Source of the DNA: Pelagibius litoralis
GTDB taxonomy: Bacteria > Pseudomonadota > Alphaproteobacteria > Kiloniellales > Kiloniellaceae
DNA length: 64,000 nt
Reading direction: 5' to 3'
NCBI RefSeq assembly: GCF_011683915.1
Contig: NZ_JAAQPH010000012.1
Location: 124,001 to 188,000, forward strand
The position numbers were made by a program, and so were the translations under genes. Under the pieces are notes generated by a model. That model ran no database searches, had not been told where the DNA came from, and saw nothing but the letters and a program-made list of their open reading frames with translations. Positions 1 to 64,000 of this stretch are shown in pieces (position 1 is the stretch's first letter; the number at the start of each line of letters is the position of its first letter).

Positions 1-963
1 CTGCGCGCCGATATGGATGCCCTGCACATTCACGAACTGAACGACTTCGATCACCGTTCCACCAATGAGGGCAAGATGCATGCCTGCGGCCACGACGGCC
101 ACACGGCGATGCTGTTGGGCGCCGCCAAGTATCTCGCCGAGACACGCAACTTCGACGGCCGCATCACCTTTATCTTCCAGCCGGCGGAGGAGAACGAAGG
201 CGGTGGCCGGGTGATGGTGGAAGAGGGGCTCTTTGACAAGTTCCCGGTCGAGGCGGTCTACGGCCTGCACAACATGCCCGGCCGTGAGGCGGGTACCGTG
301 GGTCTGCGCGCCGGTCCGGCGATGGCGTCCTTCGATATCTTCGAGATCGTGATCACCGGCAAGGGCGCCCATGCCGCCATGCCGCATCTCGGCGTCGACC
401 CGGTGGTGACCGGCGCGCAGATGGTGACGACCCTGCAGACCATCGTCAGCCGGCGCAGCGACCCCATCGATCCCGTGGTGCTCAGCGTGACCCAGTTCCA
501 TGCCGGCGACACCTGGAACGTGATCCCGGAAACCGCGGTCATCCGCGGCACCGTGCGGGCCTTCCGCAAGGAAAGTCAGGATCAGATCGAAGAAGACATC
601 GCCCGTATCGCCGAGGCGGTCTGCACCGCCCAGGGCGCGACCATGACCCTGCGCTATGAGCGCCGCTATCCGGCGCTGGTGAACAGCGATGCGGAGACTG
701 ATATCGCAGCCGCCGTCGCCGCCAAGGTGGTGGGCCAGGAGAACGTCGAAATCGGTGCCGAGCAGCTTATGGGCTCAGAGGATTTCGCCTACATGCTGCA
801 GGAAAAGCCCGGCTGCTACATCTGGCTGGGCAACGGCACCGAAGGCGGCCCCGGCGGCTGTTCGGTCCACAACCCGCACTACGATTTCAATGACGAGGTC
901 GCCGTGGTCGGCGCCAGCTACTGGGCCACCCTGGCGGAATCAACGCTGCCTAAGGCGGGGTGA
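1..963 (+). CDS. M20-family amidohydrolase (hippurate/N-acyl-amino-acid hydrolase type), 5' partial
   Basis: The reading frame is open from base 1 (it begins LRADMDAL), so the N-terminal quarter lies outside the window; the internal ATG at 13 is not the true start. The visible part carries the M20D metal-binding signature HACGHDGHT with its Cys and His ligands, the EEN motif after FIFQPAEE, the lid/dimerisation domain and the C-terminal GSEDFAYM segment. Enzymes of this family hydrolyse N-acyl or amide bonds of amino acids in the cytoplasm using a two-metal (Mn/Zn/Ni) centre. The substrate cannot be read from the sequence. It ends 111 bp before the rhomboid gene on the same strand. Confidence 0.93.
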   Translation: MRADMDALHIHELNDFDHRSTNEGKMHACGHDGHTAMLLGAAKYLAETRNFDGRITFIFQPAEENEGGGRVMVEEGLFDKFPVEAVYGLHNMPGREAGTVGLRAGPAMASFDIFEIVITGKGAHAAMPHLGVDPVVTGAQMVTTLQTIVSRRSDPIDPVVLSVTQFHAGDTWNVIPETAVIRGTVRAFRKESQDQIEEDIARIAEAVCTAQGATMTLRYERRYPALVNSDAETDIAAAVAAKVVGQENVEIGAEQLMGSEDFAYMLQEKPGCYIWLGNGTEGGPGGCSVHNPHYDFNDEVAVVGASYWATLAESTLPKAG

Positions 964-1074
964 GTTTTGAGGCATTCAGGCAAGGCGGCGTTCTAGTCTG
1001 CTGAGGCTTGTCTTTGTGTGGGCGAGGCCTCACATCGAGGAGGCCTGTTTTCACGCACCATCGGTTTTCCCGCC

Positions 1075-1770
1075 ATGAGCCCACAGCCCGATCCGAGTTA
1101 CGGACCGCCCCCGCCCCCGGGCGGGCGCCAGCCGATGTTCAACCTGCCGCCAGGGACGATGTGGCTGACGCTGGCGATCATTGTCGCCTTCGGAATCGAG
1201 AATGTTCTGCAGGGGGAGGCCTGGCGCTGGTTCTTCGCCAACTTCGCCTTCGTCTCCTCGATCTTCTGGCCGCCGGGCAGTGCCTGGCCGTCGGTTTCGG
1301 GCATGTTGAGCCTGGTGACCCACGCTTTTTTGCACGGCGACTTCATGCACCTGATGTTGAACCTGGGTTTCCTGCTGGCTTTCGGCAGCTTTGTGGAACG
1401 CAATGTCGGCCTTATCCCCTATCTGCTGCTGTTCGTGGTTTGCGCCGCTGCCGGCGCGCTCACCGAGTTCGCCTTCCGCGGCGGCCGGGAACTGGTCCTG
1501 ATCGGTGCCTCCGGCGCCGTCTACGGCGTCACCGGTGCGGCGGTGCGGTTCATGTTCGCCGGGGCAGGCCCAGGCGCCGGGCCCGGGCAGCGAAAGTCGG
1601 CATTAAGCTTCGTGCTGGTCATCATGGGGCTCAATGTCGTGCTCGGTCTGTCAGGGATCGGCGATTTTCTGGCCGGCGCCCAGGTCGGCTGGAAGGCCCA
1701 TGCAGGCGGCTTTGTCGCCGGCTTGCTCTGCGCCCTGCTGATCGGCGGCACGCGGCGCAGAGTGCACTGA
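1075..1770 (+). CDS. Rhomboid-family intramembrane serine protease
   Basis: A 231-residue polytopic membrane protein. The catalytic serine motif GASGAVYG (Ser146) and the partner histidine in AHAGGF (His209) are both present, with the conserved HGDFMHLMLN stretch in the second membrane helix, so the protease should be active. Rhomboids cut single-pass membrane proteins within the lipid bilayer. The N-terminus is a Pro/Gly-rich cytoplasmic tail. I chose ATG 1075; a GTG at 1018 would add 19 unremarkable residues. The frame between the two starts shows no family feature, so the shorter form is preferred. Confidence 0.93.
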   Translation: MSPQPDPSYGPPPPPGGRQPMFNLPPGTMWLTLAIIVAFGIENVLQGEAWRWFFANFAFVSSIFWPPGSAWPSVSGMLSLVTHAFLHGDFMHLMLNLGFLLAFGSFVERNVGLIPYLLLFVVCAAAGALTEFAFRGGRELVLIGASGAVYGVTGAAVRFMFAGAGPGAGPGQRKSALSFVLVIMGLNVVLGLSGIGDFLAGAQVGWKAHAGGFVAGLLCALLIGGTRRRVH

Positions 1771-1951
1771 TTCTGCCTCATAACGGTCACATCTCCACCC
1801 AGGCGCGATTCTGTATAACGGCCCAGGCCGTATAGCAGAGACAGTCCGAGGGGAATTCAGCGCAATGTCGTCTCGTGTGGCGGGGACTTGTTTTTCCGGC
1901 GCTTTGCGCCTGCCGTTTTGCCGCAGAGCCTGACGGTGGCGTAGCGAAGCC

Positions 1952-2659
1952 ATGGCAACATCCCTCACGCATCCGGGCAAGGCCTTCTCGACCTCTGACC
2001 TGCACAGTCTCGATGTTTTTCGAAGCGGCGCGCAGGACATGGTCGAAGCTGCGCAGATCATTGCCCGGGCCGCCGAGGCTCTGCCCCGGGATTTCGCGGC
2101 CAGGGCGGTGCTGACGGACGCCGTCTTTGCCAAGACCACAGGGAATCGGGTCCTCTGTCTGCGTGATGAGGCGCCGCCGCCGGAAGGGCTGACGCTGATC
2201 GGTGAGGCGCGCTTTGCGGCCCCGTCCGGCCGAGGGCAGGAAGCGGTGACGCTGCGCTTTGCCGAACTGGCTGAAGCGGCCGAGCGCGGACAGTCTGCGG
2301 AGACCTTCGTCTACGAGCCTTTGGCCGCGCCGGCGTTGAGCCTTTCCGGTGACTTCGCTTTCGCCGGGCTGGCCGGCTTCGAGGATCTGCTGAGCCTGAT
2401 TGTAGAGACGGCAACGGCTGCGCATCAGGCCGCCCGTCCGGGCTTCCGCGACATTCGATTGGCCGGTTGCCGTCAGACGGCCTTGCCGGTTGCTGGCGCG
2501 GCGATGACCGCCGGCAAGCTGAACGTCAGGCATCTGGCGTTAAAGGGCGAGGCGCCCCTGCTTCGCAGTACCAGTCTGGTGGAACTGGAAGGCGCCGGCG
2601 GCGGCAGCCTGTCGGCCGTCGTGACCTTTATCCTTCAAACGGCCGTATCCGCTTCGTGA
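1952..2659 (+). CDS. Hypothetical protein, 235 aa, family not recognised
   Basis: An intact frame with coding-like composition, but no family that I recognise. The protein is Ala/Leu-rich and looks soluble, with no signal peptide and no clear membrane segment. It begins with a helix-like stretch containing SLDVFRSGAQDMVEAAQ and has alternating beta-like segments in the second half (LALKGEAPLLRSTSLVELEG). It follows the rhomboid gene by 181 bp on the same strand and is separated from the next gene by an AT-rich promoter-like spacer. The start at ATG 1952 is tentative because only a weak ribosome-binding site precedes it. Confidence 0.6.
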   Translation: MATSLTHPGKAFSTSDLHSLDVFRSGAQDMVEAAQIIARAAEALPRDFAARAVLTDAVFAKTTGNRVLCLRDEAPPPEGLTLIGEARFAAPSGRGQEAVTLRFAELAEAAERGQSAETFVYEPLAAPALSLSGDFAFAGLAGFEDLLSLIVETATAAHQAARPGFRDIRLAGCRQTALPVAGAAMTAGKLNVRHLALKGEAPLLRSTSLVELEGAGGGSLSAVVTFILQTAVSAS

Positions 2660-2913
2660 TCTGAGAACAATCCGGATACTGTTCACCGGCCCGTAACGTC
2701 GGGTGAGAAACGCGCTACCGAATTCGAGAATATATTCCTTATTTCGGATTCGCTCGCAAAGCCGGCACCCACAGAGTGCTCTGGACAACCCCTCTGACAT
2801 GCTGACCAAACCCCATTTCGAGCCTCTTTAGACGATTGAATTTTAGCGTATTCCCGCTAAGAGAGCATTTTTAATTGAACTAAAAATATAGTCATAATAT
2901 TATAGTTTGTCCG
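2660..2913. promoter_or_regulatory. AT-rich intergenic/promoter region upstream of the CheB-CheR-kinase gene
   Basis: These 254 bp contain no convincing gene. From about 2815 to 2913 the sequence becomes markedly AT-rich (for example TATTATAG runs near 2895-2905) against the GC-rich surroundings, which is what a promoter of the following large sensor gene would look like. No specific operator could be recognised. Confidence 0.4.
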
Positions 2914-5900
2914 TTGAGATTTGATGGTCACAGACTAGAATCTCTCTCGGATTGTGGCGGATTTTGGGGGCCCATCATCGCCAGGGAACAGAAAGCGGCT
3001 TTGAAGATTACGATCATTGGTATCGGTGCCTCGGCTGGCGGCTTGGAGGCGCTCAGGGAATTTGTTGCCCATCTCACGCCGGGTGGGGACTTTTGCTATG
3101 TGGTGGCCCAGCATCTTTCGCCCAGCCATCGCAGCATGCTGATGGAACTGCTTGCCCGCGAGACGACGCTGGAAGTGAAGGAGTTGTCGCGCAACCAGCA
3201 TGCGCGGCCCGACGTCATCTACATCACGCCGCCCAATCGTCATGTCGAATTGCAGAACGGGTTGCTGACGGTCAGGAAGCCGAAAGTCAAGACCGGGCCG
3301 CAGCCCTCTGTCGACCTGTTTTTTGCGTCGCTCGCGCTGGAGTGTGAGGAGCAGGCCGTCGGGATCGTTTTTTCCGGGACCGGCTCTGACGGCGCGCGCG
3401 GTGTTCGGGCAATCAAGGCCGCCGGCGGTATCACGCTGGCCCAGGACGATTCGGCCAAGTACGACGGCATGCCCAAAGCGGCCATTGCCACCGGTTGCGT
3501 CGACGTGGTGCTGCCACCGGCGGATATTGCCAAACGCATCCCGCGTCTGCTCAGTGCCGGCAGCCGCGCGCTTGTGTTGAAAGAGGCCGACCAGGTCACT
3601 TCCAGCGACACCTATGTCAATATCTGCGCGGTCATTCGCACGCACACCGGCATCGACTTCATCAACTACCGCTCCTCCACCATTTTGCGGCGGCTTTCGC
3701 GTCGCATGGCTTTGCTCCACCTCGCCGATCTTGAATCCTATCTCGCTCTGATGAACCGGGACCCCAGCGAGATCGATCGGCTGGTTCGTGAACTCCTGAT
3801 CGGCGTCACATCCTTCTTCCGCGACTCCGCGATCTGGCAGGCTTTGAGCGACACTGTCGAAAAGCTTGTCCGCGTGCGGGAGGGAACGGAGGCGATCAGG
3901 GTGTGGATTCCCGGCTGCTCTTCGGGCGAGGAGCCCTATACCATCGCGATGCTCTTTGCTGAAGCGATGCGCAAGCTGAACAAGCGGGTGAAAGTACAGA
4001 TCTTTGCCAGCGACCTGGATACCGAGGCCCTGGCGACGGGAAGGCGCGGCGTCTATCCGTCATCGGCCGCCGAACAGATGGATCCGAAGATTCTTCGGCG
4101 CTACTTCACGCCCGTGGCTTCCGAGTTTTCGGTGAAGCAGCAGATCCGGGAGATGATTGTTTTCAGCCGGCATGATCTTATCCAGGACCCGCCGTTCTCG
4201 AGAATCGACCTGATAAGCTGCCGCAACCTGTTCATCTATTTTACCCCGGACCTGCAGCGCCGTGTTCTGGAACGTTTTCACTATGCATTGAACCCCGGCT
4301 GCGCCCTGCTTCTGGGGAAATCAGAGGCGATTGCCGAGTCCGGCGATCTTTTCGAATTGGTCGACCGTTCCAGTAAGCTGTTCCATGCGACCAACGCCAT
4401 CTCATCGCCTTTCCGCCCTTCCGCTTTTACACCGGCAAAGAAAGTTACGCCGGAAAGCCCAAGAAGTGTGCCGAGGCGCCGGCGATCGCATGACGAGCGG
4501 GCCAAAGAAGTTATCTCCAAGATCTTCGGCCCGCCGACGGTGATCGTCGACAGCGCGGATAAGCCGGTCCACATTGCGGGCAATATTAAACCCTATCTCA
4601 ATGTCCCCACCGGGTCCGCGCAGTTCGACGTTTTCAGCCTTGTCGGCGAGGATCTGCGCGCCGAGCTTCGCGCCCTGCTGCTGCGCAGCCGGCGAGAGGA
4701 GGTGGTGGTCCGTAGCCGCGTGCATATCGGCGAGTTTCAGGGTGATCGCTGGCAGTACCGCATTGTCATCCATCCGTACAACGACGACGAAGTTTCAGAG
4801 AAATATAATCTCATTGCCTTCATGACCGTCAGGGCGCTGCTTGAGGAAGCGGAAGGAGAGGTCGAGGAAACCGGCGAGAACGACCAGGTGCGGGAGCTGG
4901 AGCATGAGCTGCTGGCCATGCGCGAGCACCTCCACACCATGGTCAATGAACTGGAGACCTCCAACGAGGAGCTGCAGTCGCTGAATGAGGAGCTGCAGTC
5001 GTCAAACGAGGAACTGCAGTCGGCGAATGAGGAGCTTGAAACCTCGAACGAGGAACTGCAGTCGACCAATGAGGAACTGACGACGGTCAATGAGGAGATC
5101 GTCGTCAAATCCGACGCCTTGAATGAGGCCCACTCTTTCCAGACGTCGATTCTGGAGAGCATCTCAAATGCCGTTATCGTCACTGACCGGAGCCTCAGGG
5201 TTCAGCGCTACAACGTTGCCGCAGCCAAGGTCTTCGAGATCAGCGAGAATGATATCGGCGAACTGTTGATGGGGTTGAAGGCGCGCTTTCGCATGCCGGA
5301 TCTGCGGCCGCTCGTCGAGGAGGTAATTCGCACCGGAAAGCCAAAAGCCAAGGCGATCCGTGCGCCGCAGAAAGACCGTTACTTCGAGCTCCTGATCCAC
5401 CCCTGTATCGGCGAGGAAAAGGGCACCGGCGGTGCCGTTCTGACCCTCACGGACGTTTCCAGGCTCGCACGTGCCAACCTGAAACTGCGGCGCAGCAGGA
5501 GCGAACTGGCCGAGGAAATGGAGCTGCGTCGCGCTATCCTGGACAGCACACCGGCGCAGATTGCGGTTCTCGACAAGGATGGTGTGATCACCGTCGTGAA
5601 CGAGGCCTGGCGGGAGTTCGGACGCAAGAACGGCGCCAAGGATAACAGTTTTGGTGTCGGGACCAGCTATATTGCCGCCTGCGAGAAATCTGAGGACGGC
5701 GTGTCGAACGAAGTCGCCCTGCGGCTGCGGGAGGTGTTGAGCGGCCACACAAAATTGGCCGAGGTGCGTTATTCCTGCCACTCGCCGGATGAACAGCGTT
5801 GGTTCAAGTGCATCATGCGGGGCACGACGCTGCCGGGCGGCGAAATTGGCGCTTTGATCATGCACATCAATATCGCCACTGAGGTGCGGCTGGAAAGATC

Positions 5901-6699
5901 GATGGCCAATGCCCGGCAACTGGCGGAGGAGGCCAGCAGGGCCAAGTCCAGCTTCCTGGCAAACATGAGCCATGAGCTGCGTACCCCGCTGAACGCGATC
6001 ATCGGCTTTGCAAACATGATCGGTACCGAGACATTCGGCGATCACACCCACCCGAAATATGCAGAATACGGCAAGGATATCGGCAATGCCGCCGACCATC
6101 TGCTGGGCATGATCAATCACATTCTCGATCTCTCGAAAATCGAGTCCGGTCAGCTGGATCTCGACGAGCAGCCGTTGAACCTGGCCGAATGCCAGCGGGC
6201 GGTATTCAAACTCTTTGAGCAGGGCGCCGAGCTGCGGCATGTGAGTTTGAAAGCACAGGTGCCGGAGACGCTGGCGCTGCTCCGGGCCGATCAGAGCGCT
6301 GTCCATCAGATCCTCATCAACCTGATCGGTAATGCCCTGAAGTTCATCAACAATAAGGGGGAGATCACCTGCAGCGCCAAGGTCGACAAATCTTCCGGCG
6401 ACTTGACCCTGGCGGTGTCGGACAACGGCATCGGGATAGCCGAAGCGGACATAAAGCGTATCACCGAGCCGTTTTCCCAGGTCCGCTCCACACTCACCAC
6501 TAACAATTCCGGCGTCGGGCTGGGCTTGTCGCTGGTCAAGAGGTTGGCCGAGTTGCACGATGCGACGGTCGACATCGAGAGTACAGTTGGTAAAGGCACA
6601 AAGGTGGCCGTGACGTTCCCCGCCGCGCGGGTCGAAGCCCGGAAGGTTCCCCAGAACCGGCGGGCGGCAAAGCGGCTGCGCAGCATTGCCGGCAGTTAG
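2914..6699 (+). CDS. CheB-CheR-PAS-histidine kinase fusion protein (1261 aa)
   Basis: One polypeptide combines, in order: a CheB methylesterase domain (about 30-215; catalytic Ser40 in GIGASAGG, His72, Asp159 in GTGSDGARG), CheR methyltransferase (about 215-490; SAM motif IPGCSSGEEPYT, and ISCRNLFIYF), a long coiled coil of seven near-identical heptads (about 683-731), two PAS-like domains (about 745-846 and 872-990), HisKA with [10 protein letters not shown] (His1020) and a HATPase with DNGIGI and GLGL motifs. All catalytic residues of esterase, methyltransferase and kinase look intact. There is no receiver domain, so a separate response regulator is expected. No chemoreceptor or che genes lie nearby. 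The start is uncertain: TTG 2914 is used here, but TTG 3001 (protein starting MKITIIGIGAS) is equally plausible. Confidence 0.93.
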   Translation: MRFDGHRLESLSDCGGFWGPIIAREQKAALKITIIGIGASAGGLEALREFVAHLTPGGDFCYVVAQHLSPSHRSMLMELLARETTLEVKELSRNQHARPDVIYITPPNRHVELQNGLLTVRKPKVKTGPQPSVDLFFASLALECEEQAVGIVFSGTGSDGARGVRAIKAAGGITLAQDDSAKYDGMPKAAIATGCVDVVLPPADIAKRIPRLLSAGSRALVLKEADQVTSSDTYVNICAVIRTHTGIDFINYRSSTILRRLSRRMALLHLADLESYLALMNRDPSEIDRLVRELLIGVTSFFRDSAIWQALSDTVEKLVRVREGTEAIRVWIPGCSSGEEPYTIAMLFAEAMRKLNKRVKVQIFASDLDTEALATGRRGVYPSSAAEQMDPKILRRYFTPVASEFSVKQQIREMIVFSRHDLIQDPPFSRIDLISCRNLFIYFTPDLQRRVLERFHYALNPGCALLLGKSEAIAESGDLFELVDRSSKLFHATNAISSPFRPSAFTPAKKVTPESPRSVPRRRRSHDERAKEVISKIFGPPTVIVDSADKPVHIAGNIKPYLNVPTGSAQFDVFSLVGEDLRAELRALLLRSRREEVVVRSRVHIGEFQGDRWQYRIVIHPYNDDEVSEKYNLIAFMTVRALLEEAEGEVEETGENDQVRELEHELLAMREHLHTMVNELETSNEELQSLNEELQSSNEELQSANEELETSNEELQSTNEELTTVNEEIVVKSDALNEAHSFQTSILESISNAVIVTDRSLRVQRYNVAAAKVFEISENDIGELLMGLKARFRMPDLRPLVEEVIRTGKPKAKAIRAPQKDRYFELLIHPCIGEEKGTGGAVLTLTDVSRLARANLKLRRSRSELAEEMELRRAILDSTPAQIAVLDKDGVITVVNEAWREFGRKNGAKDNSFGVGTSYIAACEKSEDGVSNEVALRLREVLSGHTKLAEVRYSCHSPDEQRWFKCIMRGTTLPGGEIGALIMHINIATEVRLERSMANARQLAEEASRAKSSFLANMSHELRTPLNAIIGFANMIGTETFGDHTHPKYAEYGKDIGNAADHLLGMINHILDLSKIESGQLDLDEQPLNLAECQRAVFKLFEQGAELRHVSLKAQVPETLALLRADQSAVHQILINLIGNALKFINNKGEITCSAKVDKSSGDLTLAVSDNGIGIAEADIKRITEPFSQVRSTLTTNNSGVGLGLSLVKRLAELHDATVDIESTVGKGTKVAVTFPAARVEARKVPQNRRAAKRLRSIAGS
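4960..5106 (+). repeat. Seven tandem 21-bp units encoding coiled-coil heptads
   Basis: Seven consecutive 21-bp units (first unit 4960-4980) each encode a seven-residue version of x-N-E-E-L-Q-S. The units differ mostly at synonymous or conservative positions. They lie inside the CheB-CheR-kinase gene between the methyltransferase and the PAS domains and form a signalling coiled coil that is characteristic of this fusion family. They are coding repeats, not a CRISPR or intergenic repeat. Confidence 0.95.
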
Positions 6700-6743
6700 C
6701 GCCTGCCGGAATCCTTCGGTTTGTCAGGGCTTGCGGGCGGCTG

Positions 6744-7727
6744 TCAGTCCCGCCCCTCAATGGCGCGGGGGTCGAGGGCATCCTGCAGGCCGTCGCCCAG
6801 AAAATTGAAGGCGATCACCGTCAGGAAGATCAGCAGGCCGGGATAAACAGCCAGAACCGGCGCATCCCAGATCAGCTCCTGGGCATTGGTCAGCATGTTG
6901 CCCCAGGAGGGCAGGGGCGGCTGGATGCCCAGTCCGAGGAAGCTCAGGACCGACTCCAGAAGAATGATGCCGCCGATCGACAGCGTGGTCGCCACGATGA
7001 TCGGTGAAACGACGTTGGGCAGAATGTGCACCAGCATGATGCGCGGCGCCGAAGCGCCCATGGCCTCGGCGGCGCGCACGAACTCCCGCGCCTTCATGGA
7101 AAGCGTGGCGCCGCGGACCAGCCGTGCCACCGTGGTCCAGCCGACCAGGGCGATCAGGCAGACGATGCGATAGATCGAGATGCTCTCCGAGCTTGCCAGA
7201 TCGCTCGAGAGGCCCAGCTTGGTGAGATCGACCGCCGCCAGGATGATCAGCAGCGGCAGGATCGGCAGGGCGATGACGCCGTCGGTAAAGCGCATCAGCA
7301 GGCTGTCCAGCCGTCCGCCGTAGTAACCGGCGGTGATCCCCAAGAGGGTACCGATGACTGCAGAACCCAAGGCGGCGGCCAGCCCGACGATCAGCGAAAC
7401 CTGTCCGCCATAAAGCAACCTGACCAGGGTGTCCCGCCCCAGCTCATCGGTTCCCAAGGGGTGTTGCGCCGAGGGCGGTTGCTTGGCGTTGAAGAGGTCG
7501 ACCAGATTGCCGTCGACGCCGAGCAGAAACTCGATCACCGGCGCCACCGCGGTGAGCAGCGACAGCAGAAGCAGAAAAGCGAGACTGACCACCGCCAGAC
7601 GATGGCCGAAAAAGCGGCGCCAGAAAATCTGCCGCACGGTCAGGGCCGGGCCGCCGGCCAACCCCGCCTCGGCGGCAAGAAGGGGGGCCTTCGCGTTGGC
7701 TGCGCAAGGGGTCTTCGGCGGTGTCAT
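6744..7727 (-). CDS. Peptide/nickel-type ABC transporter permease (DppC/OppC family)
   Basis: A 327-residue inner-membrane permease with about six helices. The coupling-loop EAA motif is visible as RAAEAMGASAPRIMLVHILPN, and the family signature LSFLGLGIQPPLPSWGNML lies near the C-terminus. It starts with ATG at 7727 and overlaps the stop of the upstream DppB-like gene by 4 bp (ATGA), showing translational coupling. It is the last gene of a binding protein-permease-permease operon; no ATPase genes follow because the convergent kinase gene ends at 6699. Confidence 0.95.
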   Translation of the reverse strand: MTPPKTPCAANAKAPLLAAEAGLAGGPALTVRQIFWRRFFGHRLAVVSLAFLLLLSLLTAVAPVIEFLLGVDGNLVDLFNAKQPPSAQHPLGTDELGRDTLVRLLYGGQVSLIVGLAAALGSAVIGTLLGITAGYYGGRLDSLLMRFTDGVIALPILPLLIILAAVDLTKLGLSSDLASSESISIYRIVCLIALVGWTTVARLVRGATLSMKAREFVRAAEAMGASAPRIMLVHILPNVVSPIIVATTLSIGGIILLESVLSFLGLGIQPPLPSWGNMLTNAQELIWDAPVLAVYPGLLIFLTVIAFNFLGDGLQDALDPRAIEGRD

Positions 7728-8671
7728 TGATAGGAAATCCTGGGGTCGAGCCAGGTATAGGCAAGGTCCGCGACAAGGTTGGCCAGCAGGGTCGTGACGG
7801 TGGCGAGCAGCAGGCCGACCAGGGCAACGTTGTAGTCATTGCCGATGATCGAGTCGTAGATGGTCTTGCCCATCCCCAGATAGGCGAAGATGGTTTCGGT
7901 GATCAGGGCGCCGGAGAAGAGGTTGCCCATCTGCAGGGCGAGGATGGTCGCCACCGGGATCATCGCATTGCGCAGGACGTGGCCGACCACGATCTGCTGC
8001 CCGCTCAGGCCCTTGGCCCTGGCGGTGCGCACATAGTCCTGGCGCAGGGTCTCCAGCGCCGCTGCCCGCATGAAGCGGATGACGCCGCCAACTGTGGCGA
8101 TGGTCAGGGCGATCACCGGCAGGACCAGGAAGCGCAGGTCCGACCAGAAACTGTGTCCTTCACCCATGCCCCCTGCGGGCAGCCAGCCCAGGGTGACGGA
8201 GAAGAGCATGATGAGAAGGATGGCGAGCCAGAACGGCGGGATTGAGATGCCGGCAAAGGCCAGCAGGTTGATGCCATGGTCGCTGAGGCTTTGCGGGCGC
8301 GTCGCCGCATAGATGCCGGCCGGTAGCGCAATAACCAGCGCAAAGAAGAAGCTGAGTCCCATCAGCACGATGGTGTTGCCGAGGCGCGGCAGCAGTATAT
8401 CCAGGGTCGGCTGGTTGTAGAGCCGCGAGTAGCCGAAGTCGCCCTGCAGGGCAGAGCCGAGCCAGGTGAAATAGCGATCCGTAATCGGCCGGTCCAGGCC
8501 GTAGAGCGCACGCAGCCGCGCGGCATCCGCCGGCGTCATCTCCGGGTCGGAGAAAATCATCACGTCGATCGGATCGCCCGGCATCAGGCCGATCAGGGCG
8601 AAGATCACCGCTGACATGACGGCCAGAACGAAGAAGGATTCGGTCAGGCGGCGGGCGAGGTAGGCGAGCAT
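7724..8671 (-). CDS. Peptide/nickel-type ABC transporter permease (DppB/OppB family)
   Basis: A 315-residue permease beginning MLAYLARRLTESFFVLAVMSAVIF, with the typical long periplasmic loop after helix 1 (GDPIDVMI...YGLDRPI) and the EAA loop VRTARAKGLSGQQIVVGHVLRNA. It pairs with the DppC-like gene to form the heterodimeric channel of a peptide-, opine- or metal-chelate importer. It lies 18 bp downstream of the binding-protein gene and overlaps the next permease by 4 bp. Confidence 0.95.
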   Translation of the reverse strand: MLAYLARRLTESFFVLAVMSAVIFALIGLMPGDPIDVMIFSDPEMTPADAARLRALYGLDRPITDRYFTWLGSALQGDFGYSRLYNQPTLDILLPRLGNTIVLMGLSFFFALVIALPAGIYAATRPQSLSDHGINLLAFAGISIPPFWLAILLIMLFSVTLGWLPAGGMGEGHSFWSDLRFLVLPVIALTIATVGGVIRFMRAAALETLRQDYVRTARAKGLSGQQIVVGHVLRNAMIPVATILALQMGNLFSGALITETIFAYLGMGKTIYDSIIGNDYNVALVGLLLATVTTLLANLVADLAYTWLDPRISYQ

Positions 8672-8689
8672 CGTTTGGCGGCCTTCCGC

Positions 8690-10360
8690 TCAGCGTCCTT
8701 CCACGGTCCAGTCCTCGACCCAAAGCGAAGAGGAAGCCATCTGCCCGGTCGGGCGCACGCCCCTCAGCCACTTGGGCATGACATAGGCGTTGGCGCGCCA
8801 GTAAAGCGAAATCACCGGCACTTCCTCGGCATAGATCTGCTGGATGCGCGACCACATCGCTTTGCGTTTCGGCCGGTCGAGTTCCAGGTTGATGGCCTCG
8901 ATCAGGGCGTCCATCTCGGCGTTGCGAAAGCCCGTGTAGTTCTGCCCGGACCAGCCGTTCTCCTCGCTCGGGATTTCCTCGGAGTGCAGGGTCGTGCGCG
9001 GAATGTGCTCCGGCCCCTTGCCCCAGGCGAACATGGCGAGGCCGGTGAAACGGCGGTGATGCACGGTCTGCCCAAAGAAAACGCGCGGTGGTTCATTGCG
9101 CACGCGCATGTCGATGCCAACCTGACGCCACTGGCTCTGCAGCACCTGCTGCACCAGCTCGCGGATGCGGTTGCCGGCTGTGGTCATGAATTCCAGGCGC
9201 AGCGGCTCGCCCGCGGCGTTGTGACGTATACCGTTTCTGATGTCGCTCCAGCCGGCGGCGTCGAGCAACTCGCCGGCCTTTTTCGGATCGTAGCTGTACG
9301 TCTTGATCTCCGGATCGTGAACCCAATCGAGCGGCGAGACTCCGGAATGGGCCACCGGCTGGCGCCCGGCGAAGAGCCTTTCACTGATCGCTTCGCGGTC
9401 GATGGCGTAGATCAGCGCCTGGCGCAGGGTCTTGTCCTGCAGGATGGGGTTCTCCAGCATCAGGTCGATGTGCTCGTAGAGCAGGCCGGGTTCGTAGACG
9501 ATCTGGTAGTCGTCGCCGTGGCGCTTTTCAAAGGCCAGGGCCTGGTCGAGGCTGAGCCCCAGTTCGCCGGAGATCATGTCGATGTTGCCGGAGAGCAGAT
9601 TGGCCTCCAGCGCCGTCGTTTTCTCAATGGTCAGCAGGACGATGCGATCGAAGGCGGGCTTTTTGCCCCACCAGGTATCGTTGCGCTCCAGCGTGATGCG
9701 CGATCCCGGAATCGCCTCGGTGATACGATAGGGGCCGAAGTAGAGGCCCGGGTTGGTCGGGTCATTGTCGAAGGCGGTGCGGTTCTTGTAATCGTCCGGA
9801 GCGGCCTCGAAGACCGGCCCGTCGATATGCGCGGGCAGCAGCTTGAAGTCGTTGATTGCGGCATATTCGAAGGAGACGCGGTCGGCGTGGACGACGAAGG
9901 TTTTCTCGTCGATCACGTCGATCGAAAGCATGCGCCGATAGAGTTCCGCGTTGCCGATGCCCGCCTGCTCATGCCGGCCGACTTTCCAGGTAAAGACGAC
10001 GTCGGCGGTGGTGACCGGGGTGCCGTCACCCCAGGTCGCTTGCGGCTGGATGCGATAGGTCAGGGCGATCCCGCGGCCGTCGCCGGCGCCCTCCACGCCG
10101 TCGGGCAGAGGCTCCGGTACGGCTGTCCCCGCCTCGATCGACGGCAGTTCGACACAGAGCATACAGATTAGCTGCCACTCGTGATCATAGACCGTCATCG
10201 GGCGCCGGGTCATTGATCGCACGTAAGACTTGGCGACCGAGGGATCTATGTTCGGGTGCAGCGTCGTCGGATACTGCGACAGGCCGATGCGCAGTTCCTC
10301 ACCCGCCGCAGCGGTGGTGCCCGTGACCGCAAAGATGATCGCCAGGAGTAGCTTTCGCAT
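8690..10360 (-). CDS. ABC transporter substrate-binding protein, family 5 (peptide/opine type)
   Basis: A periplasmic binding protein of about 556 residues with a cleavable signal peptide (MRKLLLAIIFAVTGTTAAA). It has SBP_bac_5 features: an early LHPNIDPSVAKSYV stretch, the WGDGTPVTTADVVFTW motif, and the LRQALIYAIDREAI motif in the second lobe. It delivers ligand to the DppB/DppC-like pair downstream. ATG 10360 is preferred over GTG 10366 because it gives a cleaner signal peptide and a reasonable AGGG ribosome-binding site. The ligand is unknown; peptides are only the family default. Confidence 0.93.
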   Translation of the reverse strand: MRKLLLAIIFAVTGTTAAAGEELRIGLSQYPTTLHPNIDPSVAKSYVRSMTRRPMTVYDHEWQLICMLCVELPSIEAGTAVPEPLPDGVEGAGDGRGIALTYRIQPQATWGDGTPVTTADVVFTWKVGRHEQAGIGNAELYRRMLSIDVIDEKTFVVHADRVSFEYAAINDFKLLPAHIDGPVFEAAPDDYKNRTAFDNDPTNPGLYFGPYRITEAIPGSRITLERNDTWWGKKPAFDRIVLLTIEKTTALEANLLSGNIDMISGELGLSLDQALAFEKRHGDDYQIVYEPGLLYEHIDLMLENPILQDKTLRQALIYAIDREAISERLFAGRQPVAHSGVSPLDWVHDPEIKTYSYDPKKAGELLDAAGWSDIRNGIRHNAAGEPLRLEFMTTAGNRIRELVQQVLQSQWRQVGIDMRVRNEPPRVFFGQTVHHRRFTGLAMFAWGKGPEHIPRTTLHSEEIPSEENGWSGQNYTGFRNAEMDALIEAINLELDRPKRKAMWSRIQQIYAEEVPVISLYWRANAYVMPKWLRGVRPTGQMASSSLWVEDWTVEGR

Positions 10361-10437
10361 TTGCACGCCCTTTTTTCCGCCGGCTCAGGTTATCCCGTAA
10401 GTCTAGCCGACCCCGGGCAGAAGGCGAAGGGATTGCA

Positions 10438-11430
10438 TCAGAGCCAGCCACGCTCCTTGAAATAGCGCGCCGCGCCCTCATGCAAAGGGGCGGAGAGGCC
10501 GTCGCGCACCATGCGCTCGGGTTGAAGCCCGGCAAAGGCAGGGTGCATGCGCCGGAAGCTGTCGAGATTTTCAAAGACTGCCTTGGTAACCGCATAAATC
10601 GTGTCTGCATCCACTTTGGCGGAGGTCACCAGGGTCGCCTTCACGCCGAAGGTCGTCACATCGTCGCGATTGCCGGAATAGAGCCCGCCGGGCACGGTGG
10701 TAAAGGCGTAGTAGGGCCTTGCTGCGACCAGTTTCTCGATCTCAGGGCCGGAGACTTCGGCGATCACGGCGTCGCAGAGGCGAACGGCCTGTGCCACGGA
10801 ATCATTGGGATGACCCACGGTATAGACCAATGCCTGCACCCGGTCGTGACAGAGCGCCAGGGATTGCTGACTGGCGGGCAGCTCTTCGCTGAGGCTGAAC
10901 GACGATTTGGTCCAGCCCATCGCCTGCATCACCACCTCCATGGTGCCGCGTTGGCCGGAACCCGGATTGCCGATGTTGACGCGCCGGCCTTCGATATCGC
11001 GCAGGTGGCGGATTCCCGAATCCCGGCGGACCACCAGGGTGAATGGCTCGCCATGAACGGAGAAGACAGAGCGCAGGTCCGGGTCCGGCTTTGCCGATGA
11101 AAAGCGGCTGCTGCCATTGACGGCATGGAATTGCCAATCCGACTGGGCCACGGCCAGTTGGAGCTGGCCCGCGCGTACTGCCTTTAGATTGGAAATCGAT
11201 CCGGCGGTCGAGGGCGCGTTGCAGGCGATGCCGTGTTGAGCCTGCGATTGGTTGACAAGGCGGCAAACCGCCCGGCCGACCTGGTAATAAACGCCGGCAC
11301 GGCTGCCCGTTCCAATCGTCACTGCTTTGTCGGCCGCCCAGGCCGCAGTGCCTGGCTGACCGGTCAGGCAGGCCAGCGTCAGACTGATGCAGAGGCCCTT
11401 CAGGCCCGATTTGTAGATCCCTTCCGGCAT
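10438..11430 (-). CDS. TAXI-family TRAP transporter solute-binding protein (orphan)
   Basis: A 330-residue secreted binding protein with an N-terminal signal peptide ending near GTAAWAA. The TAXI signature VTIGTGSRAGVYYQVG, the block APSTAGSISNLKAVRAGQLQLAVAQSDWQFHA (split here: APSTAGSISNLKAVRAG and AVAQSDWQ), and GNPGSGQRGTMEVVMQAMGW are all recognisable. It closely resembles the binding protein at 44317 in the same window, but no TRAP permease is next to it. It probably uses a permease encoded elsewhere, possibly the fused permease at 45462. It follows the peptide ABC binding-protein gene after 77 bp on the same strand and could be read from its own promoter. Confidence 0.92.
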   Translation of the reverse strand: MPEGIYKSGLKGLCISLTLACLTGQPGTAAWAADKAVTIGTGSRAGVYYQVGRAVCRLVNQSQAQHGIACNAPSTAGSISNLKAVRAGQLQLAVAQSDWQFHAVNGSSRFSSAKPDPDLRSVFSVHGEPFTLVVRRDSGIRHLRDIEGRRVNIGNPGSGQRGTMEVVMQAMGWTKSSFSLSEELPASQQSLALCHDRVQALVYTVGHPNDSVAQAVRLCDAVIAEVSGPEIEKLVAARPYYAFTTVPGGLYSGNRDDVTTFGVKATLVTSAKVDADTIYAVTKAVFENLDSFRRMHPAFAGLQPERMVRDGLSAPLHEGAARYFKERGWL

Positions 11431-11605
11431 GAACAGCGCCCCCCAAAAATGCGGTTCCGCAAGGCCTTAGCGACAGCTCGACAGCCATGTTAAGGCGCAG
11501 CCCGCTCTGCAGCGCTGCGCCGTGTTGTCGTCTCACATCGGGAAGTTTAGCACCATAAGCTTAGCAAGTGTACCGGTTGAACCAAGGCTGCCCCGGTGCG
11601 TTTAT

Positions 11606-12166
11606 CTAAGCGGTAGAGGCCTGATCCCAGGCGATGATATCTTCATAGAGCGCAGAGAAACGCTCGTCTTCGCGCCGCTCGAAGAGGGGGTCTTCGATCG
11701 GTTTCAGCTGTCCGGCGATCGTGCTCCAGTCTTCGGGCTTAAGGCTGCGCTGTGCTGCCGGGAAAAAGAGCTTCTCCTCCATCATGATGTGGCGCCGATA
11801 GGCACTGAGGAATTCGCTTGCGACCTCTTGTACGGACTTCCTCTCGACCGGGATGTCCTGCTGCACCGTTCGGATGGCGGCGGCAAAGCGCCGGGTATGT
11901 ATAGCAAGCGCTTCATGCTCCTCGCGGAGATCCTTGGTGCCTGCAAGAGCCTCCGGATTGCGTAACTTGAGCCGGTCGAAGACCAGGTCTTCCAGTGGAT
12001 GGTGATGTAGGTCGGGATATGACAGGCAATAGTAGATAACCCCGTCCAGGATATCGAAATCCACCGGCTTGCCTTCGTCAAAGCTGGAGAGCTGCCGCTC
12101 TAGCGCGTCGAGCAACTTGGTCATCCGCGAATGATCGCTACGCAGGGATTCGATGACACCGGCCAT
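11606..12166 (-). CDS. Hemerythrin-domain protein (diiron, O2/NO-related)
   Basis: A soluble 186-residue four-helix protein. The candidate diiron ligands are spaced as in hemerythrins: His in RSDHSRM, the HHHPLED block, EEHEAL, and HIMMEEKLFFP. Hemerythrins bind O2 or NO or help repair iron-sulfur clusters under nitrosative stress. A perfect TTGA-N6-TCAA site lies 71-84 bp upstream of the ATG, which fits control by an FNR/CRP-family oxygen or NO sensor. It is divergent from phaZ. The C-terminal third (after EDWST) is variable and has no assigned role. Confidence 0.93.
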   Translation of the reverse strand: MAGVIESLRSDHSRMTKLLDALERQLSSFDEGKPVDFDILDGVIYYCLSYPDLHHHPLEDLVFDRLKLRNPEALAGTKDLREEHEALAIHTRRFAAAIRTVQQDIPVERKSVQEVASEFLSAYRRHIMMEEKLFFPAAQRSLKPEDWSTIAGQLKPIEDPLFERREDERFSALYEDIIAWDQASTA

Positions 12167-12236
12167 GGGTTTACCTTTGCGTGGAAGGGTCGCCTTAGTT
12201 GAAGCGTCAGCCTAGGTTTCGGTCGATGGCGGGGCA

Positions 12237-12250
12237 TTGACTTGAGTCAA
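12237..12250. promoter_or_regulatory. FNR/CRP-family box between the hemerythrin and phaZ genes
   Basis: TTGACTTGAGTCAA matches the FNR/FixK/Dnr consensus half-sites TTGA and TCAA with exactly six bases between them. It sits about 71 bp before the hemerythrin start and about 200 bp before the phaZ start in a divergent spacer. The distance and gene function suggest it controls hemerythrin. The match is seen directly; the regulator is inferred. Confidence 0.6.
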
Positions 12251-12450
12251 GGCCGGATTCCGGCCCAAAAGAAGGGCTTTCGGCAGGGTGACTTTTCGCT
12301 TCGCGCGACGCCGCCGCGAGTGATAGATTCCCGGCGCACGGCGGTTTGGAGCTCCTTTCCGGACCGCTTAACAGCTTGCCAACAAGACAGTGCTAAATTG
12401 GGGGGAGTGCCGAAAATGATCGGCACCGCAACTCTGGGGACCAAAGAAAC

Positions 12451-13719
12451 TTGCTTTATCATGCCTATGAGTTAACCCATGCTGCGGTCCGGCCTCTGCG
12501 GATGCAGTCCGATGCTCTGCAGTACCTTTGCCGCAGCGCTTTCAGCCCCGTTGCCTATACACCGGCCGGAAAGGCGATGGCCGCGGCCTGCGAAGTTTTC
12601 GAGAATGTGACCAGGCGCTACCGCAAACCGGCGTGGGGCATCGACGAGGTTGAAATCGACGGCCAGGCTGTGGGCGTTCATCCCGAGCTGGTTTACGGGA
12701 AGCTTTTTTGCGACCTGCTGCATTTCAAGCGCGACGAGAGCGTCACCGGCAAGCGCAAAGATCCGAAGGTCTTGATCGTTGCACCGCTTTCCGGACACTA
12801 CGCCACGCTGTTGCGCGGTACCGTAAAGGCGATGATCCCGGAGCATGAGGTCTACGTAACCGATTGGCGCGATGCCCGCGTGATGCCGCTGGCCTACGGG
12901 CGCTTCGATCTGGATGACGTCATCGACTATGTCATGGACTTTGTCCGCTTCATCGGCCCCGACACCCACGTCATCGCCGTGTGCCAGCCTGCGGTTCCCG
13001 TGCTGGCGGCAGCGGCGGTCATGGCGGCCAAGCGCGATCCACTGCAGCCGGCATCGATGACCTTGATCGGCGGCCCGATCGACACGCGGCGCAATCCGAC
13101 GGCAGTCAACGATCTGGCGGCATCGCGGCCTCTGTCCTGGTTCGAGCAGTCCGTCATTCTGTCGGTGCCGTTTCCCAACCCCGGTGCCATGCGCCGGGTG
13201 TATCCCGGCTTCGTTCAGTTGACCGGTTTTATGACCATGAACCTGGAACGGCATCTGGATGCCCACAGCGATCTCTTCCGGCACCTGATCGAAGGCGATT
13301 GCGATTCCGTCGAGCAGCACCAGGGTTTCTATGAAGAGTATCGCTCGGTAATGGACCTGACCGCCGAGTTCTACCTCCAGACCATCGAGACGGTGTTTCA
13401 GGAGCATGCCTTGCCCAAGGGCACCATGCGCCACCGCGGCGCTTTGGTCGATTGCGGCGAGATTCGAGATACCGCCTTGATGACGATCGAGGGCGAACTC
13501 GACGACATCTGCGGCCTGGGTCAGACCGAGGCTGCCCATGACCTCTGCCGCAACATCCCCGATGACGACCGGCACCACTACGTTCAACCGGATGTCGGCC
13601 ACTACGGGGTGTTCAATGGGCGGCGTTGGCGTGACGAGATTCAGCCGCGACTGAAGAAGATGATCCGGGCGACCGAACGCAGGCGCCGCAGTGCCGCCAA
13701 GCGTATCGCCGGAGCGTGA
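12451..13719 (+). CDS. phaZ: Intracellular polyhydroxyalkanoate depolymerase PhaZ
   Basis: A 422-residue alpha/beta-hydrolase that mobilises intracellular PHA/PHB granules. The N-terminus LYHAYELTHAAVRP is typical of the family, which supports the TTG start at 12451, preceded by GGGGA ten bases upstream. The lipase-box-like VCQPA provides the nucleophile Cys178, with Asp351 in GELDDICG and His384 in DVGHYGVFNG completing the triad; the spacing is close to that of the Ralstonia enzyme (Cys183/Asp355/His388). No PHA synthase or phasin gene is adjacent. It is transcribed divergently from the hemerythrin gene. Confidence 0.94.
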   Translation: MLYHAYELTHAAVRPLRMQSDALQYLCRSAFSPVAYTPAGKAMAAACEVFENVTRRYRKPAWGIDEVEIDGQAVGVHPELVYGKLFCDLLHFKRDESVTGKRKDPKVLIVAPLSGHYATLLRGTVKAMIPEHEVYVTDWRDARVMPLAYGRFDLDDVIDYVMDFVRFIGPDTHVIAVCQPAVPVLAAAAVMAAKRDPLQPASMTLIGGPIDTRRNPTAVNDLAASRPLSWFEQSVILSVPFPNPGAMRRVYPGFVQLTGFMTMNLERHLDAHSDLFRHLIEGDCDSVEQHQGFYEEYRSVMDLTAEFYLQTIETVFQEHALPKGTMRHRGALVDCGEIRDTALMTIEGELDDICGLGQTEAAHDLCRNIPDDDRHHYVQPDVGHYGVFNGRRWRDEIQPRLKKMIRATERRRRSAAKRIAGA

Positions 13720-13778
13720 TCTCGTTTTTAGAGATGCCCCTCAACTAAAGTGTGACAGGGCCTAAAGCGGGACGGGGG

Positions 13779-14438
13779 TCAGGCGCTGCGCTTTTGCAAT
13801 GGTTTGACGGTGCCCTGATCCGCCTCTTGGCGGCCGGCGGCTATGCCCGGCCTGTGGTAACGCCACACCGCCGCGGGGGGAATATTGTCCATCACCCAAC
13901 TGGCGCGGGTGCCGCGCAGGCCGAGACGTGTGAGGATGCGACGGGACACCGGCGACGCGGGTCCATAGGTGAATTGGACAAGGGTGCCGTCTTCACCGAG
14001 AACGGCCATGGCTTCGGAGATGATCTGCAGGCAGATCCTGTCGGGAATGGACAGAAGCGGCAGGCTCGAGACGATGGCCTTCACCTTTCCGACCCCTGCC
14101 GTGGCGAGCAGTCGGCGCAGCTTTGCCGCGTCGCCCTGAAGGACCTGCACGTCCGGGAAGCGCTGAGCTATAAGGCGGTGAAAGGTGGGGTCCCGCTCGA
14201 TCACGGTGATGCTCTGGCCTGGAAAGCCGGCATCCAGAAGCGCGGCCGTAATGTTGCCGGTCCCGCCGCCCAGCTCGATCACTGCGCCTTCGGCCTCGCG
14301 GTCGATCTCTGCAACCATTGCAGCAGCAAGGCTCTTGCCGCTGGGAATCACGGCACCCACGGCTTTTGGGTTGCGCAACCAACGGCCAAGAAAGCTCATA
14401 TTCCGGCGCAGGAGTGTCGGCCCTGAATTTGTCGGCAT
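13779..14438 (-). CDS. SAM-dependent methyltransferase, PmtA-like (phospholipid N-methyltransferase family)
   Basis: A class I Rossmann methyltransferase of about 219 residues. It has the family opening FLGRWLRNPKAVGAVIPSG, the SAM motif VIELGGGTGNIT, and the post-motif VSSLPLLSIPDRI. This pattern resembles the short PmtA-type phospholipid N-methyltransferases of alphaproteobacteria, which convert phosphatidylethanolamine to its methylated forms at the membrane, and also the rRNA-methylase-like relatives. ATG 14438 is used; a GTG at 14474 would add 12 residues. It is convergent with phaZ. Substrate assignment is by resemblance only. Confidence 0.8.
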   Translation of the reverse strand: MPTNSGPTLLRRNMSFLGRWLRNPKAVGAVIPSGKSLAAAMVAEIDREAEGAVIELGGGTGNITAALLDAGFPGQSITVIERDPTFHRLIAQRFPDVQVLQGDAAKLRRLLATAGVGKVKAIVSSLPLLSIPDRICLQIISEAMAVLGEDGTLVQFTYGPASPVSRRILTRLGLRGTRASWVMDNIPPAAVWRYHRPGIAAGRQEADQGTVKPLQKRSA

Positions 14439-14743
14439 TTGCCGGCCCGCTGTTGTTGACCCTGGCGGAGTCACTTTGTGGCCTGTTTTCTGACCGATTC
14501 AAGAAAGATCAGGAAAGAAAGGCGCCAGACGCCCCAGGCGCCCACGACTCCGCATGTCTAGAATACACCAGCTGTATATGGACTGTCTGCAAACGTCCAC
14601 AAGTGATCTTGTTGTGGCCGGCAGCCGGATTCTTGTCATTCAGCGAACGGTGAGAGCCCCGAAAAAGGCCTTTTCAGCCTCTCTCGGAGCTCCCTAGTTC
14701 GTTGTCATGTTCCACCCCCCGGTACCGCTTATAAGGTTGAAGA

Positions 14744-14932
14744 TCAGGCTTCGATATCGATCTTCAGGCCTCGATCGGTCTCCGGGTAGGGAAACCGCGG
14801 GGGTGGGTCCTTATGGACGGACTCCACGGGTCGCGCGGATTCTGACTTGGCGGCAGGTGGCGCCTCGGGCGCCACAGCCACCTGAGTCGCACCCCCATTA
14901 GCAAGGGGCGCGGGTGCTGTTTGGATCTGCAT
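14744..14932 (-). CDS. Small Ala/Pro-rich hypothetical protein, 62 aa
   Basis: A short frame preceded by a perfect AGGAGG Shine-Dalgarno five bases before the ATG (on the minus strand just past 14932), which is the main reason to accept it. The protein is low-complexity and Ala/Pro-rich, then Pro/Lys-rich, and ends in an ordered-looking RGLKIDIEA tail. It has no signal peptide, membrane helix or cysteine. No family is recognised. Its promoter would lie in the strongly AT-rich spacer at 14950-15110. Confidence 0.65.
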   Translation of the reverse strand: MQIQTAPAPLANGGATQVAVAPEAPPAAKSESARPVESVHKDPPPRFPYPETDRGLKIDIEA

Positions 14933-15278
14933 TTGAACCTCCTACAGTTCAGGCATCTATTCTGCCATATGCATGTACTATAGAAGATTGCTTAAGTAAA
15001 GATTTAAATAAAAAACCAATTATTACTTATTAATCTAAAATTTTATGGAAATTTATCTAAAGTTATACTCCGTTGCCAGGGTTTCTCAGCTTTTTTCGAT
15101 CCTTTTCTTGTTCTGTGCTTACCTTTGTAGGCATTGCCGGAGTAGCCAACTGAGCTGATTGTCTAATAATAATGTTGGGGAAGGCCATGCGGCGTCTTGT
15201 TTGAGCCAAGTCAAAGCCCTGGATCGCGAAGCGGACGACACTCAGTGAACCTGCATCATGTTCACGAGGAGAGGCGCC
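14933..15278. other. AT-rich intergenic region (346 bp)
   Basis: No coding frame is supported here. Bases about 14960-15060 are strikingly AT-rich compared with the GC-rich flanks, with runs such as TTTAAATAAAAAA, and probably contain divergent promoters for the small protein at 14744 and the secreted protein at 15279. An FNR-type box is at 15201-15214. No terminator or RNA gene was recognised. Confidence 0.5.
15201..15214. promoter_or_regulatory. FNR/CRP-family box upstream of a small secreted protein gene
   Basis: TTGAGCCAAGTCAA has the TTGA-N6-TCAA architecture of FNR/FixK/Dnr sites and lies 65 bp upstream of the ATG at 15279, a plausible activator position. It is the second site of this type in the window, sharing the half-sites and spacing of the one at 12237. 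The site is seen; regulation is inferred. Confidence 0.5.
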
Positions 15279-15590
15279 ATGCTCCGCCCCAAAACCCGGT
15301 TACTCACGTTTTTAGCGGCGCTCCTCGCCGTCCCCTCATACCCTGCGCTGCTTTCGGCGCAAGGGCTGGAGGAGGAATGGGGGCCGGTGCTGAGTGAGCA
15401 GATGCTGGTGGAGCACGACTGCGAGGTCGCCTTCTTCAGCCAGGTGGCGGTACGCGAAGTCAATGGCGATGTGATCGTCATCGCCAAGGTTCACTGCACC
15501 GATCAACGCAGCTTCGATGCCTACCGGCCGGGTTCTTTCGATCCCTTCCAGGTCAGCCCCTGCGAGAATCCGGCCAACCGTGTCTGCTGA
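15279..15590 (+). CDS. Small secreted hypothetical protein
   Basis: A 103-residue protein with a clear signal peptide (MLRPKTRLLTFLAALLAVPSYPALLSAQG). The mature part contains three cysteines (EHDCEVAF, KVHCTDQRS, SPCENPANRVC region) that could form disulfides in the periplasm. The start at 15279 is chosen over ATG 15258 because GGAGAGG lies just upstream and because it places the basic n-region of the signal peptide at the N-terminus. An FNR-type box sits upstream. No family is recognised. It is convergent with the yhhQ-like gene after 16 bp. Confidence 0.7.
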   Translation: MLRPKTRLLTFLAALLAVPSYPALLSAQGLEEEWGPVLSEQMLVEHDCEVAFFSQVAVREVNGDVIVIAKVHCTDQRSFDAYRPGSFDPFQVSPCENPANRVC

Positions 15591-15606
15591 GGTTCGGGTA
15601 AAGGCC

Positions 15607-16176
15607 TCAGTCGTAAGCCTGCGCCGCGGACTTTTTGTCGAACCGCGGCGGCAGCGCCGGCATCAGCAGCCGGAACGGCAGCAGCATAAGGGCGGTCATG
15701 GCCATCTTCACGGCAAAATCGCCCAGGGCCCAGGTCTGCCAGGGCAGCCCGGTTCCGACAAAGGCGATCGACCAGAAAAGGGCGGTATCGACAATCGACC
15801 CGACGGTCGAGGAAACCAGCGGCGCAGACCACCAGACACCGGAACGCAGGCGATTGAAGACCGCGACGTCGAGCAACTGGGCCACCAGGAAGGCGGAGCC
15901 GGAGGCGAGCGCGATGCGGGGATCGGCCAGCCAGAGCGAGAGGACGACCGCAAGGGCGAAGCCGGCACAGATCACCAGCCGGGCGGCGCGCGGCCCCATC
16001 GACCGATTGGTCAGATCGGTCACCAGGAAAGCCACGGGATAGGAGAAGGCGGCCCAGGTCAGCCAGTCATTGATGGCGAACTGCACGAGATAGTTCGAAA
16101 GCGCGACGATAACCGCCATCGCGGCGATTCCGGCGGCGATGCCGACGGTGGAGAAGGTAAAGCGCGCTTCGCTCAT
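15607..16176 (-). CDS. yhhQ: VUT/YhhQ-family queuosine-precursor transporter
   Basis: A 189-residue polytopic membrane protein with six or more helices. It has family motifs such as SNYLVQF, FSYPVAFLVTDLTNR and GSAFLVAQLLDVAVFNRLR, and GSIVDTALFWSIAF. YhhQ proteins import preQ0/preQ1 for queuosine tRNA modification. No que genes are adjacent, so it acts as a stand-alone salvage transporter. Confidence 0.9.
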   Translation of the reverse strand: MSEARFTFSTVGIAAGIAAMAVIVALSNYLVQFAINDWLTWAAFSYPVAFLVTDLTNRSMGPRAARLVICAGFALAVVLSLWLADPRIALASGSAFLVAQLLDVAVFNRLRSGVWWSAPLVSSTVGSIVDTALFWSIAFVGTGLPWQTWALGDFAVKMAMTALMLLPFRLLMPALPPRFDKKSAAQAYD

Positions 16177-16325
16177 GGCCGATCTGTCCTGGTTTTGGTC
16201 TGTTGTCCCCGGATATGCCCCAGGGGACTGAGCCTTGGGACTATGCCTTGCAACGGGCGGGTTTCCTAGCAGCCTGACGGGAGCAGGCCAACTGCTTTGT
16301 GGTCCTGCGCAGGACAGGAGGGGCC

Positions 16326-17495
16326 TCAGGCGAAGAGATCCAGGGGGTCCGGCCGGCCAAGACTTTCGAGGCCGGCCGGCAGGCCCAGCCAGCCGGCGGC
16401 GATGGCCGCATAAACCTGCCTGAAATCCAGACTGTGGCGCAGGTCGCCGCCATCCAGGTCGATGAGCGAGGGCTGATGCCCATGCAACCCGCCCCGCAGG
16501 CGTCCTCCCAGCAGAAAATGCGGGGCCGCCGTGCCGTGGTCGGTGCCGGCGCTGGCGTTTTCGCCGACCCGCCGCCCGAACTCCGCGTAGGTCATCACGA
16601 GACAGCGGTCCCAGGCGCCGGTTTCGCGCAGGGCGCGGCGGAAGGCTGCGAGGGACGACGCCAGCTCGCCCAGCAGGCGAGGGTGGCGTCCGGCCTGTCC
16701 GGCATGGGTGTCATAGCCCGCATGCTGCACCTTGATAACCGATGCCGGCACGCCGCCGGCGATCAGGGCGGCGGCCTGTTTCAACTGCCGTCCCAGCGGC
16801 GTTTTGGGAAAGGAAGCCCCCAGAGCAGGCGCCGACGCCAGCCGGGCCTCGATCTGACGGGCGGCCTCCTGCGTCTGGCGGCGAACCGAGAGGATGTGAT
16901 CCAGGGCCGGGTTGGCGGTTTGCAGCGTGCCGTTGCCCGCCATGGCGGCGGCGCGGGCCAGTTGCTTGCTGTCTTTCATGATCACCGCTGTCAGGGCGTC
17001 GCCGGCCAGGGGGCCGGGCGCGCCGCCCAAAACGATTCCCAGCCGGCCCTGAGGCGGCAGCAGGCCGCCGGCTTCGCTGACCGCCTGATGCAGCCAGCCA
17101 TGTTGTCTTACCTCGTTGCTCTGCGATGCGGTGTTCCAGATCTCGATGGACCGGAAATGCGATCGATTGGGGGCCGGGTAGCCGAGTCCCAGCACGACCG
17201 CCAGCTCGCGGCCCCGCCAGGGTTCCATGAGCGGCTCCAGCGCCGGGTGCAGACCCAGTCTTTCATCGAGCGGCAGGACGGCATCACGCTTGATCGCAAG
17301 CTTGGGTCTGGCGCGGTAATAGGCGGCATCGCCGTAAGGCACGACCGTATTCAGGCCGTCGTTGCCACCGCTCAGTTCGACCAGAACCAGCGTCTTCTGC
17401 GGCACCGAGCCGAGCACCTTCCGCGGCATCAGGCCGAGGCCGAGCGGCAGTGCGGCGGTTGCGGCGAGAAGCCGGCGGCGATTGAGGTCTGTCAT
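16326..17495 (-). CDS. DUF1501-domain protein, Tat-exported
   Basis: A 389-residue protein opening with a twin-arginine signal (NRRRLLAATAALPLGLGL), so it is probably exported folded. DUF1501 hallmarks are LVLVELSGGNDGLNTVVPYGD, the GYPAPNRSHFRSIEIWNT region, and MTYAEFGRRVGENASAGTDHG (shown in part: TYAEFGRRVGEN and GTDHGTA). The fold is related to alkaline-phosphatase/sulfatase enzymes, but the substrate is unknown. A strong GGAGGG site lies six bases before the ATG. It lies 11 bp downstream of the DUF1800 gene, its usual partner, and is surely co-transcribed with it. Confidence 0.93.
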   Translation of the reverse strand: MTDLNRRRLLAATAALPLGLGLMPRKVLGSVPQKTLVLVELSGGNDGLNTVVPYGDAAYYRARPKLAIKRDAVLPLDERLGLHPALEPLMEPWRGRELAVVLGLGYPAPNRSHFRSIEIWNTASQSNEVRQHGWLHQAVSEAGGLLPPQGRLGIVLGGAPGPLAGDALTAVIMKDSKQLARAAAMAGNGTLQTANPALDHILSVRRQTQEAARQIEARLASAPALGASFPKTPLGRQLKQAAALIAGGVPASVIKVQHAGYDTHAGQAGRHPRLLGELASSLAAFRRALRETGAWDRCLVMTYAEFGRRVGENASAGTDHGTAAPHFLLGGRLRGGLHGHQPSLIDLDGGDLRHSLDFRQVYAAIAAGWLGLPAGLESLGRPDPLDLFA

Positions 17496-17506
17496 CTGCC
17501 GCCCTC

Positions 17507-18949
17507 CTATTTCAGCTGGTAGGCCGGATCGCCGAGGAGCTGGCGCACCTGGGCGCCGCTGGCCCGGCGGTCCAGAATCTCGACATCGACCGCCGGTACG
17601 GCCAGCAGCAGCAGGCTGACCGCTTCTGCCTGCTGCCAGCGGTCCGGCAGTTCGGCCAGCCAGGCATCGAACCGCACCGCCCGCCGGGCACTGCCCTTGA
17701 GTTTCCGGCCTGCCTGAATGGCGATGGCCTGTGCTTCGGCCTGCCGGCTGCCGCCGGTGATCCGCTCCGCCAGGGCTTGCCGGTCCAGCAGGCTGGCGGC
17801 GGTGATCCAGTCGGTTCCACCCGGCCAGCCCTTTACGTTTGGCGGATCGAAAAGATCCTGGCCGAGGCGGCGGCTGAGGCGCGCCAGGTCCTCATACCGG
17901 TCGACCGGTAGATCGAAGAGCCGCACGGTGCCGACGACGAAGTCGATCGGCGACTTGATCAGACGGCCGCGGTTCTCCGGCGCCCAGAAGGCGTCGCTGG
18001 CGAGGAGGGCGGCCAGCAGAGGCCTGATCTCATAACCGGTCTCGCGAAAGACCTGTGCCAGACGCGCGACCTCATCCTCGTCCGGTGTTTCGGAGATGAA
18101 ACCGCGCCAGAGTTTTTCGACGATGAAGGACGCGGTCCTGGGATGGTCGAGCAGGATTCGAATCACATCGTCGCCCTCCAGGCGGCCACGGTGACCCAGG
18201 ACCGTTTTCTCGCCGGCGTCATGCCATTGCCGGCGAAAGGCGAAGGCGCCGGTCTTGCGCTCGACGCTGCGCCCGGTGAAGGCCCGGGCGGCCTCTTTCA
18301 CGTCGGCTTCTCGGTAGTGGCCTTCGCCAAGTGTGAAAAGTTCGAAGAGCTCGCGGGGGAAGTTCTCGTTGGCGGCACCCTTGCGGCTGCGGGCACCGTC
18401 AAGGTAGACCAGCATGGCCGGATCGCGCGCTATTGCGTGCAACAGATCGCCGAAGTTTCCCAGGGCATGGCGTCGGAGCAGGCGGTTCTGGCGGTAGAGC
18501 AGGACCGGCGCCTTCACCTTGCGCAGGCTGGAGGTGAAGTGGTTGTGCCAGAACAGGGTCATGACCTCGGTCAGCGGTGTCGGGGTGTTGGTCATTTCCT
18601 CCATCCACCACGCCTTTAACGTCAAACCCCGCTCCTTGTTCTGATTGCGCAGGGCCCGGCGCTCTTCCGCCGACAGCGCCTTCATCCGCGGCGGCACCCA
18701 TCCTTCGACCCAGGCGGGCGGGTCGGTAACGGCTTCGGTTCCGGCCGTGCGCAGGATCTTTTCTATTGCCGTTTTGCGATTGAGCGGCGCCAGGGTTTCG
18801 ATTTCCGCCACGTCGGCGGAAAAGCCGCTGCGGACCAAAAGGTGGCGCGCTTCCGCCTCGCTGAGCGCGGCGGCTGTCGACGGCAGCCAGAAAACTGCGA
18901 GCAGGAGCGCTGCGAGAAACTTGGAATCGTGTTTTGCGCCGCTGTTCAT
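17507..18949 (-). CDS. DUF1800-domain protein, secreted
   Basis: A 480-residue protein with an N-terminal signal peptide (FLAALLLAVFWLPSTAAA). It has the DUF1800 features ARHLLVRSGFSAD, LTEVMTLFWHNHFTSS and PRELFELFTLGEGHY, with the EAARAFTGR motif. It is the upstream member of the DUF1800-DUF1501 two-gene unit, a widespread pair in proteobacteria and planctomycetes whose biochemical role is not established. The partner begins 11 bp downstream. The length is typical of the family and the gene appears intact. Confidence 0.93.
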   Translation of the reverse strand: MNSGAKHDSKFLAALLLAVFWLPSTAAALSEAEARHLLVRSGFSADVAEIETLAPLNRKTAIEKILRTAGTEAVTDPPAWVEGWVPPRMKALSAEERRALRNQNKERGLTLKAWWMEEMTNTPTPLTEVMTLFWHNHFTSSLRKVKAPVLLYRQNRLLRRHALGNFGDLLHAIARDPAMLVYLDGARSRKGAANENFPRELFELFTLGEGHYREADVKEAARAFTGRSVERKTGAFAFRRQWHDAGEKTVLGHRGRLEGDDVIRILLDHPRTASFIVEKLWRGFISETPDEDEVARLAQVFRETGYEIRPLLAALLASDAFWAPENRGRLIKSPIDFVVGTVRLFDLPVDRYEDLARLSRRLGQDLFDPPNVKGWPGGTDWITAASLLDRQALAERITGGSRQAEAQAIAIQAGRKLKGSARRAVRFDAWLAELPDRWQQAEAVSLLLLAVPAVDVEILDRRASGAQVRQLLGDPAYQLK

Positions 18950-19134
18950 GACGGATTCCGCAGGGCTTTGTGTGATATCGGAACCGGACCATACCCCAGG
19001 CTATGTTGGGGACCATATTGGCGGCCGAGTCGAGTTATCCTCATGTTACGCCTTTTGCGAGGCTTTCATCCCCTGCCGCAGATAGGCTAGCTTTCAGGGG
19101 CCTTGGCCGTGGCACTGTCATTGGGGGAGTTTTC

Positions 19135-19767
19135 TTGTCATTCCGCAGAGTCTGCACAGCAAAAGCCTGTGCGACGTTCAAATTCCTGCCGCATGTTTTT
19201 GCGCTTCTCTTGGCTTGCGTCTCCTTACCGGTTTTTGCACCGGTTTTTGCACCGGTCCTTGCCCAGGATCTTGAGCTTTCGCCGGCGCCTTTCAAGGCGC
19301 TCTCGGAAGGCACCCAGATGACTTGGGAGAACATGGACTCCGGCGAGCGCGTCGAAGGCGTTGTCGGCCGGACATCGGGCCGGATCGTCAGTTGGATCTG
19401 GAAGGGCCGCAGTTTTTCCAGTTGGGGCCACGTCTGCATTGACTGCGTGGCCGCCGGGATCGCACCGGACGGCGGTGTCCTGGGACGGCTTTATCCGCTG
19501 GAGGTGGGTAAGGCGGTGACCTTTTCGCGCAATTGGGGCGGGCAGAGCTGGCGGGACCGGATCTCGGTTGCCGGGGTCGAGCGCATAGAGGTGCCGGCCG
19601 GCACCTTTGATACTTATGTGCTGCTGCGCCAATCGGAGCAGGTTGACGGCGATTGGCGGGCCGAACAACGGACCTGGTACGCGCCGGAACTCGGCTGGGT
19701 CGTCCGATTCGAAGGTTTCAACAACCGCGGCACCGGCGAGCGCTGGCAAGCCGTACGTTTCGACTAG
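19135..19767 (+). CDS. Secreted hypothetical protein with C-terminal beta-rich domain
   Basis: A protein of about 210 residues with a signal peptide that contains a threefold 12-bp repeat (PVFA-PVFA-PVLA) just before the cleavage site. The mature part has GTQMTWENMDSGERVEG and an AGTFDTYVLLRQ / TWYAPELGWVVRFEGF segment, a beta-rich pattern found in many unnamed periplasmic proteins. TTG 19135 is preferred because GGGGGA lies seven bases upstream; an upstream frame to 19003 would give an implausible N-terminus. A Cys pair in HVCIDCVA is conserved-looking. The function is unknown. Confidence 0.65.
   Translation: MSFRRVCTAKACATFKFLPHVFALLLACVSLPVFAPVFAPVLAQDLELSPAPFKALSEGTQMTWENMDSGERVEGVVGRTSGRIVSWIWKGRSFSSWGHVCIDCVAAGIAPDGGVLGRLYPLEVGKAVTFSRNWGGQSWRDRISVAGVERIEVPAGTFDTYVLLRQSEQVDGDWRAEQRTWYAPELGWVVRFEGFNNRGTGERWQAVRFD
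19228..19263 (+). repeat. Threefold 12-bp tandem repeat in a signal-peptide region
   Basis: CCGGTTTTTGCA occurs twice in a row (19228-19239, 19240-19251), followed by a diverged third copy CCGGTCCTTGCC. It encodes PVFA-PVFA-PVLA at the hydrophobic end of the signal peptide. Such a repeat can expand or contract by slippage in whole codons, changing signal-peptide length without a frameshift. Confidence 0.85.
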
Positions 19768-19935
19768 GGATTGAAGAGGCTGCGGCGATAAGCAACAAAC
19801 CCACAGAAAACCGCAGTTTTCCACAGGTCTGATCCTGGACAACGCCCTCCCTCCACTATATTGTGCTGCCAGCCTGGCAGGTTACGATATATAGTATAAG
19901 CCGCAACATATTGTGAAAAATGTAGAGGCAATCGC

Positions 19936-20421
19936 ATGACTTGGACAGAAGAACGTGTCGCTGAACTCATGCGGCTCTGGGAAGCTGGACGGAGCGCATC
20001 GGAAATCGGTCGTCTGCTGGGGGTTTCAAAAAATTCGGTGGTCGGTAAGGCTCATCGCATGAAGCTTGCGGCAAGGCCTTCACCGATTAAAAGATCGACG
20101 GGTACGCCGAGCCGGCGTGCCGCGGTGTCGCCGATGCCCAAACCCGTAGCTCGTGTTGAGCCACAGGCAAGACTGGAAAGGCCGCTGCGTCCTGCTGCAG
20201 CACCGACTCCGGTACGGCCGACGGTACGGCGCCAGGCGCCGAGCCTGCGCCGCAGCAGCGGAAAGGGGCCCAACTGCCTCTGGCCGATCGGCGATCCTGG
20301 TGACGCGGATTTCCATTTTTGCGGGGCTCCGGCTGTTGCCGGCAAGCCCTACTGCGACGAACACTGCGCGCGTGCCTATATCGTGCGTAACAGCGGTCGT
20401 TCGGATTCCGAAGCGGCCTGA
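19936..20421 (+). CDS. gcrA: GcrA-family cell-cycle regulator
   Basis: A 161-residue protein. The N-terminal helix-turn-helix TWTEERVAELMRLWEAG / SASEIGRLLGVSKNSVVGKAH (1-42) is diagnostic of GcrA. It is followed by a disordered Pro/Arg-rich linker and a C-terminal domain with CLWPIGDP, FHFCGAP and YCDEHCARAY, the segment that contacts sigma70 in Caulobacter. GcrA binds sigma70-RNA polymerase and activates promoters carrying CcrM-methylated GANTC sites, linking replication to transcription. It is the single best lineage marker in the window. Confidence 0.95.
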   Translation: MTWTEERVAELMRLWEAGRSASEIGRLLGVSKNSVVGKAHRMKLAARPSPIKRSTGTPSRRAAVSPMPKPVARVEPQARLERPLRPAAAPTPVRPTVRRQAPSLRRSSGKGPNCLWPIGDPGDADFHFCGAPAVAGKPYCDEHCARAYIVRNSGRSDSEAA

Positions 20422-20499
20422 TCGGGTCTGGCTGACGGATTGTCTGCGCGGCATGCAGCTGTGCAAGACGTAACCCTGTGCTTTGCGGTGCCGCTGCCT

Positions 20500-20637
20500 A
20501 GAGCAGATCCCGGTCGGATGGAATCGCCGGAGGCGATCCATCGACCGGGTGAATCTGCTCTCACTGTTTGATGGCGATCGGATTCACATGTTTTGGCGTA
20601 GCCACGAAGTGGTTCCGTCAAAACATGATCCGATCTA
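20500..20637. repeat. Double-hairpin intergenic repeat, copy 1
   Basis: About 138 bp made of two consecutive inverted repeats. Hairpin 1 (20500-20561) opens with AGAGCAGAT and closes with ATCTGCTCT, with an inner stem CCCGGTC/GACCGGG. Hairpin 2 (20576-20635) opens with GATCGGAT and closes with ATCCGATC and contains CATGTTTT/AAAACATG and CCAC-GAA-GTGG. The right end (CTA on the plus strand, 20635-20637) is the TAG stop codon of the minus-strand gamma-glutamyltransferase gene. A second copy is at 24648. It sits between convergent genes, where it may act as a bidirectional 3' structure. Confidence 0.85.
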
Positions 20638-22224
20638 GACGATAACGGCAGCGCCACCGCGACGCGGGTCGCCGGCGGCGGTGAAGCTTCCGTCGGGGTG
20701 GCGGGCGACTCCGTGGACGCCGCCGAAGAACAGGTTGTGTGCCGGCCAGTCGATGGTACGGCAACCGCGTTCGGCCATCAGCCTGTCGGCACCCTCGACC
20801 AGACCTTTTTCCAGATTTGCGATGTCCGCTTCCAAATGCAGGCGCGGTGTTTCAATGGCTTTGCCCAGGCTCATGCCGTGATCCAGGATGTTGGTCAGCA
20901 CCTGCAGGATTGCGGTACGGATACGGTTCGAGCCGCCTGAGCCGATGGCAAAGAGCGCGCCTTCGGCGGAGGTTGCCAGGGTCGGCGCCATCATCGAGGA
21001 GAGGCGGCTGTCCCTCGGCCAGCGGTGAAAGCCGCCGCGGTTCAGATCCTCCTCGCCCAGCATGTTGTTCAGCATGATGCCGCTGTCCGCCAGATGCGTC
21101 CCACAACCCTCGCCGTTCGACAAACTCATGGCCGCCAGATTGCCCGCCGCATCGACGACGGAGATATGGGTCGTGCCGCGGGTGAAGCTGCCCTGGCCGG
21201 CGACCTCGGCAGCGTAGCGTTCGAGCAGTGACGGATCGAAGAGGCGCGCCGCGGCGGCGGCTTCCTCGGCCTCGCCGCTTGCCTCTTCCAGACGCGCTTC
21301 CACCCTGGCCTTGTTGGTCAGATCCATCACTCGCGCGATCAGCAGGAGGCGTTCCTCGCTTCGCGCGTCCATGCGATGCAGCGACGCCTCGGCCAGAAGA
21401 CCGAGGGCAAAGCCGATCAGGATCCCCCCGCAGGAGGGCGGCGGGTTGGTCACGACCTCGGCGCTGCGGTAGTGGGTGACGAAGGGCTTTCGCTTGACCG
21501 TCCGATAGTTCGCCAGATCGGCTGCACTCAACAGACCGCCTTCCGCGCGGCAGAGCGCAACCAGTTGCTCTGCCAGATCGCCCTCGTAGAACAGGGCCTC
21601 GCCCTCGCTGGCCAGGGCTTCGAAGGTATCGGCCAGACGTGGCTGTCTGAACGGTTCCCCCGCCGCCAGCAGCGCGCCATCGGGCCCGGTAAACAGGCTG
21701 CGGGGGCCCGCTTTGGCGGTCAGGATCGGGGCGACGACCTGGAACAGGTAGGCGTCGATCGGGCGCACGGTTACACCCTCACGCGCCAGCCTCGTCGCCG
21801 GTTCGATCAGCCGCTTCATCGGCAGGCTTGCCAGCTCCCGGTGAATGGAAAAGATCCCGCGCACGGCGCCGGGCGTGGCGACGGCACCCAGGCCGATATG
21901 GAATTCCTGGGTGGCGGTGCCGAAGTCCGCCAGGATTGGATAGAAGTCCAGGGCCTGGAGCGGCTTGCGCCCTCGCGGGGTCTGGACGAAGAAATCGTAG
22001 AGCAGGGCTTCCCGGCCGCTGCTCTGGGCCAGCAGAAATCCGCCGCCGCCAAGGGAACAGAGCACCGGCTCCGCGACGCAGGATGCGCAAAATGCGGCAA
22101 TAACCGCGTCGAAGGCATTGCCGCCCTCTGCCAGGATTTCTTCCGCTGCTGCCGCTGTCTGGGGGTGGCCGCAGGCCACCGCGCCCAGTGGCCGGGCTTT
22201 GCCCCCCGATCTGCCCGAATTCAT
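20635..22224 (-). CDS. ggt: Gamma-glutamyltransferase/gamma-glutamyl hydrolase family
   Basis: A 529-residue Ntn-hydrolase precursor. The autocleavage/nucleophile threonine is Thr351 in GTTHISVVDAAGN, where the large and small subunits separate. Other family marks are GGNAFDAVIAA near the N-terminus, LGGGGFLL, and NGEGCGTHLADSGIMLNNM. There is no obvious signal peptide, so it may be cytoplasmic, acting on gamma-glutamyl compounds as in amino-acid or polyamine breakdown, or on other amides. Its stop codon is contributed by the end of the double-hairpin repeat, so the final residues may have been altered by that insertion. Confidence 0.93.
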   Translation of the reverse strand: MNSGRSGGKARPLGAVACGHPQTAAAAEEILAEGGNAFDAVIAAFCASCVAEPVLCSLGGGGFLLAQSSGREALLYDFFVQTPRGRKPLQALDFYPILADFGTATQEFHIGLGAVATPGAVRGIFSIHRELASLPMKRLIEPATRLAREGVTVRPIDAYLFQVVAPILTAKAGPRSLFTGPDGALLAAGEPFRQPRLADTFEALASEGEALFYEGDLAEQLVALCRAEGGLLSAADLANYRTVKRKPFVTHYRSAEVVTNPPPSCGGILIGFALGLLAEASLHRMDARSEERLLLIARVMDLTNKARVEARLEEASGEAEEAAAAARLFDPSLLERYAAEVAGQGSFTRGTTHISVVDAAGNLAAMSLSNGEGCGTHLADSGIMLNNMLGEEDLNRGGFHRWPRDSRLSSMMAPTLATSAEGALFAIGSGGSNRIRTAILQVLTNILDHGMSLGKAIETPRLHLEADIANLEKGLVEGADRLMAERGCRTIDWPAHNLFFGGVHGVARHPDGSFTAAGDPRRGGAAVIV

Positions 22225-22385
22225 GCTTCCGTTCGTTTCCCTGTTGCTGCGTGACGGTGCCGCCGCATTCTTGGTGACCCCGGAGCGACAGGGTGATGAT
22301 TTTTGAAGGAGATGGCAACGCCGCCGCGACAGGCAAGGCGTTGTTCCGGGCCCACCCGGTTTGCGATCAGAGCGCCATGATAGCG

Positions 22386-23522
22386 TTAGTTGAGACCGCG
22401 AGCTATATGAGCGTCCAAAGCCGCCAAACCTTCGTCCAGGCCACTACGGCCATAGCCGAGGCGAAAACGGTCAACAGGTGTCTCACCCAGGTCTGAACTG
22501 TAGATCGTACTTGGAAGCAACAGGACGCCACTTTTTTCTACCAGTGACCGTGTGAATTGTTCGACACCTTCATGGCCTTTGTACCTTGGGAAAGCCATGC
22601 ACGAGCCGCCCGGACGCTGCCAGTCGAACAAATCGGGGTACCGCGCAAAGAAGGCCTCCCATTTCGGCAGGTTCTCATCAATGATGGCGCAGTTTCGCGC
22701 CAGCAAGCTGTCCCGGTTGTTCAGCGCAATCTTTGCCAAACGTTCGCTTGGACCTGAATTGCAGATGGATAAATAGTGTTTCATGCGCTCCATCCTGCCG
22801 ATCACGTCAGCGTCCTGACAGGCGATCCAGCCAATTCTCAAGCCCGGCAACCCATAGGACTTGGACATCACGTTCAGTGACAGCCCGCGCTCGTAGATAT
22901 CCGCGATGAACGGCAGATGTTGCGTTCCGGTTCGCCCCAGGCCGTTGAATATCTCGTCGTGCAGTATGTAGATGCCGTGCTTTCGGCACAGCTCGACCAG
23001 CGCACGATAGCGATCAACCGGCAGGATGGCTCCAGTGGGATTGTGAGGGAAATTGATTGTGACGAGTCTGGTGTTTGGTCGTACAGACGAGGCAACCCGG
23101 TCGATATCGAGTGACCAGTTGTCATCGGGATCAAGCGGAATGCCGGTGGCTTCGCAAATCGCCAAAGGCAAGGTCTCGTGAGATTGATAGTTGGGCGTGA
23201 CGACGATCGCATGGCTGTCTTTGTCGAGGATCACCGAGTTCGCCGCGAAGATGCCCTCGCTGGCGCCGGCGAAACACAGGACTTCTTGGGCGTTGCGGTT
23301 CTGAAAACCGAACGCAATCGTCTCACGAAGGTCTGGTGCGCCGAATGTCTCAGTATAGCCGAGCCACAGGTTTTCGAACGCGTCGCGCTCTTCCGGCGTT
23401 GCCATGGCCAACAATTCACGCAGTGAGATGCTCTCGGCATCGGATGCAGTCATGTGATAGCGCGCATGGAACTCCCACCTCGAAAAGTGCGTTTCCAGTT
23501 TGAAGTCCGGCAGCACTGTCAT
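22386..23522 (-). CDS. PLP-dependent aminotransferase, class I/II fold
   Basis: A 378-residue fold-type I enzyme. The Schiff-base lysine is Lys221 in VMSKSYGLPGLRIGW; NFPHNPTGA supplies the carboxylate/phosphate contacts and HDEIFNGLGR the Asp that contacts the pyridinium. It reads divergently from the ornithine-cyclodeaminase-family gene across a 114-bp spacer, and the pair probably works on the same amino acid, one making a keto acid and the other reducing or cyclising. The substrate cannot be determined from the sequence. Confidence 0.9.
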   Translation of the reverse strand: MTVLPDFKLETHFSRWEFHARYHMTASDAESISLRELLAMATPEERDAFENLWLGYTETFGAPDLRETIAFGFQNRNAQEVLCFAGASEGIFAANSVILDKDSHAIVVTPNYQSHETLPLAICEATGIPLDPDDNWSLDIDRVASSVRPNTRLVTINFPHNPTGAILPVDRYRALVELCRKHGIYILHDEIFNGLGRTGTQHLPFIADIYERGLSLNVMSKSYGLPGLRIGWIACQDADVIGRMERMKHYLSICNSGPSERLAKIALNNRDSLLARNCAIIDENLPKWEAFFARYPDLFDWQRPGGSCMAFPRYKGHEGVEQFTRSLVEKSGVLLLPSTIYSSDLGETPVDRFRLGYGRSGLDEGLAALDAHIARGLN

Positions 23523-23636
23523 TCTTGCCTGCTCCTGCTGTGACTGTTTGGTTGCCTCGGATTCTGCTGTTATAGACTGACGGTACCATTAGCCCATCAG
23601 TCGCTACAAATGCTGCCGTGAGGATACTTTACCCGG

Positions 23637-24599
23637 ATGATCAGTCTTTCTCGGCCACAGATTGAAGCGCTGATTGACCATGAGCGCGCAGCGGAACTGA
23701 TTGAAGAGGCTTACCGTGCTGTCAGCCTCGGCAAGGTCAACCTTCCACCGGTCGGGCATATTGTGTTTCCCGAACATGACGGCGATTGCCATATCAAGTA
23801 CGGTCACGTCGAAGGCGACCCGGTGTTCGTGATCAAGGTGGCGACGGGTTTTGAGAACAACGCCGCGCTTGGCCTTCCAACCGGTAATGGATTGTCGCTT
23901 GTGCTGTCTGCAAAAACCGGGGCGGTCAGGGCCGTGTTGCACGACGAAATGTGCATGACGGATATTCGAACCGCTATCGGTGGCGCAATCGCGACACGCT
24001 TGTTGATCCGTGAGGAAAGCAGGCGGATCGTCATAGTGGGAACCGGTGTACAAGCACGCAGGCAGGTCGAGGCTCACCTGAAGCTGATGGCTGGCAGAGA
24101 CCTGGAATTCCTTGTGTGGGGCCGGTCAGCAGAAAAAACCACTGAGGCCGTTGTTGAGCTTTCCGAGGCCTTTCCGTCTGTTCAAGCTGCAGCCGACCTG
24201 GAGCAAGCCTGCCGGCAGGCAGATGTCATTGTGACGACCACGGCTGCAAGGCGCCCAATCGTCCAGCGTGACTGGGTTCAGCCGGGGACGCATATCACGG
24301 CGGTTGGCGCAGACGCGCCGGGTAAGCAGGAGTTGGAAACCGACCTTGTTGCAAGCGCGGATGGGCTCTTTGTCGATCTCAGGCCTCAATGCCTGGATCA
24401 TGGCGAAGTCTCCACAGCAGCGCGCGCTGAACTGATCGGGCCCGATTCACTGGCGGAACTTGGTGAAGTGCTGGCTGGAGAAAAGCCGGGCCGGGCAAAG
24501 GATGAAGACATCACCATTGCCGATCTGACGGGTCTCGCCGTGCAGGATATTGCGATGGCGCGCATCGTTCTTTCGGCTTTTGAGGCGCATGAGAGTTAG
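23637..24599 (+). CDS. Ornithine cyclodeaminase/mu-crystallin-family enzyme
   Basis: A 320-residue NAD(P)-binding protein. The family core is visible: the substrate-binding KVATGFENNAALGLP, the catalytic region HDEMCMTDIRTAIGGAIATR (here split: HDEMCMTDIRTA and IGGAIATR), and the Rossmann loop IVGTGVQARRQVEAH. Family members are ornithine cyclodeaminases, alanine or lysine-type dehydrogenases and ketimine reductases. The neighbour on the other side of the shared promoter region is an aminotransferase, which favours a role in amino-acid catabolism. No signal of which substrate. Confidence 0.88.
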   Translation: MISLSRPQIEALIDHERAAELIEEAYRAVSLGKVNLPPVGHIVFPEHDGDCHIKYGHVEGDPVFVIKVATGFENNAALGLPTGNGLSLVLSAKTGAVRAVLHDEMCMTDIRTAIGGAIATRLLIREESRRIVIVGTGVQARRQVEAHLKLMAGRDLEFLVWGRSAEKTTEAVVELSEAFPSVQAAADLEQACRQADVIVTTTAARRPIVQRDWVQPGTHITAVGADAPGKQELETDLVASADGLFVDLRPQCLDHGEVSTAARAELIGPDSLAELGEVLAGEKPGRAKDEDITIADLTGLAVQDIAMARIVLSAFEAHES

Positions 24600-24647
24600 G
24601 ACATAAAGACATTCAGGCTTTTATGGGTTTTAAAGACTCCGCGTCCT

Positions 24648-24785
24648 AGAGCAGGTCCGGGTTGGATGGAATCGCAGAAAGCGATCCATCAACCCGGTGA
24701 ATCTGCTCTACCTGTTTGATGTCGATCGGATTCACATGTTTTGTCGAAACCACGAAGTGGTTCCGTCAAAACATGATCCGATCTA
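24648..24785. repeat. Double-hairpin intergenic repeat, copy 2
   Basis: Same two-hairpin layout as the copy at 20500. Hairpin 1 spans 24648-24709, with inner stem CCGGGTT/AACCCGG; compared with copy 1 two base pairs have changed on both sides (C-G to G-C and C-G to T-A), so pairing is preserved. Hairpin 2 spans 24724-24783 and is nearly identical between copies. The right end again supplies the TAG stop (24783-24785) of the minus-strand gene, here the SorC-type regulator. Confidence 0.85.
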
Positions 24786-25781
24786 CGTCCTGGCCTGATC
24801 TTGCGGCTTCGCCTCGGCGCCGAGCAGCACCGCCTCTGCGGTGTCTTCGTCGGAGATGAAGACGTCGACCGCCCCGCTGCCCAGGGCGGCGGCCAGGATC
24901 GGTACCTTGTGCGCGCCGCCGGCCGCCAGGATCACCGACTTCATGTCGAAGAGGTCCTTCATGCCGACGCCGATGACCCGGTCGTTGATGGGATGGTCGA
25001 CCAGCTGTCCCCGGGCATCCAGGAACTGGCCGAGAATGTCGCCGACGGCGCCGGCCTCGATCAGTTCTTCGATGGCGATGTCGCCCGGCAGGCCGTCGTT
25101 CACCAGGATCGATGCCGCGCTTGTGTCGCCGGCGGCCATGGTCACCGCATCGACGCGGCGGATCTTGTCCAGCACAGCGCGAAAGACGTCGAGCCCCATC
25201 AGCGTGTCGCGGCTTTCCTTCGACCCGGTGTAGAGCGGTGCCGTGAAATAGCTGTGCTGGGCACTGCAGAGGTCGGCCAGGCGGGTGGTGACCTCAAAGG
25301 TATTGATGTCCGATCCCTTGGTCATGCCGCCCATCATGGAGACGATTTCCAGGTCCGGACGGTGCACCGGTTCCATGAAGCGGGTGGCCAGGTTCAGGGT
25401 GTTGCCCCAGGACATGCCGAAGAGTTTGATCTGCGGGTTCGCCAGCAGCCGCGTCAGGTGGTGGCCCAGCGCCGTTCCGACGATGGTCTGAACGTTGTTC
25501 GGGTCGGCGGGGCTGGGCACGATATAGGCGTCTTCCAGGCCGAAGCGGGTTTTCAGCCGCGCCTCCACCTCGGCGCAGGAACCGAAGCTCGAGTTTATGG
25601 AGATGCGCACGACGCCAAGGCGCCGGGCGTCCGCCAGCGCCTTGTTGACCCGCAGCCGGGTGACGCCCAGGCGTTCGGCGACTGCGCCCTGGGTCAGGCC
25701 TTCGACATGATAGAACCAGGCGACGCGGGCGAGAAACCGCTCATCCTCGTCTATCTGAAGCGTCTTGGGCGCCCGTATCAT
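24783..25781 (-). CDS. SorC/DeoR-type sugar-binding transcriptional regulator
   Basis: A 332-residue repressor/activator. The N-terminal HTH is FYHVEGLTQGAVAERLGVTR followed by VNKALADARRLGVV; the rest is the SorC effector domain (LFGMSWGNTLNLA, VSMMGGMTKGSD, VDAVTMAAGD, NDRVIGVGMKDL), which binds a phosphorylated sugar or polyol. It is the last gene of the minus-strand transport operon, 21 bp after the HAD gene, and probably regulates the divergent promoter region at 29771-29953. EryD-type regulators of erythritol genes belong to the same family. Confidence 0.92.
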   Translation of the reverse strand: MIRAPKTLQIDEDERFLARVAWFYHVEGLTQGAVAERLGVTRLRVNKALADARRLGVVRISINSSFGSCAEVEARLKTRFGLEDAYIVPSPADPNNVQTIVGTALGHHLTRLLANPQIKLFGMSWGNTLNLATRFMEPVHRPDLEIVSMMGGMTKGSDINTFEVTTRLADLCSAQHSYFTAPLYTGSKESRDTLMGLDVFRAVLDKIRRVDAVTMAAGDTSAASILVNDGLPGDIAIEELIEAGAVGDILGQFLDARGQLVDHPINDRVIGVGMKDLFDMKSVILAAGGAHKVPILAAALGSGAVDVFISDEDTAEAVLLGAEAKPQDQART

Positions 25782-25802
25782 ATTCTGCCGTCTCTCATCG
25801 TT

Positions 25803-26591
25803 TTATCGCGCTTCGAGAATCGCGTCCGCCAGTTCCTGAAAACCCGCCGCAGAGCGTTGCCGGGTAATCCAGTTCGGCGGCGTCGCGAGATCGAAGTCGC
25901 GGACGTTTGCCACACCTATGGCATTTTCGAAATAGGCAAACATGGGTTGGTCGTTGGGTGAATCGCCGGCGAAGACGATTTCCGCTCTTGCGGCCTCCAT
26001 GTCGATGCCGAAACGCTCGGCCAGGCAGCGCCGGGTCATGGACAGTTTGTCATAGCTGCCGAACCAGCCGTTCACATGGATCGAGCTGACCTTGGCCGTT
26101 GCGCCCTCGTCTTCGAAGATCGCCACGATGCGCCCGATATCCTCCTTGGAGAGGGGCGCTACGTCCTCACAGAAATCGATGGCCAGATCGGCAATTCTGT
26201 AATCCTGGTCGGAGGCGATACCGGCGCCCGGCACCGCGCCCAGGATGCGCTCGCGCAGCCGTTTCAGGCGCTGGCGGTCGGTTTCGCGCTCTGCCGGCGT
26301 CTTGGCAAAGCTCTGCAGCATCTGCCGCCTGGTGCGGTCGTAGGCGAAGTAGAAGGCCCCGTTTTCCCCGACGACCGCATCTACCGGCCACATGCGCGCG
26401 ATGTGATCGCACCAGCCGGCCGGACGGCCGGTCACCGGGACGACATGAAGGCCGGCGGCCGAGAGCCGCTCCATCGCTGCCAGGCTGGCGGAGGGCAGGC
26501 GCCCGTCTTCGGTCACCGTGTCGTCGATATCGGCAAGGACGAAACGCAGGGCGCGGCGCGCGGCCAGGGGAAAGTCGGCGAGCGGACGCAT
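25803..26591 (-). CDS. HAD-superfamily hydrolase, Cof/type IIB (sugar phosphatase-like)
   Basis: A 262-residue protein. HAD motif I is FVLADIDDTVTEDG, motif II is VPVTGRPAGWC, and motif IV is FAGDSPNDQPMFAYFENAIGVAN; the IIB cap lies between motifs II and III. Such enzymes dephosphorylate sugar or polyol phosphates. It lies 2 bp after the permease gene and 21 bp before the regulator, so it is part of the transport operon and is likely to act on a metabolite of the imported polyol. Confidence 0.9.
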   Translation of the reverse strand: MRPLADFPLAARRALRFVLADIDDTVTEDGRLPSASLAAMERLSAAGLHVVPVTGRPAGWCDHIARMWPVDAVVGENGAFYFAYDRTRRQMLQSFAKTPAERETDRQRLKRLRERILGAVPGAGIASDQDYRIADLAIDFCEDVAPLSKEDIGRIVAIFEDEGATAKVSSIHVNGWFGSYDKLSMTRRCLAERFGIDMEAARAEIVFAGDSPNDQPMFAYFENAIGVANVRDFDLATPPNWITRQRSAAGFQELADAILEAR

Positions 26592-26593
26592 GG

Positions 26594-27409
26594 CTACTTC
26601 ACCGCACCCATTGTGAGGCCACGCACCAGTTGCTTGGAGGCGATGAGGGCGAAGATGATCACCGGTATGACGATCAGGGTGGAGGTCGCCATGATCTTTC
26701 CGTAGGGCAGGTTGTAGCCTTCCATGAAGCCGACGGCGACGGCGGGCGCCGTCTTGGCGGCGGTGCGGGTCAGCACCAGGGCGAACATCAGCTCGTTCCA
26801 GGAAAAGATAAACGAAAAAATCGCCGAGACCGCAAGCCCGGGCGCGGCGAGCGGCAGGCAGATCGAGCGGAAGATACGGAACTGGCTGGCGCCCTCCAGG
26901 GTCGCCGCCTCGTCCAGGTCACGCGGGATCGAGCGGAACTGGTCGGTGCAGATCCAGATCACGATGGGCAGGTTGAAGGTCAGGTAGATCAGAATCAGCA
27001 CGATGTGGGTATCGAGCAGGCCGAAGCTGCGCACGATGAGAAAGAAGGGCAGCGCCAGCACGATGGGGCTGACCATGCGGTTGGTGATGAACCAGAACCA
27101 GAGGTCGCGCTTGCCGCGGAACTCGAAGCGGGCGAGGGCATAGGCCGCCGGCGCGCCGAGCACGAGGGCGAGAAGGGTCGTCGAGACGGCGACAATGAGG
27201 GAATTGATCAGGCTGGCCCCCACCTTGTCTTCGAACAGCGCTTCTGTGTAGTTGTCGAAGGTCGGCACAAAGCTCCAGACCGGTGGCGAAGCGAGGGCGA
27301 CGATCTGATCCTTCAGGCTGGTGGTGACCATCCAGTAGAACGGAAAGAGACAGAAGAGAACGATCACCACGAGCAGGAGGATCTGGAGAATGAGACTGCG
27401 GTTGGTCAT
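26594..27409 (-). CDS. Carbohydrate ABC transporter permease (MalG family)
   Basis: A 271-residue inner-membrane permease that starts [19 protein letters not shown] and has six helices. The EAA loop is [25 protein letters not shown] 27409 overlaps the stop of the MalF-like gene by 4 bp (ATGA), which fixes this start; the longer open frame upstream is in the wrong frame relative to the MalF gene. It pairs with the MalF-like protein in a sugar/polyol importer. Confidence 0.94.
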
Positions 27410-28290
27410 TGGTCGACCTCGCGATAGATCAGCCGGATGTAGAGTTGGCTGAGCACAATGGTGATGATCAGCAGGATGATCGCCTGGGCCGAGGCGAGGC
27501 CCTGGTCGAAAACACGAAAGCCGACCCGCTGGATCAGCAGGCTGATCAACTCGGTAGAGGAGCCGGGCCCGCCGCGGGTCAGGGTGAAGACCATATCGAA
27601 GAGCTTCAGGGTATCGGCGGTGCGCAGGATCAGGATCGCCGTCAGGCCGGGGATCAGGAAGGGAAGCTGGACGTGGCGCAGCACCGTCCACCATTTCTTG
27701 GTTTCCAGCCGCGCGGCCTCTTCGATCTCGCCGGGCACGGTGGTGAGCCCAGCCAGCAGCACCAGGGCGCAGAAGGGCGTCCACTGCCAGACGTCCCAGA
27801 AGGCGATGGCGATGAAGGCGTTGGTCGGATCGCCCAGCCAGTTCACCGGGTCGACGCCGAGGAACCCGATCAACTGGTTCACCACGCCGTATTTCAGATT
27901 GAACATGATCTGGCCGAGCAGGCCCACCACGGCATAGGTCGTCGCCATGGGTACCACCAGCGACAGCCGGGTGAGGGTCTTCAGAAAGCCGAGGCCGGGC
28001 CGGTGCAGCAGCAGGGCGATGCCCATGCCGATCAAGAGCTGCAGGGGCAGAACGATGACCAGCAGGGTCATGGTGCGCTGCATCGCGTCCCAGAACGCCG
28101 GGTCGCTCAGCACAGTCTGATAGTTTTCCAGCCCCAGGAAGGGGGTGCGGCGCAGATTGGTGAGCTGGTACTTATGGAGCGATGTGTAGATCGCGAAGAC
28201 CAGCGGTGCGATCCCGATCAAGGCCAGGGTGAGAACCGCCGGGCCGAGGAAGCCGAAGATGGTGGACCGACCTACGTGGCCTGCCTGCAT
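27406..28290 (-). CDS. Carbohydrate ABC transporter permease (MalF family)
   Basis: A 294-residue permease (N-terminal [21 protein letters not shown]) with the EAA loop [25 protein letters not shown] shortened here to [18 protein letters not shown]. It acts with the MalG-like subunit downstream, with which it overlaps by 4 bp. A GAGGGTG ribosome-binding site precedes ATG 28290. It is separated from the binding-protein gene by 139 bp that contain a strong hairpin, which should lower its transcription relative to the binding protein. Confidence 0.94.
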
Positions 28291-28365
28291 GATGGTTCAC
28301 CCTCTTTCCTGTTGACCGGCGCGCGCTCTTGCGGAGGCCCTGCAACAACCCAGCGGGAAGAAAAC

Positions 28366-28400
28366 GGCAAGGGGAAAGGATTTTGACCTTTCCCCTTGCC
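28366..28400 (-). terminator. Intercistronic hairpin between binding-protein and permease genes
   Basis: A perfect 14-bp stem (GGCAAGGGGAAAGG / CCTTTCCCCTTGCC) with a 7-base loop, followed on the minus strand by a T-rich stretch (GTTTTCTT). Position directly after the binding-protein stop codon suggests partial termination or mRNA stabilisation that favours expression of the binding protein over the permeases. Confidence 0.75.
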
Positions 28401-28429
28401 GCCAGGGAGGTTCGTTTACGCCTATCGTT

Positions 28430-29770
28430 TTACTGGGCCAGCGGTTTGTCACCGGCGTAGTAGCCGGCCTCTTCCAGCACCGCTTCCATACGCTTGCCGA
28501 GTTCGGCTGCACCTTCCTCGGTGGTCACGTTGCCCAGCATGATCTTGGTGCCCCATTCCTGGACGATCTCGGTGATCTCCGGCCACTCGGCGAAGCGGGG
28601 ACGGAACTCAGGCACGCCGTCCTGCCAGGATTCGACCAGGGCATCGACGAACTTGTACTCCTCGGCCACGCCCGGCAGCTTGTAGACGCTCTGGCGGGCC
28701 GGTACGCCGCCCATTTCCAGATAGCGCTTGGCGTTGGCCTTCGACGTCACCCACTGGATGAAGAGATAGGCCGCGGCCTGCTCGTTCTCGTCGGCCTGGC
28801 TTGCCACAGCCAGGGAGAAGCCGCCGAGGGCCGGCTTGCGCCCGGCGGGGCCCATGGGCTCCGGCGCGACGCCAAAGCAGTCGCCGAGCCTGGAGGTTTC
28901 GGATGAGGTGAGGGTCGAATAGAAGGCCGACCACTCGGTGATCATGGCGACATCGCCCTGGGCCAGGGCGTTGACCGTCTCGGCATGGTCGTAGGCGACG
29001 ATGCCTTCGGGCATGTACTGCATCAGGTCCTGGCGGAACTTCAGGCCGGCCTGGCTCTCCGCAGACAGCAGGTTGGACTTGAACTTGTCGTCCAGGAAGG
29101 AGCCGCCGAAGGGCCAGAGCACGCGCGCGAAGCTGTCGGCCGACTGGGTTTCATTGCGCTTGGACTGCAGGGCGAAAGCATACTTGCCGTCTTTCGTCAG
29201 CGCCGGGCCATAGACGTCCTTCAGTTCGCTCCAGGTCTTGGGCGGGCCGTCGAAACCGGCTTCCTTCAGCATGCAGGAATTGTAGAACATCAGGCCCGAG
29301 TAGTTGTCGAAGGGCAGGCCGTAAACCGTATCGTTCCAACCGCCGAAAGCGTTCAGCACCAGGGGAAAGAAGTCGTCGATGTCCAGTTCCGGGTCCGCCA
29401 GGGCCGCGTTGGAGGTGAACTTCTCCAGCGGCACGATCCATTCGTTCTCGGCGAAATTGCCGATCCAGACCAGATCGATCAGGGCGATGTCCAGATCGCC
29501 ATTGGCGACGAAATCGCGCACCTGCTCGCCCAGGGCATTCTCATAAGGATGCTTGATGATGTTGACCTTGATGCCGGTTGCCGCCTCGAACTCCGGCAGC
29601 ATCTTCTCCGCGGCCTCATAGCCCGGCCGAAGCAGGAAAACGACGTCGACGGTCGTTCCGGCATAGGGCTTGGCCGCTTCCTCAAGCGACCACCCGAAGG
29701 CTTGTCCGGCGCTTAGCGACAAGCTTGCCGCGGCGCCCAGGGCCAAGCCACGAAATGTGGATTTCAGCAT
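28430..29770 (-). CDS. Extracellular sugar/polyol-binding protein, ABC family 1
   Basis: A periplasmic protein of about 446 residues (signal peptide LKSTFRGLALGAAASLSLSAGQA region). The SBP_bac_1 fold is indicated by DVVFLLRPGYEAAEKMLPEFEAATGIKVNI (partial), ALIDLVWIGNFAEN, GLPFDNYSGLMFYN and GDVAMITEWSAFYS. It is the first gene of the minus-strand operon with MalF/MalG permeases. ATG 29770 is chosen; the GTG at 29773 is three bases upstream, and both use the same GGAGG site. The ligand is unknown; the regulator and downstream enzymes point to a polyol or sugar alcohol. Confidence 0.92.
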   Translation of the reverse strand: MLKSTFRGLALGAAASLSLSAGQAFGWSLEEAAKPYAGTTVDVVFLLRPGYEAAEKMLPEFEAATGIKVNIIKHPYENALGEQVRDFVANGDLDIALIDLVWIGNFAENEWIVPLEKFTSNAALADPELDIDDFFPLVLNAFGGWNDTVYGLPFDNYSGLMFYNSCMLKEAGFDGPPKTWSELKDVYGPALTKDGKYAFALQSKRNETQSADSFARVLWPFGGSFLDDKFKSNLLSAESQAGLKFRQDLMQYMPEGIVAYDHAETVNALAQGDVAMITEWSAFYSTLTSSETSRLGDCFGVAPEPMGPAGRKPALGGFSLAVASQADENEQAAAYLFIQWVTSKANAKRYLEMGGVPARQSVYKLPGVAEEYKFVDALVESWQDGVPEFRPRFAEWPEITEIVQEWGTKIMLGNVTTEEGAAELGKRMEAVLEEAGYYAGDKPLAQ

Positions 29771-29953
29771 CACCAGTTCCTCCCTTTTGTTGTCTTGTTA
29801 CCGCAACATACAAATGTCTTATTGGATTTACAATTGTTTTCGTGCGTGCTAGCGATGAGACATGCGGACCGAGGCGGTACCGGCATGAAAAACGACGCTG
29901 CCGGCCATAGAATGGCGCGGCGGCCAAAGAGCTGAGCAGTAGGGGAGGAGCCG
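29771..29953. promoter_or_regulatory. Divergent promoter region of the polyol locus
   Basis: The 183 bp between the binding-protein gene (minus) and the ATPase gene (plus) contain an AT-rich core near 29800-29850 with a small palindrome ACAATTGT. As the only divergent spacer of the locus it is the likely binding region of the SorC-type regulator encoded at 24783. The operator itself could not be identified with certainty. Confidence 0.4.
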
Positions 29954-31024
<1,071 letters not shown>

Positions 31025-31050
31025 AGGACTTGTGCGACTGAAGGAAACGA

Positions 31051-32415
31051 ATGTCTGACTGGCGACGACAACTCGAAGACATCGTGGTGCCGGCGGTCGC
31101 GCGTTCGCAGCACATTGTGGAGATTCTCGTCGACTCCGCCGCACTGGACCGCTCGGCGGAGGTTTTCCGCCGCCACTTCGGACCGGCGCCGGCCTTTCTT
31201 GTGGCGGACAGCAACACCTTCGCGGCGGCCGGCGAGACAGTCCTGGCCCGCTTGGCCGCCGACGGCATTGCGACGGAAACCCTGGTTCTTCCGGCGGAGC
31301 CCCGGCTGAAGCCGACGCGGGAACTGGCTGAAGAGGTTGGCCGCCGCTGGTTGGCTGCGCCGGCCGGATCGGTGCCTGTCGCCGTCGGCTCCGGCGTGCT
31401 CAACGATCTGGTGAAGTACGCCGCCTTTGTGGAGGGCCGGCCGTTCTTCTGCGTGGCGACCGCCGCCTCGATGGACGGCTATGCCAGCGCGGGCGCGCCC
31501 CTGGTGGATTGCGGTTTCAAGCACACGATCGCCTGTGCGCCGCCCCGCGCCATCCTGGCGGACCTTGATGTCATCGCTGCCGCCCCGGCGGAGATGACCG
31601 GCTGGGGCTACGGCGATCTGGCGGGAAAGGTGCCCGCCGGGGGCGACTGGATTCTGGCCGATGCCCTGGGGATCGAGCCTCTGGATGATGTCGCCTGGCC
31701 CCTGGTGCAGGATCGCTTGCGGGCCTGGCTGGCCGAACCTGCGGCGCTGCGCAGGGGCGACGCGGCGGCGATGGCCGGCCTCTTCGCCGGGCTCACGGTG
31801 ACCGGCCTGGCCATGGAGTTTCACGGCTCCTCGCGGCCGGCCTCCGGCGCCGATCATCAGATCGCCCATCTCTGGGAGATGGAAAATCTAAGTCACAACG
31901 GTGTCCCGGTTTCCCACGGCGCTTGCGTTTCCATCGGCAGCCTGACGGTGCTGGCGCTTTTCGATTGGCTGCTCGCCCAGGATCTGACCAGCCTGGACAA
32001 GGAAAAAATCATCGCCGAAGCCCCCGGCTTCGACGAGACGCAGGCGGCGATCCACAGAGCCTTTCCCAATGACGCGGTCGCCGGACGGGCGGTCGTGGAG
32101 AGCAAGGCAAAGCACCTGTCGCCCGCCGCCCATGCTGAGCGTCTGGCTTTGATTGCCGAGACCTGGCCGGCTCTGCGCCGCCGCCTGGGGGCGCACCTGC
32201 TGCGTGCCGGAGACCTGCGCGACCTTTTGGCCGCTGCCGGTGCGCCGACCCTGGCGGCTGAGATCGGCCTCAGCCCCGATCATCACAAAGCGACTTTGGA
32301 CAGGGCGCGGTTTCTGCGCAGCCGCTATACGGTATTGGACTTTCTGTCGGAGGTCGGCCTGCTGGGCGTCGCGACGGCGGCGATCTTTCAGCACGGCGGC
32401 CTGATGCGGCCTTGA
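31051..32415 (+). CDS. Glycerol-1-phosphate-dehydrogenase-like iron-containing dehydrogenase (AraM/EgsA family)
   Basis: A 454-residue member of the iron-containing/dehydroquinate-synthase-fold dehydrogenase family. The nucleotide-binding VGSGVLNDLVKY, TAASMDGYAS and metal-site motif GSSRPASGADHQIAHLWEM (in part) are as in sn-glycerol-1-phosphate dehydrogenases and AraM. Such enzymes interconvert keto- and hydroxy- forms of short polyol phosphates. It follows the ATPase gene by 26 bp and precedes the SDR gene by 30 bp, so it is part of a polyol-degrading operon. A role in archaeal-type lipid synthesis is unlikely in this context. Confidence 0.82.
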   Translation: MSDWRRQLEDIVVPAVARSQHIVEILVDSAALDRSAEVFRRHFGPAPAFLVADSNTFAAAGETVLARLAADGIATETLVLPAEPRLKPTRELAEEVGRRWLAAPAGSVPVAVGSGVLNDLVKYAAFVEGRPFFCVATAASMDGYASAGAPLVDCGFKHTIACAPPRAILADLDVIAAAPAEMTGWGYGDLAGKVPAGGDWILADALGIEPLDDVAWPLVQDRLRAWLAEPAALRRGDAAAMAGLFAGLTVTGLAMEFHGSSRPASGADHQIAHLWEMENLSHNGVPVSHGACVSIGSLTVLALFDWLLAQDLTSLDKEKIIAEAPGFDETQAAIHRAFPNDAVAGRAVVESKAKHLSPAAHAERLALIAETWPALRRRLGAHLLRAGDLRDLLAAAGAPTLAAEIGLSPDHHKATLDRARFLRSRYTVLDFLSEVGLLGVATAAIFQHGGLMRP

Positions 32416-32445
32416 AGAATTTCAATCGCGAAGGAGGAGACCACC

Positions 32446-33243
32446 ATGTCAGCGAGCAACACGGACCCCGGAACCGGGCGTTGGATCGATCGTTTCTCCC
32501 TCTCCGGCAAGCGGGCCGTGGTTACCGGCGCCTCCAAGGGAATCGGGCTTGAGATCTGTTCGGTCTTTGCCGACGCCGGCGCCGACATCGTGGCCGTCGG
32601 GCGCGACGAGGCGGGTCTGGCCGAGGTGGTGGACCTGATTGCCGCCAGGGGGCGGCGCGGCCTTGCGGTTGCCGCCGACATGGCGACCGCCGAAGGGCCG
32701 CGCGCGGCGGCGGCGGAGGCGCTGGATTACTTCGGCACGGTGGACATTCTGGTGAACTGCGCCGGCGTCGCCCTCATTGCCCCTTTGCTGGAGGCCGGTG
32801 TCGAGGACTGGGACCGCACCATGGCGATCAATCTGCGGGCGCCCTTTCTGCTGGGCCAGGCCCTGGCGCCGGGCATGATCGCGCAGGGCGCCGGCAAGAT
32901 CATCAACGTCTCCTCGCAGGCCGGGGTCATCGCGCTGGACGATCACGGGGCCTACTCTGCGTCGAAAGGCGGGCTGAACGCCCTGACCAGGGCGATGATG
33001 GTCGAATGGGCGAAGCACAATGTGCAGGTCAATGTGATCTGCCCGACGATTATCATGACCCCCATGGGCCGTCAGGTCTGGGGCGATCCCGACAAGGGGC
33101 AGCCGATGCTCGAAAAGACGCCGCTGGGCCGTTTCGGTGAGCCCGTCGAGGTCGCCGACCTTGCGCTCTACCTGGCTTCCCCGGCTTCCGATCTGATGAA
33201 CGGGGCCATCGTCATGCTGGAAGGCGGTTATACTTCAATCTGA
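32446..33243 (+). CDS. SDR-family oxidoreductase
   Basis: A 265-residue short-chain dehydrogenase. It has the Rossmann motif TGASKGIGLEI, VNCAGVA, INVSSQ and the catalytic YSASKGG, with C-terminal GRFGEPVEVADLALYLASPA. AAGGAGG lies seven bases upstream of ATG 32446. It is the last gene of the plus-strand arm of the polyol locus and most likely oxidises the imported sugar alcohol or its product. The name in databases is often gluconate-5-dehydrogenase-like; substrate is not determinable. Confidence 0.93.
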   Translation: MSASNTDPGTGRWIDRFSLSGKRAVVTGASKGIGLEICSVFADAGADIVAVGRDEAGLAEVVDLIAARGRRGLAVAADMATAEGPRAAAAEALDYFGTVDILVNCAGVALIAPLLEAGVEDWDRTMAINLRAPFLLGQALAPGMIAQGAGKIINVSSQAGVIALDDHGAYSASKGGLNALTRAMMVEWAKHNVQVNVICPTIIMTPMGRQVWGDPDKGQPMLEKTPLGRFGEPVEVADLALYLASPASDLMNGAIVMLEGGYTSI

Positions 33244-33431
33244 GGAATTGATATTAATATATTGATATAAAAAGAGAATTACTAAAATTTTCCCAACCCT
33301 CCTAAGGTGCTGGATTAACCACGAAGGTAAGAAAAGCTTTAACCCAGGCCGCGCACCATGGCCCCTCACCATGCGACACAACCAGGGCCGCCGCCCTGTC
33401 GAATACCGCGTGTCGGCGGGGAGAAACGGTC
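33244..33431. promoter_or_regulatory. AT-rich intergenic region before the retropepsin gene
   Basis: No gene. Bases 33244-33305 are very AT-rich (for example TATTAATATATTGATAT) and probably hold a promoter for the protease gene that follows. No terminator hairpin for the upstream operon is evident. Confidence 0.4.
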
Positions 33432-34034
33432 ATGGCCGAATACAGGAAACAGCGGATCGCTTCCACCGGTTTGCTGGGACAGACCTTGCGCCTGGCCACG
33501 GTGGCAATCGTGACCGGAATCGCCGTTGCCGTGCTGATGGACCGTTATGGCGCGCCTGCCGATCCGGATGCGCCGCTGATACGCGACGTCACGCCGGCCT
33601 TGATCGGACCGGGCGCTGCCTACGCCGGTACCGATCCGGGCCAGGCTGGTCCAGGTCCGGCTGGGGGATCGGACATCGTCCTGAAGGCCGGGGCCCATGG
33701 ACACTTCATGGTCGATGCCACCGTCAATGGAGAGGTGCTGCGCTTTCTGATCGATACCGGCGCCAGCTCGATTTTCCTCACCGCCCAGGATGCGGAGAAG
33801 CTGGGGTGGTCGCCGAACCGGCTGACCTTCAGCGAACGCTATGAGACCGTGAACGGTGAAATCCGCGCCGCGCCCATAGAGCTGCGCTCCCTGCGCATCG
33901 GACAGATGGAGCTTTACGACCTGCCGGCGTCGGTCGGCGAGGGGCCGGGTTCGGTCTCCTTGCTCGGCATGACTTTCCTGAAGCAGTTCGAAAGCTATCA
34001 GGTGCGCGGGGACACGCTACTTCTGACCTGGTAG
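33432..34034 (+). CDS. Membrane-anchored retropepsin-like aspartic protease (clan AA, TIGR02281 type)
   Basis: A 200-residue protein with one N-terminal membrane anchor (TLRLATVAIVTGIAVAVLM) and a periplasmic protease domain. The catalytic motif FLIDTGASSIFLT (Asp-Thr-Gly) is intact, as is the ELRSLRIGQ flap region and the final LLGMTFLKQFESYQ typical of this family. These enzymes are homodimeric, retroviral-protease-like and have roles in envelope proteolysis that are poorly defined. The start at 33432 follows GGGGAGA. Confidence 0.9.
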   Translation: MAEYRKQRIASTGLLGQTLRLATVAIVTGIAVAVLMDRYGAPADPDAPLIRDVTPALIGPGAAYAGTDPGQAGPGPAGGSDIVLKAGAHGHFMVDATVNGEVLRFLIDTGASSIFLTAQDAEKLGWSPNRLTFSERYETVNGEIRAAPIELRSLRIGQMELYDLPASVGEGPGSVSLLGMTFLKQFESYQVRGDTLLLTW

Positions 34035-34051
34035 CCGGCCCCGCGGCAGGC

Positions 34052-35461
34052 TCAGGCCAGGCTGGTTTCCAGATCCGGAAAACTCCAGGGAAAGGCGGCT
34101 TCGAAAGCGCGCGAGGCGCGCAGCACCAGCGCATCCGCATAGCGCGGCCCGACAATCTGAAGCCCGATCGGCAGGCCTGCCGCTGTCAGTCCGCAGGGTA
34201 GCGAGGCGGCCGGTTGCTGGGTCAGGTTGAAGGGATAGGAAAACGGCGTCCAGTCCGGCCAGCGCGTCATCGCCCTGCCGGCAGGAACCTCCACACCGGC
34301 GTCAAAAGCCTCAATTGGCAGGCTTGGGGTGATCAAGAGATCATAGTCGGTATGAAACAGATTTGTCGCCACGGTCAGTTCTTCACGCCGACCGACAGCG
34401 GCCAGATAATCGAGCAGGCTGTAGCGCGCGCCCTCTGCGGCAATTTCCCGGAAGCCCGGATCCATCTCTTCCTGAGCCGCCGCATCGAAGCGCCGCATCA
34501 GGTTTGCCGCACCGGCATACCACAGACAGCGGAAGACCTGGTCCGAGCCGCTGAGATCGGGCTCCGCCAGTTCGACCTTGGCGCCGAGGTCGGCGAAGGC
34601 CCAGGCCGCCTTTGCCACCAGCGCCGCCACTTCCGGATCGACCTGATGTCCTCCCAGGCTGGGTGAAAAGGCGACGCGCAGGCCTTCGATGCCGTCGTCC
34701 AATCCCTGCTGATAGTCGCTGCCGTCGTAGGGCAGGCCGTAGGCATCGCGGGGATCGGGCTCGGCAAGGACCGAAAGCAGCAGCGCGGCGTCGGCGACGC
34801 TGCGGGTCATCGGTCCGATATGGGACACCGTGCCGAAGGGGCTGAGCGGATAGGCCGGGATTCTGCCGAACGAGGGTTTGAGACCGTAAATGCCGGTGAA
34901 GCCCGCGGGGATGCGCACCGAGCCGCCGCCGTCGGTTCCCAGGGCGAGGGGCCCCATACCTGCCGCGACCGCGGCGGCGGCACCGCCGCTGGAGCCGCCC
35001 GGCGTCGTCGCGGGGTTCCAGGGGTTGCGCGTGATCCCATCGAGCGGCGAATCGGTCACGCCCTTCCAGCCGAACTCGGGCGAGGTGGTTTTGCCCAGCA
35101 GCACGGCGCCGTGCTCCTTAAGGCGGGCGACTGCCGGGGCATCCTCATCCCAGTCCTGCTGCCGGTCGATGGCCTTGGAGCCGCGCAGTGTCGGCCAGCC
35201 CTGGGTCAGCAGCAGATCCTTGATCGAAACCGGGCAGCCGTCGAGGCGGCCGCGCGGAACGCCCAGGCGCCAGCGTTCCTGCGATTCCCCGGCGGCGGCC
35301 AATGCCCCTTCGGGGTCCACCAGATTGAAGGCATTCAGCTTGGTGTTGAAGCGTTCGATGCGATCAAGCGCGGCCCGGGTGGCGTCGACAGGGGACAGTT
35401 CGCCCGCCCGAAAGGCGGCCAGCAGGGTCTCCGCCGTCAGCATTGCGATATCGTCACTCAT
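34052..35461 (-). CDS. Amidase (amidase-signature family)
   Basis: A 469-residue enzyme of the amidase-signature family. The Ser-cisSer-Lys triad is present: Lys in CPVSIKDLLLT, the cis-Ser in GTDGGGSVRIPA, and the nucleophile in TPGGSSGGAAAAVA. These enzymes hydrolyse carboxamides to acids and ammonia. MSDDIAML at ATG 35461 is the natural start (AGAGG upstream); longer frames to 35704 run through an untranslated GC-rich stretch. It is convergent with the protease gene and unrelated to the second amidase at 36129, with which it shares only the family. Confidence 0.93.
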   Translation of the reverse strand: MSDDIAMLTAETLLAAFRAGELSPVDATRAALDRIERFNTKLNAFNLVDPEGALAAAGESQERWRLGVPRGRLDGCPVSIKDLLLTQGWPTLRGSKAIDRQQDWDEDAPAVARLKEHGAVLLGKTTSPEFGWKGVTDSPLDGITRNPWNPATTPGGSSGGAAAAVAAGMGPLALGTDGGGSVRIPAGFTGIYGLKPSFGRIPAYPLSPFGTVSHIGPMTRSVADAALLLSVLAEPDPRDAYGLPYDGSDYQQGLDDGIEGLRVAFSPSLGGHQVDPEVAALVAKAAWAFADLGAKVELAEPDLSGSDQVFRCLWYAGAANLMRRFDAAAQEEMDPGFREIAAEGARYSLLDYLAAVGRREELTVATNLFHTDYDLLITPSLPIEAFDAGVEVPAGRAMTRWPDWTPFSYPFNLTQQPAASLPCGLTAAGLPIGLQIVGPRYADALVLRASRAFEAAFPWSFPDLETSLA

Positions 35462-35716
35462 ACGCCTCTGCACCCTTTTTTGGTTGCCGACTCTCCGGTC
35501 AGTCAGAACCGAATTCCTCGCATGCCGGACCGGCCTCTGTCGAGGGCGGTTGCCCGGGGACACAAGGGGGCGGGCGCAAGGGGGCTGGGGCATCCCCGCA
35601 GCGCATGATAACCTTGCCCGAAACTGGCCACTTTTTGCATGTAGACTGACGCCAAGATGGAATTCGACCCCTCGGACTGCCGTTGTATCCCAGGTTCGAT
35701 GCAAAGGAGCATAGCG

Positions 35717-36019
35717 ATGCGCGCTTCCCGAAAGGCCTTCATTCCTGCCGCCCTCGCGGCGGTTCTGCTCACCGGCGGCCTTGTCATATTTCCCTGTTCC
35801 GCGGTATTGGCGGATGAGCCGAAAGGCGAAGAGACCCCCGGCTACCTTGCCCGTGAAGGGATCGAGCAGATGATGCGGGCGATGCGGCTGCTGGTCGACA
35901 GCATCCCGCAGTACGAGCTGCCGGAGATGCTCGACAACGGCGATATCATTATCCGGCGCAAAGATCCGCAGAAGCCGCGCCGGCCCGAGGAGCCGGAGGT
36001 CGACGAGACGGCGACCTGA
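35717..36019 (+). CDS. Small periplasmic protein with GDIIIRRK tail (conserved alphaproteobacterial family)
   Basis: A 100-residue protein with a signal peptide (MRASRKAFIPAALAAVLLTG) and a short acidic/helical mature part. Its end, YELPEMLDNGDIIIRRKDPQKPRRPEE (shown in part: EMLDNGDIIIRRK), matches a small conserved family in alphaproteobacteria whose members end with this motif; some are labelled, without support, as ATPases. AAAGGAG lies seven bases before ATG 35717, which decides the start over the in-frame ATG at 35699. The function is unknown. Confidence 0.8.
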   Translation: MRASRKAFIPAALAAVLLTGGLVIFPCSAVLADEPKGEETPGYLAREGIEQMMRAMRLLVDSIPQYELPEMLDNGDIIIRRKDPQKPRRPEEPEVDETAT

Positions 36020-36128
36020 GGCCGCCGCTGCTTCTATACGTTACGGGTATGAGTTACAGGGCGATTTGCGTTTCCTGATCGTCTCGATCAAGAAGCATGG
36101 CGCTCTTTTTTGGGGGGAAGGGGAGCAG

Positions 36129-37376
36129 ATGAACCAGAACGATCCTTTTGCCGGCCTGGACGACGGCCGTCCGCCGTGGGACGCCTTGGGCGCCTTTGTG
36201 CCGGCGCCGCAGCCGCAGATCGGCGGCGCCGAGAGCGGCCGCCTGAAAGGCCTGCGCTTTGCGGCCAAGGACATCTTCGATATCCAGGGCTTTGTGACGG
36301 GCTGCGGTAACCCGGACTGGGCAAGCAGCCATGCGCCGGCCGGCGCCCATGCACCGACGGTTCGGGCGCTGCTGGACGGCGGCGCGGACCTGGTCGGCAA
36401 GACGGTTACCGATGAGCTGGCCTTCAGCCTGAACGGCCAGAACCATCACTACGGCACACCGACCAATGTGAACGCACCGGGGCGCATTCCCGGCGGCTCC
36501 TCCTGCGGCTCCGCTTCGGCGGTGGCGGGCGGTCTTGCGGATACGGCTCTTGGCAGCGACACCGGCGGCTCCGTTCGCATCCCCGCCAGCTATTGCGGCC
36601 TCTTCGGCCTGCGCCCGAGCCACGACCGCATCTCGCTGGAAGGGGTAATGCCCCTGGCGACCAGTTTTGATACGGTCGGCTGGTTCGCCCGTGACGCGGG
36701 CCTGCTGCGGCGTGTCGGACAGGTTTTGCTTGGCGGTGCGGAGGGCGAGGCATCGCGTTGGCGCCGCCTCTTCCTGGCTGCGGATGCCATGGCGCTTGCG
36801 ACACCGGCTGTGCAGGCTGCCTTGGCCCCGCATATCGACCGTCTGGAGCAGCGCATCACCGAGGCTGTGCCGGTCAAAGCCGCCGGCGATGATGTGAGCC
36901 TGGAGCAGTGGATGTGGCATTTCCGTCATCTGCAGGCCCGCGAGATCATCGCTACTCATGGCGCCTGGATCGCCGAGGTGAAGCCAACTTTCGGCCCGGA
37001 ATCCCAGGAACGTTTCGACTGGGCCCACGGCATCGGCGAAGAACATGTCAAGGAAGCCCGGCCCCTGCGTGAGGCCTTTGCAAAACGACTGGGTGACCTG
37101 TTGGGTGACGATGCCCTGCTGGTACTGCCGACGGCGCCGGGAATCGCGCCGCGCTGCGACGCCGATGCAGAGGCCCTGCGTGAGCATCGCTCGTCGGCGT
37201 TGAGCCTGACCTGTATCGCCGGTCTGTCGCGCCTGCCGCAGATCACCCTGCCGCTCGCCACGGTCGAGGGATGCCCTGTCGGGCTTTCCCTGATTGCGCC
37301 CTATGGCAGCGATGAAGACCTGATGATGCTTGCCGAAGCGTTTTGCCAGGCACCGGAGGAGCGGCGCGACCTTTAG
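36129..37376 (+). CDS. Amidase (amidase-signature family, GatA-like)
   Basis: A 415-residue enzyme. The triad motifs are AKDIFDIQGF (Lys), GGSSCGSASAV (nucleophile Ser) and DTGGSVRIPAS (cis-Ser). It is shorter than typical GatA, and gatB/gatC are absent, so it is a stand-alone amidase for small amides. AAGGGGAG directly upstream supports ATG 36129. The gene is convergent with the histidine kinase, ending 3 bp before that gene's stop. Confidence 0.92.
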   Translation: MNQNDPFAGLDDGRPPWDALGAFVPAPQPQIGGAESGRLKGLRFAAKDIFDIQGFVTGCGNPDWASSHAPAGAHAPTVRALLDGGADLVGKTVTDELAFSLNGQNHHYGTPTNVNAPGRIPGGSSCGSASAVAGGLADTALGSDTGGSVRIPASYCGLFGLRPSHDRISLEGVMPLATSFDTVGWFARDAGLLRRVGQVLLGGAEGEASRWRRLFLAADAMALATPAVQAALAPHIDRLEQRITEAVPVKAAGDDVSLEQWMWHFRHLQAREIIATHGAWIAEVKPTFGPESQERFDWAHGIGEEHVKEARPLREAFAKRLGDLLGDDALLVLPTAPGIAPRCDADAEALREHRSSALSLTCIAGLSRLPQITLPLATVEGCPVGLSLIAPYGSDEDLMMLAEAFCQAPEERRDL

Positions 37377-37379
37377 CGG

Positions 37380-39650
37380 TCAGGCTGCCTCGACAAGCTT
37401 GCTGCTGATCCGCTCGACCGGCAGGCAGACGGCGATGCTGGTCCCTTCGTTCAGGGTGCTGTTCAGTTCCAGCCAGCCGTCGTGAATCTCGATCAGAGCG
37501 CGGCAGAGCGGCAGGCCGAGGCCTGTACCGTCGTGCTTGCGGCTGAGACCCGATTCCACCTGGGTGAAGGGCTCAAGCATGCGGATCTGATCCTCTTCGG
37601 CGATGCCGATGCCGTTGTCGGTCACCTCGAACCCGGCCCCTTCACCAGGGGTCGCCCAGGCTTTCACCAGTATTTTCCCGCCCGATGGCGTGAACTTCAC
37701 GGCGTTGGAGAGCAGATTGATAAGGATCTGTTTCAAGCGGCGCTGGTCGGCCTGTACGAGCGCCAGGGGCATCGCAAAATCGGTCTCGAGGGTCACCGCG
37801 TTTTCGCGCGCCCGCGGCCCGATGAGCCGCAGGCCCGAGGCGACCACCTCGCGCAGGTCGACCTCTTCTTCGTAGAGATCGATCATGCCCGCTTCTGCTT
37901 TGGAGACGTCGAGGATGTCGTTGATGATGGTCAGCAGGTGGTTGCCGCTCTCGTGTATATTCTTGATGTAGTCGCAGTAGTTCTCGTGGCCGACGGGCCC
38001 GAAGACCTGCTGGTCGATCAACTCGGAAAATCCGATGATGGCGTTCAGCGGCGTGCGCAGTTCATGGCTCATGGTGGCCAGGAACTCGCCCTTGGTCCGG
38101 TTGGCGAGTTCCGCCGCCTCCTTGGCGCGCAGCAGCTCCTGTTCCGCCGCCTTGCGCTCGGTAACATCGCTTAGAGATCCCGACATGCGGTAGACATGGC
38201 CGTCCTCATCGCGCAGCCCCAGGCCGCGCAGGCGAACCCAGCGATACTGGCCGTCATCCCCGCGTATCCGGTACTCATGATCATAGAATTCCGATTTGCC
38301 GCGCAGATGGTCGCTCATCAGCTTTTTCATGACATCCAGGTCTTCCGGATGAACGCGCTGATACCATTCGGCTGAGGCAATGGTTGGCCCGAAACCGTGA
38401 ATGCCGACAATTTCGCGCAGCCGCCGTGAGATGTAGACGCCGTTTATCTCGTCCCCCCACTCCCAGATTCCTTCATTGGCGCCCTTCAGTGCCAGTGCGT
38501 AGCGTTGTTCGCTCTTCCGCAAGGCGGCTTCGATTTTTTTGGTTTCGGTGATGTCGGTATAGACCATCACGTAACCGCCGTTTGCCAACTGACGGGTCCG
38601 TATTTCCAGCATAGAGCCGTCCGGGCGCAGACGCTCCATCCTGAACTGCAGATTCTCCAGGAGGATGGCGGTTCGGCGGGCGACTTCCTGCTCGACGTCC
38701 ACATCGCCATACTCGCCGCGTTCCGCGTTGAAGCGGACCAGGTCTCGGACGCTTATACCGCGTTCCAGCAACTCCATCGGAAGGCCGAGCAGCTTGCTCA
38801 GTTCTCTGTTGAAGGCCACGAGCTGCAGGTTCGCATCGAAGATGCAGACGCCTACGGGGATATTCTCGATGATCGCCGTCACAAGCCGCGACTTGCTGTC
38901 GGCCTTTTCTTCGGCGGAGGCCTTGGCATTGTGCAGATCGTCCTGGACCGCAAAGACCATGCAGATCATGCAGAAAAGAACCAGGCCGGTGTGCAGGATT
39001 ACGCGCCAGTCGCCGGTGGGGTCCAGACTGGTCATTGTCGGGTCGAGCAGGACGCGCAGCAGCTCGGCCAACAGGTAGGTCGCGAAGATCAGCAACGGTC
39101 CGGCGCAGAAAATCGCGGCAAGCTGCTGACTGTCGCGGTAACGGCGCCAAAAGAGGATCCCGGCGAGTCCGATCGCCGCTACAGCGCCCAGACGCAGTGC
39201 CAGGAACACGATCAGGGGAACCTCCGGGTAGGCGATACAACTGGATGTGCCCAGGAAAACGACTGTAACGGCGAAGAGAAGGGGCCGCAGATAGGTACGG
39301 TAGCCTAGAAAGGCGAGGGTGCCGCCCAGCAGCAAGAAGGCGATCATCGCCTGTCCGCCTTCGTGGATGGCTTCGAAGCACGTAGGAAAATGCCATGAGG
39401 ACAGGGCAAGAGCGCCGAGCTGGACCGCTTCCAGCGCCAGGCTGGCCGACCACCATTTCAGCGCCGGGGTGCCGCCGCGCTGACGGTCGAATGCCAGGGC
39501 CATGGCAGCCAGCATTGCCGGCGCCATCGCAGTGACCAGCATGACAGCAGCGAATGAGAAGGTGTTAGCCCCGGCAGGCATAAAGACGACAATTCCCAGC
39601 AACAGGGCGCCTGCAGCCTCTGCACGGGCCGGCGGCGAAGGACTGAACAA
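37380..39650 (-). CDS. Membrane-bound PAS sensor histidine kinase
   Basis: A 756-residue protein. About eight hydrophobic helices occupy residues 1-230 (a 7TM/MASE-like sensory module). PAS domains follow (about 255-365 and 375-495, the second with [17 protein letters not shown], a typical PAS-C-like motif), then HisKA with [17 protein letters not shown] (His529) and a HATPase with [10 protein letters not shown] and GTGLGLPL. No receiver or HPt is fused and no response-regulator gene is adjacent, so its partner is elsewhere. The membrane domain suggests sensing of a membrane or periplasmic signal. Confidence 0.92.
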
Positions 39651-39790
39651 CGCCGGAGCCCACGCTAAGCCACAAAGCGCGAGTCTCGACTGATAACTCA
39701 GAGAGGGTTAACCGATTCTGAAGGAACCGGCGCCGCAACCAGTCATATTGCCGATTTAGCGGCGTGATTCGCTATTCAACCGCCAAAGGG

Positions 39791-40306
39791 TCAACTGTCG
39801 TAGGGCAGAAGGGTGCGGATCGGCATATCCAGATGATCGCGTCCTTTGAGGAAGGTCAGCTCGATAATGCAGGCGGCGCCCGTAACTTCCGCGCCGGCCG
39901 AGCGCAGCAACCGGGCCGCGGCATTCATCGTTCCGCCGGTGGCCAGCAGGTCGTCCAGCAGAAAGACCTTCTGGCCGGGCTCTACCGCATCGGCCTGGAT
40001 CTCGATGGTATCGCTGCCGTATTCCAGGTCATAGGTATAAGGAATTGTCGCGCCCGGCAGCTTGCCCTGCTTGCGGACCATAACGAAACCGAGATTCAGC
40101 TTCAGCGCGAGGGGCGCGGCGACCAGGAAACCGCGGGATTCGATGCCCGCCAGGACGTCCGGCTTGTGTTCTTCGACGATGGTCGCCAGGCGATCCACGG
40201 TCGCCTGCCAGGCCCCGGGGTGGGCCAGCAGAGGGGAGATGTCGTAAAACAGGATGCCGGCGCTCGGGAAATCGGGAATTGCCCGGATGTGTTCCTTCAG
40301 GTCCAT
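39791..40306 (-). CDS. apt: Adenine phosphoribosyltransferase
   Basis: A 171-residue cytosolic enzyme that salvages adenine to AMP using PRPP. The PRPP motif [17 protein letters not shown] is clear, and [15 protein letters not shown] and RKQGKLPG are family segments. The length is standard. It is convergent with nothing: the kinase gene upstream on the minus strand starts at 39650, and the spacer is 140 bp. Single-gene unit as far as the window shows. Confidence 0.96.
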
Positions 40307-40590
40307 AACGTCTCAGACGCCCCCTCGTCATTTTGCCCAGTATCGGCATTGGTCCCAACCGGCATCAGCCTTGATCGGCACTCTGCCTTGCGGCCCTCGT
40401 CATGCGGGCGCCGGCGCATCCTAATGGTCCTCTTTGCCGGAGACAACGCGAAGCTCTGATCGCTATACGGAAAGAAAATGTTTCCCTGCAAGCAGATGAA
40501 GACTTGCCCGTGGTTGGGACCGGGTGTCTAAATTAGAGCTGCTGAAGCCTTTCAGCGACAGCCCCAGCGACAGCCTGTGAGTGTCATCCC

Positions 40591-41931
40591 GTGAGCTACG
40601 TTTTTCCGCGTCACAGCAAGGCGCGTTATCCGGTCGCCTGCGGCGGCCAGGGCGCCTATCTGATTGACCGGGACGGCCGCCGCTATCTCGATGCTTCCGG
40701 CGGCGCCGCCGTTTCCAGCTTGGGCCATGGTCACCCGGCCGTGGTCAGCGCCATCAAGGCGCAGGTCGATCGTCTCGCCTATGCCCACAGCGGCTTCTTC
40801 ACAACCGAGCCCTCGGAGGCCCTGGCCGAGCACCTCGTCACCCGGGCGCCGGAGGGTCTGGCACGGGTTTACTTCGTGTCCGGCGGCTCGGAAGCCAATG
40901 AGACGGCCCTGAAACTGGCCCGCCAGTACCATCTGGAGCGTGGCGAGGAGGGGCGGCACCACTTTATCGCCCGGCAACAGAGCTATCACGGCAACACGCT
41001 GGGCGCGCTCGCCGTCGGCGGCAGTGTCGCGCGGCGCGCGCCCTTCCAGCCCCTGCTGATGCCGGCCAGCCACATCGCGCCCTGCTACGCTTACCGGCAT
41101 CAGGCAGCTGATGAAACCGAGGAAGCTTACGGCCTGCGCGCCGCCGATGCGCTGGAGGTGGAGATCCAGCGGGTCGGTCCTGAAACCGTTGCCGGTTTCA
41201 TCGCCGAGCCGGTGGTCGGGGCGACCGCCGGCGTGGTGCCGCCGGCGCCCGGCTACTTCAAGCGCATCCGCGAGATCTGCGATCGCCACGGGATTTTGCT
41301 GATCCTTGATGAGGTCATGTGCGGGATGGGCCGTACCGGCAGCCTGTATGCCTGTGAGCAGGATGGTATCGCACCGGATATCCTGACCTGTGCCAAGGGC
41401 CTCGGCGGCGGCTATCAGCCGATCGGCGCGGTTCTCGCCTCCCAGTCCATCTACGATACCATTGCCGAGGGGTCGGGCGCCTTTGAGCACGGTTTCACCT
41501 ACATCGGCCACGCAACGGCCTGTGCGGCGGCGCTGGCGGTTCAGCAGACCATTGAGACGGACGACCTGCTGGCCAATGTCCGGCGCCAGGGGACGGCCTT
41601 GCGCGAAGCCTTGGACGCCCGTTTCGGCAATCATCATCATGTTGGCGACATCCGTGGGCGGGGCCTCTTTATCGGGCTGGAGCTGGTTGCGGAGCGGGCG
41701 AGCAAGGAGCCCTTCGATCCCGACTTGAAGATCAATGCAAAGATCAAGCAGCGGGCGATGGCCGAGGGGCTGATCTGCTATCCCGGCGGCGGCACGGCGG
41801 ACGGCCGGCGCGGCGACCATGTGTTGCTGGCACCGCCTTTCATCATCGGGCCGGACCACATTGCCGAACTGGTCGACAAACTGGGGCGCGCGGTTGACGG
41901 GGCGCTCAGCGAAGCCGGGATGAAGGTTTGA
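40591..41931 (+). CDS. Class III aminotransferase (beta-amino acid/omega type)
   Basis: A 446-residue PLP enzyme. The catalytic lysine is Lys269 in TCAKGLGGGYQPIGA; FVSGGSEANETALKLARQY and LILDEVMCGMGRTGSL are family motifs. Class III enzymes transfer amino groups from omega- or beta-amino acids. It overlaps the BKACE gene by 4 bp, and this pairing (transaminase followed by cleavage of a beta-keto acid) suggests degradation of a beta-amino acid. The start is GTG 40591; the ribosome-binding site is weak. Confidence 0.92.
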   Translation: MSYVFPRHSKARYPVACGGQGAYLIDRDGRRYLDASGGAAVSSLGHGHPAVVSAIKAQVDRLAYAHSGFFTTEPSEALAEHLVTRAPEGLARVYFVSGGSEANETALKLARQYHLERGEEGRHHFIARQQSYHGNTLGALAVGGSVARRAPFQPLLMPASHIAPCYAYRHQAADETEEAYGLRAADALEVEIQRVGPETVAGFIAEPVVGATAGVVPPAPGYFKRIREICDRHGILLILDEVMCGMGRTGSLYACEQDGIAPDILTCAKGLGGGYQPIGAVLASQSIYDTIAEGSGAFEHGFTYIGHATACAAALAVQQTIETDDLLANVRRQGTALREALDARFGNHHHVGDIRGRGLFIGLELVAERASKEPFDPDLKINAKIKQRAMAEGLICYPGGGTADGRRGDHVLLAPPFIIGPDHIAELVDKLGRAVDGALSEAGMKV

Positions 41932-42806
41932 CCACATCGGCAGAGCTTGGCTGGACGCCTCTCGTTCTCGCCGTGGCGCCCAACGGCGCGCGCAAGACCC
42001 GGCAGGATCATCCGGCCCTGCCGATCACACCGGCTGAGATAGCCGATACGGCGGCTGCGGCGCTGGAGGCCGGCGCGGCGATGATCCATTTGCATGTCCG
42101 TGACGCAGAGGAGAAACACAGCCTGGATGCCGGCGCCTACCGAGAGGCGATTGCCGCCGTTCGGGCGCGGGTCGGCGATGCAATGGTCATCCAGGTGACC
42201 AGCGAAGCGGTGGGGATCTACAACGCGCAGCAGCAGATGGCGATGGTTCGCGACCTGGTGCCGGAAGCCGTCAGCCTGGCGATCCGTGAAATCGTGCCCG
42301 ATGCGGAAAGCGAGCCTGAGGCGCGCAGGTTCCTTGGGTGGCTGAGCGAAGCCGGGATCCTGCCGCAGTACATTCTCTATGACGCGGCGGACGTGACGCG
42401 GCTGGCTGCTCTTATGGCCGCCGGTGTGGTGCCGGAAGAGGCCGCTTTCCTGCTTTTCGTCCTCGGCCGTTATTCGGCCGGTCAACGCTCTCAACCGACG
42501 GACCTGCTGCCTTTTCTGTCGGCCAGGACAGTGGTGCCGGTGCTGACTGGGCTGCCTTGGGCGGTCTGCGCCTTCGGGCCTCAGGAAACCGCCTGCGCTG
42601 CCGCAGCGGCTGCTTTGGGCGGGCATGCCCGGGTGGGGTTTGAAAACAATCTGTTCCTGCCCTCGGGTGCCCAGGCTGGGGACAATGCTGAACTTGTCGC
42701 CGCGGCGGCGGCGGCGGCGCGTACCATCGGCCGTCCTTTGGCCGATGCCGCCACCGCGCGCCTGATGATGAAGGGCGGCCAAACCTTAGGTTCGACCACG
42801 CCTTAG
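41928..42806 (+). CDS. BKACE-family beta-keto acid cleavage enzyme (3-keto-5-aminohexanoate cleavage-like)
   Basis: A 292-residue zinc enzyme that condenses a beta-keto acid with acetyl-CoA and splits it. The metal site AAMIHLHVRDAEEKHS and the late GGHARVGFENNLF stretch are typical. TTG 41928 overlaps the aminotransferase stop (TTGA), showing translational coupling. The specific beta-keto acid cannot be told; the aminotransferase next door should supply it. The C-terminus overlaps the copper-chaperone gene (convergent) by 4 bp. Confidence 0.9.
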   Translation: MTTSAELGWTPLVLAVAPNGARKTRQDHPALPITPAEIADTAAAALEAGAAMIHLHVRDAEEKHSLDAGAYREAIAAVRARVGDAMVIQVTSEAVGIYNAQQQMAMVRDLVPEAVSLAIREIVPDAESEPEARRFLGWLSEAGILPQYILYDAADVTRLAALMAAGVVPEEAAFLLFVLGRYSAGQRSQPTDLLPFLSARTVVPVLTGLPWAVCAFGPQETACAAAAAALGGHARVGFENNLFLPSGAQAGDNAELVAAAAAAARTIGRPLADAATARLMMKGGQTLGSTTP

Positions 42807-43345
42807 TTGGTCTTCGGTGTTTCTCCGTGGTTCATAGTGCCGTGATCCATTTTCTTCATGCCGTCGTCCGGCATCGCGCCCATGCTGCCGACAGCCTCGA
42901 CAGACACTTCGACCGCAACATCGCCGGCCTTTTCGAAGGTCAGGGTGACGGGGAAGCGATCGCCTTCGCGCAGCGGTGCCTTGAGGCCCATGAGCATGAC
43001 GTGATATCCGCCGGGTTTCAGCGTTGCCATGCCGCCGGCGGGTACGTCGACGCCTTCGACCTGGCGCATCTGCATCACGCCGTCGACGTTCGTGTGGCTG
43101 TGCAGTTCGACCCTCTGGGCGGCATCGCTGGCAGCCGCGATCAATCGGTCGCCCGCCGCGCCGGCGTTGTGGATCATCAGGTAGGCGGCACCGTTTTTGG
43201 CCTGGCCCGGGGTTGCGCGGGCCCAGGGGGTTTCGATCTTTAATTCGCCAACTGTGAAGTCGCGCGCCTGGGCAGGAGTGACGGCGCTGAGCATCAGGCC
43301 GAAGGCAAGGGCCACGAGCGGCAGGATCGCAATACGGTATTTCAT
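42803..43345 (-). CDS. Copper chaperone PCu(A)C
   Basis: A 180-residue periplasmic protein with a signal peptide (AILPLVALAFGLMLSAVTPAQA). The PCu(A)C core has the Met/His ligand pattern ELHSHTNVDGVMQMRQVEG...MATLKPGGYHVMLMGL, which binds Cu(I) and delivers it to the CuA site of cytochrome oxidase. The C-terminus has an extra Met/His-rich tail (MGAMPDDGMKKMDHGTMNHGE), a likely second copper site. It is the second gene after the DUF2946 gene. Confidence 0.93.
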   Translation of the reverse strand: MKYRIAILPLVALAFGLMLSAVTPAQARDFTVGELKIETPWARATPGQAKNGAAYLMIHNAGAAGDRLIAAASDAAQRVELHSHTNVDGVMQMRQVEGVDVPAGGMATLKPGGYHVMLMGLKAPLREGDRFPVTLTFEKAGDVAVEVSVEAVGSMGAMPDDGMKKMDHGTMNHGETPKTN

Positions 43346-43459
43346 GGGTAGGAACTTCCTTTTTAGGTGCCGGCAGCGGCGCTGCCGGCTGCTTGGCCGC
43401 GGGAAGCGGTCAGAGGCTGTTTGTCGGGTTGTGTATTAGGCCGCTGGGAGCGTCTGGCG

Positions 43460-43903
43460 CTAGACGGGCGGTGCGCGCGTCCGGGGCAGGTTGACGGCCT
43501 GCCGCCGTAGCGTGACTTTGCCCTGGGCAACCGGGCGGTCCTGGGCCGTGCAATCCGGTGCCAGGACAATGCTTGCCGGAGGTCCGCTGAGGCTTTGTTG
43601 ACCAAAGGCCGAGCAGACCGGGCAGCTTTCCAAACCGCCGCCGGAGTCGTGTTTTTCAGCCGGGCGCCCGTCGCCCTGTTCCAGCAGCTGATCCGCCGGC
43701 AGGAAGACAATCCCTTCGGCCGTACAGATCTCCATAAAGACCGTGTTTGACGCGGCTTCGGCGGCGGGCGTGAGGGCCGCGACCAGCAACATTGCCAGGC
43801 TGTGCCCTAAAAGGGAAACAACCGCTAAAGTTGCAGTGATTCGGCGGATTACAGGGCGTTTCCGTCCTGCCCGCTGGTTCGTTGGGCGGCCTGTTTTGCG
43901 CAT
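43460..43903 (-). CDS. DUF2946-type membrane protein, copper-linked
   Basis: A 147-residue protein with one hydrophobic N-terminal segment (TATLAVVSLLGHSLAMLLVAA). The family signature is the cysteine pair arrangement FMEICTAEGIVFLP and LESCPVCSAFGQ, which are candidate metal ligands. DUF2946 genes commonly neighbour copper-handling genes, and here the PCu(A)C chaperone follows on the same strand. ATG 43903 is the plausible start; the longer frame upstream would not give an N-terminal anchor. A GC-rich inverted repeat (43369-43389) lies between the two genes. Confidence 0.85.
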   Translation of the reverse strand: MRKTGRPTNQRAGRKRPVIRRITATLAVVSLLGHSLAMLLVAALTPAAEAASNTVFMEICTAEGIVFLPADQLLEQGDGRPAEKHDSGGGLESCPVCSAFGQQSLSGPPASIVLAPDCTAQDRPVAQGKVTLRRQAVNLPRTRAPPV

Positions 43904-44316
43904 TACAGGCGAACAATAAGGCAGAATTCCACCCGGAGCCAGTTCGACCGCTGCGACAGAGCGACGCGAGGCAGACTGCGGGATAGAGCCGCAATTGTTC
44001 GCCCATCGGTAACTACGGGGTGGACATTGTGCAATGGAACTGTGTTGAATAGCTGCACAACAACGGCGAACAAATCGCCGGATAACAGCACAGGGAACCA
44101 TCAGCTCTGACAAGTGCTGCGTTACAGCTTAAGCCGCAAGACCGCGTAGGGTCGGCCCGACAGGGGCCCTCCCAAGTCTTGTCTGCGGCTTTTTTACGCT
44201 GTTGTTCCTTATACAAGCCTGATTTTCGAATCGGGGGGGAGAGCGGCAGGCCGGGGATACCGGACCTGTCAGTGACAATTTCAACTCAGACCGAAAAGGT
44301 CGGGAGCAAAAAACTT
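43904..44316. other. Structured intergenic region between copper genes and the TAXI operon
   Basis: Over 400 bp with no convincing gene. It contains three copies of GGCGAACAA (43908-43916, 44065-44073 and, inverted, 43995-44003), a small hairpin CATTGTGCAATG (44034-44045), and a plus-oriented terminator-like hairpin at 44131-44195. Some of it must be the divergent promoters of the DUF2946 gene and the TAXI operon; the hairpins suggest a small RNA or a regulated leader as well. Confidence 0.45.
44131..44195 (+). terminator. Rho-independent terminator-like hairpin upstream of the TAXI operon
   Basis: The segment AAGCCGCA-AGAC pairs with GTCTGCGGCTT and is followed directly by TTTTTT on the plus strand (44190-44195). 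A GC-rich inner part lies between. This is a good terminator shape, yet no plus-strand gene precedes it in the intergenic region, so it would end an unseen transcript or regulate the TAXI operon as an attenuator. Confidence 0.65.
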
Positions 44317-45300
44317 ATGAAACGCATTGCTTTGAAATCCATTGTCCTCGGCTTGTCCGCAGCGGCGCTGTTGGCGGGCGCTTCGGCATCGGTGCAGGCG
44401 GAAGACAAGTTCGTCACCATCGGCACCGGCGGTCAGACCGGCGTCTACTATGTGGTCGGACAGTCGATCTGCAAATTGGTGAACCGCGGTCAGAAGGACC
44501 ACGGCATCAAGTGCACGGCCCCTTCGACCGGTGGTTCTGTGGCCAACCTGAATGCGATCAGCAACGGTGAGCAGGACATGGGTGTTGCCCAGTCCGACTG
44601 GCAGTACCATGCGTACAACGGCACTGCGGCGGATAAGTTCCCCAACGGTGCGAACAAGGACCTGCGCGCGGTGTTCTCCGTGCATCCTGAGCCTTTCACG
44701 GTTGTGGCGCGCAAAGACTCCGGCATCCAGACCTTCGCCGACCTGAAGGGCAAGCGGGTCAATGTCGGCAACCCCGGCTCCGGCGCCCGCGGCACGATGG
44801 AAGTCGTGATGGGTAAGCTCGGTTGGCAGATGAGCGACTTCAAATTGGCCTCTGAGCTGAAGTCGGCTGAGCAGGCCTCAGCGCTCTGCGACAACAAGAT
44901 CGACGCCATCGTCTTCACCGTCGGGCACCCAAGCGGTACGATCAAGGAAGCCACGACGTCCTGCGAGTCGATCATCGTGCCGGTGACCGGTGCCGAGATC
45001 GATTCACTGGCCAGTGACAACGACTACTATGCCAAGGCGACCGTCGTCGGCGGCACTTACGACGGTACGGCCGATGATGTTGAGACCTTCGGCGTTGGCG
45101 CGACCTTCGTGTCTTCGACGAAAGCGGACGAAGACACCATCTACCAAGTGGTGAAGGCGGTCTTCGAAAACTTCGATCGCTTCAAGAAGCTGCATCCGGC
45201 TTTCGCCAACCTCAAAGAAGCCGACATGATCACCAACAACCTTTCGGCCCCGCTGCATCCGGGCGCCGTGAAGTACTACAAGGAGCGTGGCTGGATGTAA
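44317..45300 (+). CDS. TAXI-family TRAP transporter solute-binding protein
   Basis: A 327-residue protein with signal peptide ending in ASVQA. The TAXI hallmarks VTIGTGGQTGVYYVVGQ, CTAPSTGGSVANLNAISNG and GNPGSGARGTMEVVMGKLGW are present. It is the partner of the fused permease 161 bp downstream, delivering ligand (typically glutamate, dicarboxylates or other acids). ATG 44317 with GGGAG upstream is the start; the longer frame from 44179 includes the terminator hairpin. It is close in sequence to the orphan at 10438. Confidence 0.95.
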   Translation: MKRIALKSIVLGLSAAALLAGASASVQAEDKFVTIGTGGQTGVYYVVGQSICKLVNRGQKDHGIKCTAPSTGGSVANLNAISNGEQDMGVAQSDWQYHAYNGTAADKFPNGANKDLRAVFSVHPEPFTVVARKDSGIQTFADLKGKRVNVGNPGSGARGTMEVVMGKLGWQMSDFKLASELKSAEQASALCDNKIDAIVFTVGHPSGTIKEATTSCESIIVPVTGAEIDSLASDNDYYAKATVVGGTYDGTADDVETFGVGATFVSSTKADEDTIYQVVKAVFENFDRFKKLHPAFANLKEADMITNNLSAPLHPGAVKYYKERGWM

Positions 45301-45310
45301 TTCGGCCCGG

Positions 45311-45335
45311 GGTGGGCGGGGGTCTCCCGCCCACC
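45311..45335 (+). terminator. Intercistronic hairpin between TAXI binding protein and permease genes
   Basis: A 10-bp GC-rich stem (GGTGGGCGGG/CCCGCCCACC) with a 5-base loop directly after the binding-protein stop, followed by GCTTCTTTG. The T-rich tail is modest, so it is likely a partial terminator or an mRNA-stabilising element favouring the binding protein. Confidence 0.65.
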
Positions 45336-45461
45336 GCTTCTTTGATTTGGAGTTCTTGCGAAAATACCTGCTTAAAAAATAGCCCGGAAAAGATCGGGCA
45401 GATGATTTGGGGACGAAGGGCGCACGCTCAACGGTGCGGCCCTTAAAAACGGGGAACAGAT

Positions 45462-48107
45462 ATGGCAGACGATTCGAACAGCGGTCGACCGACCGCTGCG
45501 CAGGGCGGGACGACCGGTGCACCGGTTTCCGACGACGACCTGCAGGATTTGGTTGCGTCTTCCGATACCGGCGGCCGCTCGCCGACAGGCATTCCCCTCT
45601 ACGTTATTCTCTGGACCGCGGCCCTTTGGTCTTTGTTCCAGATCTGGATTGCCTCGCCGTTGCCTTTCGTCGTGGCGGAGGTCACGGGCCTGCCGGTTGT
45701 CCTGAACAACACCGAATCGCGTGCGATCCACCTTGGCTTCGCGGTCTTCCTGGCATTCCTGGCCTATCCGGCGATGAAGCGTTCGCCGCGCGCTCACATT
45801 CCTGCCCAGGACTGGGTGTTGGCCTTGGTTGGTGCCTTCTGCAGCAGCTACCTTTTCTGGTTCTACGACTCCATCTCCTTGCGCCCGGCGAACCCCAATA
45901 CGATGGACCTCGTCGTTGCCTGCATCGGCATGGCGATCCTTTTGGAGGCGACGCGACGCGCGCTTGGGCCGCCGTTGACGGTGATCGCCTCGCTTTTCCT
46001 GATCTATACATTCTTCGGCCAATACATGCCGGATCTGATCGCGCATAAGGGCGTTTCGCTGGCCGGCGTGGTGAACCATCAATGGATCACCACGGAAGGT
46101 GTGTTCGGCGTGGCCCTTGGTGTCTCGACGGACTTCGTTTTTCTCTTCGTGCTTTTCGGCGCGCTTCTCGACAAGGCCGGGGCCGGCAATTACTTCATCA
46201 AGGTTGCCTTCTCGCTGCTCGGCCACTATCGCGGCGGCCCGGCGAAAGCCGCGGTCGTTGCCTCTGCGATGACCGGGCTCATTTCCGGCTCCTCCATCGC
46301 AAACGTGGTCACCACGGGCACTTTCACCATTCCGATGATGAAGCGGGTCGGCTTCTCGCCGGAGAAGGCCGGTGCCGTAGAGGTCGCTTCTTCGGTGAAC
46401 GGACAGATCATGCCGCCGGTCATGGGCGCTGCTGCTTTCCTGATGGTGGAATACGTCGGCATCACCTACTTCGAGGTGGTGAAACATGCCTTCGTACCCG
46501 CGCTGATTTCCTATATTGCGCTGGTCTACATCGTGCATCTTGAGGCGATGAAAGCGGACATGAAGGGGCTCCCCCGCGCCTCCGCGCCGACCCCCTTGAT
46601 GAAGTTTCTGATCATGACGGCATTCGGTATCGCCGTGGTCTGCGGCCTTGCCCTGGCCACCTATTACGGTCTGGGCTGGATCAAGACGCTTTTCGGGGAT
46701 GCTGCCGGTTGGGTGATCGCCGGTCTGCTGTCAGTGGTCTACATCGGGATCGTTCGGTTTTGTTCGATCTATCCGGATCTCGAACTCGACGATCCGAATG
46801 CACCGATCGTCTCTTTGCCGAAGGTCGGTCCGACTGTGAAGTCGGGTATCCACTTCATCCTGCCGGTTATCGTACTGATATGGTGCCTGATGGTTGAGCG
46901 GCTGTCACCGGGCCTTTCGGCGTTCTGGGCGACGGCCTTCATGATCTTCATCGTGTTGACGCAGCGTCCCCTGTTTGCCGTGTTCCGAGGCCGGAGCGAG
47001 CTTGGTTCCATGGTGACCCTGGGTACCACCGAACTCGGCGAGGGCTTGGTCGCCGGTGCGCGCAACATGATCGGCATTGGTATCGCCACGGCGACTGCGG
47101 GCGTCATCGTGGGTTCGGTTTCCCAGACCGGCGTCGGCCTCGTACTGGCCGAGTTGGTGGAGATCCTGTCTTTCGGAAACATTCTGCTGATCCTGCTGTG
47201 GACCGCGATCTTGAGTCTGATTCTCGGTATGGGCCTGCCGACGACGGCAAACTACATCGTGGTGTCGGCGCTGCTGGCACCGGTGATCGTGCAGCTCGGC
47301 CAGGATGCCGGGCTTATCGTGCCGCTGATTGCCGTTCATCTCTTCGTCTTCTACTTCGGGATCATGGCCGATGTCACACCGCCGGTGGGCTTGGCGTCTT
47401 TTGCCGCGGCAGCGGTTTCCGGCGGCGATCCGATCAAGACGGGCTTTGTCGCCTTTTTCTATAGCCTGCGGACTGCCGCTCTGCCGTTCCTCTTCATCTT
47501 CAATACCGACCTGCTGCTGATCAACGTGGGTTGGGTTGGCGGTATTGTGGTCTTTATTGTCGCTACCGCTGCGATGCTCATATTTGCTGCGGCGACCCAG
47601 GGCTTTTTCCTGGCCCGCAACCGCGCCTATGAAACGGTGCTGCTGCTGCTCATCGCCTTCACCCTGTTCCGCCCGGGATTCTGGATGGACATGGTCTCGC
47701 CGCCGACCCAGGATGTGTCGCCGACCCAGATCATGGAGGTGGCCGATCGTATGCAGCCGGGTGAAACCCTGCGCATTCGGGTTGACGGTGTCGATGCCGT
47801 CGGGGACCTGCGCAGTTTCGTTGCTCTCTTGCCTTTGGGCGAGGGCGCGACCGGGGAGGAGCGCTTGCAGGCGGCTGGCCTGGAGTTGCTGATCGATGGT
47901 GATCAGGTACTGGTCGACAATGCCGTTTTCGACTCTCCTGCGGAAGCGGCCGGTCTTGAGTTCGATCAGGTGATTGTCACGGTCAGTGAGCCCGTCGATC
48001 AGCTGCCCAAGGAGCTGATGTACATCCCGGCGCTGCTTGTGCTGGGTTTGATCATCGTCATGCAGCGTGGCCGCCAGCGCAGGCAGCCGGCTGCGGCGGT
48101 CGCTTAG
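45462..48107 (+). CDS. Fused TRAP transporter permease (4TM-12TM, TAXI system) with DUF3394 tail
   Basis: An 881-residue inner-membrane protein combining the small (DctQ-like) and large (DctM-like) TRAP subunits. The region with GPPLTVIASLFLIYTFFGQYMP, the DctM-like block FGALLDKAGAGNYFIKVAF and MTGLISGSSIANVVTTGTF, and GMGLPTTANYIVVSALLAP identify the TAXI-TRAP permease. The last about 180 residues, with VRVDGVDAVGDL-type beta segments, form a soluble DUF3394 domain. It uses the Na+/H+ gradient to import what the preceding TAXI protein binds. ATG 45462 has GGGGA upstream. Confidence 0.95.
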   Translation: MADDSNSGRPTAAQGGTTGAPVSDDDLQDLVASSDTGGRSPTGIPLYVILWTAALWSLFQIWIASPLPFVVAEVTGLPVVLNNTESRAIHLGFAVFLAFLAYPAMKRSPRAHIPAQDWVLALVGAFCSSYLFWFYDSISLRPANPNTMDLVVACIGMAILLEATRRALGPPLTVIASLFLIYTFFGQYMPDLIAHKGVSLAGVVNHQWITTEGVFGVALGVSTDFVFLFVLFGALLDKAGAGNYFIKVAFSLLGHYRGGPAKAAVVASAMTGLISGSSIANVVTTGTFTIPMMKRVGFSPEKAGAVEVASSVNGQIMPPVMGAAAFLMVEYVGITYFEVVKHAFVPALISYIALVYIVHLEAMKADMKGLPRASAPTPLMKFLIMTAFGIAVVCGLALATYYGLGWIKTLFGDAAGWVIAGLLSVVYIGIVRFCSIYPDLELDDPNAPIVSLPKVGPTVKSGIHFILPVIVLIWCLMVERLSPGLSAFWATAFMIFIVLTQRPLFAVFRGRSELGSMVTLGTTELGEGLVAGARNMIGIGIATATAGVIVGSVSQTGVGLVLAELVEILSFGNILLILLWTAILSLILGMGLPTTANYIVVSALLAPVIVQLGQDAGLIVPLIAVHLFVFYFGIMADVTPPVGLASFAAAAVSGGDPIKTGFVAFFYSLRTAALPFLFIFNTDLLLINVGWVGGIVVFIVATAAMLIFAAATQGFFLARNRAYETVLLLLIAFTLFRPGFWMDMVSPPTQDVSPTQIMEVADRMQPGETLRIRVDGVDAVGDLRSFVALLPLGEGATGEERLQAAGLELLIDGDQVLVDNAVFDSPAEAAGLEFDQVIVTVSEPVDQLPKELMYIPALLVLGLIIVMQRGRQRRQPAAAVA

Positions 48108-48134
48108 GTTATCGGTAAGGGGGAATTCAGTTTC

Positions 48135-48563
48135 ATGTTCAAGGACATTCTGCTGCCGGTCGATCTGGGTGATCGCGAATCTCAGCAAAAAGCCGTGAAG
48201 GCGGCGGTGGAGTTCGCCAAGGCCTTCGGCAGCCGCCTGCACGTTCTGACCATTGTACCGGACTTCGGTATGAGCATTGTCGGCGGCTTCTTTCCCAAGA
48301 ACTTCGAAGAGGAGGCGCTGGAAGAAGCCAACAAGCAGCTTCACGCCTTTGTCGCGGAGGTTGTTCCCAGTGATGTCAAGGTGCAGCACATCGTCGCCCA
48401 CGGCACGATCTATGAGCAGATCCTGCATTTTGCGCGGGAGACCAAGGTCGATCTGATCGTCATGGCCTCTCACCGGCCGGAGTTGCAGGACTACCTGCTG
48501 GGCCCTAACGCGGCACGGGTGGTGCGTCATGCCAATTGCTCGGTGACGGTGGTGCGCGACTGA
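48135..48563 (+). CDS. Universal stress protein (UspA family)
   Basis: A 142-residue cytoplasmic protein. It has FKDILLPVDLGDRESQQKAVKAAVE, and the ATP-binding signature near the end, GPNAARVVRHANCSVTVV (as G-2x-G-9x-S/T). It follows the fused TRAP permease by 27 bp, an arrangement known from TRAP systems such as TeaABCD where the UspA protein regulates transport. It probably binds ATP and tunes the TAXI transporter. Confidence 0.94.
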   Translation: MFKDILLPVDLGDRESQQKAVKAAVEFAKAFGSRLHVLTIVPDFGMSIVGGFFPKNFEEEALEEANKQLHAFVAEVVPSDVKVQHIVAHGTIYEQILHFARETKVDLIVMASHRPELQDYLLGPNAARVVRHANCSVTVVRD

Positions 48564-48667
48564 CCGCCTCAACCCGGCATCCGGCTCTTGCCTGCGAAGA
48601 TCTGTCCTACCGAAATGTGATCTGCCGTTAGTGGATTGGCGGCCGCTGCGCCGTCTATGGTGTCCTC

Positions 48668-49546
48668 ATGGCAGGCTATCGACCCTTCATCATCCAGGTT
48701 ATCGGCGCACTGACGGTGCTGCTGACGGCAGCCGCCACTGTGCCGGCTATTGCGGGATCGCAAGCCTTCGATCCGCCGGAGGTGATCGGGATTCCCGGTG
48801 GCGCTTTCGTGGCCGGGTCCGACCGGGCGGAGCGTGAGGCGGCCTATGGCCTGGACGAAGCGGCCTATGGTCACAGCCGAACCCGCGAGGGACGCTGGTA
48901 TGAAGGCGAGCGGCCGCGGGGCGGCGTCACCCTGCCGGCTTACGATATCACCCGTACAGCGATCACCAATCGCCTCTACGCGGCCTTTGTCGCGTCGACC
49001 GGACATCCGGCGCCCGATGTCGACCCGCGGACCTGGGCCGGCTACGGCCTGATCCATCCCTATGAGCGCACCCGGCGTCATGCCTGGCAGGCCGGCCGTC
49101 CGCCGGCGGGCCGGGAGGATCATCCGGTGGTCCTGGTCTCCCATGAAGACGCGCAAGCCTTCGCCGCCTGGCTGAGCGCCGAGACCGGCCGCCGCTGGCG
49201 CCTGCCGAGCGCTCTGGAATGGGAGAAGGCGGCGCGCGGGGTGGAGGGGCGCCGGTTTCCCTGGGGGGATGGCTGGGATCCGGAGAGGCTCAACAGTCAT
49301 GACCGGGGACCCTTTGACACACTGCCGGTCGGCGCCTTTCCGGCGGGGGCGAGCCCCTACGGCCTGCTGGACCCCGCGGGCCAGGTCTTCGAGTGGACAG
49401 CGAGCCCGGCGGGCGAGGGGCGTTATCTGGTCAAGGGCGGTTCCTGGGACGACAGCGGCTGCGGGGTCTGCCGCCCGGCGGCCCAGCACAGCCGCCCCCA
49501 GGCGCTTAAACACATTCTCATCGGCTTTCGCCTTATCGTAGAATAG
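48668..49546 (+). CDS. Secreted FGE-sulfatase-fold (SUMF1-type) protein
   Basis: A 292-residue protein with a signal peptide ending near ATVPAIA. The formylglycine-generating-enzyme fold is indicated by GIPGGAFVAGSDRAERE, RWRLPSALEWEKAARG, FPWGDGWDPERLN and the C-terminal VKGGSWDDSGCG...IGFRLIV. In true FGE the copper-binding pair sits in a GGS-x-x-C-x4-C pattern; here the first cysteine position is Asp and only later cysteines remain (SGCGVC), so it may lack oxidase activity and act as a binding/structural FGE-fold protein. No sulfatase gene is nearby. Confidence 0.88.
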   Translation: MAGYRPFIIQVIGALTVLLTAAATVPAIAGSQAFDPPEVIGIPGGAFVAGSDRAEREAAYGLDEAAYGHSRTREGRWYEGERPRGGVTLPAYDITRTAITNRLYAAFVASTGHPAPDVDPRTWAGYGLIHPYERTRRHAWQAGRPPAGREDHPVVLVSHEDAQAFAAWLSAETGRRWRLPSALEWEKAARGVEGRRFPWGDGWDPERLNSHDRGPFDTLPVGAFPAGASPYGLLDPAGQVFEWTASPAGEGRYLVKGGSWDDSGCGVCRPAAQHSRPQALKHILIGFRLIVE

Positions 49547-49658
49547 GGCTATTCTGGTATGTCGATTGTCGCGTCGGCAATCCGGGTGCTAGCTTCACGC
49601 CGAAGTGAAGCGTCGTGGCCTCGTATTGAGGGGCAGGCATGTGTAGGTAACAGGGATC

Positions 49659-50417
49659 ATGAGAAGCGAAGCACAAATCAGAGAAAGCGCGCTCGACAGC
49701 GATTTTGACCTGAAACGGCTATCCTCCGAAGAACTTCAGGCCATGGCCGAGGCCGGGCGTGAAGTGGCGGAAGTTCACCGTGTTCTCGCCAAGACCAGCG
49801 ACAACATCGTTGGCGAACTGCTGAAGAACAACGGCACCTTTTACGAGTGGGATCACTACCCGCCCGGTGACGTTTACGATCACGAGACCCACGGGCAATA
49901 TTACTACCACGCCCATGCGATCGATCAGCGTTTCGAAGGCGAGCACGGCCATTTCCATACCTTCGTCCGGCCAAAGGGGATGCCGCCGGGGATCAAGCCT
50001 GCCCCGGTAGCGGGTTTCATGAAGCCGAAAGACCCCAACGATGCCCTCAGCCACCTGATCGCCATCTCAATGACGCCAGGCGGGCTGCCTTTCCGGATTT
50101 TCACCGTGAATCGCTGGGTTACCGGCGAGGTGTGGTACAGCGCCAAGGACGTCGCCGTGCTGCTCGAGTACTTCAAAATCGACCACACACAACCGTCCTG
50201 GCCGGTGAATCGCTGGGTCACGGCCATGGTCCAACTCTACCGGCCGCAGATCATCGATCTGCTTGAGGCGCGCGATCGCAAGGTGGCGCTCTGGCAGCAG
50301 CAGAATCCGGACGGGGATGTCTTTGAGGACCGCGATCTGGAGGTGACGTCCTATCTGGATGTCGATCCGAACGTACAGATCCAATCGGTCGCCAAGATCC
50401 TTCTAAGCCGCCAATAA
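49659..50417 (+). CDS. Conserved-looking hypothetical protein with His-rich cluster, 252 aa
   Basis: A soluble 252-residue protein of unrecognised family. The most striking part is a His/Tyr-rich segment (about 73-100): YDHETHGQYYYHAHAID followed by EGEHGHFHTF, which could form a metal site. The second half has a repeated VNRWVT motif (IFTVNRWVTGEVW and WPVNRWVTAMVQ). A long helical N-terminus (SSEELQAMAEAGREVAEVHRV) precedes. It stands alone between the FGE-fold gene and the DUF2336 gene on the same strand. Confidence 0.7.
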   Translation: MRSEAQIRESALDSDFDLKRLSSEELQAMAEAGREVAEVHRVLAKTSDNIVGELLKNNGTFYEWDHYPPGDVYDHETHGQYYYHAHAIDQRFEGEHGHFHTFVRPKGMPPGIKPAPVAGFMKPKDPNDALSHLIAISMTPGGLPFRIFTVNRWVTGEVWYSAKDVAVLLEYFKIDHTQPSWPVNRWVTAMVQLYRPQIIDLLEARDRKVALWQQQNPDGDVFEDRDLEVTSYLDVDPNVQIQSVAKILLSRQ

Positions 50418-50646
50418 AGCGCCGATAAGATCATCCTGAAGTAGAATTTCGGTTGTTCTCGGCGCCGGAACAGAAGCTTTGTCGGGCTGCAAAGCCAGAT
50501 CCTGTCCGCGTTGTGTATGCCCGCGGCGTATTTTAAGCATGAATTAACGTGGCCCGGGGATACTTCGACTGCGGGACTATGCGTCTTCGGACGACCAAGT
50601 GGCGCCCGTCCCAGAAGAGACAAAGAGTGGTTTGAACGGGAAACAC

Positions 50647-51771
50647 ATGGTAGGAATTCTTTCTCAGGACGATGTTGCGCGCTTGATGGCTGACCCTTCG
50701 CCGTCAGTGCGCGCCGAGACCACTTCCAAGATTGCGGCGCAGTATGACAGCCGGCATCCGCGGATGAGCGATGCCGAGCGAAAGATTGCGGAGGAGATCT
50801 TCCGCAAGCTGGCGCAGGATGCCGAGATCCGGGTCCGTGAAGCCCTGGCGGCCAACCTGAAGACGACACCGGATCTGCCTCATGATCTTGCCCTCAGCCT
50901 TGCGCGGGATGTCGACGCGGTGGCGTTGCCGGTTCTGAAGTACTCGGAAGTCCTGACCGACGAAGATCTTATCAATATCGTCCGTGACGAAGATGCCGCG
51001 GCCAAGCAGGTCATGATCGCACAGCGGGCGAGTGTGTCCGGGGCCGTGGCCGATGCGCTGATCGATACCGGCAATGAGACCGCGGTGGCACGCCTGGTCG
51101 CCAATGAAGGCGCCGACCTGAGCGAGGGGGCCCTGGACCGCGTGCTGAGCGACTATGAAGACAGCGAAGCGGTTTCCGATTCCCTGGCCCGCCGGCCGAG
51201 CCTGCCGGCCAGCATCTCAGAGCAGCTTGTCAGCGCTATGACCGAGAAACTGCAGGGCTATCTTGTCAGCAAGCACAACCTCTCACCCGACGCGGCCAGC
51301 AACCTGATCCTGCAGACCCGCGAGCGGGCAACCGTGAGCCTGCTGAACCGCAGTTCTTCCGATGCCGAATTGGAAGAGCTCGTGTACCAGCTTTACGCCA
51401 ATGGCAGGCTGACGACGTCTTTGATCATCCGGGCGCTTTGCATCGGTGACATGTCCTTCTTTGAGGCCGCCATGGCGCGCCTGGCCGGCGTTCCCTTGAA
51501 GAACGCGCGCATGCTCATCCACGACCAGGGTGACCTTGGGCTGAAATCGCTTTGCGAGAAGGCCAAGATGCCGTCGCGCCTGATGAACGCCGTTTCCGCG
51601 GCAGTGCGGATCCTGGACGAGGAAGAATATGACGGCGGGCGCAACGATCGCGAGCGTTTCGTCACCCGCATTATCGAGCGTCTGCTGACCCAGTTCGAAG
51701 ACCCTGCTTCGACCATGACCAAGGACGATATCGATTACCTGATGGCGAAGCTGCACCAGCTCGCCGCCTAG
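50647..51771 (+). CDS. DUF2336-domain protein
   Basis: A 374-residue protein of alternating helices, almost certainly a HEAT/ARM-like repeat fold: SQDDVARLMADPSPSVRAETTSKIA and AEIRVREALAANLKTTPDLPHDLA. DUF2336 is restricted to alphaproteobacteria, and the role is not known; members sit near motility, stress or cell-cycle genes. ATG 50647 is used, because GGGA precedes it; TTG 50632 and a further upstream GTG are alternatives. A strong terminator hairpin lies 57 bp after the stop. Confidence 0.9.
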   Translation: MVGILSQDDVARLMADPSPSVRAETTSKIAAQYDSRHPRMSDAERKIAEEIFRKLAQDAEIRVREALAANLKTTPDLPHDLALSLARDVDAVALPVLKYSEVLTDEDLINIVRDEDAAAKQVMIAQRASVSGAVADALIDTGNETAVARLVANEGADLSEGALDRVLSDYEDSEAVSDSLARRPSLPASISEQLVSAMTEKLQGYLVSKHNLSPDAASNLILQTRERATVSLLNRSSSDAELEELVYQLYANGRLTTSLIIRALCIGDMSFFEAAMARLAGVPLKNARMLIHDQGDLGLKSLCEKAKMPSRLMNAVSAAVRILDEEEYDGGRNDRERFVTRIIERLLTQFEDPASTMTKDDIDYLMAKLHQLAA

Positions 51772-51827
51772 ACCGGATCCTGGTCGGCAGGATCCACGTT
51801 AGATCCCGGCTTACCCGAGAAACAACG

Positions 51828-51860
51828 ACGGCGCCGACCTGGTGATCAGGTCGGCGCCGT
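51828..51860. terminator. Bidirectional terminator between DUF2336 and TRAP genes
   Basis: ACGGCGCCGACCTG pairs perfectly with CAGGTCGGCGCCGT across a 5-base loop, giving a 14-bp stem. On the plus strand it is followed by TTCTTTG, on the minus strand by a less T-rich sequence. It lies between two convergent genes and terminates the DUF2336 transcript and probably the TRAP operon as well. Confidence 0.85.
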
Positions 51861-51898
51861 TTCTTTGTTGTCGGACCGTCGGGGTCTGTTTGGTCGCC

Positions 51899-53269
51899 TT
51901 AGTTCAGCAACACCCGCGGCAGCCAGAGGGCGATGTCCGGGAAGGCGATCACCAGGCCGAGCCCGGTGAGCTGCAGCAGCACAAAGGGGATGATGCCTTT
52001 GTAGATCTGCTGGATCTTCACCTCCGGTGGCGCCACACCCTTCATGTAGAACAGCGCAAAGCCGAAGGGTGGCGTCAGGAAGGATGTCTGCAGGTTGACC
52101 GCCAGCAGGATCGCAAACCAGTAAACCATCTCGCCCGGGGGTACATGGTCGCCGAAGTCGAGCTCGGCAATGATCGGCGAGAAGACCGGCAGGACGATCA
52201 GCGTTATCTCGATCCAGTCGAAGAAGAAGCCCAGGAAGAAGACGATCGCCATGAGCACGAAGAGCAGGCCCCAGGAGCCGAAGCCCAGGCTCTCGACCAG
52301 TTCGATGATGATGTCGTCTCCGCCCAGGGAACGGAAGACGTAGGAGAAGCAGGTTGCGCCGATGAAGATACCAAAGAGCATGCCGCCGGTCAGGGCGGAA
52401 CGCTCAATGACATCTTTCAGTACCGTAAAGCTCAGCCGCCGGTTCAGAAAGGCCAGAAGAATGGCGCCGGCGCCGCCCACGCCGGCGGCCTCCGTCGGCG
52501 TTGCCCAGCCGAAGACAATCGATCCCAGGACCAGGAATACAAGGAAGAGCGGCGGGACAAAGGAGCGCGATACCAGAATGATCAAGCCCATGGCGCTGTC
52601 CGGGCCCTCGTCGGCTGACAGCGGCGGGGCGAGCTTCGGCTTGAAGCCGCAGAGCACCAGGATGAAGAACATATAGAAGGCCGCCAGCATGAAGCCGGGA
52701 ATGATCGCGGCAACGAAGAGATTGCCAACGGAGCGTGACAGCAGGTCGGCCATGATAACCAGCATGATCGACGGCGGGATCAGAATGCCGAGGGTTCCGG
52801 AGGCGGCGATGGTACCGGTTGCCAGCGGGGTGTTATAGCTTTGCTTCAGCATCACCGGCAGGGCCAGCAGGGTCATCATCACAACCGAAGCGCCGATGAT
52901 CCCGGTGGTCGCGGCCATGATGGTACCCATCAGAGTGACCGAGAGGGCAAGGCCGCCGGGAACCCGGCGCAGCAGGACCTGAAGACAGTGCAGAAGGTCG
53001 CTCGCCACGCCGCTGCGTTCCAGCATCGTGCCCATGAAAATGAACATCGGGATCGCGGTGAGGACGAGGTTCTCGGCGATGCCGCCCCAGATGCGCGGGG
53101 CGACATTGAAGAACTGAATGAACGAGAAGACATCGAAGGCCATGCCGATGAAGCCGAAGGCAAGGCCGATGCCGCCCAGGACGAAGGCCACGGGATAGCC
53201 GCTGAACAGCAACAGCGCCAGGGCCCCGAACATGAAGAGCGGCAGGTAGTCTTCGATATAGAATTCCAT
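51899..53269 (-). CDS. dctM: TRAP transporter large permease (DctM)
   Basis: A 456-residue protein with about twelve helices. It begins MEFYIEDYLPLFMFGALALLLFSGYPVAF and carries the DctM signatures AIPMFIFMGTMLERSGVA, TGIIGASVVMMTLLALPVML, GTLGILIPPSIMLV and FGWATPTEAAGVG. ATG 53269 overlaps the stop of dctQ by one base (TGATG), fixing the start; the longer open frame is a different reading of dctQ. It forms the transport channel of the DctPQM system. Confidence 0.95.
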   Translation of the reverse strand: MEFYIEDYLPLFMFGALALLLFSGYPVAFVLGGIGLAFGFIGMAFDVFSFIQFFNVAPRIWGGIAENLVLTAIPMFIFMGTMLERSGVASDLLHCLQVLLRRVPGGLALSVTLMGTIMAATTGIIGASVVMMTLLALPVMLKQSYNTPLATGTIAASGTLGILIPPSIMLVIMADLLSRSVGNLFVAAIIPGFMLAAFYMFFILVLCGFKPKLAPPLSADEGPDSAMGLIILVSRSFVPPLFLVFLVLGSIVFGWATPTEAAGVGGAGAILLAFLNRRLSFTVLKDVIERSALTGGMLFGIFIGATCFSYVFRSLGGDDIIIELVESLGFGSWGLLFVLMAIVFFLGFFFDWIEITLIVLPVFSPIIAELDFGDHVPPGEMVYWFAILLAVNLQTSFLTPPFGFALFYMKGVAPPEVKIQQIYKGIIPFVLLQLTGLGLVIAFPDIALWLPRVLLN

Positions 53270-53907
53270 CAGCGCCGCTCCCCATCCTGGTTGTCCGGCC
53301 CCGGTTGGTCCTCCAGTTCTGGAAGAGAAATCTTGTCCAGGGGTTCGGCCTCGGCCTCCTCGATCTCGTGGACCTGCTGGCGCAGGGGTTCGGGGCCGAA
53401 CAGCTCGACAATTTTGCGCAGCACCACGGCCACGCCGCTCAGGGCCAGGAAAATAAAGCCGAGGGGGATGACTGACTTGATGATCCAGCGGTGGGTCAGG
53501 CCGGTGGCCGAGGCCGAAACCTCGCTGGTGGCAAACGATTTGTGGGTGTAGTCGACAGCGAAATAGATCACCAGGGCGCAGTAGGGAATGAGGAACAGCA
53601 GGCAGCCTGCCAGCTCTATCCACCACCGGGTTCTTTCGCTGAGGTTCTCGCGCAGCAGATCGATGCGCACATGGGCGTCTTTCAGGTAGGCGAAGCCCAG
53701 GCAGAAGGCGAAGAGGATGGTGTGGAAATGCCACTCCAGCTCTTGCAGCTTTGTCGAACCGAGAACAAAGAAACGCCGGGTCACCACGTCGAAGACGGTA
53801 ACCACGATCAATGCCAGGCCCGCCCAGGCGGCGATCTTACCGACCTTCGTGATGACGCGGTCCAGCCCCTCGCTGACGCGTATCAAGACTTCCATGTTGC
53901 TTCCCAT
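53269..53907 (-). CDS. dctQ: TRAP transporter small permease (DctQ)
   Basis: A 212-residue four-helix membrane protein (WAGLALIVVTVFDVVTRRFFVL, KLQELEWHFHTILFAFCLGFAYLKDAHVRID in part, PYCALVIYFAVDYT). The acidic/Gln-rich C-terminus is longer than usual. It is the small subunit that pairs with DctM. ATG 53907 and 53895 are both possible starts, as each has a purine-rich site; the former is used. It follows dctP after 143 bp that contain a hairpin. Confidence 0.92.
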   Translation of the reverse strand: MGSNMEVLIRVSEGLDRVITKVGKIAAWAGLALIVVTVFDVVTRRFFVLGSTKLQELEWHFHTILFAFCLGFAYLKDAHVRIDLLRENLSERTRWWIELAGCLLFLIPYCALVIYFAVDYTHKSFATSEVSASATGLTHRWIIKSVIPLGFIFLALSGVAVVLRKIVELFGPEPLRQQVHEIEEAEAEPLDKISLPELEDQPGPDNQDGERR

Positions 53908-53966
53908 TCTGTCCTGTTTAACGGCCCGGGCGACTCTGCCGCCGCTGCCGCTCGTCGGAAAGAACA

Positions 53967-53998
53967 GCGCCGGAGCCTCGTTTCGAGAGCTCCGGCGC
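53967..53998 (-). terminator. Intercistronic hairpin between dctP and dctQ
   Basis: A 10-bp GC stem (GCGCCGGAGC/GCTCCGGCGC) with a 12-base loop (CTCGTTTCGAGA, itself able to pair) follows dctP; reading the minus strand it is followed by TGTTCTTTCC. Like the other two intercistronic hairpins in this window it follows a binding-protein gene and precedes the permease genes. Confidence 0.7.
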
Positions 53999-54050
53999 GG
54001 CTGTCGCTTATGGCCTTCTTAGCGGGCCCTCAGACGCTGTGACGCTGGGA

Positions 54051-55112
54051 TCACAGGTATCCCAGCTCGTCCCAGATCTTGTACTGCTCACGGAACGCGC
54101 TGTAGGACTCCCAGACTTTCTTGAAGTTCGGGTTGTCGGCGGCCAGCTCGCCGGCGACTTCGTTCCAGGCGCCGTTGAGCGTATCAAGCATCTCGGGCGG
54201 CCAGCGGTGGATACTCACACCCTTTTCCTTGAGCTCCGCCAGGGCGGCACCCTGAATCGCTTCACCCTCGGCGAGGCCTTCGCGGACGTTGTCCCCGCAG
54301 ACCATTTCAATCTGCGCCTTCTGGGTATCGGAGAGGGCGTCGTACTTCTCCTTGTTCATCAGCAACTCGAACAGGGTCGCCTGCTGATGCCAGCCCGGGA
54401 AGTAGTAGTGCTTGGCGACCTGGTAGAAACCGAGGTTCAGGTCGATGGCCGGCATGGAGAACTCGGTCGCATCGATGGAGCCGCGCTCCAGGGCCGGGAA
54501 GATGTCACCGCCGGCCAGAAGCTGGGTGGAAACGCCCATCTTCTCCATGACCTTGGCGCCGAGGCCGAAGAACCGCATCTTCAGGCCCTTCAGGTCGTCG
54601 ACAGAGTTGATTTCCTTGCGGAACCAGCCGGAAGCCTCGGGCGCGATGACGCCGCAGGTGACGGCCTTGATGTTGAACGGGCTGTAGAGCTCGTCCATCA
54701 GCTCTTTGCCGCCTCCGTAGTACATCCAACCGAGGTATTCACCGGCGCGTGGGCCGAAAGGCACGGCCGAGAACATGGCGAAGGTCTCGTCTTTGCCGAC
54801 CCAATAGCCGGCCGTCGACCAGGCTGCGTCCAGCGAGCCTGCCGAGATGGAATCGAACATCTCAAGCGGCGGCACCAGGGCACCGGGCTCGAAGAACTTC
54901 AGGCGGATGTTGCCGCCGGTGGAGCGTTCCATCTTTTCGGAAAGGCTGACGCCCAGGGTACCGAGCTGGGTGAGCTTGCTGCCAAAGGCGCTGCCCATGT
55001 TCCAGCGGATACGTTTGTCTTGAGCCTCGGCGTCGCCGGGCCACGCAAATGCCACGACGGCGCCGATAGTAAGCGCCGAGACGGCAAGCTTGAAGGTATC
55101 GCGGATGCGCAT
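54051..55112 (-). CDS. dctP: TRAP transporter substrate-binding protein (DctP family, TakP-like)
   Basis: A 353-residue periplasmic protein with signal peptide (ending DAEAQ). The DctP fold is seen in IRWNMGSAFGSKLTQLG, LKFFEPGALVPPLEMFDSISAGSLDAAWS (in part), LKGLKMRFFGLGAKVMEKMG and EFSMPAIDLNLGF. The RWNMGSAF opening and overall layout resemble TakP, which binds alpha-keto acids such as pyruvate with sodium. It is the first gene of a complete DctPQM operon. Confidence 0.93.
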   Translation of the reverse strand: MRIRDTFKLAVSALTIGAVVAFAWPGDAEAQDKRIRWNMGSAFGSKLTQLGTLGVSLSEKMERSTGGNIRLKFFEPGALVPPLEMFDSISAGSLDAAWSTAGYWVGKDETFAMFSAVPFGPRAGEYLGWMYYGGGKELMDELYSPFNIKAVTCGVIAPEASGWFRKEINSVDDLKGLKMRFFGLGAKVMEKMGVSTQLLAGGDIFPALERGSIDATEFSMPAIDLNLGFYQVAKHYYFPGWHQQATLFELLMNKEKYDALSDTQKAQIEMVCGDNVREGLAEGEAIQGAALAELKEKGVSIHRWPPEMLDTLNGAWNEVAGELAADNPNFKKVWESYSAFREQYKIWDELGYL

Positions 55113-55375
55113 GTCGACTAAGTCCTCCCGTGTTGTTCACACCCACCGTGTATCCCGGCGGGCTTTGGTTTTATTTCCCCCCTCTGGAGGCTACCCAAGT
55201 CCCTAATTTAGGCATCCCTCAAAGTGCAGAGAAGCTAGCCCAAGGTACCCCGGCGAACAAGCCCAAAGCATGGTCGGATAGAGTCGTTTGAATGTATGCC
55301 TATGACCGTGAAACAACGTTTTCCGGTCAAGCTGACAGGCCCTATCGGTGAGAGATATCCGGCGTTTGGGTTCGC

Positions 55376-56410
55376 TCAGCTCGGGTCGGGCGCGCCGGTA
55401 CGGCGCCTCAATACCCCGACCTCGCGGTAGAAGCGCAGCGCCCCGGCATGAAGCGGTATGCCGACCCCCTCCAGCGCCGTCTCCAGGCGGATCGCGCGGC
55501 CTTTGGCGTGGCCCCGGTCCAAAAGGCGTCGCGCGTCACTGCGCCACAGGGCCTGGAGGATGCCGTAGACGGTTTCTTCGCTGACGTCGTCGCGCGTGAT
55601 CCACTGCGCGGCCACAGTCAGCGTCTCCACCTTTCGAACACCCTCATAGGTGCCGCCGGGAATGACATCAAGCTGCAGGAAGGGATTGACCTTGACGAGC
55701 TCGGCGGTTTCCGGACCGTTGAGGGGCAGCAGGCGGATTTTCGCCTGTTCGCTGGCCCATTGAATGACCTTGGCGGGATAACCCGCAATCAGGAAAAAGG
55801 CATCCAGCTCACCGGTGACCAGCTTTTCCATGGCGTCGTCCGACTTGAGGTAGGACACGAAAACGCCTGTTTCGACGAGGTCGAAAGCCTCCAGAACAAG
55901 CTCGGCGCCGACCAGCGTGCCGGAGCCTGCCTCGTCCAGGGCGACACGGCGTCCTGCCAGGTCGCCGACGCTTTCGATGTCGCTCTCGTCGCGCACCACG
56001 ATGTGAAAAGATTCCGGATAGAGATTGGCGATGGCGCGCAGGGATGTCTGACGCCCGTCCTCTTCAAAGGCGCCAACGCCGCTAAAAGCCCAGAAGGCGA
56101 CGTCGGACTGAACGAAGCCGGACTCGATCTGCCCAGCGGCAATGCCCTTCACATTGGCCACCGAGCCGCTCGAAGACTGGGCAACGGCAACGAGGCCCGG
56201 AACGCCGCAGACCTCCTCCGCTTCGCAGTGCCCGGCGGGGTTGCTGATGGCCTGGGCGACCAGCCCGGCGATGGGATAATAGGTGCCCCCAATGCCGCCG
56301 GTGCCGATGCGGAACAGCGAAAGCTGCTCCGCGGCGAGCGGGGAGGCTGCAAAACACAGCAGAATCACGGCAGCCAGCTTTGGAAGCGGCCTCGGCGGAG
56401 CCTTGCTCAC
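55376..56410 (-). CDS. TAXI-family TRAP solute-binding protein (orphan, divergent)
   Basis: A 344-residue secreted protein; signal peptide AAVILLCFAASPLAA. The family motif is diverged: FRIGTGGIGGTYYPIAGLVAQAIS, QSSSGSVANVKGIAAGQIESGFVQSD (in part), DEAGSGTLVGAELVLEAFDL. No permease gene accompanies it. It sits 263 bp downstream of dctP on the same strand and is preceded by its own 331-bp spacer. Compared with the two other TAXI proteins here it belongs to a different subgroup. Confidence 0.88.
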   Translation of the reverse strand: MSKAPPRPLPKLAAVILLCFAASPLAAEQLSLFRIGTGGIGGTYYPIAGLVAQAISNPAGHCEAEEVCGVPGLVAVAQSSSGSVANVKGIAAGQIESGFVQSDVAFWAFSGVGAFEEDGRQTSLRAIANLYPESFHIVVRDESDIESVGDLAGRRVALDEAGSGTLVGAELVLEAFDLVETGVFVSYLKSDDAMEKLVTGELDAFFLIAGYPAKVIQWASEQAKIRLLPLNGPETAELVKVNPFLQLDVIPGGTYEGVRKVETLTVAAQWITRDDVSEETVYGILQALWRSDARRLLDRGHAKGRAIRLETALEGVGIPLHAGALRFYREVGVLRRRTGAPDPS

Positions 56411-56741
56411 GTTCTCACATTTCCATCAACACAAAGAGGGGCAACGCCCGATAAAAAAGTTCTGCGGGGGCGGGTTTCAGCCCGGGACTGAACACAAATA
56501 AGGTCCCTCTGCTCCCCAAGTCCAGGCATATCCCGCCCGATCACAATGTTCACGTCAAGCAATCAATCTCAGGTTATATGGTGAATTATCGCAGAATAGC
56601 CGCCGATTCGTTAAGGAGTTGTCGTACGCAGGCTCGATCGCGACCAGATTGCCGGTCTTTGGGTTCTGGGGCAGCGGCCCTGCTTCCCGGACTACTGGCG
56701 GGATTGCAATGCCCTGTGGGAATCGCTATAACGCGCCGCGC
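56411..56741. other. Intergenic region upstream of tRNA-Pro (331 bp)
   Basis: No coding frame is convincing. It contains the promoter of the TAXI gene (minus) and that of the tRNA (plus). Bases about 56560-56605 are AT-rich (TTATATGGTGAATTATC), a possible tRNA promoter. No attachment-site duplication near the tRNA was seen. Confidence 0.4.
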
Positions 56742-56818
56742 CGGGGAGTAGCTCAGCCTGGTAGAGCACTACGTTCGGGACGTAGGGGCCGGAGGTTCGA
56801 ATCCTCTCTCCCCGACCA
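56742..56818 (+). tRNA. tRNA-Pro (anticodon CGG), CCA encoded
   Basis: A complete 77-nt cloverleaf: acceptor CGGGGAG/CTCCCCG, D-arm with GAGC closing the stem, anticodon arm CTACG-TTCGGGA-CGTAG with anticodon CGG reading CCG (Pro), and a T-arm with GGTTCGAATCC. Discriminator A (56815) followed by encoded CCA (56816-56818). Nothing about the sequence suggests a pseudogene. Confidence 0.95.
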
Positions 56819-56992
56819 ACTAACGGGTATTTGACGACGATAAGTCTCGTCAGCCCTGGATTGGTCCGGCAAGCAGGCGCAGCAAGCCCTCTCGGGAAAT
56901 CAGAATTATCCGGTCCAGGCGACACCCGTGACGGGCAGGGGCCAGAGTGTCTGGCCCAAGCCCCGGTCAACCTTAACCCCGATAACCTTGCG

Positions 56993-58234
56993 TCAGCCGG
57001 GCTGGCGTCCGGACGTAGAGGCCACCACCTCGCCGGGGGCTGTGTCATTGGCCGCGCCCGGGGCTGCTCCCGGGGCCGCCCCGGAGGTGCTGCCCTGACG
57101 CTCCTGCGCGGCTTGATGGACGGCCTGGACGCTCTGGGGCTGTCCGCTGCCCGGGTTGTGGCGCAGACGGCCGACCGGCAGCAGCTTGCGAAAACCCGAC
57201 AGCAGCTTGTTGAAGTTCCTGGGCGGTTCGTCGACCTGTTCCGCCTGGCCGCCCGCGTGAAAGGGGTCCGCGTGAATCTGCTCTTTCCTGATACCGAAGT
57301 CCGCGACGACCTTTGACACCGCGTTGACCATTTCGGGTGGCCCGGCCATGTAAAACTGTGCCGTGGTATGGGCGATCAGATCCTGCGTCAGCACATCGGT
57401 CAGCATGCCGGTGCGGCGCTGGGTCTCGCCCTGTGGTTCGGAGAGTACCGTTTCCACTTTCAGGTTTTTGTAACGGGCGACCAGCCCCTGAAGTTCGCCT
57501 TCGTCGTAGACGTGCTCTTCGCTGCGGACACCGAAATACAGATGCACCCGGCGGTCCGGCTGGTTGAGCAGTGCCGTACGGATAATCGATTTGGCCGGCG
57601 CCAAACCGGAGCTGCCGGCGACCAGCACCAGTGGGCTGCGGTCTTCCGGACGCAGATGGGCGTTACCGAAGGGGCCTTCGATCTTGACCGTGTCGCCGAC
57701 CTTCAGGTCCTCGGCGATGTGATTGCTGACGGCGCCGCCGGGGATCAGCCTGATATGGAATTCCAATGCTTCTTCGCCCGGGGTATTGGCCATGGAGTAG
57801 GCGCGGGCAGGCAGATCCGCAAACCGCAGGCGCGCGAACTGTCCGGCGGCGAACTGCAGGGTTTCTTCCGGCCAGACGAAGATGCGTTTGATGGTGGGGC
57901 TGACCTGCTCGATGTTCGTCACCTGGGCATCCATCTTGCGGATCGGCAGGTCGATGCTGAGCGTTCCGCCGAGCCAGGATACATGCACATCGCAGAGCGG
58001 CTTGGCCCGGCAGGCGAGCACAAAGCCGGCGCTCTTCTCGGCGTCGGTCAAAACCTCGCGGTCATAGCCCGACATGCTGACGTCGCCCGCGAGCAGCAGG
58101 CTCTTGCATGCCCCGCATTCACCGGTGCGGCATCCGTGCGGGAAGGGAACGCCGGATGCCAGGGCGGCGTCCAGAATTGTTGAGCGCCCGGTCTCTACCG
58201 GCAAAGGCCACTGTCTGATGGTAAGTCTGGTCAT
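56993..58234 (-). CDS. Ferredoxin-type flavoprotein NAD(P)H reductase (2Fe-2S + FAD + NAD)
   Basis: A 413-residue protein. It has a plant-type 2Fe-2S domain with Cys35, Cys40, Cys43 and Cys75, an FAD domain with RAYSMANTPG, and an NAD domain with VAGSSGLAPAKSIIRTALL. It passes electrons between NAD(P)H and a downstream acceptor, as in CDP-6-deoxy-glucoseen reductase-type or oxygenase reductases. After residue 340 it has an unusual low-complexity C-terminal tail rich in Gln, Ala, Gly and Pro. ATG 58234 is used (AAGGAC upstream); a TTG at 58261 would overlap the upstream stop. It follows the cytochrome fusion gene and probably forms its redox partner. Confidence 0.9.
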   Translation of the reverse strand: MTRLTIRQWPLPVETGRSTILDAALASGVPFPHGCRTGECGACKSLLLAGDVSMSGYDREVLTDAEKSAGFVLACRAKPLCDVHVSWLGGTLSIDLPIRKMDAQVTNIEQVSPTIKRIFVWPEETLQFAAGQFARLRFADLPARAYSMANTPGEEALEFHIRLIPGGAVSNHIAEDLKVGDTVKIEGPFGNAHLRPEDRSPLVLVAGSSGLAPAKSIIRTALLNQPDRRVHLYFGVRSEEHVYDEGELQGLVARYKNLKVETVLSEPQGETQRRTGMLTDVLTQDLIAHTTAQFYMAGPPEMVNAVSKVVADFGIRKEQIHADPFHAGGQAEQVDEPPRNFNKLLSGFRKLLPVGRLRHNPGSGQPQSVQAVHQAAQERQGSTSGAAPGAAPGAANDTAPGEVVASTSGRQPG

Positions 58235-58257
58235 GTCGGCAGGGTCCTTGGATCGGG

Positions 58258-59946
58258 TCAACGCAGCTCGAGCTGCACGGGTCTCAGGTGGAAACTGTGT
58301 CGGGTTTGTGTGTGATCAAACACCGCGACCCAGAGGTAGGTCCCGTCGCCGATCGTTACGTCGTAGTCGGATGTCGCCTCAAGCTTGCGCTTGACCTCCA
58401 TGCGCCACCAGCCGTCATGCCATTGGGCGACGGCCTCAACGTCGCCGCGGTCGCCCTGAAAGGGCTCTTCGGCGATCACGCTTGGCATGATTGTTCCGAT
58501 GGGAAACTGGGCATCGCCTTCAGGCGTGGCCGGAACCATCAGGCTGCGTGGCAGCCACCAGAGACCTTCGTCGCTGACCGTTGGATCCATAGAGATGGGG
58601 CCCATACGCTCTTCCAGGATTTCAGGCGAGCGGGGCAGCCAGCGGGGCTGTATCGTTCCGGTGTCGAACTTCTCCCAGTTCATGGTAAAGCCGCCGCCGG
58701 ACTTCGGATCCTGGGTGTAGCCGCCGGTGTAGCGCGCCGAGGGGTTCTCGGGCGCTGTGCGCGGCGGGCCGAAGTAGTTGTCGTCGATCTGCCCCAGGGG
58801 GCCGCCGACGCGAACCGACTTCCAATGCCAGACATCGACCACCGAGCCGTCTGTCGTGTAGTGCAGTCCACGGCCGCCTTTCGGGCCCGGTAAGCCGCTC
58901 AGCGGGCGCTGGCCGAGGTGGGAGGTATGCAGCGCGGCAAGCTGTGAGTCCTCCGACAGCATGACCGCAAACTTGTCCTCGTAGTATTCGTCTTCATCAG
59001 CGCGCGCGAAGTCGGTTTGCACCACGCGCCAACCCTCGGCGGTTTTCTCCAGTGGCAGATGCTTCTGGCTGCGCGTCGTGTCGGGCCACTCGAAGAGCAG
59101 ATAGGCGTTCTCGCCGTCGTGTACCGCACGGAGATGAACCGGGGTCGTTCCGTCGGGCAGGTTGGCCCCCTTGTGGGTATCGACCACCACCACGGCGGCG
59201 CTCTGCCAGGCCGCATCGTCGACCTCTCCGTCCAGGCTCGGCGGGGCGCTCACCTTCTCGACGATCAGCTTGTTCAAAGTCATCTGGTCGAGGGCGAACA
59301 GACCGGCCGCGAAGGCGCCGGCGCCGGCGAAGGCAATCAGCGCCGCAGCGATGTAGGCGAGCCGAGGTGTCACGATTTTCAACAGGCCGCGCCAGCCGGC
59401 CATAGCCCACTGGGCGATCACATGAAGGAAGATATAGGCGAAAAGCGTCCAGGCCACGATGCGATGCAGACTGGTCACCAGGCTTTGCTCACCCGGCCAC
59501 AGATTGAAATACATCAGGCTGCCGGTGACGGCAGCGGCGCCGACCAGCAGGAAGGCCAACCAGTAGATAAGAACGTTGATGGATTGCCAACGGGTCCGGC
59601 GGTCATGGGACGAGAGCGCCCGAAAGCGGCTGGCATCCAATGCGACGCGGGGGGCAAGGCGGGCGACGAGAAGGAAAACGACGTAGGCGATACAGGCCGC
59701 CGTCAGTGCCCAGGCGGACCATATGTGCAGCACATAGACGTCGCCCTGCGGCAGAACCGCAGTGACGGCTAATGACCAGGAAGCATCCAGAGCATCGCTG
59801 GCAATTCTAAGGCCGGTGGTAAGGTTAACAAGGAAGAGAGCGACGATGGTCCAGTGGAGGGCTGCGGTAGCGAAATCGCTTCGAAGTCGCTGTTGCCAGC
59901 CGGCCGGGGCGGCCGGTTCCGGCACATCTGCTTTCTGCACAATCAA
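58258..59946 (-). CDS. Cytochrome b561 / ethylbenzene-dehydrogenase-like heme-domain fusion
   Basis: A 562-residue membrane protein. Residues about 25-210 form a four- to five-helix cytochrome b561-type domain with candidate heme ligands His31, His74, His161 and His175. The remaining about 330 residues form a periplasmic beta-rich domain of the ethylbenzene-dehydrogenase gamma/heme-binding type (LDGEVDDAAWQSA, LLFEWPDTTRSQKHLP, and a C-terminal DGTYLWVAVFDHTQTRHSFH). Such pairings move electrons between a membrane quinone pool and periplasmic partners. The molybdoenzyme subunits usually served by this fold are not encoded nearby. It is followed directly by the reductase gene. Confidence 0.88.
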   Translation of the reverse strand: MIVQKADVPEPAAPAGWQQRLRSDFATAALHWTIVALFLVNLTTGLRIASDALDASWSLAVTAVLPQGDVYVLHIWSAWALTAACIAYVVFLLVARLAPRVALDASRFRALSSHDRRTRWQSINVLIYWLAFLLVGAAAVTGSLMYFNLWPGEQSLVTSLHRIVAWTLFAYIFLHVIAQWAMAGWRGLLKIVTPRLAYIAAALIAFAGAGAFAAGLFALDQMTLNKLIVEKVSAPPSLDGEVDDAAWQSAAVVVVDTHKGANLPDGTTPVHLRAVHDGENAYLLFEWPDTTRSQKHLPLEKTAEGWRVVQTDFARADEDEYYEDKFAVMLSEDSQLAALHTSHLGQRPLSGLPGPKGGRGLHYTTDGSVVDVWHWKSVRVGGPLGQIDDNYFGPPRTAPENPSARYTGGYTQDPKSGGGFTMNWEKFDTGTIQPRWLPRSPEILEERMGPISMDPTVSDEGLWWLPRSLMVPATPEGDAQFPIGTIMPSVIAEEPFQGDRGDVEAVAQWHDGWWRMEVKRKLEATSDYDVTIGDGTYLWVAVFDHTQTRHSFHLRPVQLELR

Positions 59947-59955
59947 GTTCCCTGC

Positions 59956-61647
59956 TCAATCACCCCCCATGCGGCTTAGTTGCGCCACCTTCTTTTCAGG
60001 CGGGTGTGCCTGTTGATCCTCGAATTCCTCGGCCTCTCCCAAAGCTGGCGGAAGGACAATGCTGGCTGTTGTGCCTACCCCCCTTTCGCTTCTCAACCTT
60101 AGCTCACCAGAGTGCAGTTCGACCAGTGCCTTTGTAAGCGGCAGCCCCAGGCCGGTGCCTTCGAAACGCCGCGAGAGAGAATGATCAATCTGCGTAAAGG
60201 GTTGCATGGCTAACGCCATTTCCTTCTCGGTCATGCCGATGCCTGTATCGGCAACCTGAAGCTCGCTGACACCGTTGCCGGAGAGCACGGCTTTCAGGGT
60301 GACGCTGCCACCGCTGGGCGTAAATTTGATGGCGTTGGAAAGAAGGTTAAGAAGGATCTGCCTAAGCCGGGTTTTGTCCGCAACAAGGTCTGGCATGTGG
60401 GCCGCTGACTCGACTTTCATGGCGACCCCGGCGCTCGAGGCGCGCTCTCCCATCAAACGGCTGCACGAGCTGAACAGATCGTCGATATTGATGCGATCAT
60501 GACGGAGATCCAGCTTGCCGGCTTCGACCTTGGCGATGTCGAGAATGTCGTTGATGATTTCCAGCAGGTGTCGCCCGCTTTGATGAATATCGACGGCGTA
60601 TTCGTTGTAACGGTCGTTGCCCAGGGCGCCGTGCAACTCGCGCTGCATGATTTCTGAAAAGCCGATAATGGCATTCAGCGGCGTGCGCAGTTCGTGGCTC
60701 ATGTTGGCCAGGAATTCCGACTTTGCCCGGTTGGCGGCCTCCGCCTCGTCGCGCGCCTGGGCCAGCTCTGCGCTGCGCTTTGCCTCCTCCTCCTGAAGGC
60801 GCTGGTTTTCGATCGACTTGGCTTTGAACACCTGGACGGCACGGGCCATATCACCCACCTCGTTGCCGCGGTCCAGGTTCGGGACATCCGCCGAGATCTC
60901 GCCCGTCGCGATGCGTCGCATGGAAGCAACCAGCGAAGTGACCGGACGGGCGATGCGGAAGACGAGGAGATACCAGATGACCGCCAGGGCGATCAGCCCG
61001 CTGCCGAAAGCAGCGGCCGACCAGGCCGAGAGCTTTGCCTGGATGCGCTTCAGTTCCTCGAAGTTCTCGGCAGAATGCTCCGCCACGCGTTTGCGAACAG
61101 TGTCGGTAAAGACACTCAGCGCGCCACGGTAATCCAACCACTCATCGTGGTTACGCTCCAGGCGCGCCAGCTCGGCTGGTGAAGGGACCGGCTCGGTCAC
61201 CTCAAACAGCAACCGGGTCCGTTCAAGAAAAGCCGGCAGCCCTTTAATCGCTTTTGCGGCGCGCGCTTTTGTCTGCTCGTCGGAGAAGTCCGAGAGACGT
61301 TCGTCCACCAGGCCCCAGTGCTCGATGATGCGGTTGCCGAGACCGGGCAGTTCATAGGCGATACTCTGCGCCGCGTAGACCCCGCCGCTGACACCGATGA
61401 TCCGATAGCTGAGGAGGGCCAGGTCGTTTGCCAGGGTGTCGATGGCCCGACGGGAGGCCTCGTTTTCCTCAACGATGTCGCGCATCAGCGCATGATCGCG
61501 CTGCAGCGCATAGGAAAGCGCCGCGAACTGTGCAACCAGGACAACCAGAAACACCAACAGGGCCATCTGGGCCTGAGTCCTGATCCTTCCGAACCATCCT
61601 AGCCGTCGAGCCCGACGAACCAAAAGGCGAGCCCTTTCATCTATCAA
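59956..61647 (-). CDS. Membrane-bound HAMP sensor histidine kinase
   Basis: A 563-residue kinase: helix about 28-48, periplasmic sensor domain about 49-205, second helix about 213-232, HAMP (233-285), coiled coil, HisKA with [19 protein letters not shown] (His318) and HATPase ([19 protein letters not shown]). No response regulator is next to it. It is 9 bp upstream of the cytochrome-fusion gene (same strand), so it probably senses a signal relevant to that redox system, with a distant partner regulator. Confidence 0.92.
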
Positions 61648-61670
61648 TTACGCCAGACCTCTTTAGCGGG

Positions 61671-62090
61671 TCAGCGCGCGATGGGAAACTCACTGGAAGC
61701 CCATTCGGAAAATCCGCCGCGCATCCACATCACGTTGGTATACCCGGCCTCGACGGCACGTTTGGCTGCCCAGTAGCTTTTCCAGCCGGTTGTGCCATGA
61801 CTATAGAACAGAACACTATCGGACTTGTTTGGCCCAAGAAAGCTGGTGTCCAGGGTTGTTTCCTGCGCGTCGTAGTATGCCGCCGCAGACTGTGCCCCCG
61901 GCACGTGCCCGTCGACAAAGGACGCTTTTTTGCGCAGATCGTAAATGAAAATGCCTTGTTCCAGCATCGGCTTCAGCTCTTGTGCTGACACGATGGTTAC
62001 GCCCTCAAGATTTAGGGGCGTTTCCTCCGCGGCACCGGCTGGTCCGGCAAGACCCAGACAGAGAACAACGGCACTAATAAGCCACCTCAT
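61671..62090 (-). CDS. Periplasmic rhodanese-fold protein lacking catalytic cysteine
   Basis: A 139-residue protein with a signal peptide (MRWLISAVVLCLGLAGPAGAA) and a rhodanese domain (IFIYDLRKKASFVDGHVPGA; MWMRGGFSEW). In periplasmic relatives the active loop reads Cys-x-Gly-x-x-Cys-Trp-Lys-Ser; here it is Ser97-His-Gly-Thr-Thr-Gly-Trp-Lys-Ser, so both cysteines are gone (the Ser codon is AGT). The mature protein has no cysteine at all and cannot act as a sulfurtransferase; it may bind anions or a partner protein. It is 23 bp upstream of the kinase gene. Confidence 0.92.
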   Translation of the reverse strand: MRWLISAVVLCLGLAGPAGAAEETPLNLEGVTIVSAQELKPMLEQGIFIYDLRKKASFVDGHVPGAQSAAAYYDAQETTLDTSFLGPNKSDSVLFYSHGTTGWKSYWAAKRAVEAGYTNVMWMRGGFSEWASSEFPIAR

Positions 62091-62301
62091 GACAAGTCAC
62101 TCCGTTTCGTTAAGCATATTTTAGCTCACAAACTAGTGACTGGAAACTAATGAGGCATTAACAGCCGTGGCCCTATCAAACCGAAAGTTGATGAAGCTTT
62201 CGTGAAGAGTATGCGTGGCGGCGTTCGCCGCGCTCTTCTCCATGATCGATCTCGCCCATTTTGTGAGCGAAAAATACACCCAATAGAAGAGGAAGTAATA
62301 T

Positions 62302-62805
62302 TTAGTGCCGTCGGCGTTGTATTGCGATCCGATCGAGCATGCGGGTGTCGATGTTCGTCGGCAGCCCGGTCCGGGGGCTTTCCCCCATTTCGGCGGTGCC
62401 GAGGCGGGCCCCTGCCAGGGTTGCATCCGCCAAATCGGTGCCGCGCAGGTCGGCCTTCTCAAAATCCGATCGGGAAAGATCCGCACCGCATAGACTGGCG
62501 GCGTCCAAGCGGCTGTTTTCGAACCGGCAGCCGGCCAGGGTGGTCCTTTCAAGCTTTGCGTTGGACAGATCGGTGTCGCTGAAATCGCATTCGATGATAT
62601 CGGCGCCGCTCAGATCGATCCCCTGAAGATCCATGCCCGAGAGATCGCAGCGCAGCAGGACAACCCGGCGCCCATCCCAGGCGCCTTGTTGGTAGCGCGC
62701 GTGAACTGAGAGCAGTTTTTCCAGTTCCTTACGGCTTATCCGCCGGCGGCTCAGCACGTGCTGCGGCGGGCGGTCTCGCGTGATGAACTCAGGAAATCCG
62801 GACAT
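62302..62805 (-). CDS. Pentapeptide-repeat protein
   Basis: A 167-residue protein. After an N-terminal helical segment (RRRISRKELEKLLSVHARYQQG), about eight to nine A(D/N)LxX-type repeats run from CDLSGMDLQGIDLSGADI to ADLRGTDLADATLAGARL, forming a right-handed beta-helix. Roles of such proteins include DNA mimicry, scaffolding and unknown functions. The start ATG 62805 has GGAGG nine bases upstream. Upstream on the same (minus) strand is a strong terminator at 62857-62890, so its mRNA may be attenuated. Confidence 0.9.
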   Translation of the reverse strand: MSGFPEFITRDRPPQHVLSRRRISRKELEKLLSVHARYQQGAWDGRRVVLLRCDLSGMDLQGIDLSGADIIECDFSDTDLSNAKLERTTLAGCRFENSRLDAASLCGADLSRSDFEKADLRGTDLADATLAGARLGTAEMGESPRTGLPTNIDTRMLDRIAIQRRRH

Positions 62806-62856
62806 TTTCTGCGCCTCCGTGTGGTCGTTCCTTCGGCCTGTATAAAGACGGTGGAC

Positions 62857-62890
62857 AAAAAAAGGGGGGCCGAAGTAATCCGGGCCCCCC
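62857..62890 (-). terminator. Minus-strand rho-independent terminator in the leader of the pentapeptide-repeat gene
   Basis: Stem GGGGGGCC/GGCCCCCC (62864-62871 and 62883-62890) with an 11-base loop; on the minus strand it is followed by TTTTTTT. No minus-strand gene ends just upstream of it (the nearest, the polyprenyl synthase, ends at 63616), so it is likely an attenuator or ends a small RNA read from the AT-rich region. Confidence 0.75.
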
Positions 62891-63087
62891 AATCTTGAAT
62901 ATGCAACATACGGTCACAATCGTCCGAGAGATCTAAGATGCGATGCGAAGTATTTAGATCAGGAACTGAGAATTTTTGATCTCTCTATGTGATGATGAGA
63001 ATATACTTCCGGCTCGATTGAATGTCAACTACAGAACGAAATTTTTTGCATTTATATTCGATATGTAAAATTTTATATTATTAATTA

Positions 63088-63152
63088 TAGGGCAATATAG
63101 CCGTATAATGCCACAAAAGTTCGAAGATCGGCTTTAATTAGGGCAATATAGC
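63088..63152. promoter_or_regulatory. Two direct repeats TAGGGCAATATAGC (operator-like), with a third inverted site at 63211
   Basis: TAGGGCAATATAGC occurs at 63088-63101 and 63139-63152, exactly 51 bp apart, about five helical turns. The core TAGGGCAAT recurs inverted at 63211-63219. The spacing and location directly upstream of a small HTH gene suggest a self-regulating operator array. The repeats are seen; the binding protein is inferred. Confidence 0.6.
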
Positions 63153-63207
63153 AAAATCAGGGTTTTGCCTGCGGGCGAAATGTCCGTCTTTCTCTTGATG
63201 TTAGGGA

Positions 63208-63243
63208 CTAATTGCCCTATTGTAGGGTTCGGATGGCAATTAG
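63208..63243 (+). promoter_or_regulatory. Inverted repeat at the HTH gene ribosome-binding site
   Basis: CTAATTGCC (63208-63216) and GGCAATTAG (63235-63243) form nine-base arms around an 18-base spacer, ending directly at the GGGGGAGG Shine-Dalgarno. It could be an operator (dyad) or an mRNA hairpin masking translation. Confidence 0.5.
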
Positions 63244-63254
63244 AGGGGGAGGTG

Positions 63255-63506
63255 ATGAGCGAATCCGCGGATCGGGATATGCCGGCTGAGGAATTGCACC
63301 GTATCTGTACTCAGCTCTACGGCACAGTACGCTGGCAAACCGCTTTGTCGCGGGAACTGCGGGTTAATGATCGCACGGTGCGGCGTTGGGCCTCCGGCGA
63401 TACCGCTATCCCGCATCCGGTGGCGCTCTGCGTCCGCCTGATGGCGTTCCTGGACGAATTGAGCTGGTTAGGCGAATGGCGCCAGTTGATGGAGGACGAG
63501 GCTTAG
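63255..63506 (+). CDS. Small helix-turn-helix DNA-binding protein
   Basis: An 83-residue protein with an XRE-like helix-turn-helix: WQTALSRELRVNDRTVRRWASGDTAIP, where VNDRTVRRW is the recognition-helix region. It has no effector or toxin domain and no signal peptide. GGGGGAGG lies directly before ATG 63255. Repeated operator-like motifs in the upstream spacer suggest autoregulation and control of a divergent minus-strand transcript. No partner gene that would make it an antitoxin is visible. Confidence 0.8.
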   Translation: MSESADRDMPAEELHRICTQLYGTVRWQTALSRELRVNDRTVRRWASGDTAIPHPVALCVRLMAFLDELSWLGEWRQLMEDEA

Positions 63507-63615
63507 CCCGAACTGTATCAACGCTCAATTTGAGGCAAATTGGAGCGCTAATACAGGCTCTGCTTTGGTGCGGTACAGTGCCTGAGCCTCTAAACTCAAG
63601 CTGCGGCTGAGCCGT

Positions 63616-64000
63616 TCAGTAGGCCCGTCCGACACAGAAATCGACGATCTCGCGAAGCGCGGCCTTTGCCGGACCTTCGGGAAAGCGCTCAAGGGCATCA
63701 CGGGCTGAAACCGCATATTCCCGCGCCTTGGCCATGGAATCTGCTAAAGCATCGTGTCGCTGCATCAGGGCTATGGCTTTTTCGAGGTCGCCTTCCTGAT
63801 GCTCCTGGTCCTCCAGACAGCGCCGCCAGAAGGTTTTTTCGTCCTGGTTTGCGCGCTGGAAGGCCAGGACAACCGGCAGCGTGATCTTGCCGTCACGGAA
63901 ATCGTCCCCCACGGATTTGCCGAGATCGGCCTGCAGGGCGGAGTAATCAAGCACATCGTCGACCAGTTGGAAGGCGATGCCGAGATCCCGGCCGAAATTC
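63616..64000 (-). CDS. Polyprenyl diphosphate synthase, 3' part (C-terminal half)
   Basis: The open frame runs to the window edge, so only the C-terminal about 128 residues are seen. The second aspartate-rich region reads QLVDDVLDY, followed by GKSVGDDFRDGKITLPVVLAFQ (in part), which is typical of octaprenyl/decaprenyl diphosphate synthases that make the ubiquinone side chain. The frame ends with a TGA at 63616-63618. The 5' end and start codon are outside the window. Confidence 0.9.
   Translation of the reverse strand, partial: NFGRDLGIAFQLVDDVLDYSALQADLGKSVGDDFRDGKITLPVVLAFQRANQDEKTFWRRCLEDQEHQEGDLEKAIALMQRHDALADSMAKAREYAVSARDALERFPEGPAKAALREIVDFCVGRAY

Follow-up and report, generated by a model that had tools for sequence, protein, structure and literature searches.

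The window, i.e. the whole stretch of 64,000 nucleotides that was analysed, contains two copies of a 141 bp element in which a CTAG, a hairpin, a linker, an inverted hairpin and a second CTAG follow one another. The copies are 90% identical across 141 aligned bases and the sequences flanking them are dissimilar. The preliminary description had noted the two hairpins in the same order, the position of both copies between convergent genes and the contribution of each right end to the stop codon of a minus-strand gene. All of this is found, with borders slightly wider than described (20498-20638 and 24646-24786). According to the Pfam assignments, copy 1 lies between the genes for GcrA and gamma-glutamyltranspeptidase, and copy 2 between an ornithine cyclodeaminase family gene and a Sugar-bind gene; the TAG stops are at 20635-20637 and 24783-24785. 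An end is called docked below when its terminal CTAG forms the exact TAG stop of the neighbouring gene. The features are as follows.

19936-20421, plus strand: cell-cycle regulator GcrA (PF07750), whose gene converges on the one docked by copy 1
20498-20638, plus strand: copy 1, full length, CTAG to CTAG
20500-20561, plus strand: hairpin 1 of copy 1, with a 3-nt TGA bulge in its 3' arm
20521-20525, unstranded: GANTC site 1 of copy 1 (GAATC), at a single-base bulge
20551-20555, unstranded: GANTC site 2 of copy 1 (GAATC), at the 3-nt bulge of hairpin 1
20562-20575, plus strand: linker of copy 1, between the hairpins
20576-20635, plus strand: hairpin 2 of copy 1, inverted relative to hairpin 1, with a 3-nt TCA bulge in its 5' arm
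20581-20585, unstranded: GANTC site 3 of copy 1 (GATTC), at the 3-nt bulge of hairpin 2
20635-20638, unstranded: terminal CTAG of copy 1, its CTA being, on the minus strand, the TAG stop of the gamma-glutamyltranspeptidase gene 20635-22224
20635-22224, minus strand: gamma-glutamyltranspeptidase (PF01019), docked by copy 1
23637-24599, plus strand: ornithine cyclodeaminase/mu-crystallin family protein (PF02423), beside copy 2
24646-24786, plus strand: copy 2, CTAG to CTAC
24648-24709, plus strand: hairpin 1 of copy 2
24724-24783, plus strand: hairpin 2 of copy 2
24783-24786, unstranded: terminal CTAC of copy 2, its CTA being the TAG stop of the minus-strand gene 24783-25781
24783-25781, minus strand: putative sugar-binding domain protein (PF04198), docked by copy 2, probably a regulator

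Both hairpins fold, with z values from -9.5 to -11.9 for the two copies on the two strands, and in each of these four cases all 200 dinucleotide shuffles folded less well. The compensatory changes reported earlier for hairpin 1 are real: there are two two-sided changes, from C-G to G-C and from C-G to T-A. Among 27 sequences of the order, two-sided changes were found at 29 of the 33 pairs, against 12-23 when partners were slid; covariation exceeds both the shuffle and the slide controls. Pairing is preserved, with covariation, across 40 copies of 13 genomes as well as in the 27 order sequences. The compensatory changes seen between the window copies are part of a genuine order-wide covariation.

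The repeat had been taken for a two-copy one, which is wrong: a covariance model gave 149 matching rows in the genome (64 contigs), corresponding to at least 102 distinct places once overlapping rows were removed. The 149 rows came from 150 scored candidates and are thus a lower bound; 105 of them were typed, the rest overlapping places already kept, and 98 of the 102 distinct places entered the counts with their sequence. The main counts bear on 76 near-full-length copies, the 22 copies outside 137-157 bp being left out, and on gene calls made from codon usage in open reading frames, not on annotation. The element is mostly found between genes (1 of the 98 copies was inside a called frame). 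The end of an insertion sequence (IS) is present at a CTA site in 19 of the 98 copies, and at two DDE_Tnp_1 loci (L273 and L274) IS5-like inverted repeats were observed at CTAG near an element.

Docking is frequent. At least one end was docked in 44 of the 76 near-full-length copies, and both ends in 6, left and right ends contributing equally (25 of 70 each). When all 98 copies were considered, 27 of 86 left ends, 33 of 90 right ends and 54 copies with at least one such end were counted. Open frames of at least 150 codons that enter intact ends, counted independently of any gene model, fell in the TAG frame 51 times, versus 18 for the other two frames combined. The frame test in relatives of the order was made on 49 loci, chosen from those fetched; at the level of the class the frame bias was weak (18 versus 17, p 0.03, for 24 of the 26 loci L280-L305). 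Among the 64 copies with both flanks, 32 were between convergent genes and 3 between divergent ones, and these 64 copies faced 91 gene 3' ends, of which 45 were docked, 2 otherwise overlapping, 4 at a gap below 20 bp and 40 farther away. By the docking, frame and 3'-end counts, placement is not random with respect to gene ends. The two outcomes that the preliminary description had named as refuting it, loss of pairing among genome-wide copies and random placement, were thus looked for and neither was observed.

Comparison with relatives indicates what the element does to the stops on which it is found. At the orthologous gene ends of relatives, the stop was at the same codon in 31 of 40 cases and the element was present in 0 of 40, which implies that, where comparison is possible, the element has mostly taken over a stop that was already there. 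The interval between the ggt and gcrA genes is an empty site in five relatives, and comparison of C6:92334 with L192 gives a clean empty site, at which two convergent genes have overlapping stops. One copy, C5:153791, is an exception, the stop being three codons later in all four relatives; another five gene ends elsewhere also differ from relatives in stop position. The earlier statement that the repeat supplies the stop codon of its neighbour is right, since the TAG does come from the element end, but comparable relatives mostly stop at the same codon without it. Genes thus mostly keep their length: the element's target is YTAR, usually CTAG, and the stop is remade on insertion. Together with the presence in at least 102 places and the exact docking of 44 of the 76 copies, the empty orthologous sites bear out the suggestion of a small mobile repeat inserting at gene ends.

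The best explanation, which we regard as likely, is that the element belongs with the two-arm repeats of alphaproteobacteria (CIR, RIME and Bru-RS; see below) as a mobile piece of DNA that is non-autonomous, lands at YTAR and rebuilds stops. Insertion would take place at YTAR, mostly CTAG, with the outermost two bases probably derived from the host and the TA probably duplicated. In the 62 copies that retain the TA at both ends, the outer base was C (55), T (6) or A (1) on the left and G (59), A (2) or C (1) on the right; these outer bases behave as host bases. The empty site C6:92334/L192 fits duplication of TA and of CTAG alike, the two being indistinguishable because these letters are also those of the element's own ends. 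Whenever a TAG, a TAA or a YTAR common to two convergent stops is hit, a TAG stop would be remade at the same codon because the element continues with a G after the TA and its two ends are symmetrical; stop codons would therefore be safe landing sites and gather copies. The enzyme would be a TA-duplicating DDE transposase acting in trans, for which we take the IS5/IS427 type to be a candidate.

Searches of the 64 contigs gave no match for the IS630-type transposase domain DDE_3 (PF13358), nor for the RAYT domain Y1_Tnp (PF01797). DDE_Tnp_1 was considered as an autonomous partner and rejected, none of its 7 matches having the end motifs of the element as its own ends. A search with these end motifs gave 148 matches; among the 100 listed, the motif search showed no right end to match the lone left ends that were fetched. 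In these searches no transposase with the ends of the element came to light, which counts against the explanation, as do the later stops at C5:153791 and the weak frame bias at class level.

Pairing that is strongly conserved and covaries, and a preference for convergent over divergent intervals (32 against 3 of 64 copies), would also suit an RNA or DNA element with a function at the 3' ends of genes, acting on both strands in termination or mRNA stabilisation, in which case the overlap with stops would reflect this function. A structured RNA element had likewise been suggested in the preliminary description. We find a retained function of this kind unlikely: transposition machinery can also preserve pairing, the terminator and promoter scan returned nothing, in particular no terminator-like site with a T-tract, no Rfam family matched at its gathering score (in the window a tRNA alone did so), the orthologous stops of relatives do without the element (0 of 40), and its presence is uneven among relatives of the genus (none found in G004, few in G007, many in the others). 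A REPIN-type element, i.e. an inverted hairpin pair with a tetranucleotide foot whose mobility depends on RAYT, a Y1 tyrosine transposase, would account for the inverted hairpins and the conserved 4-base foot. GTAG REP sequences are likewise hairpin repeats found near genes, and their termini are reported (PMC3733652) to be able to give flanking ORFs their TAG stops. Such an origin is nevertheless very improbable, since the element is longer (141 bp), has CTAG at both ends rather than GTAG at one, and reaches about 100 copies in a genome where Y1_Tnp has no match; moreover, copies are numerous in G002 and G005, where Y1_Tnp had no match, while G004 has Y1_Tnp and no copies were found there.

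A transposase recognising stop codons or terminating ribosomes, and not CTAG alone, would make the element a dedicated stop seeker. This agrees with the docking of 44 of 76 copies, compared with 17 stops among the 88 non-coding CTAG sites of the sampled sequence (Fisher p 4e-7), a background drawn from the window and flanks (17 stop, 71 intergenic and 18 coding sites) that is built on codon-usage ORF calls, with differing score thresholds and slight overlap. It agrees also with the low number of gene stops having a CTAG in the window, just 1 of 47. Yet in element-free convergent flank intervals (n = 12), 5 of the 7 CTAG sites were at stops, which, small as the numbers are, is close to the 25 docked copies among the 32 in convergent intervals, and purging near promoters can account for the remainder; we hold dedicated stop seeking to be quite unlikely. 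Targeting of CTAG, together with the removal of insertions that do harm, may be enough to account for docking, and we infer that selection is the cause of the enrichment at stops.

GANTC motifs occupy three fixed columns of the element, in 38, 38 and 36 of 40 sequences, and average 2.99 per element in the 76 copies versus 0.58 in mononucleotide shuffles; in copies 1 and 2 they are located at one 1-nt bulge and two 3-nt bulges. The transposition of IS10 is gated by Dam sites. A broader proposal, that a class-wide alphaproteobacterial repeat family resides naturally at stops and retains CcrM (GANTC) sites at the bulges of its hairpins because the methylation state after fork passage gates transposition, appears rather doubtful.

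Beyond the genome, a broader model had matches in 39 of 385 alphaproteobacterial genomes (its own included), and the element measured 105-142 bp in 24 class-level loci. In the plasmid collection, copy 1 and the class-level elements L294, L299, L289, L305 and L303 gave no match as queries, and L304 alone matched, in 7 Rhizobium records; six of these, all but H2, were inspected, and in all six (three loci) an annotated stop lies inside the element end. The broader model, run on three Rhizobium plasmid records, identified elements of 111-117 bp.

Several known repeats can be likened to the element, those of the two-arm kind by description and not by sequence. The Rhizobium-specific intergenic mosaic elements (RIME), reportedly described by Osteras in 1995, are said to include RIME1, of about 108 bp with two palindromes; like the element they are short intergenic repeats, but their hosts are rhizobia, a different clade, although the 111-117 bp elements matched by the broader model are on Rhizobium plasmids as well. 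The CcrM-associated intergenic repeats (CIR; Chen and Shapiro, 2003), as presented in a section of PMC2229807, are abundant intergenic repeats of alphaproteobacteria, with inverted-repeat arms, a linker and a conserved GANTC. The element shares with them a pair of long inverted-repeat arms with a linker between them, and the conserved GANTC. It is mostly intergenic and widespread in alphaproteobacteria too, but at a length of 141 bp against about 110 bp, and it differs by its docking on stops, which that section does not mention. In CIR, one arm has GANTC at or within its terminal loop, whereas in copies 1 and 2 of the element the sites are at bulges; the element is therefore not filed as a strict CIR and is only of the same kind. 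Bru-RS1/2 (Halling and Bricker, 1994) are, in the parts of PMC2266754 and PMC2267715 that concern them, palindromic repeats of about 103-118 bp and hot spots for YTAR/TA-duplicating IS, and as such resemble the element in hosting IS. RUP, Correia and ERIC type MITEs, listed in a table of PMC2229807, have the same size class (about 100-200 bp), terminal TA and high copy number; they form one stem closed by both ends, whereas the element has two separate arms and a genome in which DDE_3 had no match. In the portions of the literature that were searched, which lie outside the primary CIR and RIME papers and do not speak for print as a whole, docking on stops is nowhere described for CIR, RIME or Bru-RS.

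The insertion of a mobile repeat at YTAR provides a simple rule for repeats that crowd gene 3' ends: stops offer a palindromic CTAG-like target and the ends of the repeat remake the stop. The rule predicts the positions of fresh insertions and explains how a stop codon can change between relatives with the protein unchanged. It also suggests that the scattered alphaproteobacterial repeats of the CIR, RIME and Bru-RS type may share one searchable architecture. A testable question is raised as to the role of CcrM sites in mobile DNA; if gating by methylation were true, the cell cycle would set the time of insertion, and insertion would by design do no harm.

The double-hairpin element occurs twice in the window:

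20498-20638, copy 1: CTAG, hairpin 1, 14-nt linker, hairpin 2, CTAG
24646-24786, copy 2: same layout, with CTAC as its right terminus

The two copies are 90% identical over 141 aligned bases, their flanking DNA is dissimilar, and on both strands their folding energies lie 9.5-11.9 SD below the mean of 200 shuffles. Comparison of the copies verified the two compensatory changes that the preliminary description had placed in hairpin 1; gene calls and Pfam confirmed that both copies lie between convergent genes and that the right end of each supplies the TAG of the minus-strand gene. A tRNA gene (Rfam RF00005) is found at window 56742-56815.

The pairing is conserved beyond these copies. In alignment A2 (40 copies from 13 genomes, the basis of covariance model R1), 97.6% of cells pair and two-sided changes affect 13 of 38 pairs (65 cells), versus 91.8%, 6.2 pairs and 14.5 cells in shuffles. 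For A4, a wider alignment of 27 sequences of the order, the values are 90.6% and 29 of 33 pairs (159 cells), versus 72.6%, 17.1 pairs and 48.8 cells. Sliding the partners by 1-3 columns left 31.7-41.9% pairing in A2 (two-sided changes in 2-5 pairs, 5-8 cells), and slides of A4 left 29.0-40.9% (12-23 pairs, 22-47 cells), a comparison biased in favour of the structures since they are consensus folds of the same alignments. The hairpin bases, each hairpin having a 3-nt bulge, are inverted relatives (TAGAGCRGAT..TGAATCYGCTCTA and its reverse), so that the element matches its own reverse strand. GANTC occupies three fixed columns (38/40, 38/40 and 36/40 sequences) and averages 2.99 per element over 76 copies, against 0.58 in mononucleotide shuffles.

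BLAST with copy 1 gave at least 46 matches (40 of 127 candidates scored). R1 gave at least 149 match rows in the own genome, corresponding to at least 102 distinct places, a lower bound because 150 of 2298 candidates were scored. Sequence was obtained for 98 copies: 76 measure 137-157 bp, and the others are truncated, internally deleted, interrupted or hybrid. Eight own-genome copies form a 153-bp subfamily (e.g. C61:229276-229428 and C5:153791-153943, as contig and position) whose hairpin 1 tip is changed, longer and carries its own short palindrome (CCCTGGGATATCTGG); at C7:26833, C9:91397, C17:37415 and C21:49689, the copies retain the right hairpin but hairpin 1 only in part, with unrelated DNA on the left. 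In a species-level genome collection, where records of the own genome may be absent, the 13 stretches matching the exact core pattern all belong to two Pelagibius sp. MAGs; the host is thus related to Pelagibius. A DNA-level search matched 13 of 40 relatives, own genome not counted, one match (G019) spanning 21 bases only. Of 61 genomes from the order, R1 matched 31 at E 1e-8, own genome included, and R2, a broader model from 27 sequences, matched at E 1e-6 at least 39 of 385 class-wide genomes (8 candidates scored per genome), including the own genome and some that contributed sequences to R2.

Docking, in which the terminal CTAG gives the exact TAG stop of a neighbour, was scored for the 76 near-full-length copies with codon-usage ORF calls on the flanks. 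It was found at 25/70 left and 25/70 right ends, i.e. in 44 of 76 copies at one end at least and in six at both; two other read-ins and one gene start inside the element were also called. In 64 copies, a total of 91 gene 3' ends face the element; docking accounts for 45 and another kind of overlap for 2, while 4 end no more than 19 bp away and 40 at a greater distance. A count that used no gene model gave, for frames open over at least 150 codons into an intact end, 51 in the TAG frame versus 18 in the other two together (127 ends). The counts were 37 versus 22 at 49 chosen loci of order relatives (89 ends) and 18 versus 17 at 24 class-level loci (39 ends; p 0.03); the signal thus fades with distance. 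Seven Rhizobium plasmid records matched, and in the six examined, representing three independent loci, an annotated stop lies inside the element end (genes for an ABC protein, CheW and UgpC; letters checked); covariance-model matches there, one record per locus, measure 111-117 bp.

Relatives provide empty sites. The interval between ggt (gamma-glutamyltranspeptidase, docked by copy 1) and the convergent gcrA (cell-cycle regulator) lacks the element in five of them (L155, L157-L160), the ggt stop being at the same codon in L155 and two codons later in L157 and L158; the sequence of a seventh locus, L156, stops short of gcrA. In G003 (L161), a sixth relative, an element is present in this interval in opposite orientation, docked on the gcrA stop. 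This interval (window 19936-20637) received independent, oppositely oriented insertions in two species, which may be chance given about 100 copies per genome. For ten further docked genes, none of 40 orthologous gene ends fetched has the element at the stop (in L206 a copy lies about 350 bp beyond it), and 31 of 40 stop at the same codon (by locus 4/4, 1/2, 2/4, 5/5, 4/4, 3/5, 4/4, 0/4, 4/4 and 4/4). At the 0/4 locus, C5:153791, the protein is three residues longer in all relatives, so insertion may have shortened it. The clearest empty site is that of C6:92334: L192 reads CTC TAA CCGGCTTCC, where the same TTAG also terminates the convergent gene, and the own genome reads CTC TAG, the element, then CTAG CCGGCTTCC, the length of both genes being unchanged. 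A convergent pair overlapping by TTAG/CTAA without the element is also found inside the window. At L188, L199 and L221 (relatives G001 and G002), a different repeat (GATTGACCTCGTGCTTCGAGACG...) lies shortly past the stop codons.

Both TA are intact in 62 copies, in which the outermost base is C (55), T (6) or A (1) on the left and G (59), A (2) or C (1) on the right; the inner G is constant in 76/76 copies and the inner C in 75/76. Such variable outer and constant inner bases are what would be predicted if the element targeted YTAR and duplicated TA, the host supplying the outermost bases; judged from these termini, duplication of CTAG would fit as well. Docking exceeds the CTAG background: the sampled sequence holds 106 CTAG sites, namely 18 in coding DNA, 17 at stop codons and 71 between genes, and 44/76 copies are docked against 17/88 non-coding sites at stops (p 4e-7). 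This excess could speak for a sensor of stop codons guiding insertion; however, where convergent genes of the flanks enclose no element (12 intervals), 5 of the 7 CTAG sites coincide with stops, a share close, though the numbers are small, to the 25/32 docked copies in convergent intervals. Divergent intervals hold 3 of 64 copies, none docked. Since the convergent shares are similar and divergent intervals nearly empty, the economical interpretation is that CTAG is targeted and harmful insertions are lost; no such sensor is needed, although with numbers this small one may exist. Neither profile searches of the own genome (DDE_3, Y1_Tnp, DDE_Tnp_1) nor, among the matches listed, a search for the end motif revealed a transposase with the element's ends.

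Two elements of the own genome, which we take to be IS5-like, insert at CTAG targets. An end of one of three IS types sits exactly at the element CTA (CTAG/CTAA) in 19 of 98 copies (15, 2 and 2; own-genome loci such as L018, L024, L027, L028, L136, L146 and L262). The commonest (end CAGGCTGCTGAAAAAG) also interrupts the linker CTAA, which appears to be duplicated. The element looks like an IS hot spot; IS711 is reported to insert likewise in Bru-RS (PMC2266754). Many own-genome contigs stop next to the element.

Like CIR, as portrayed in the review PMC2229807, the element has two arms, a linker, conserved GANTC and an alphaproteobacterial host, but it differs in length and GANTC placement. RIME and Bru-RS, compared with it by description, are probably of the same kind. 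For GTAG REPs, it is reported that their termini can provide flanking ORFs with TAG stops (PMC3733652). The literature searched, the original descriptions of these families apart, yielded no statement of stop-codon docking by CIR, RIME or Bru-RS. The element is a real, well-conserved mobile repeat family belonging to a known kind, and its insertion into stop codons is here clearly demonstrated.
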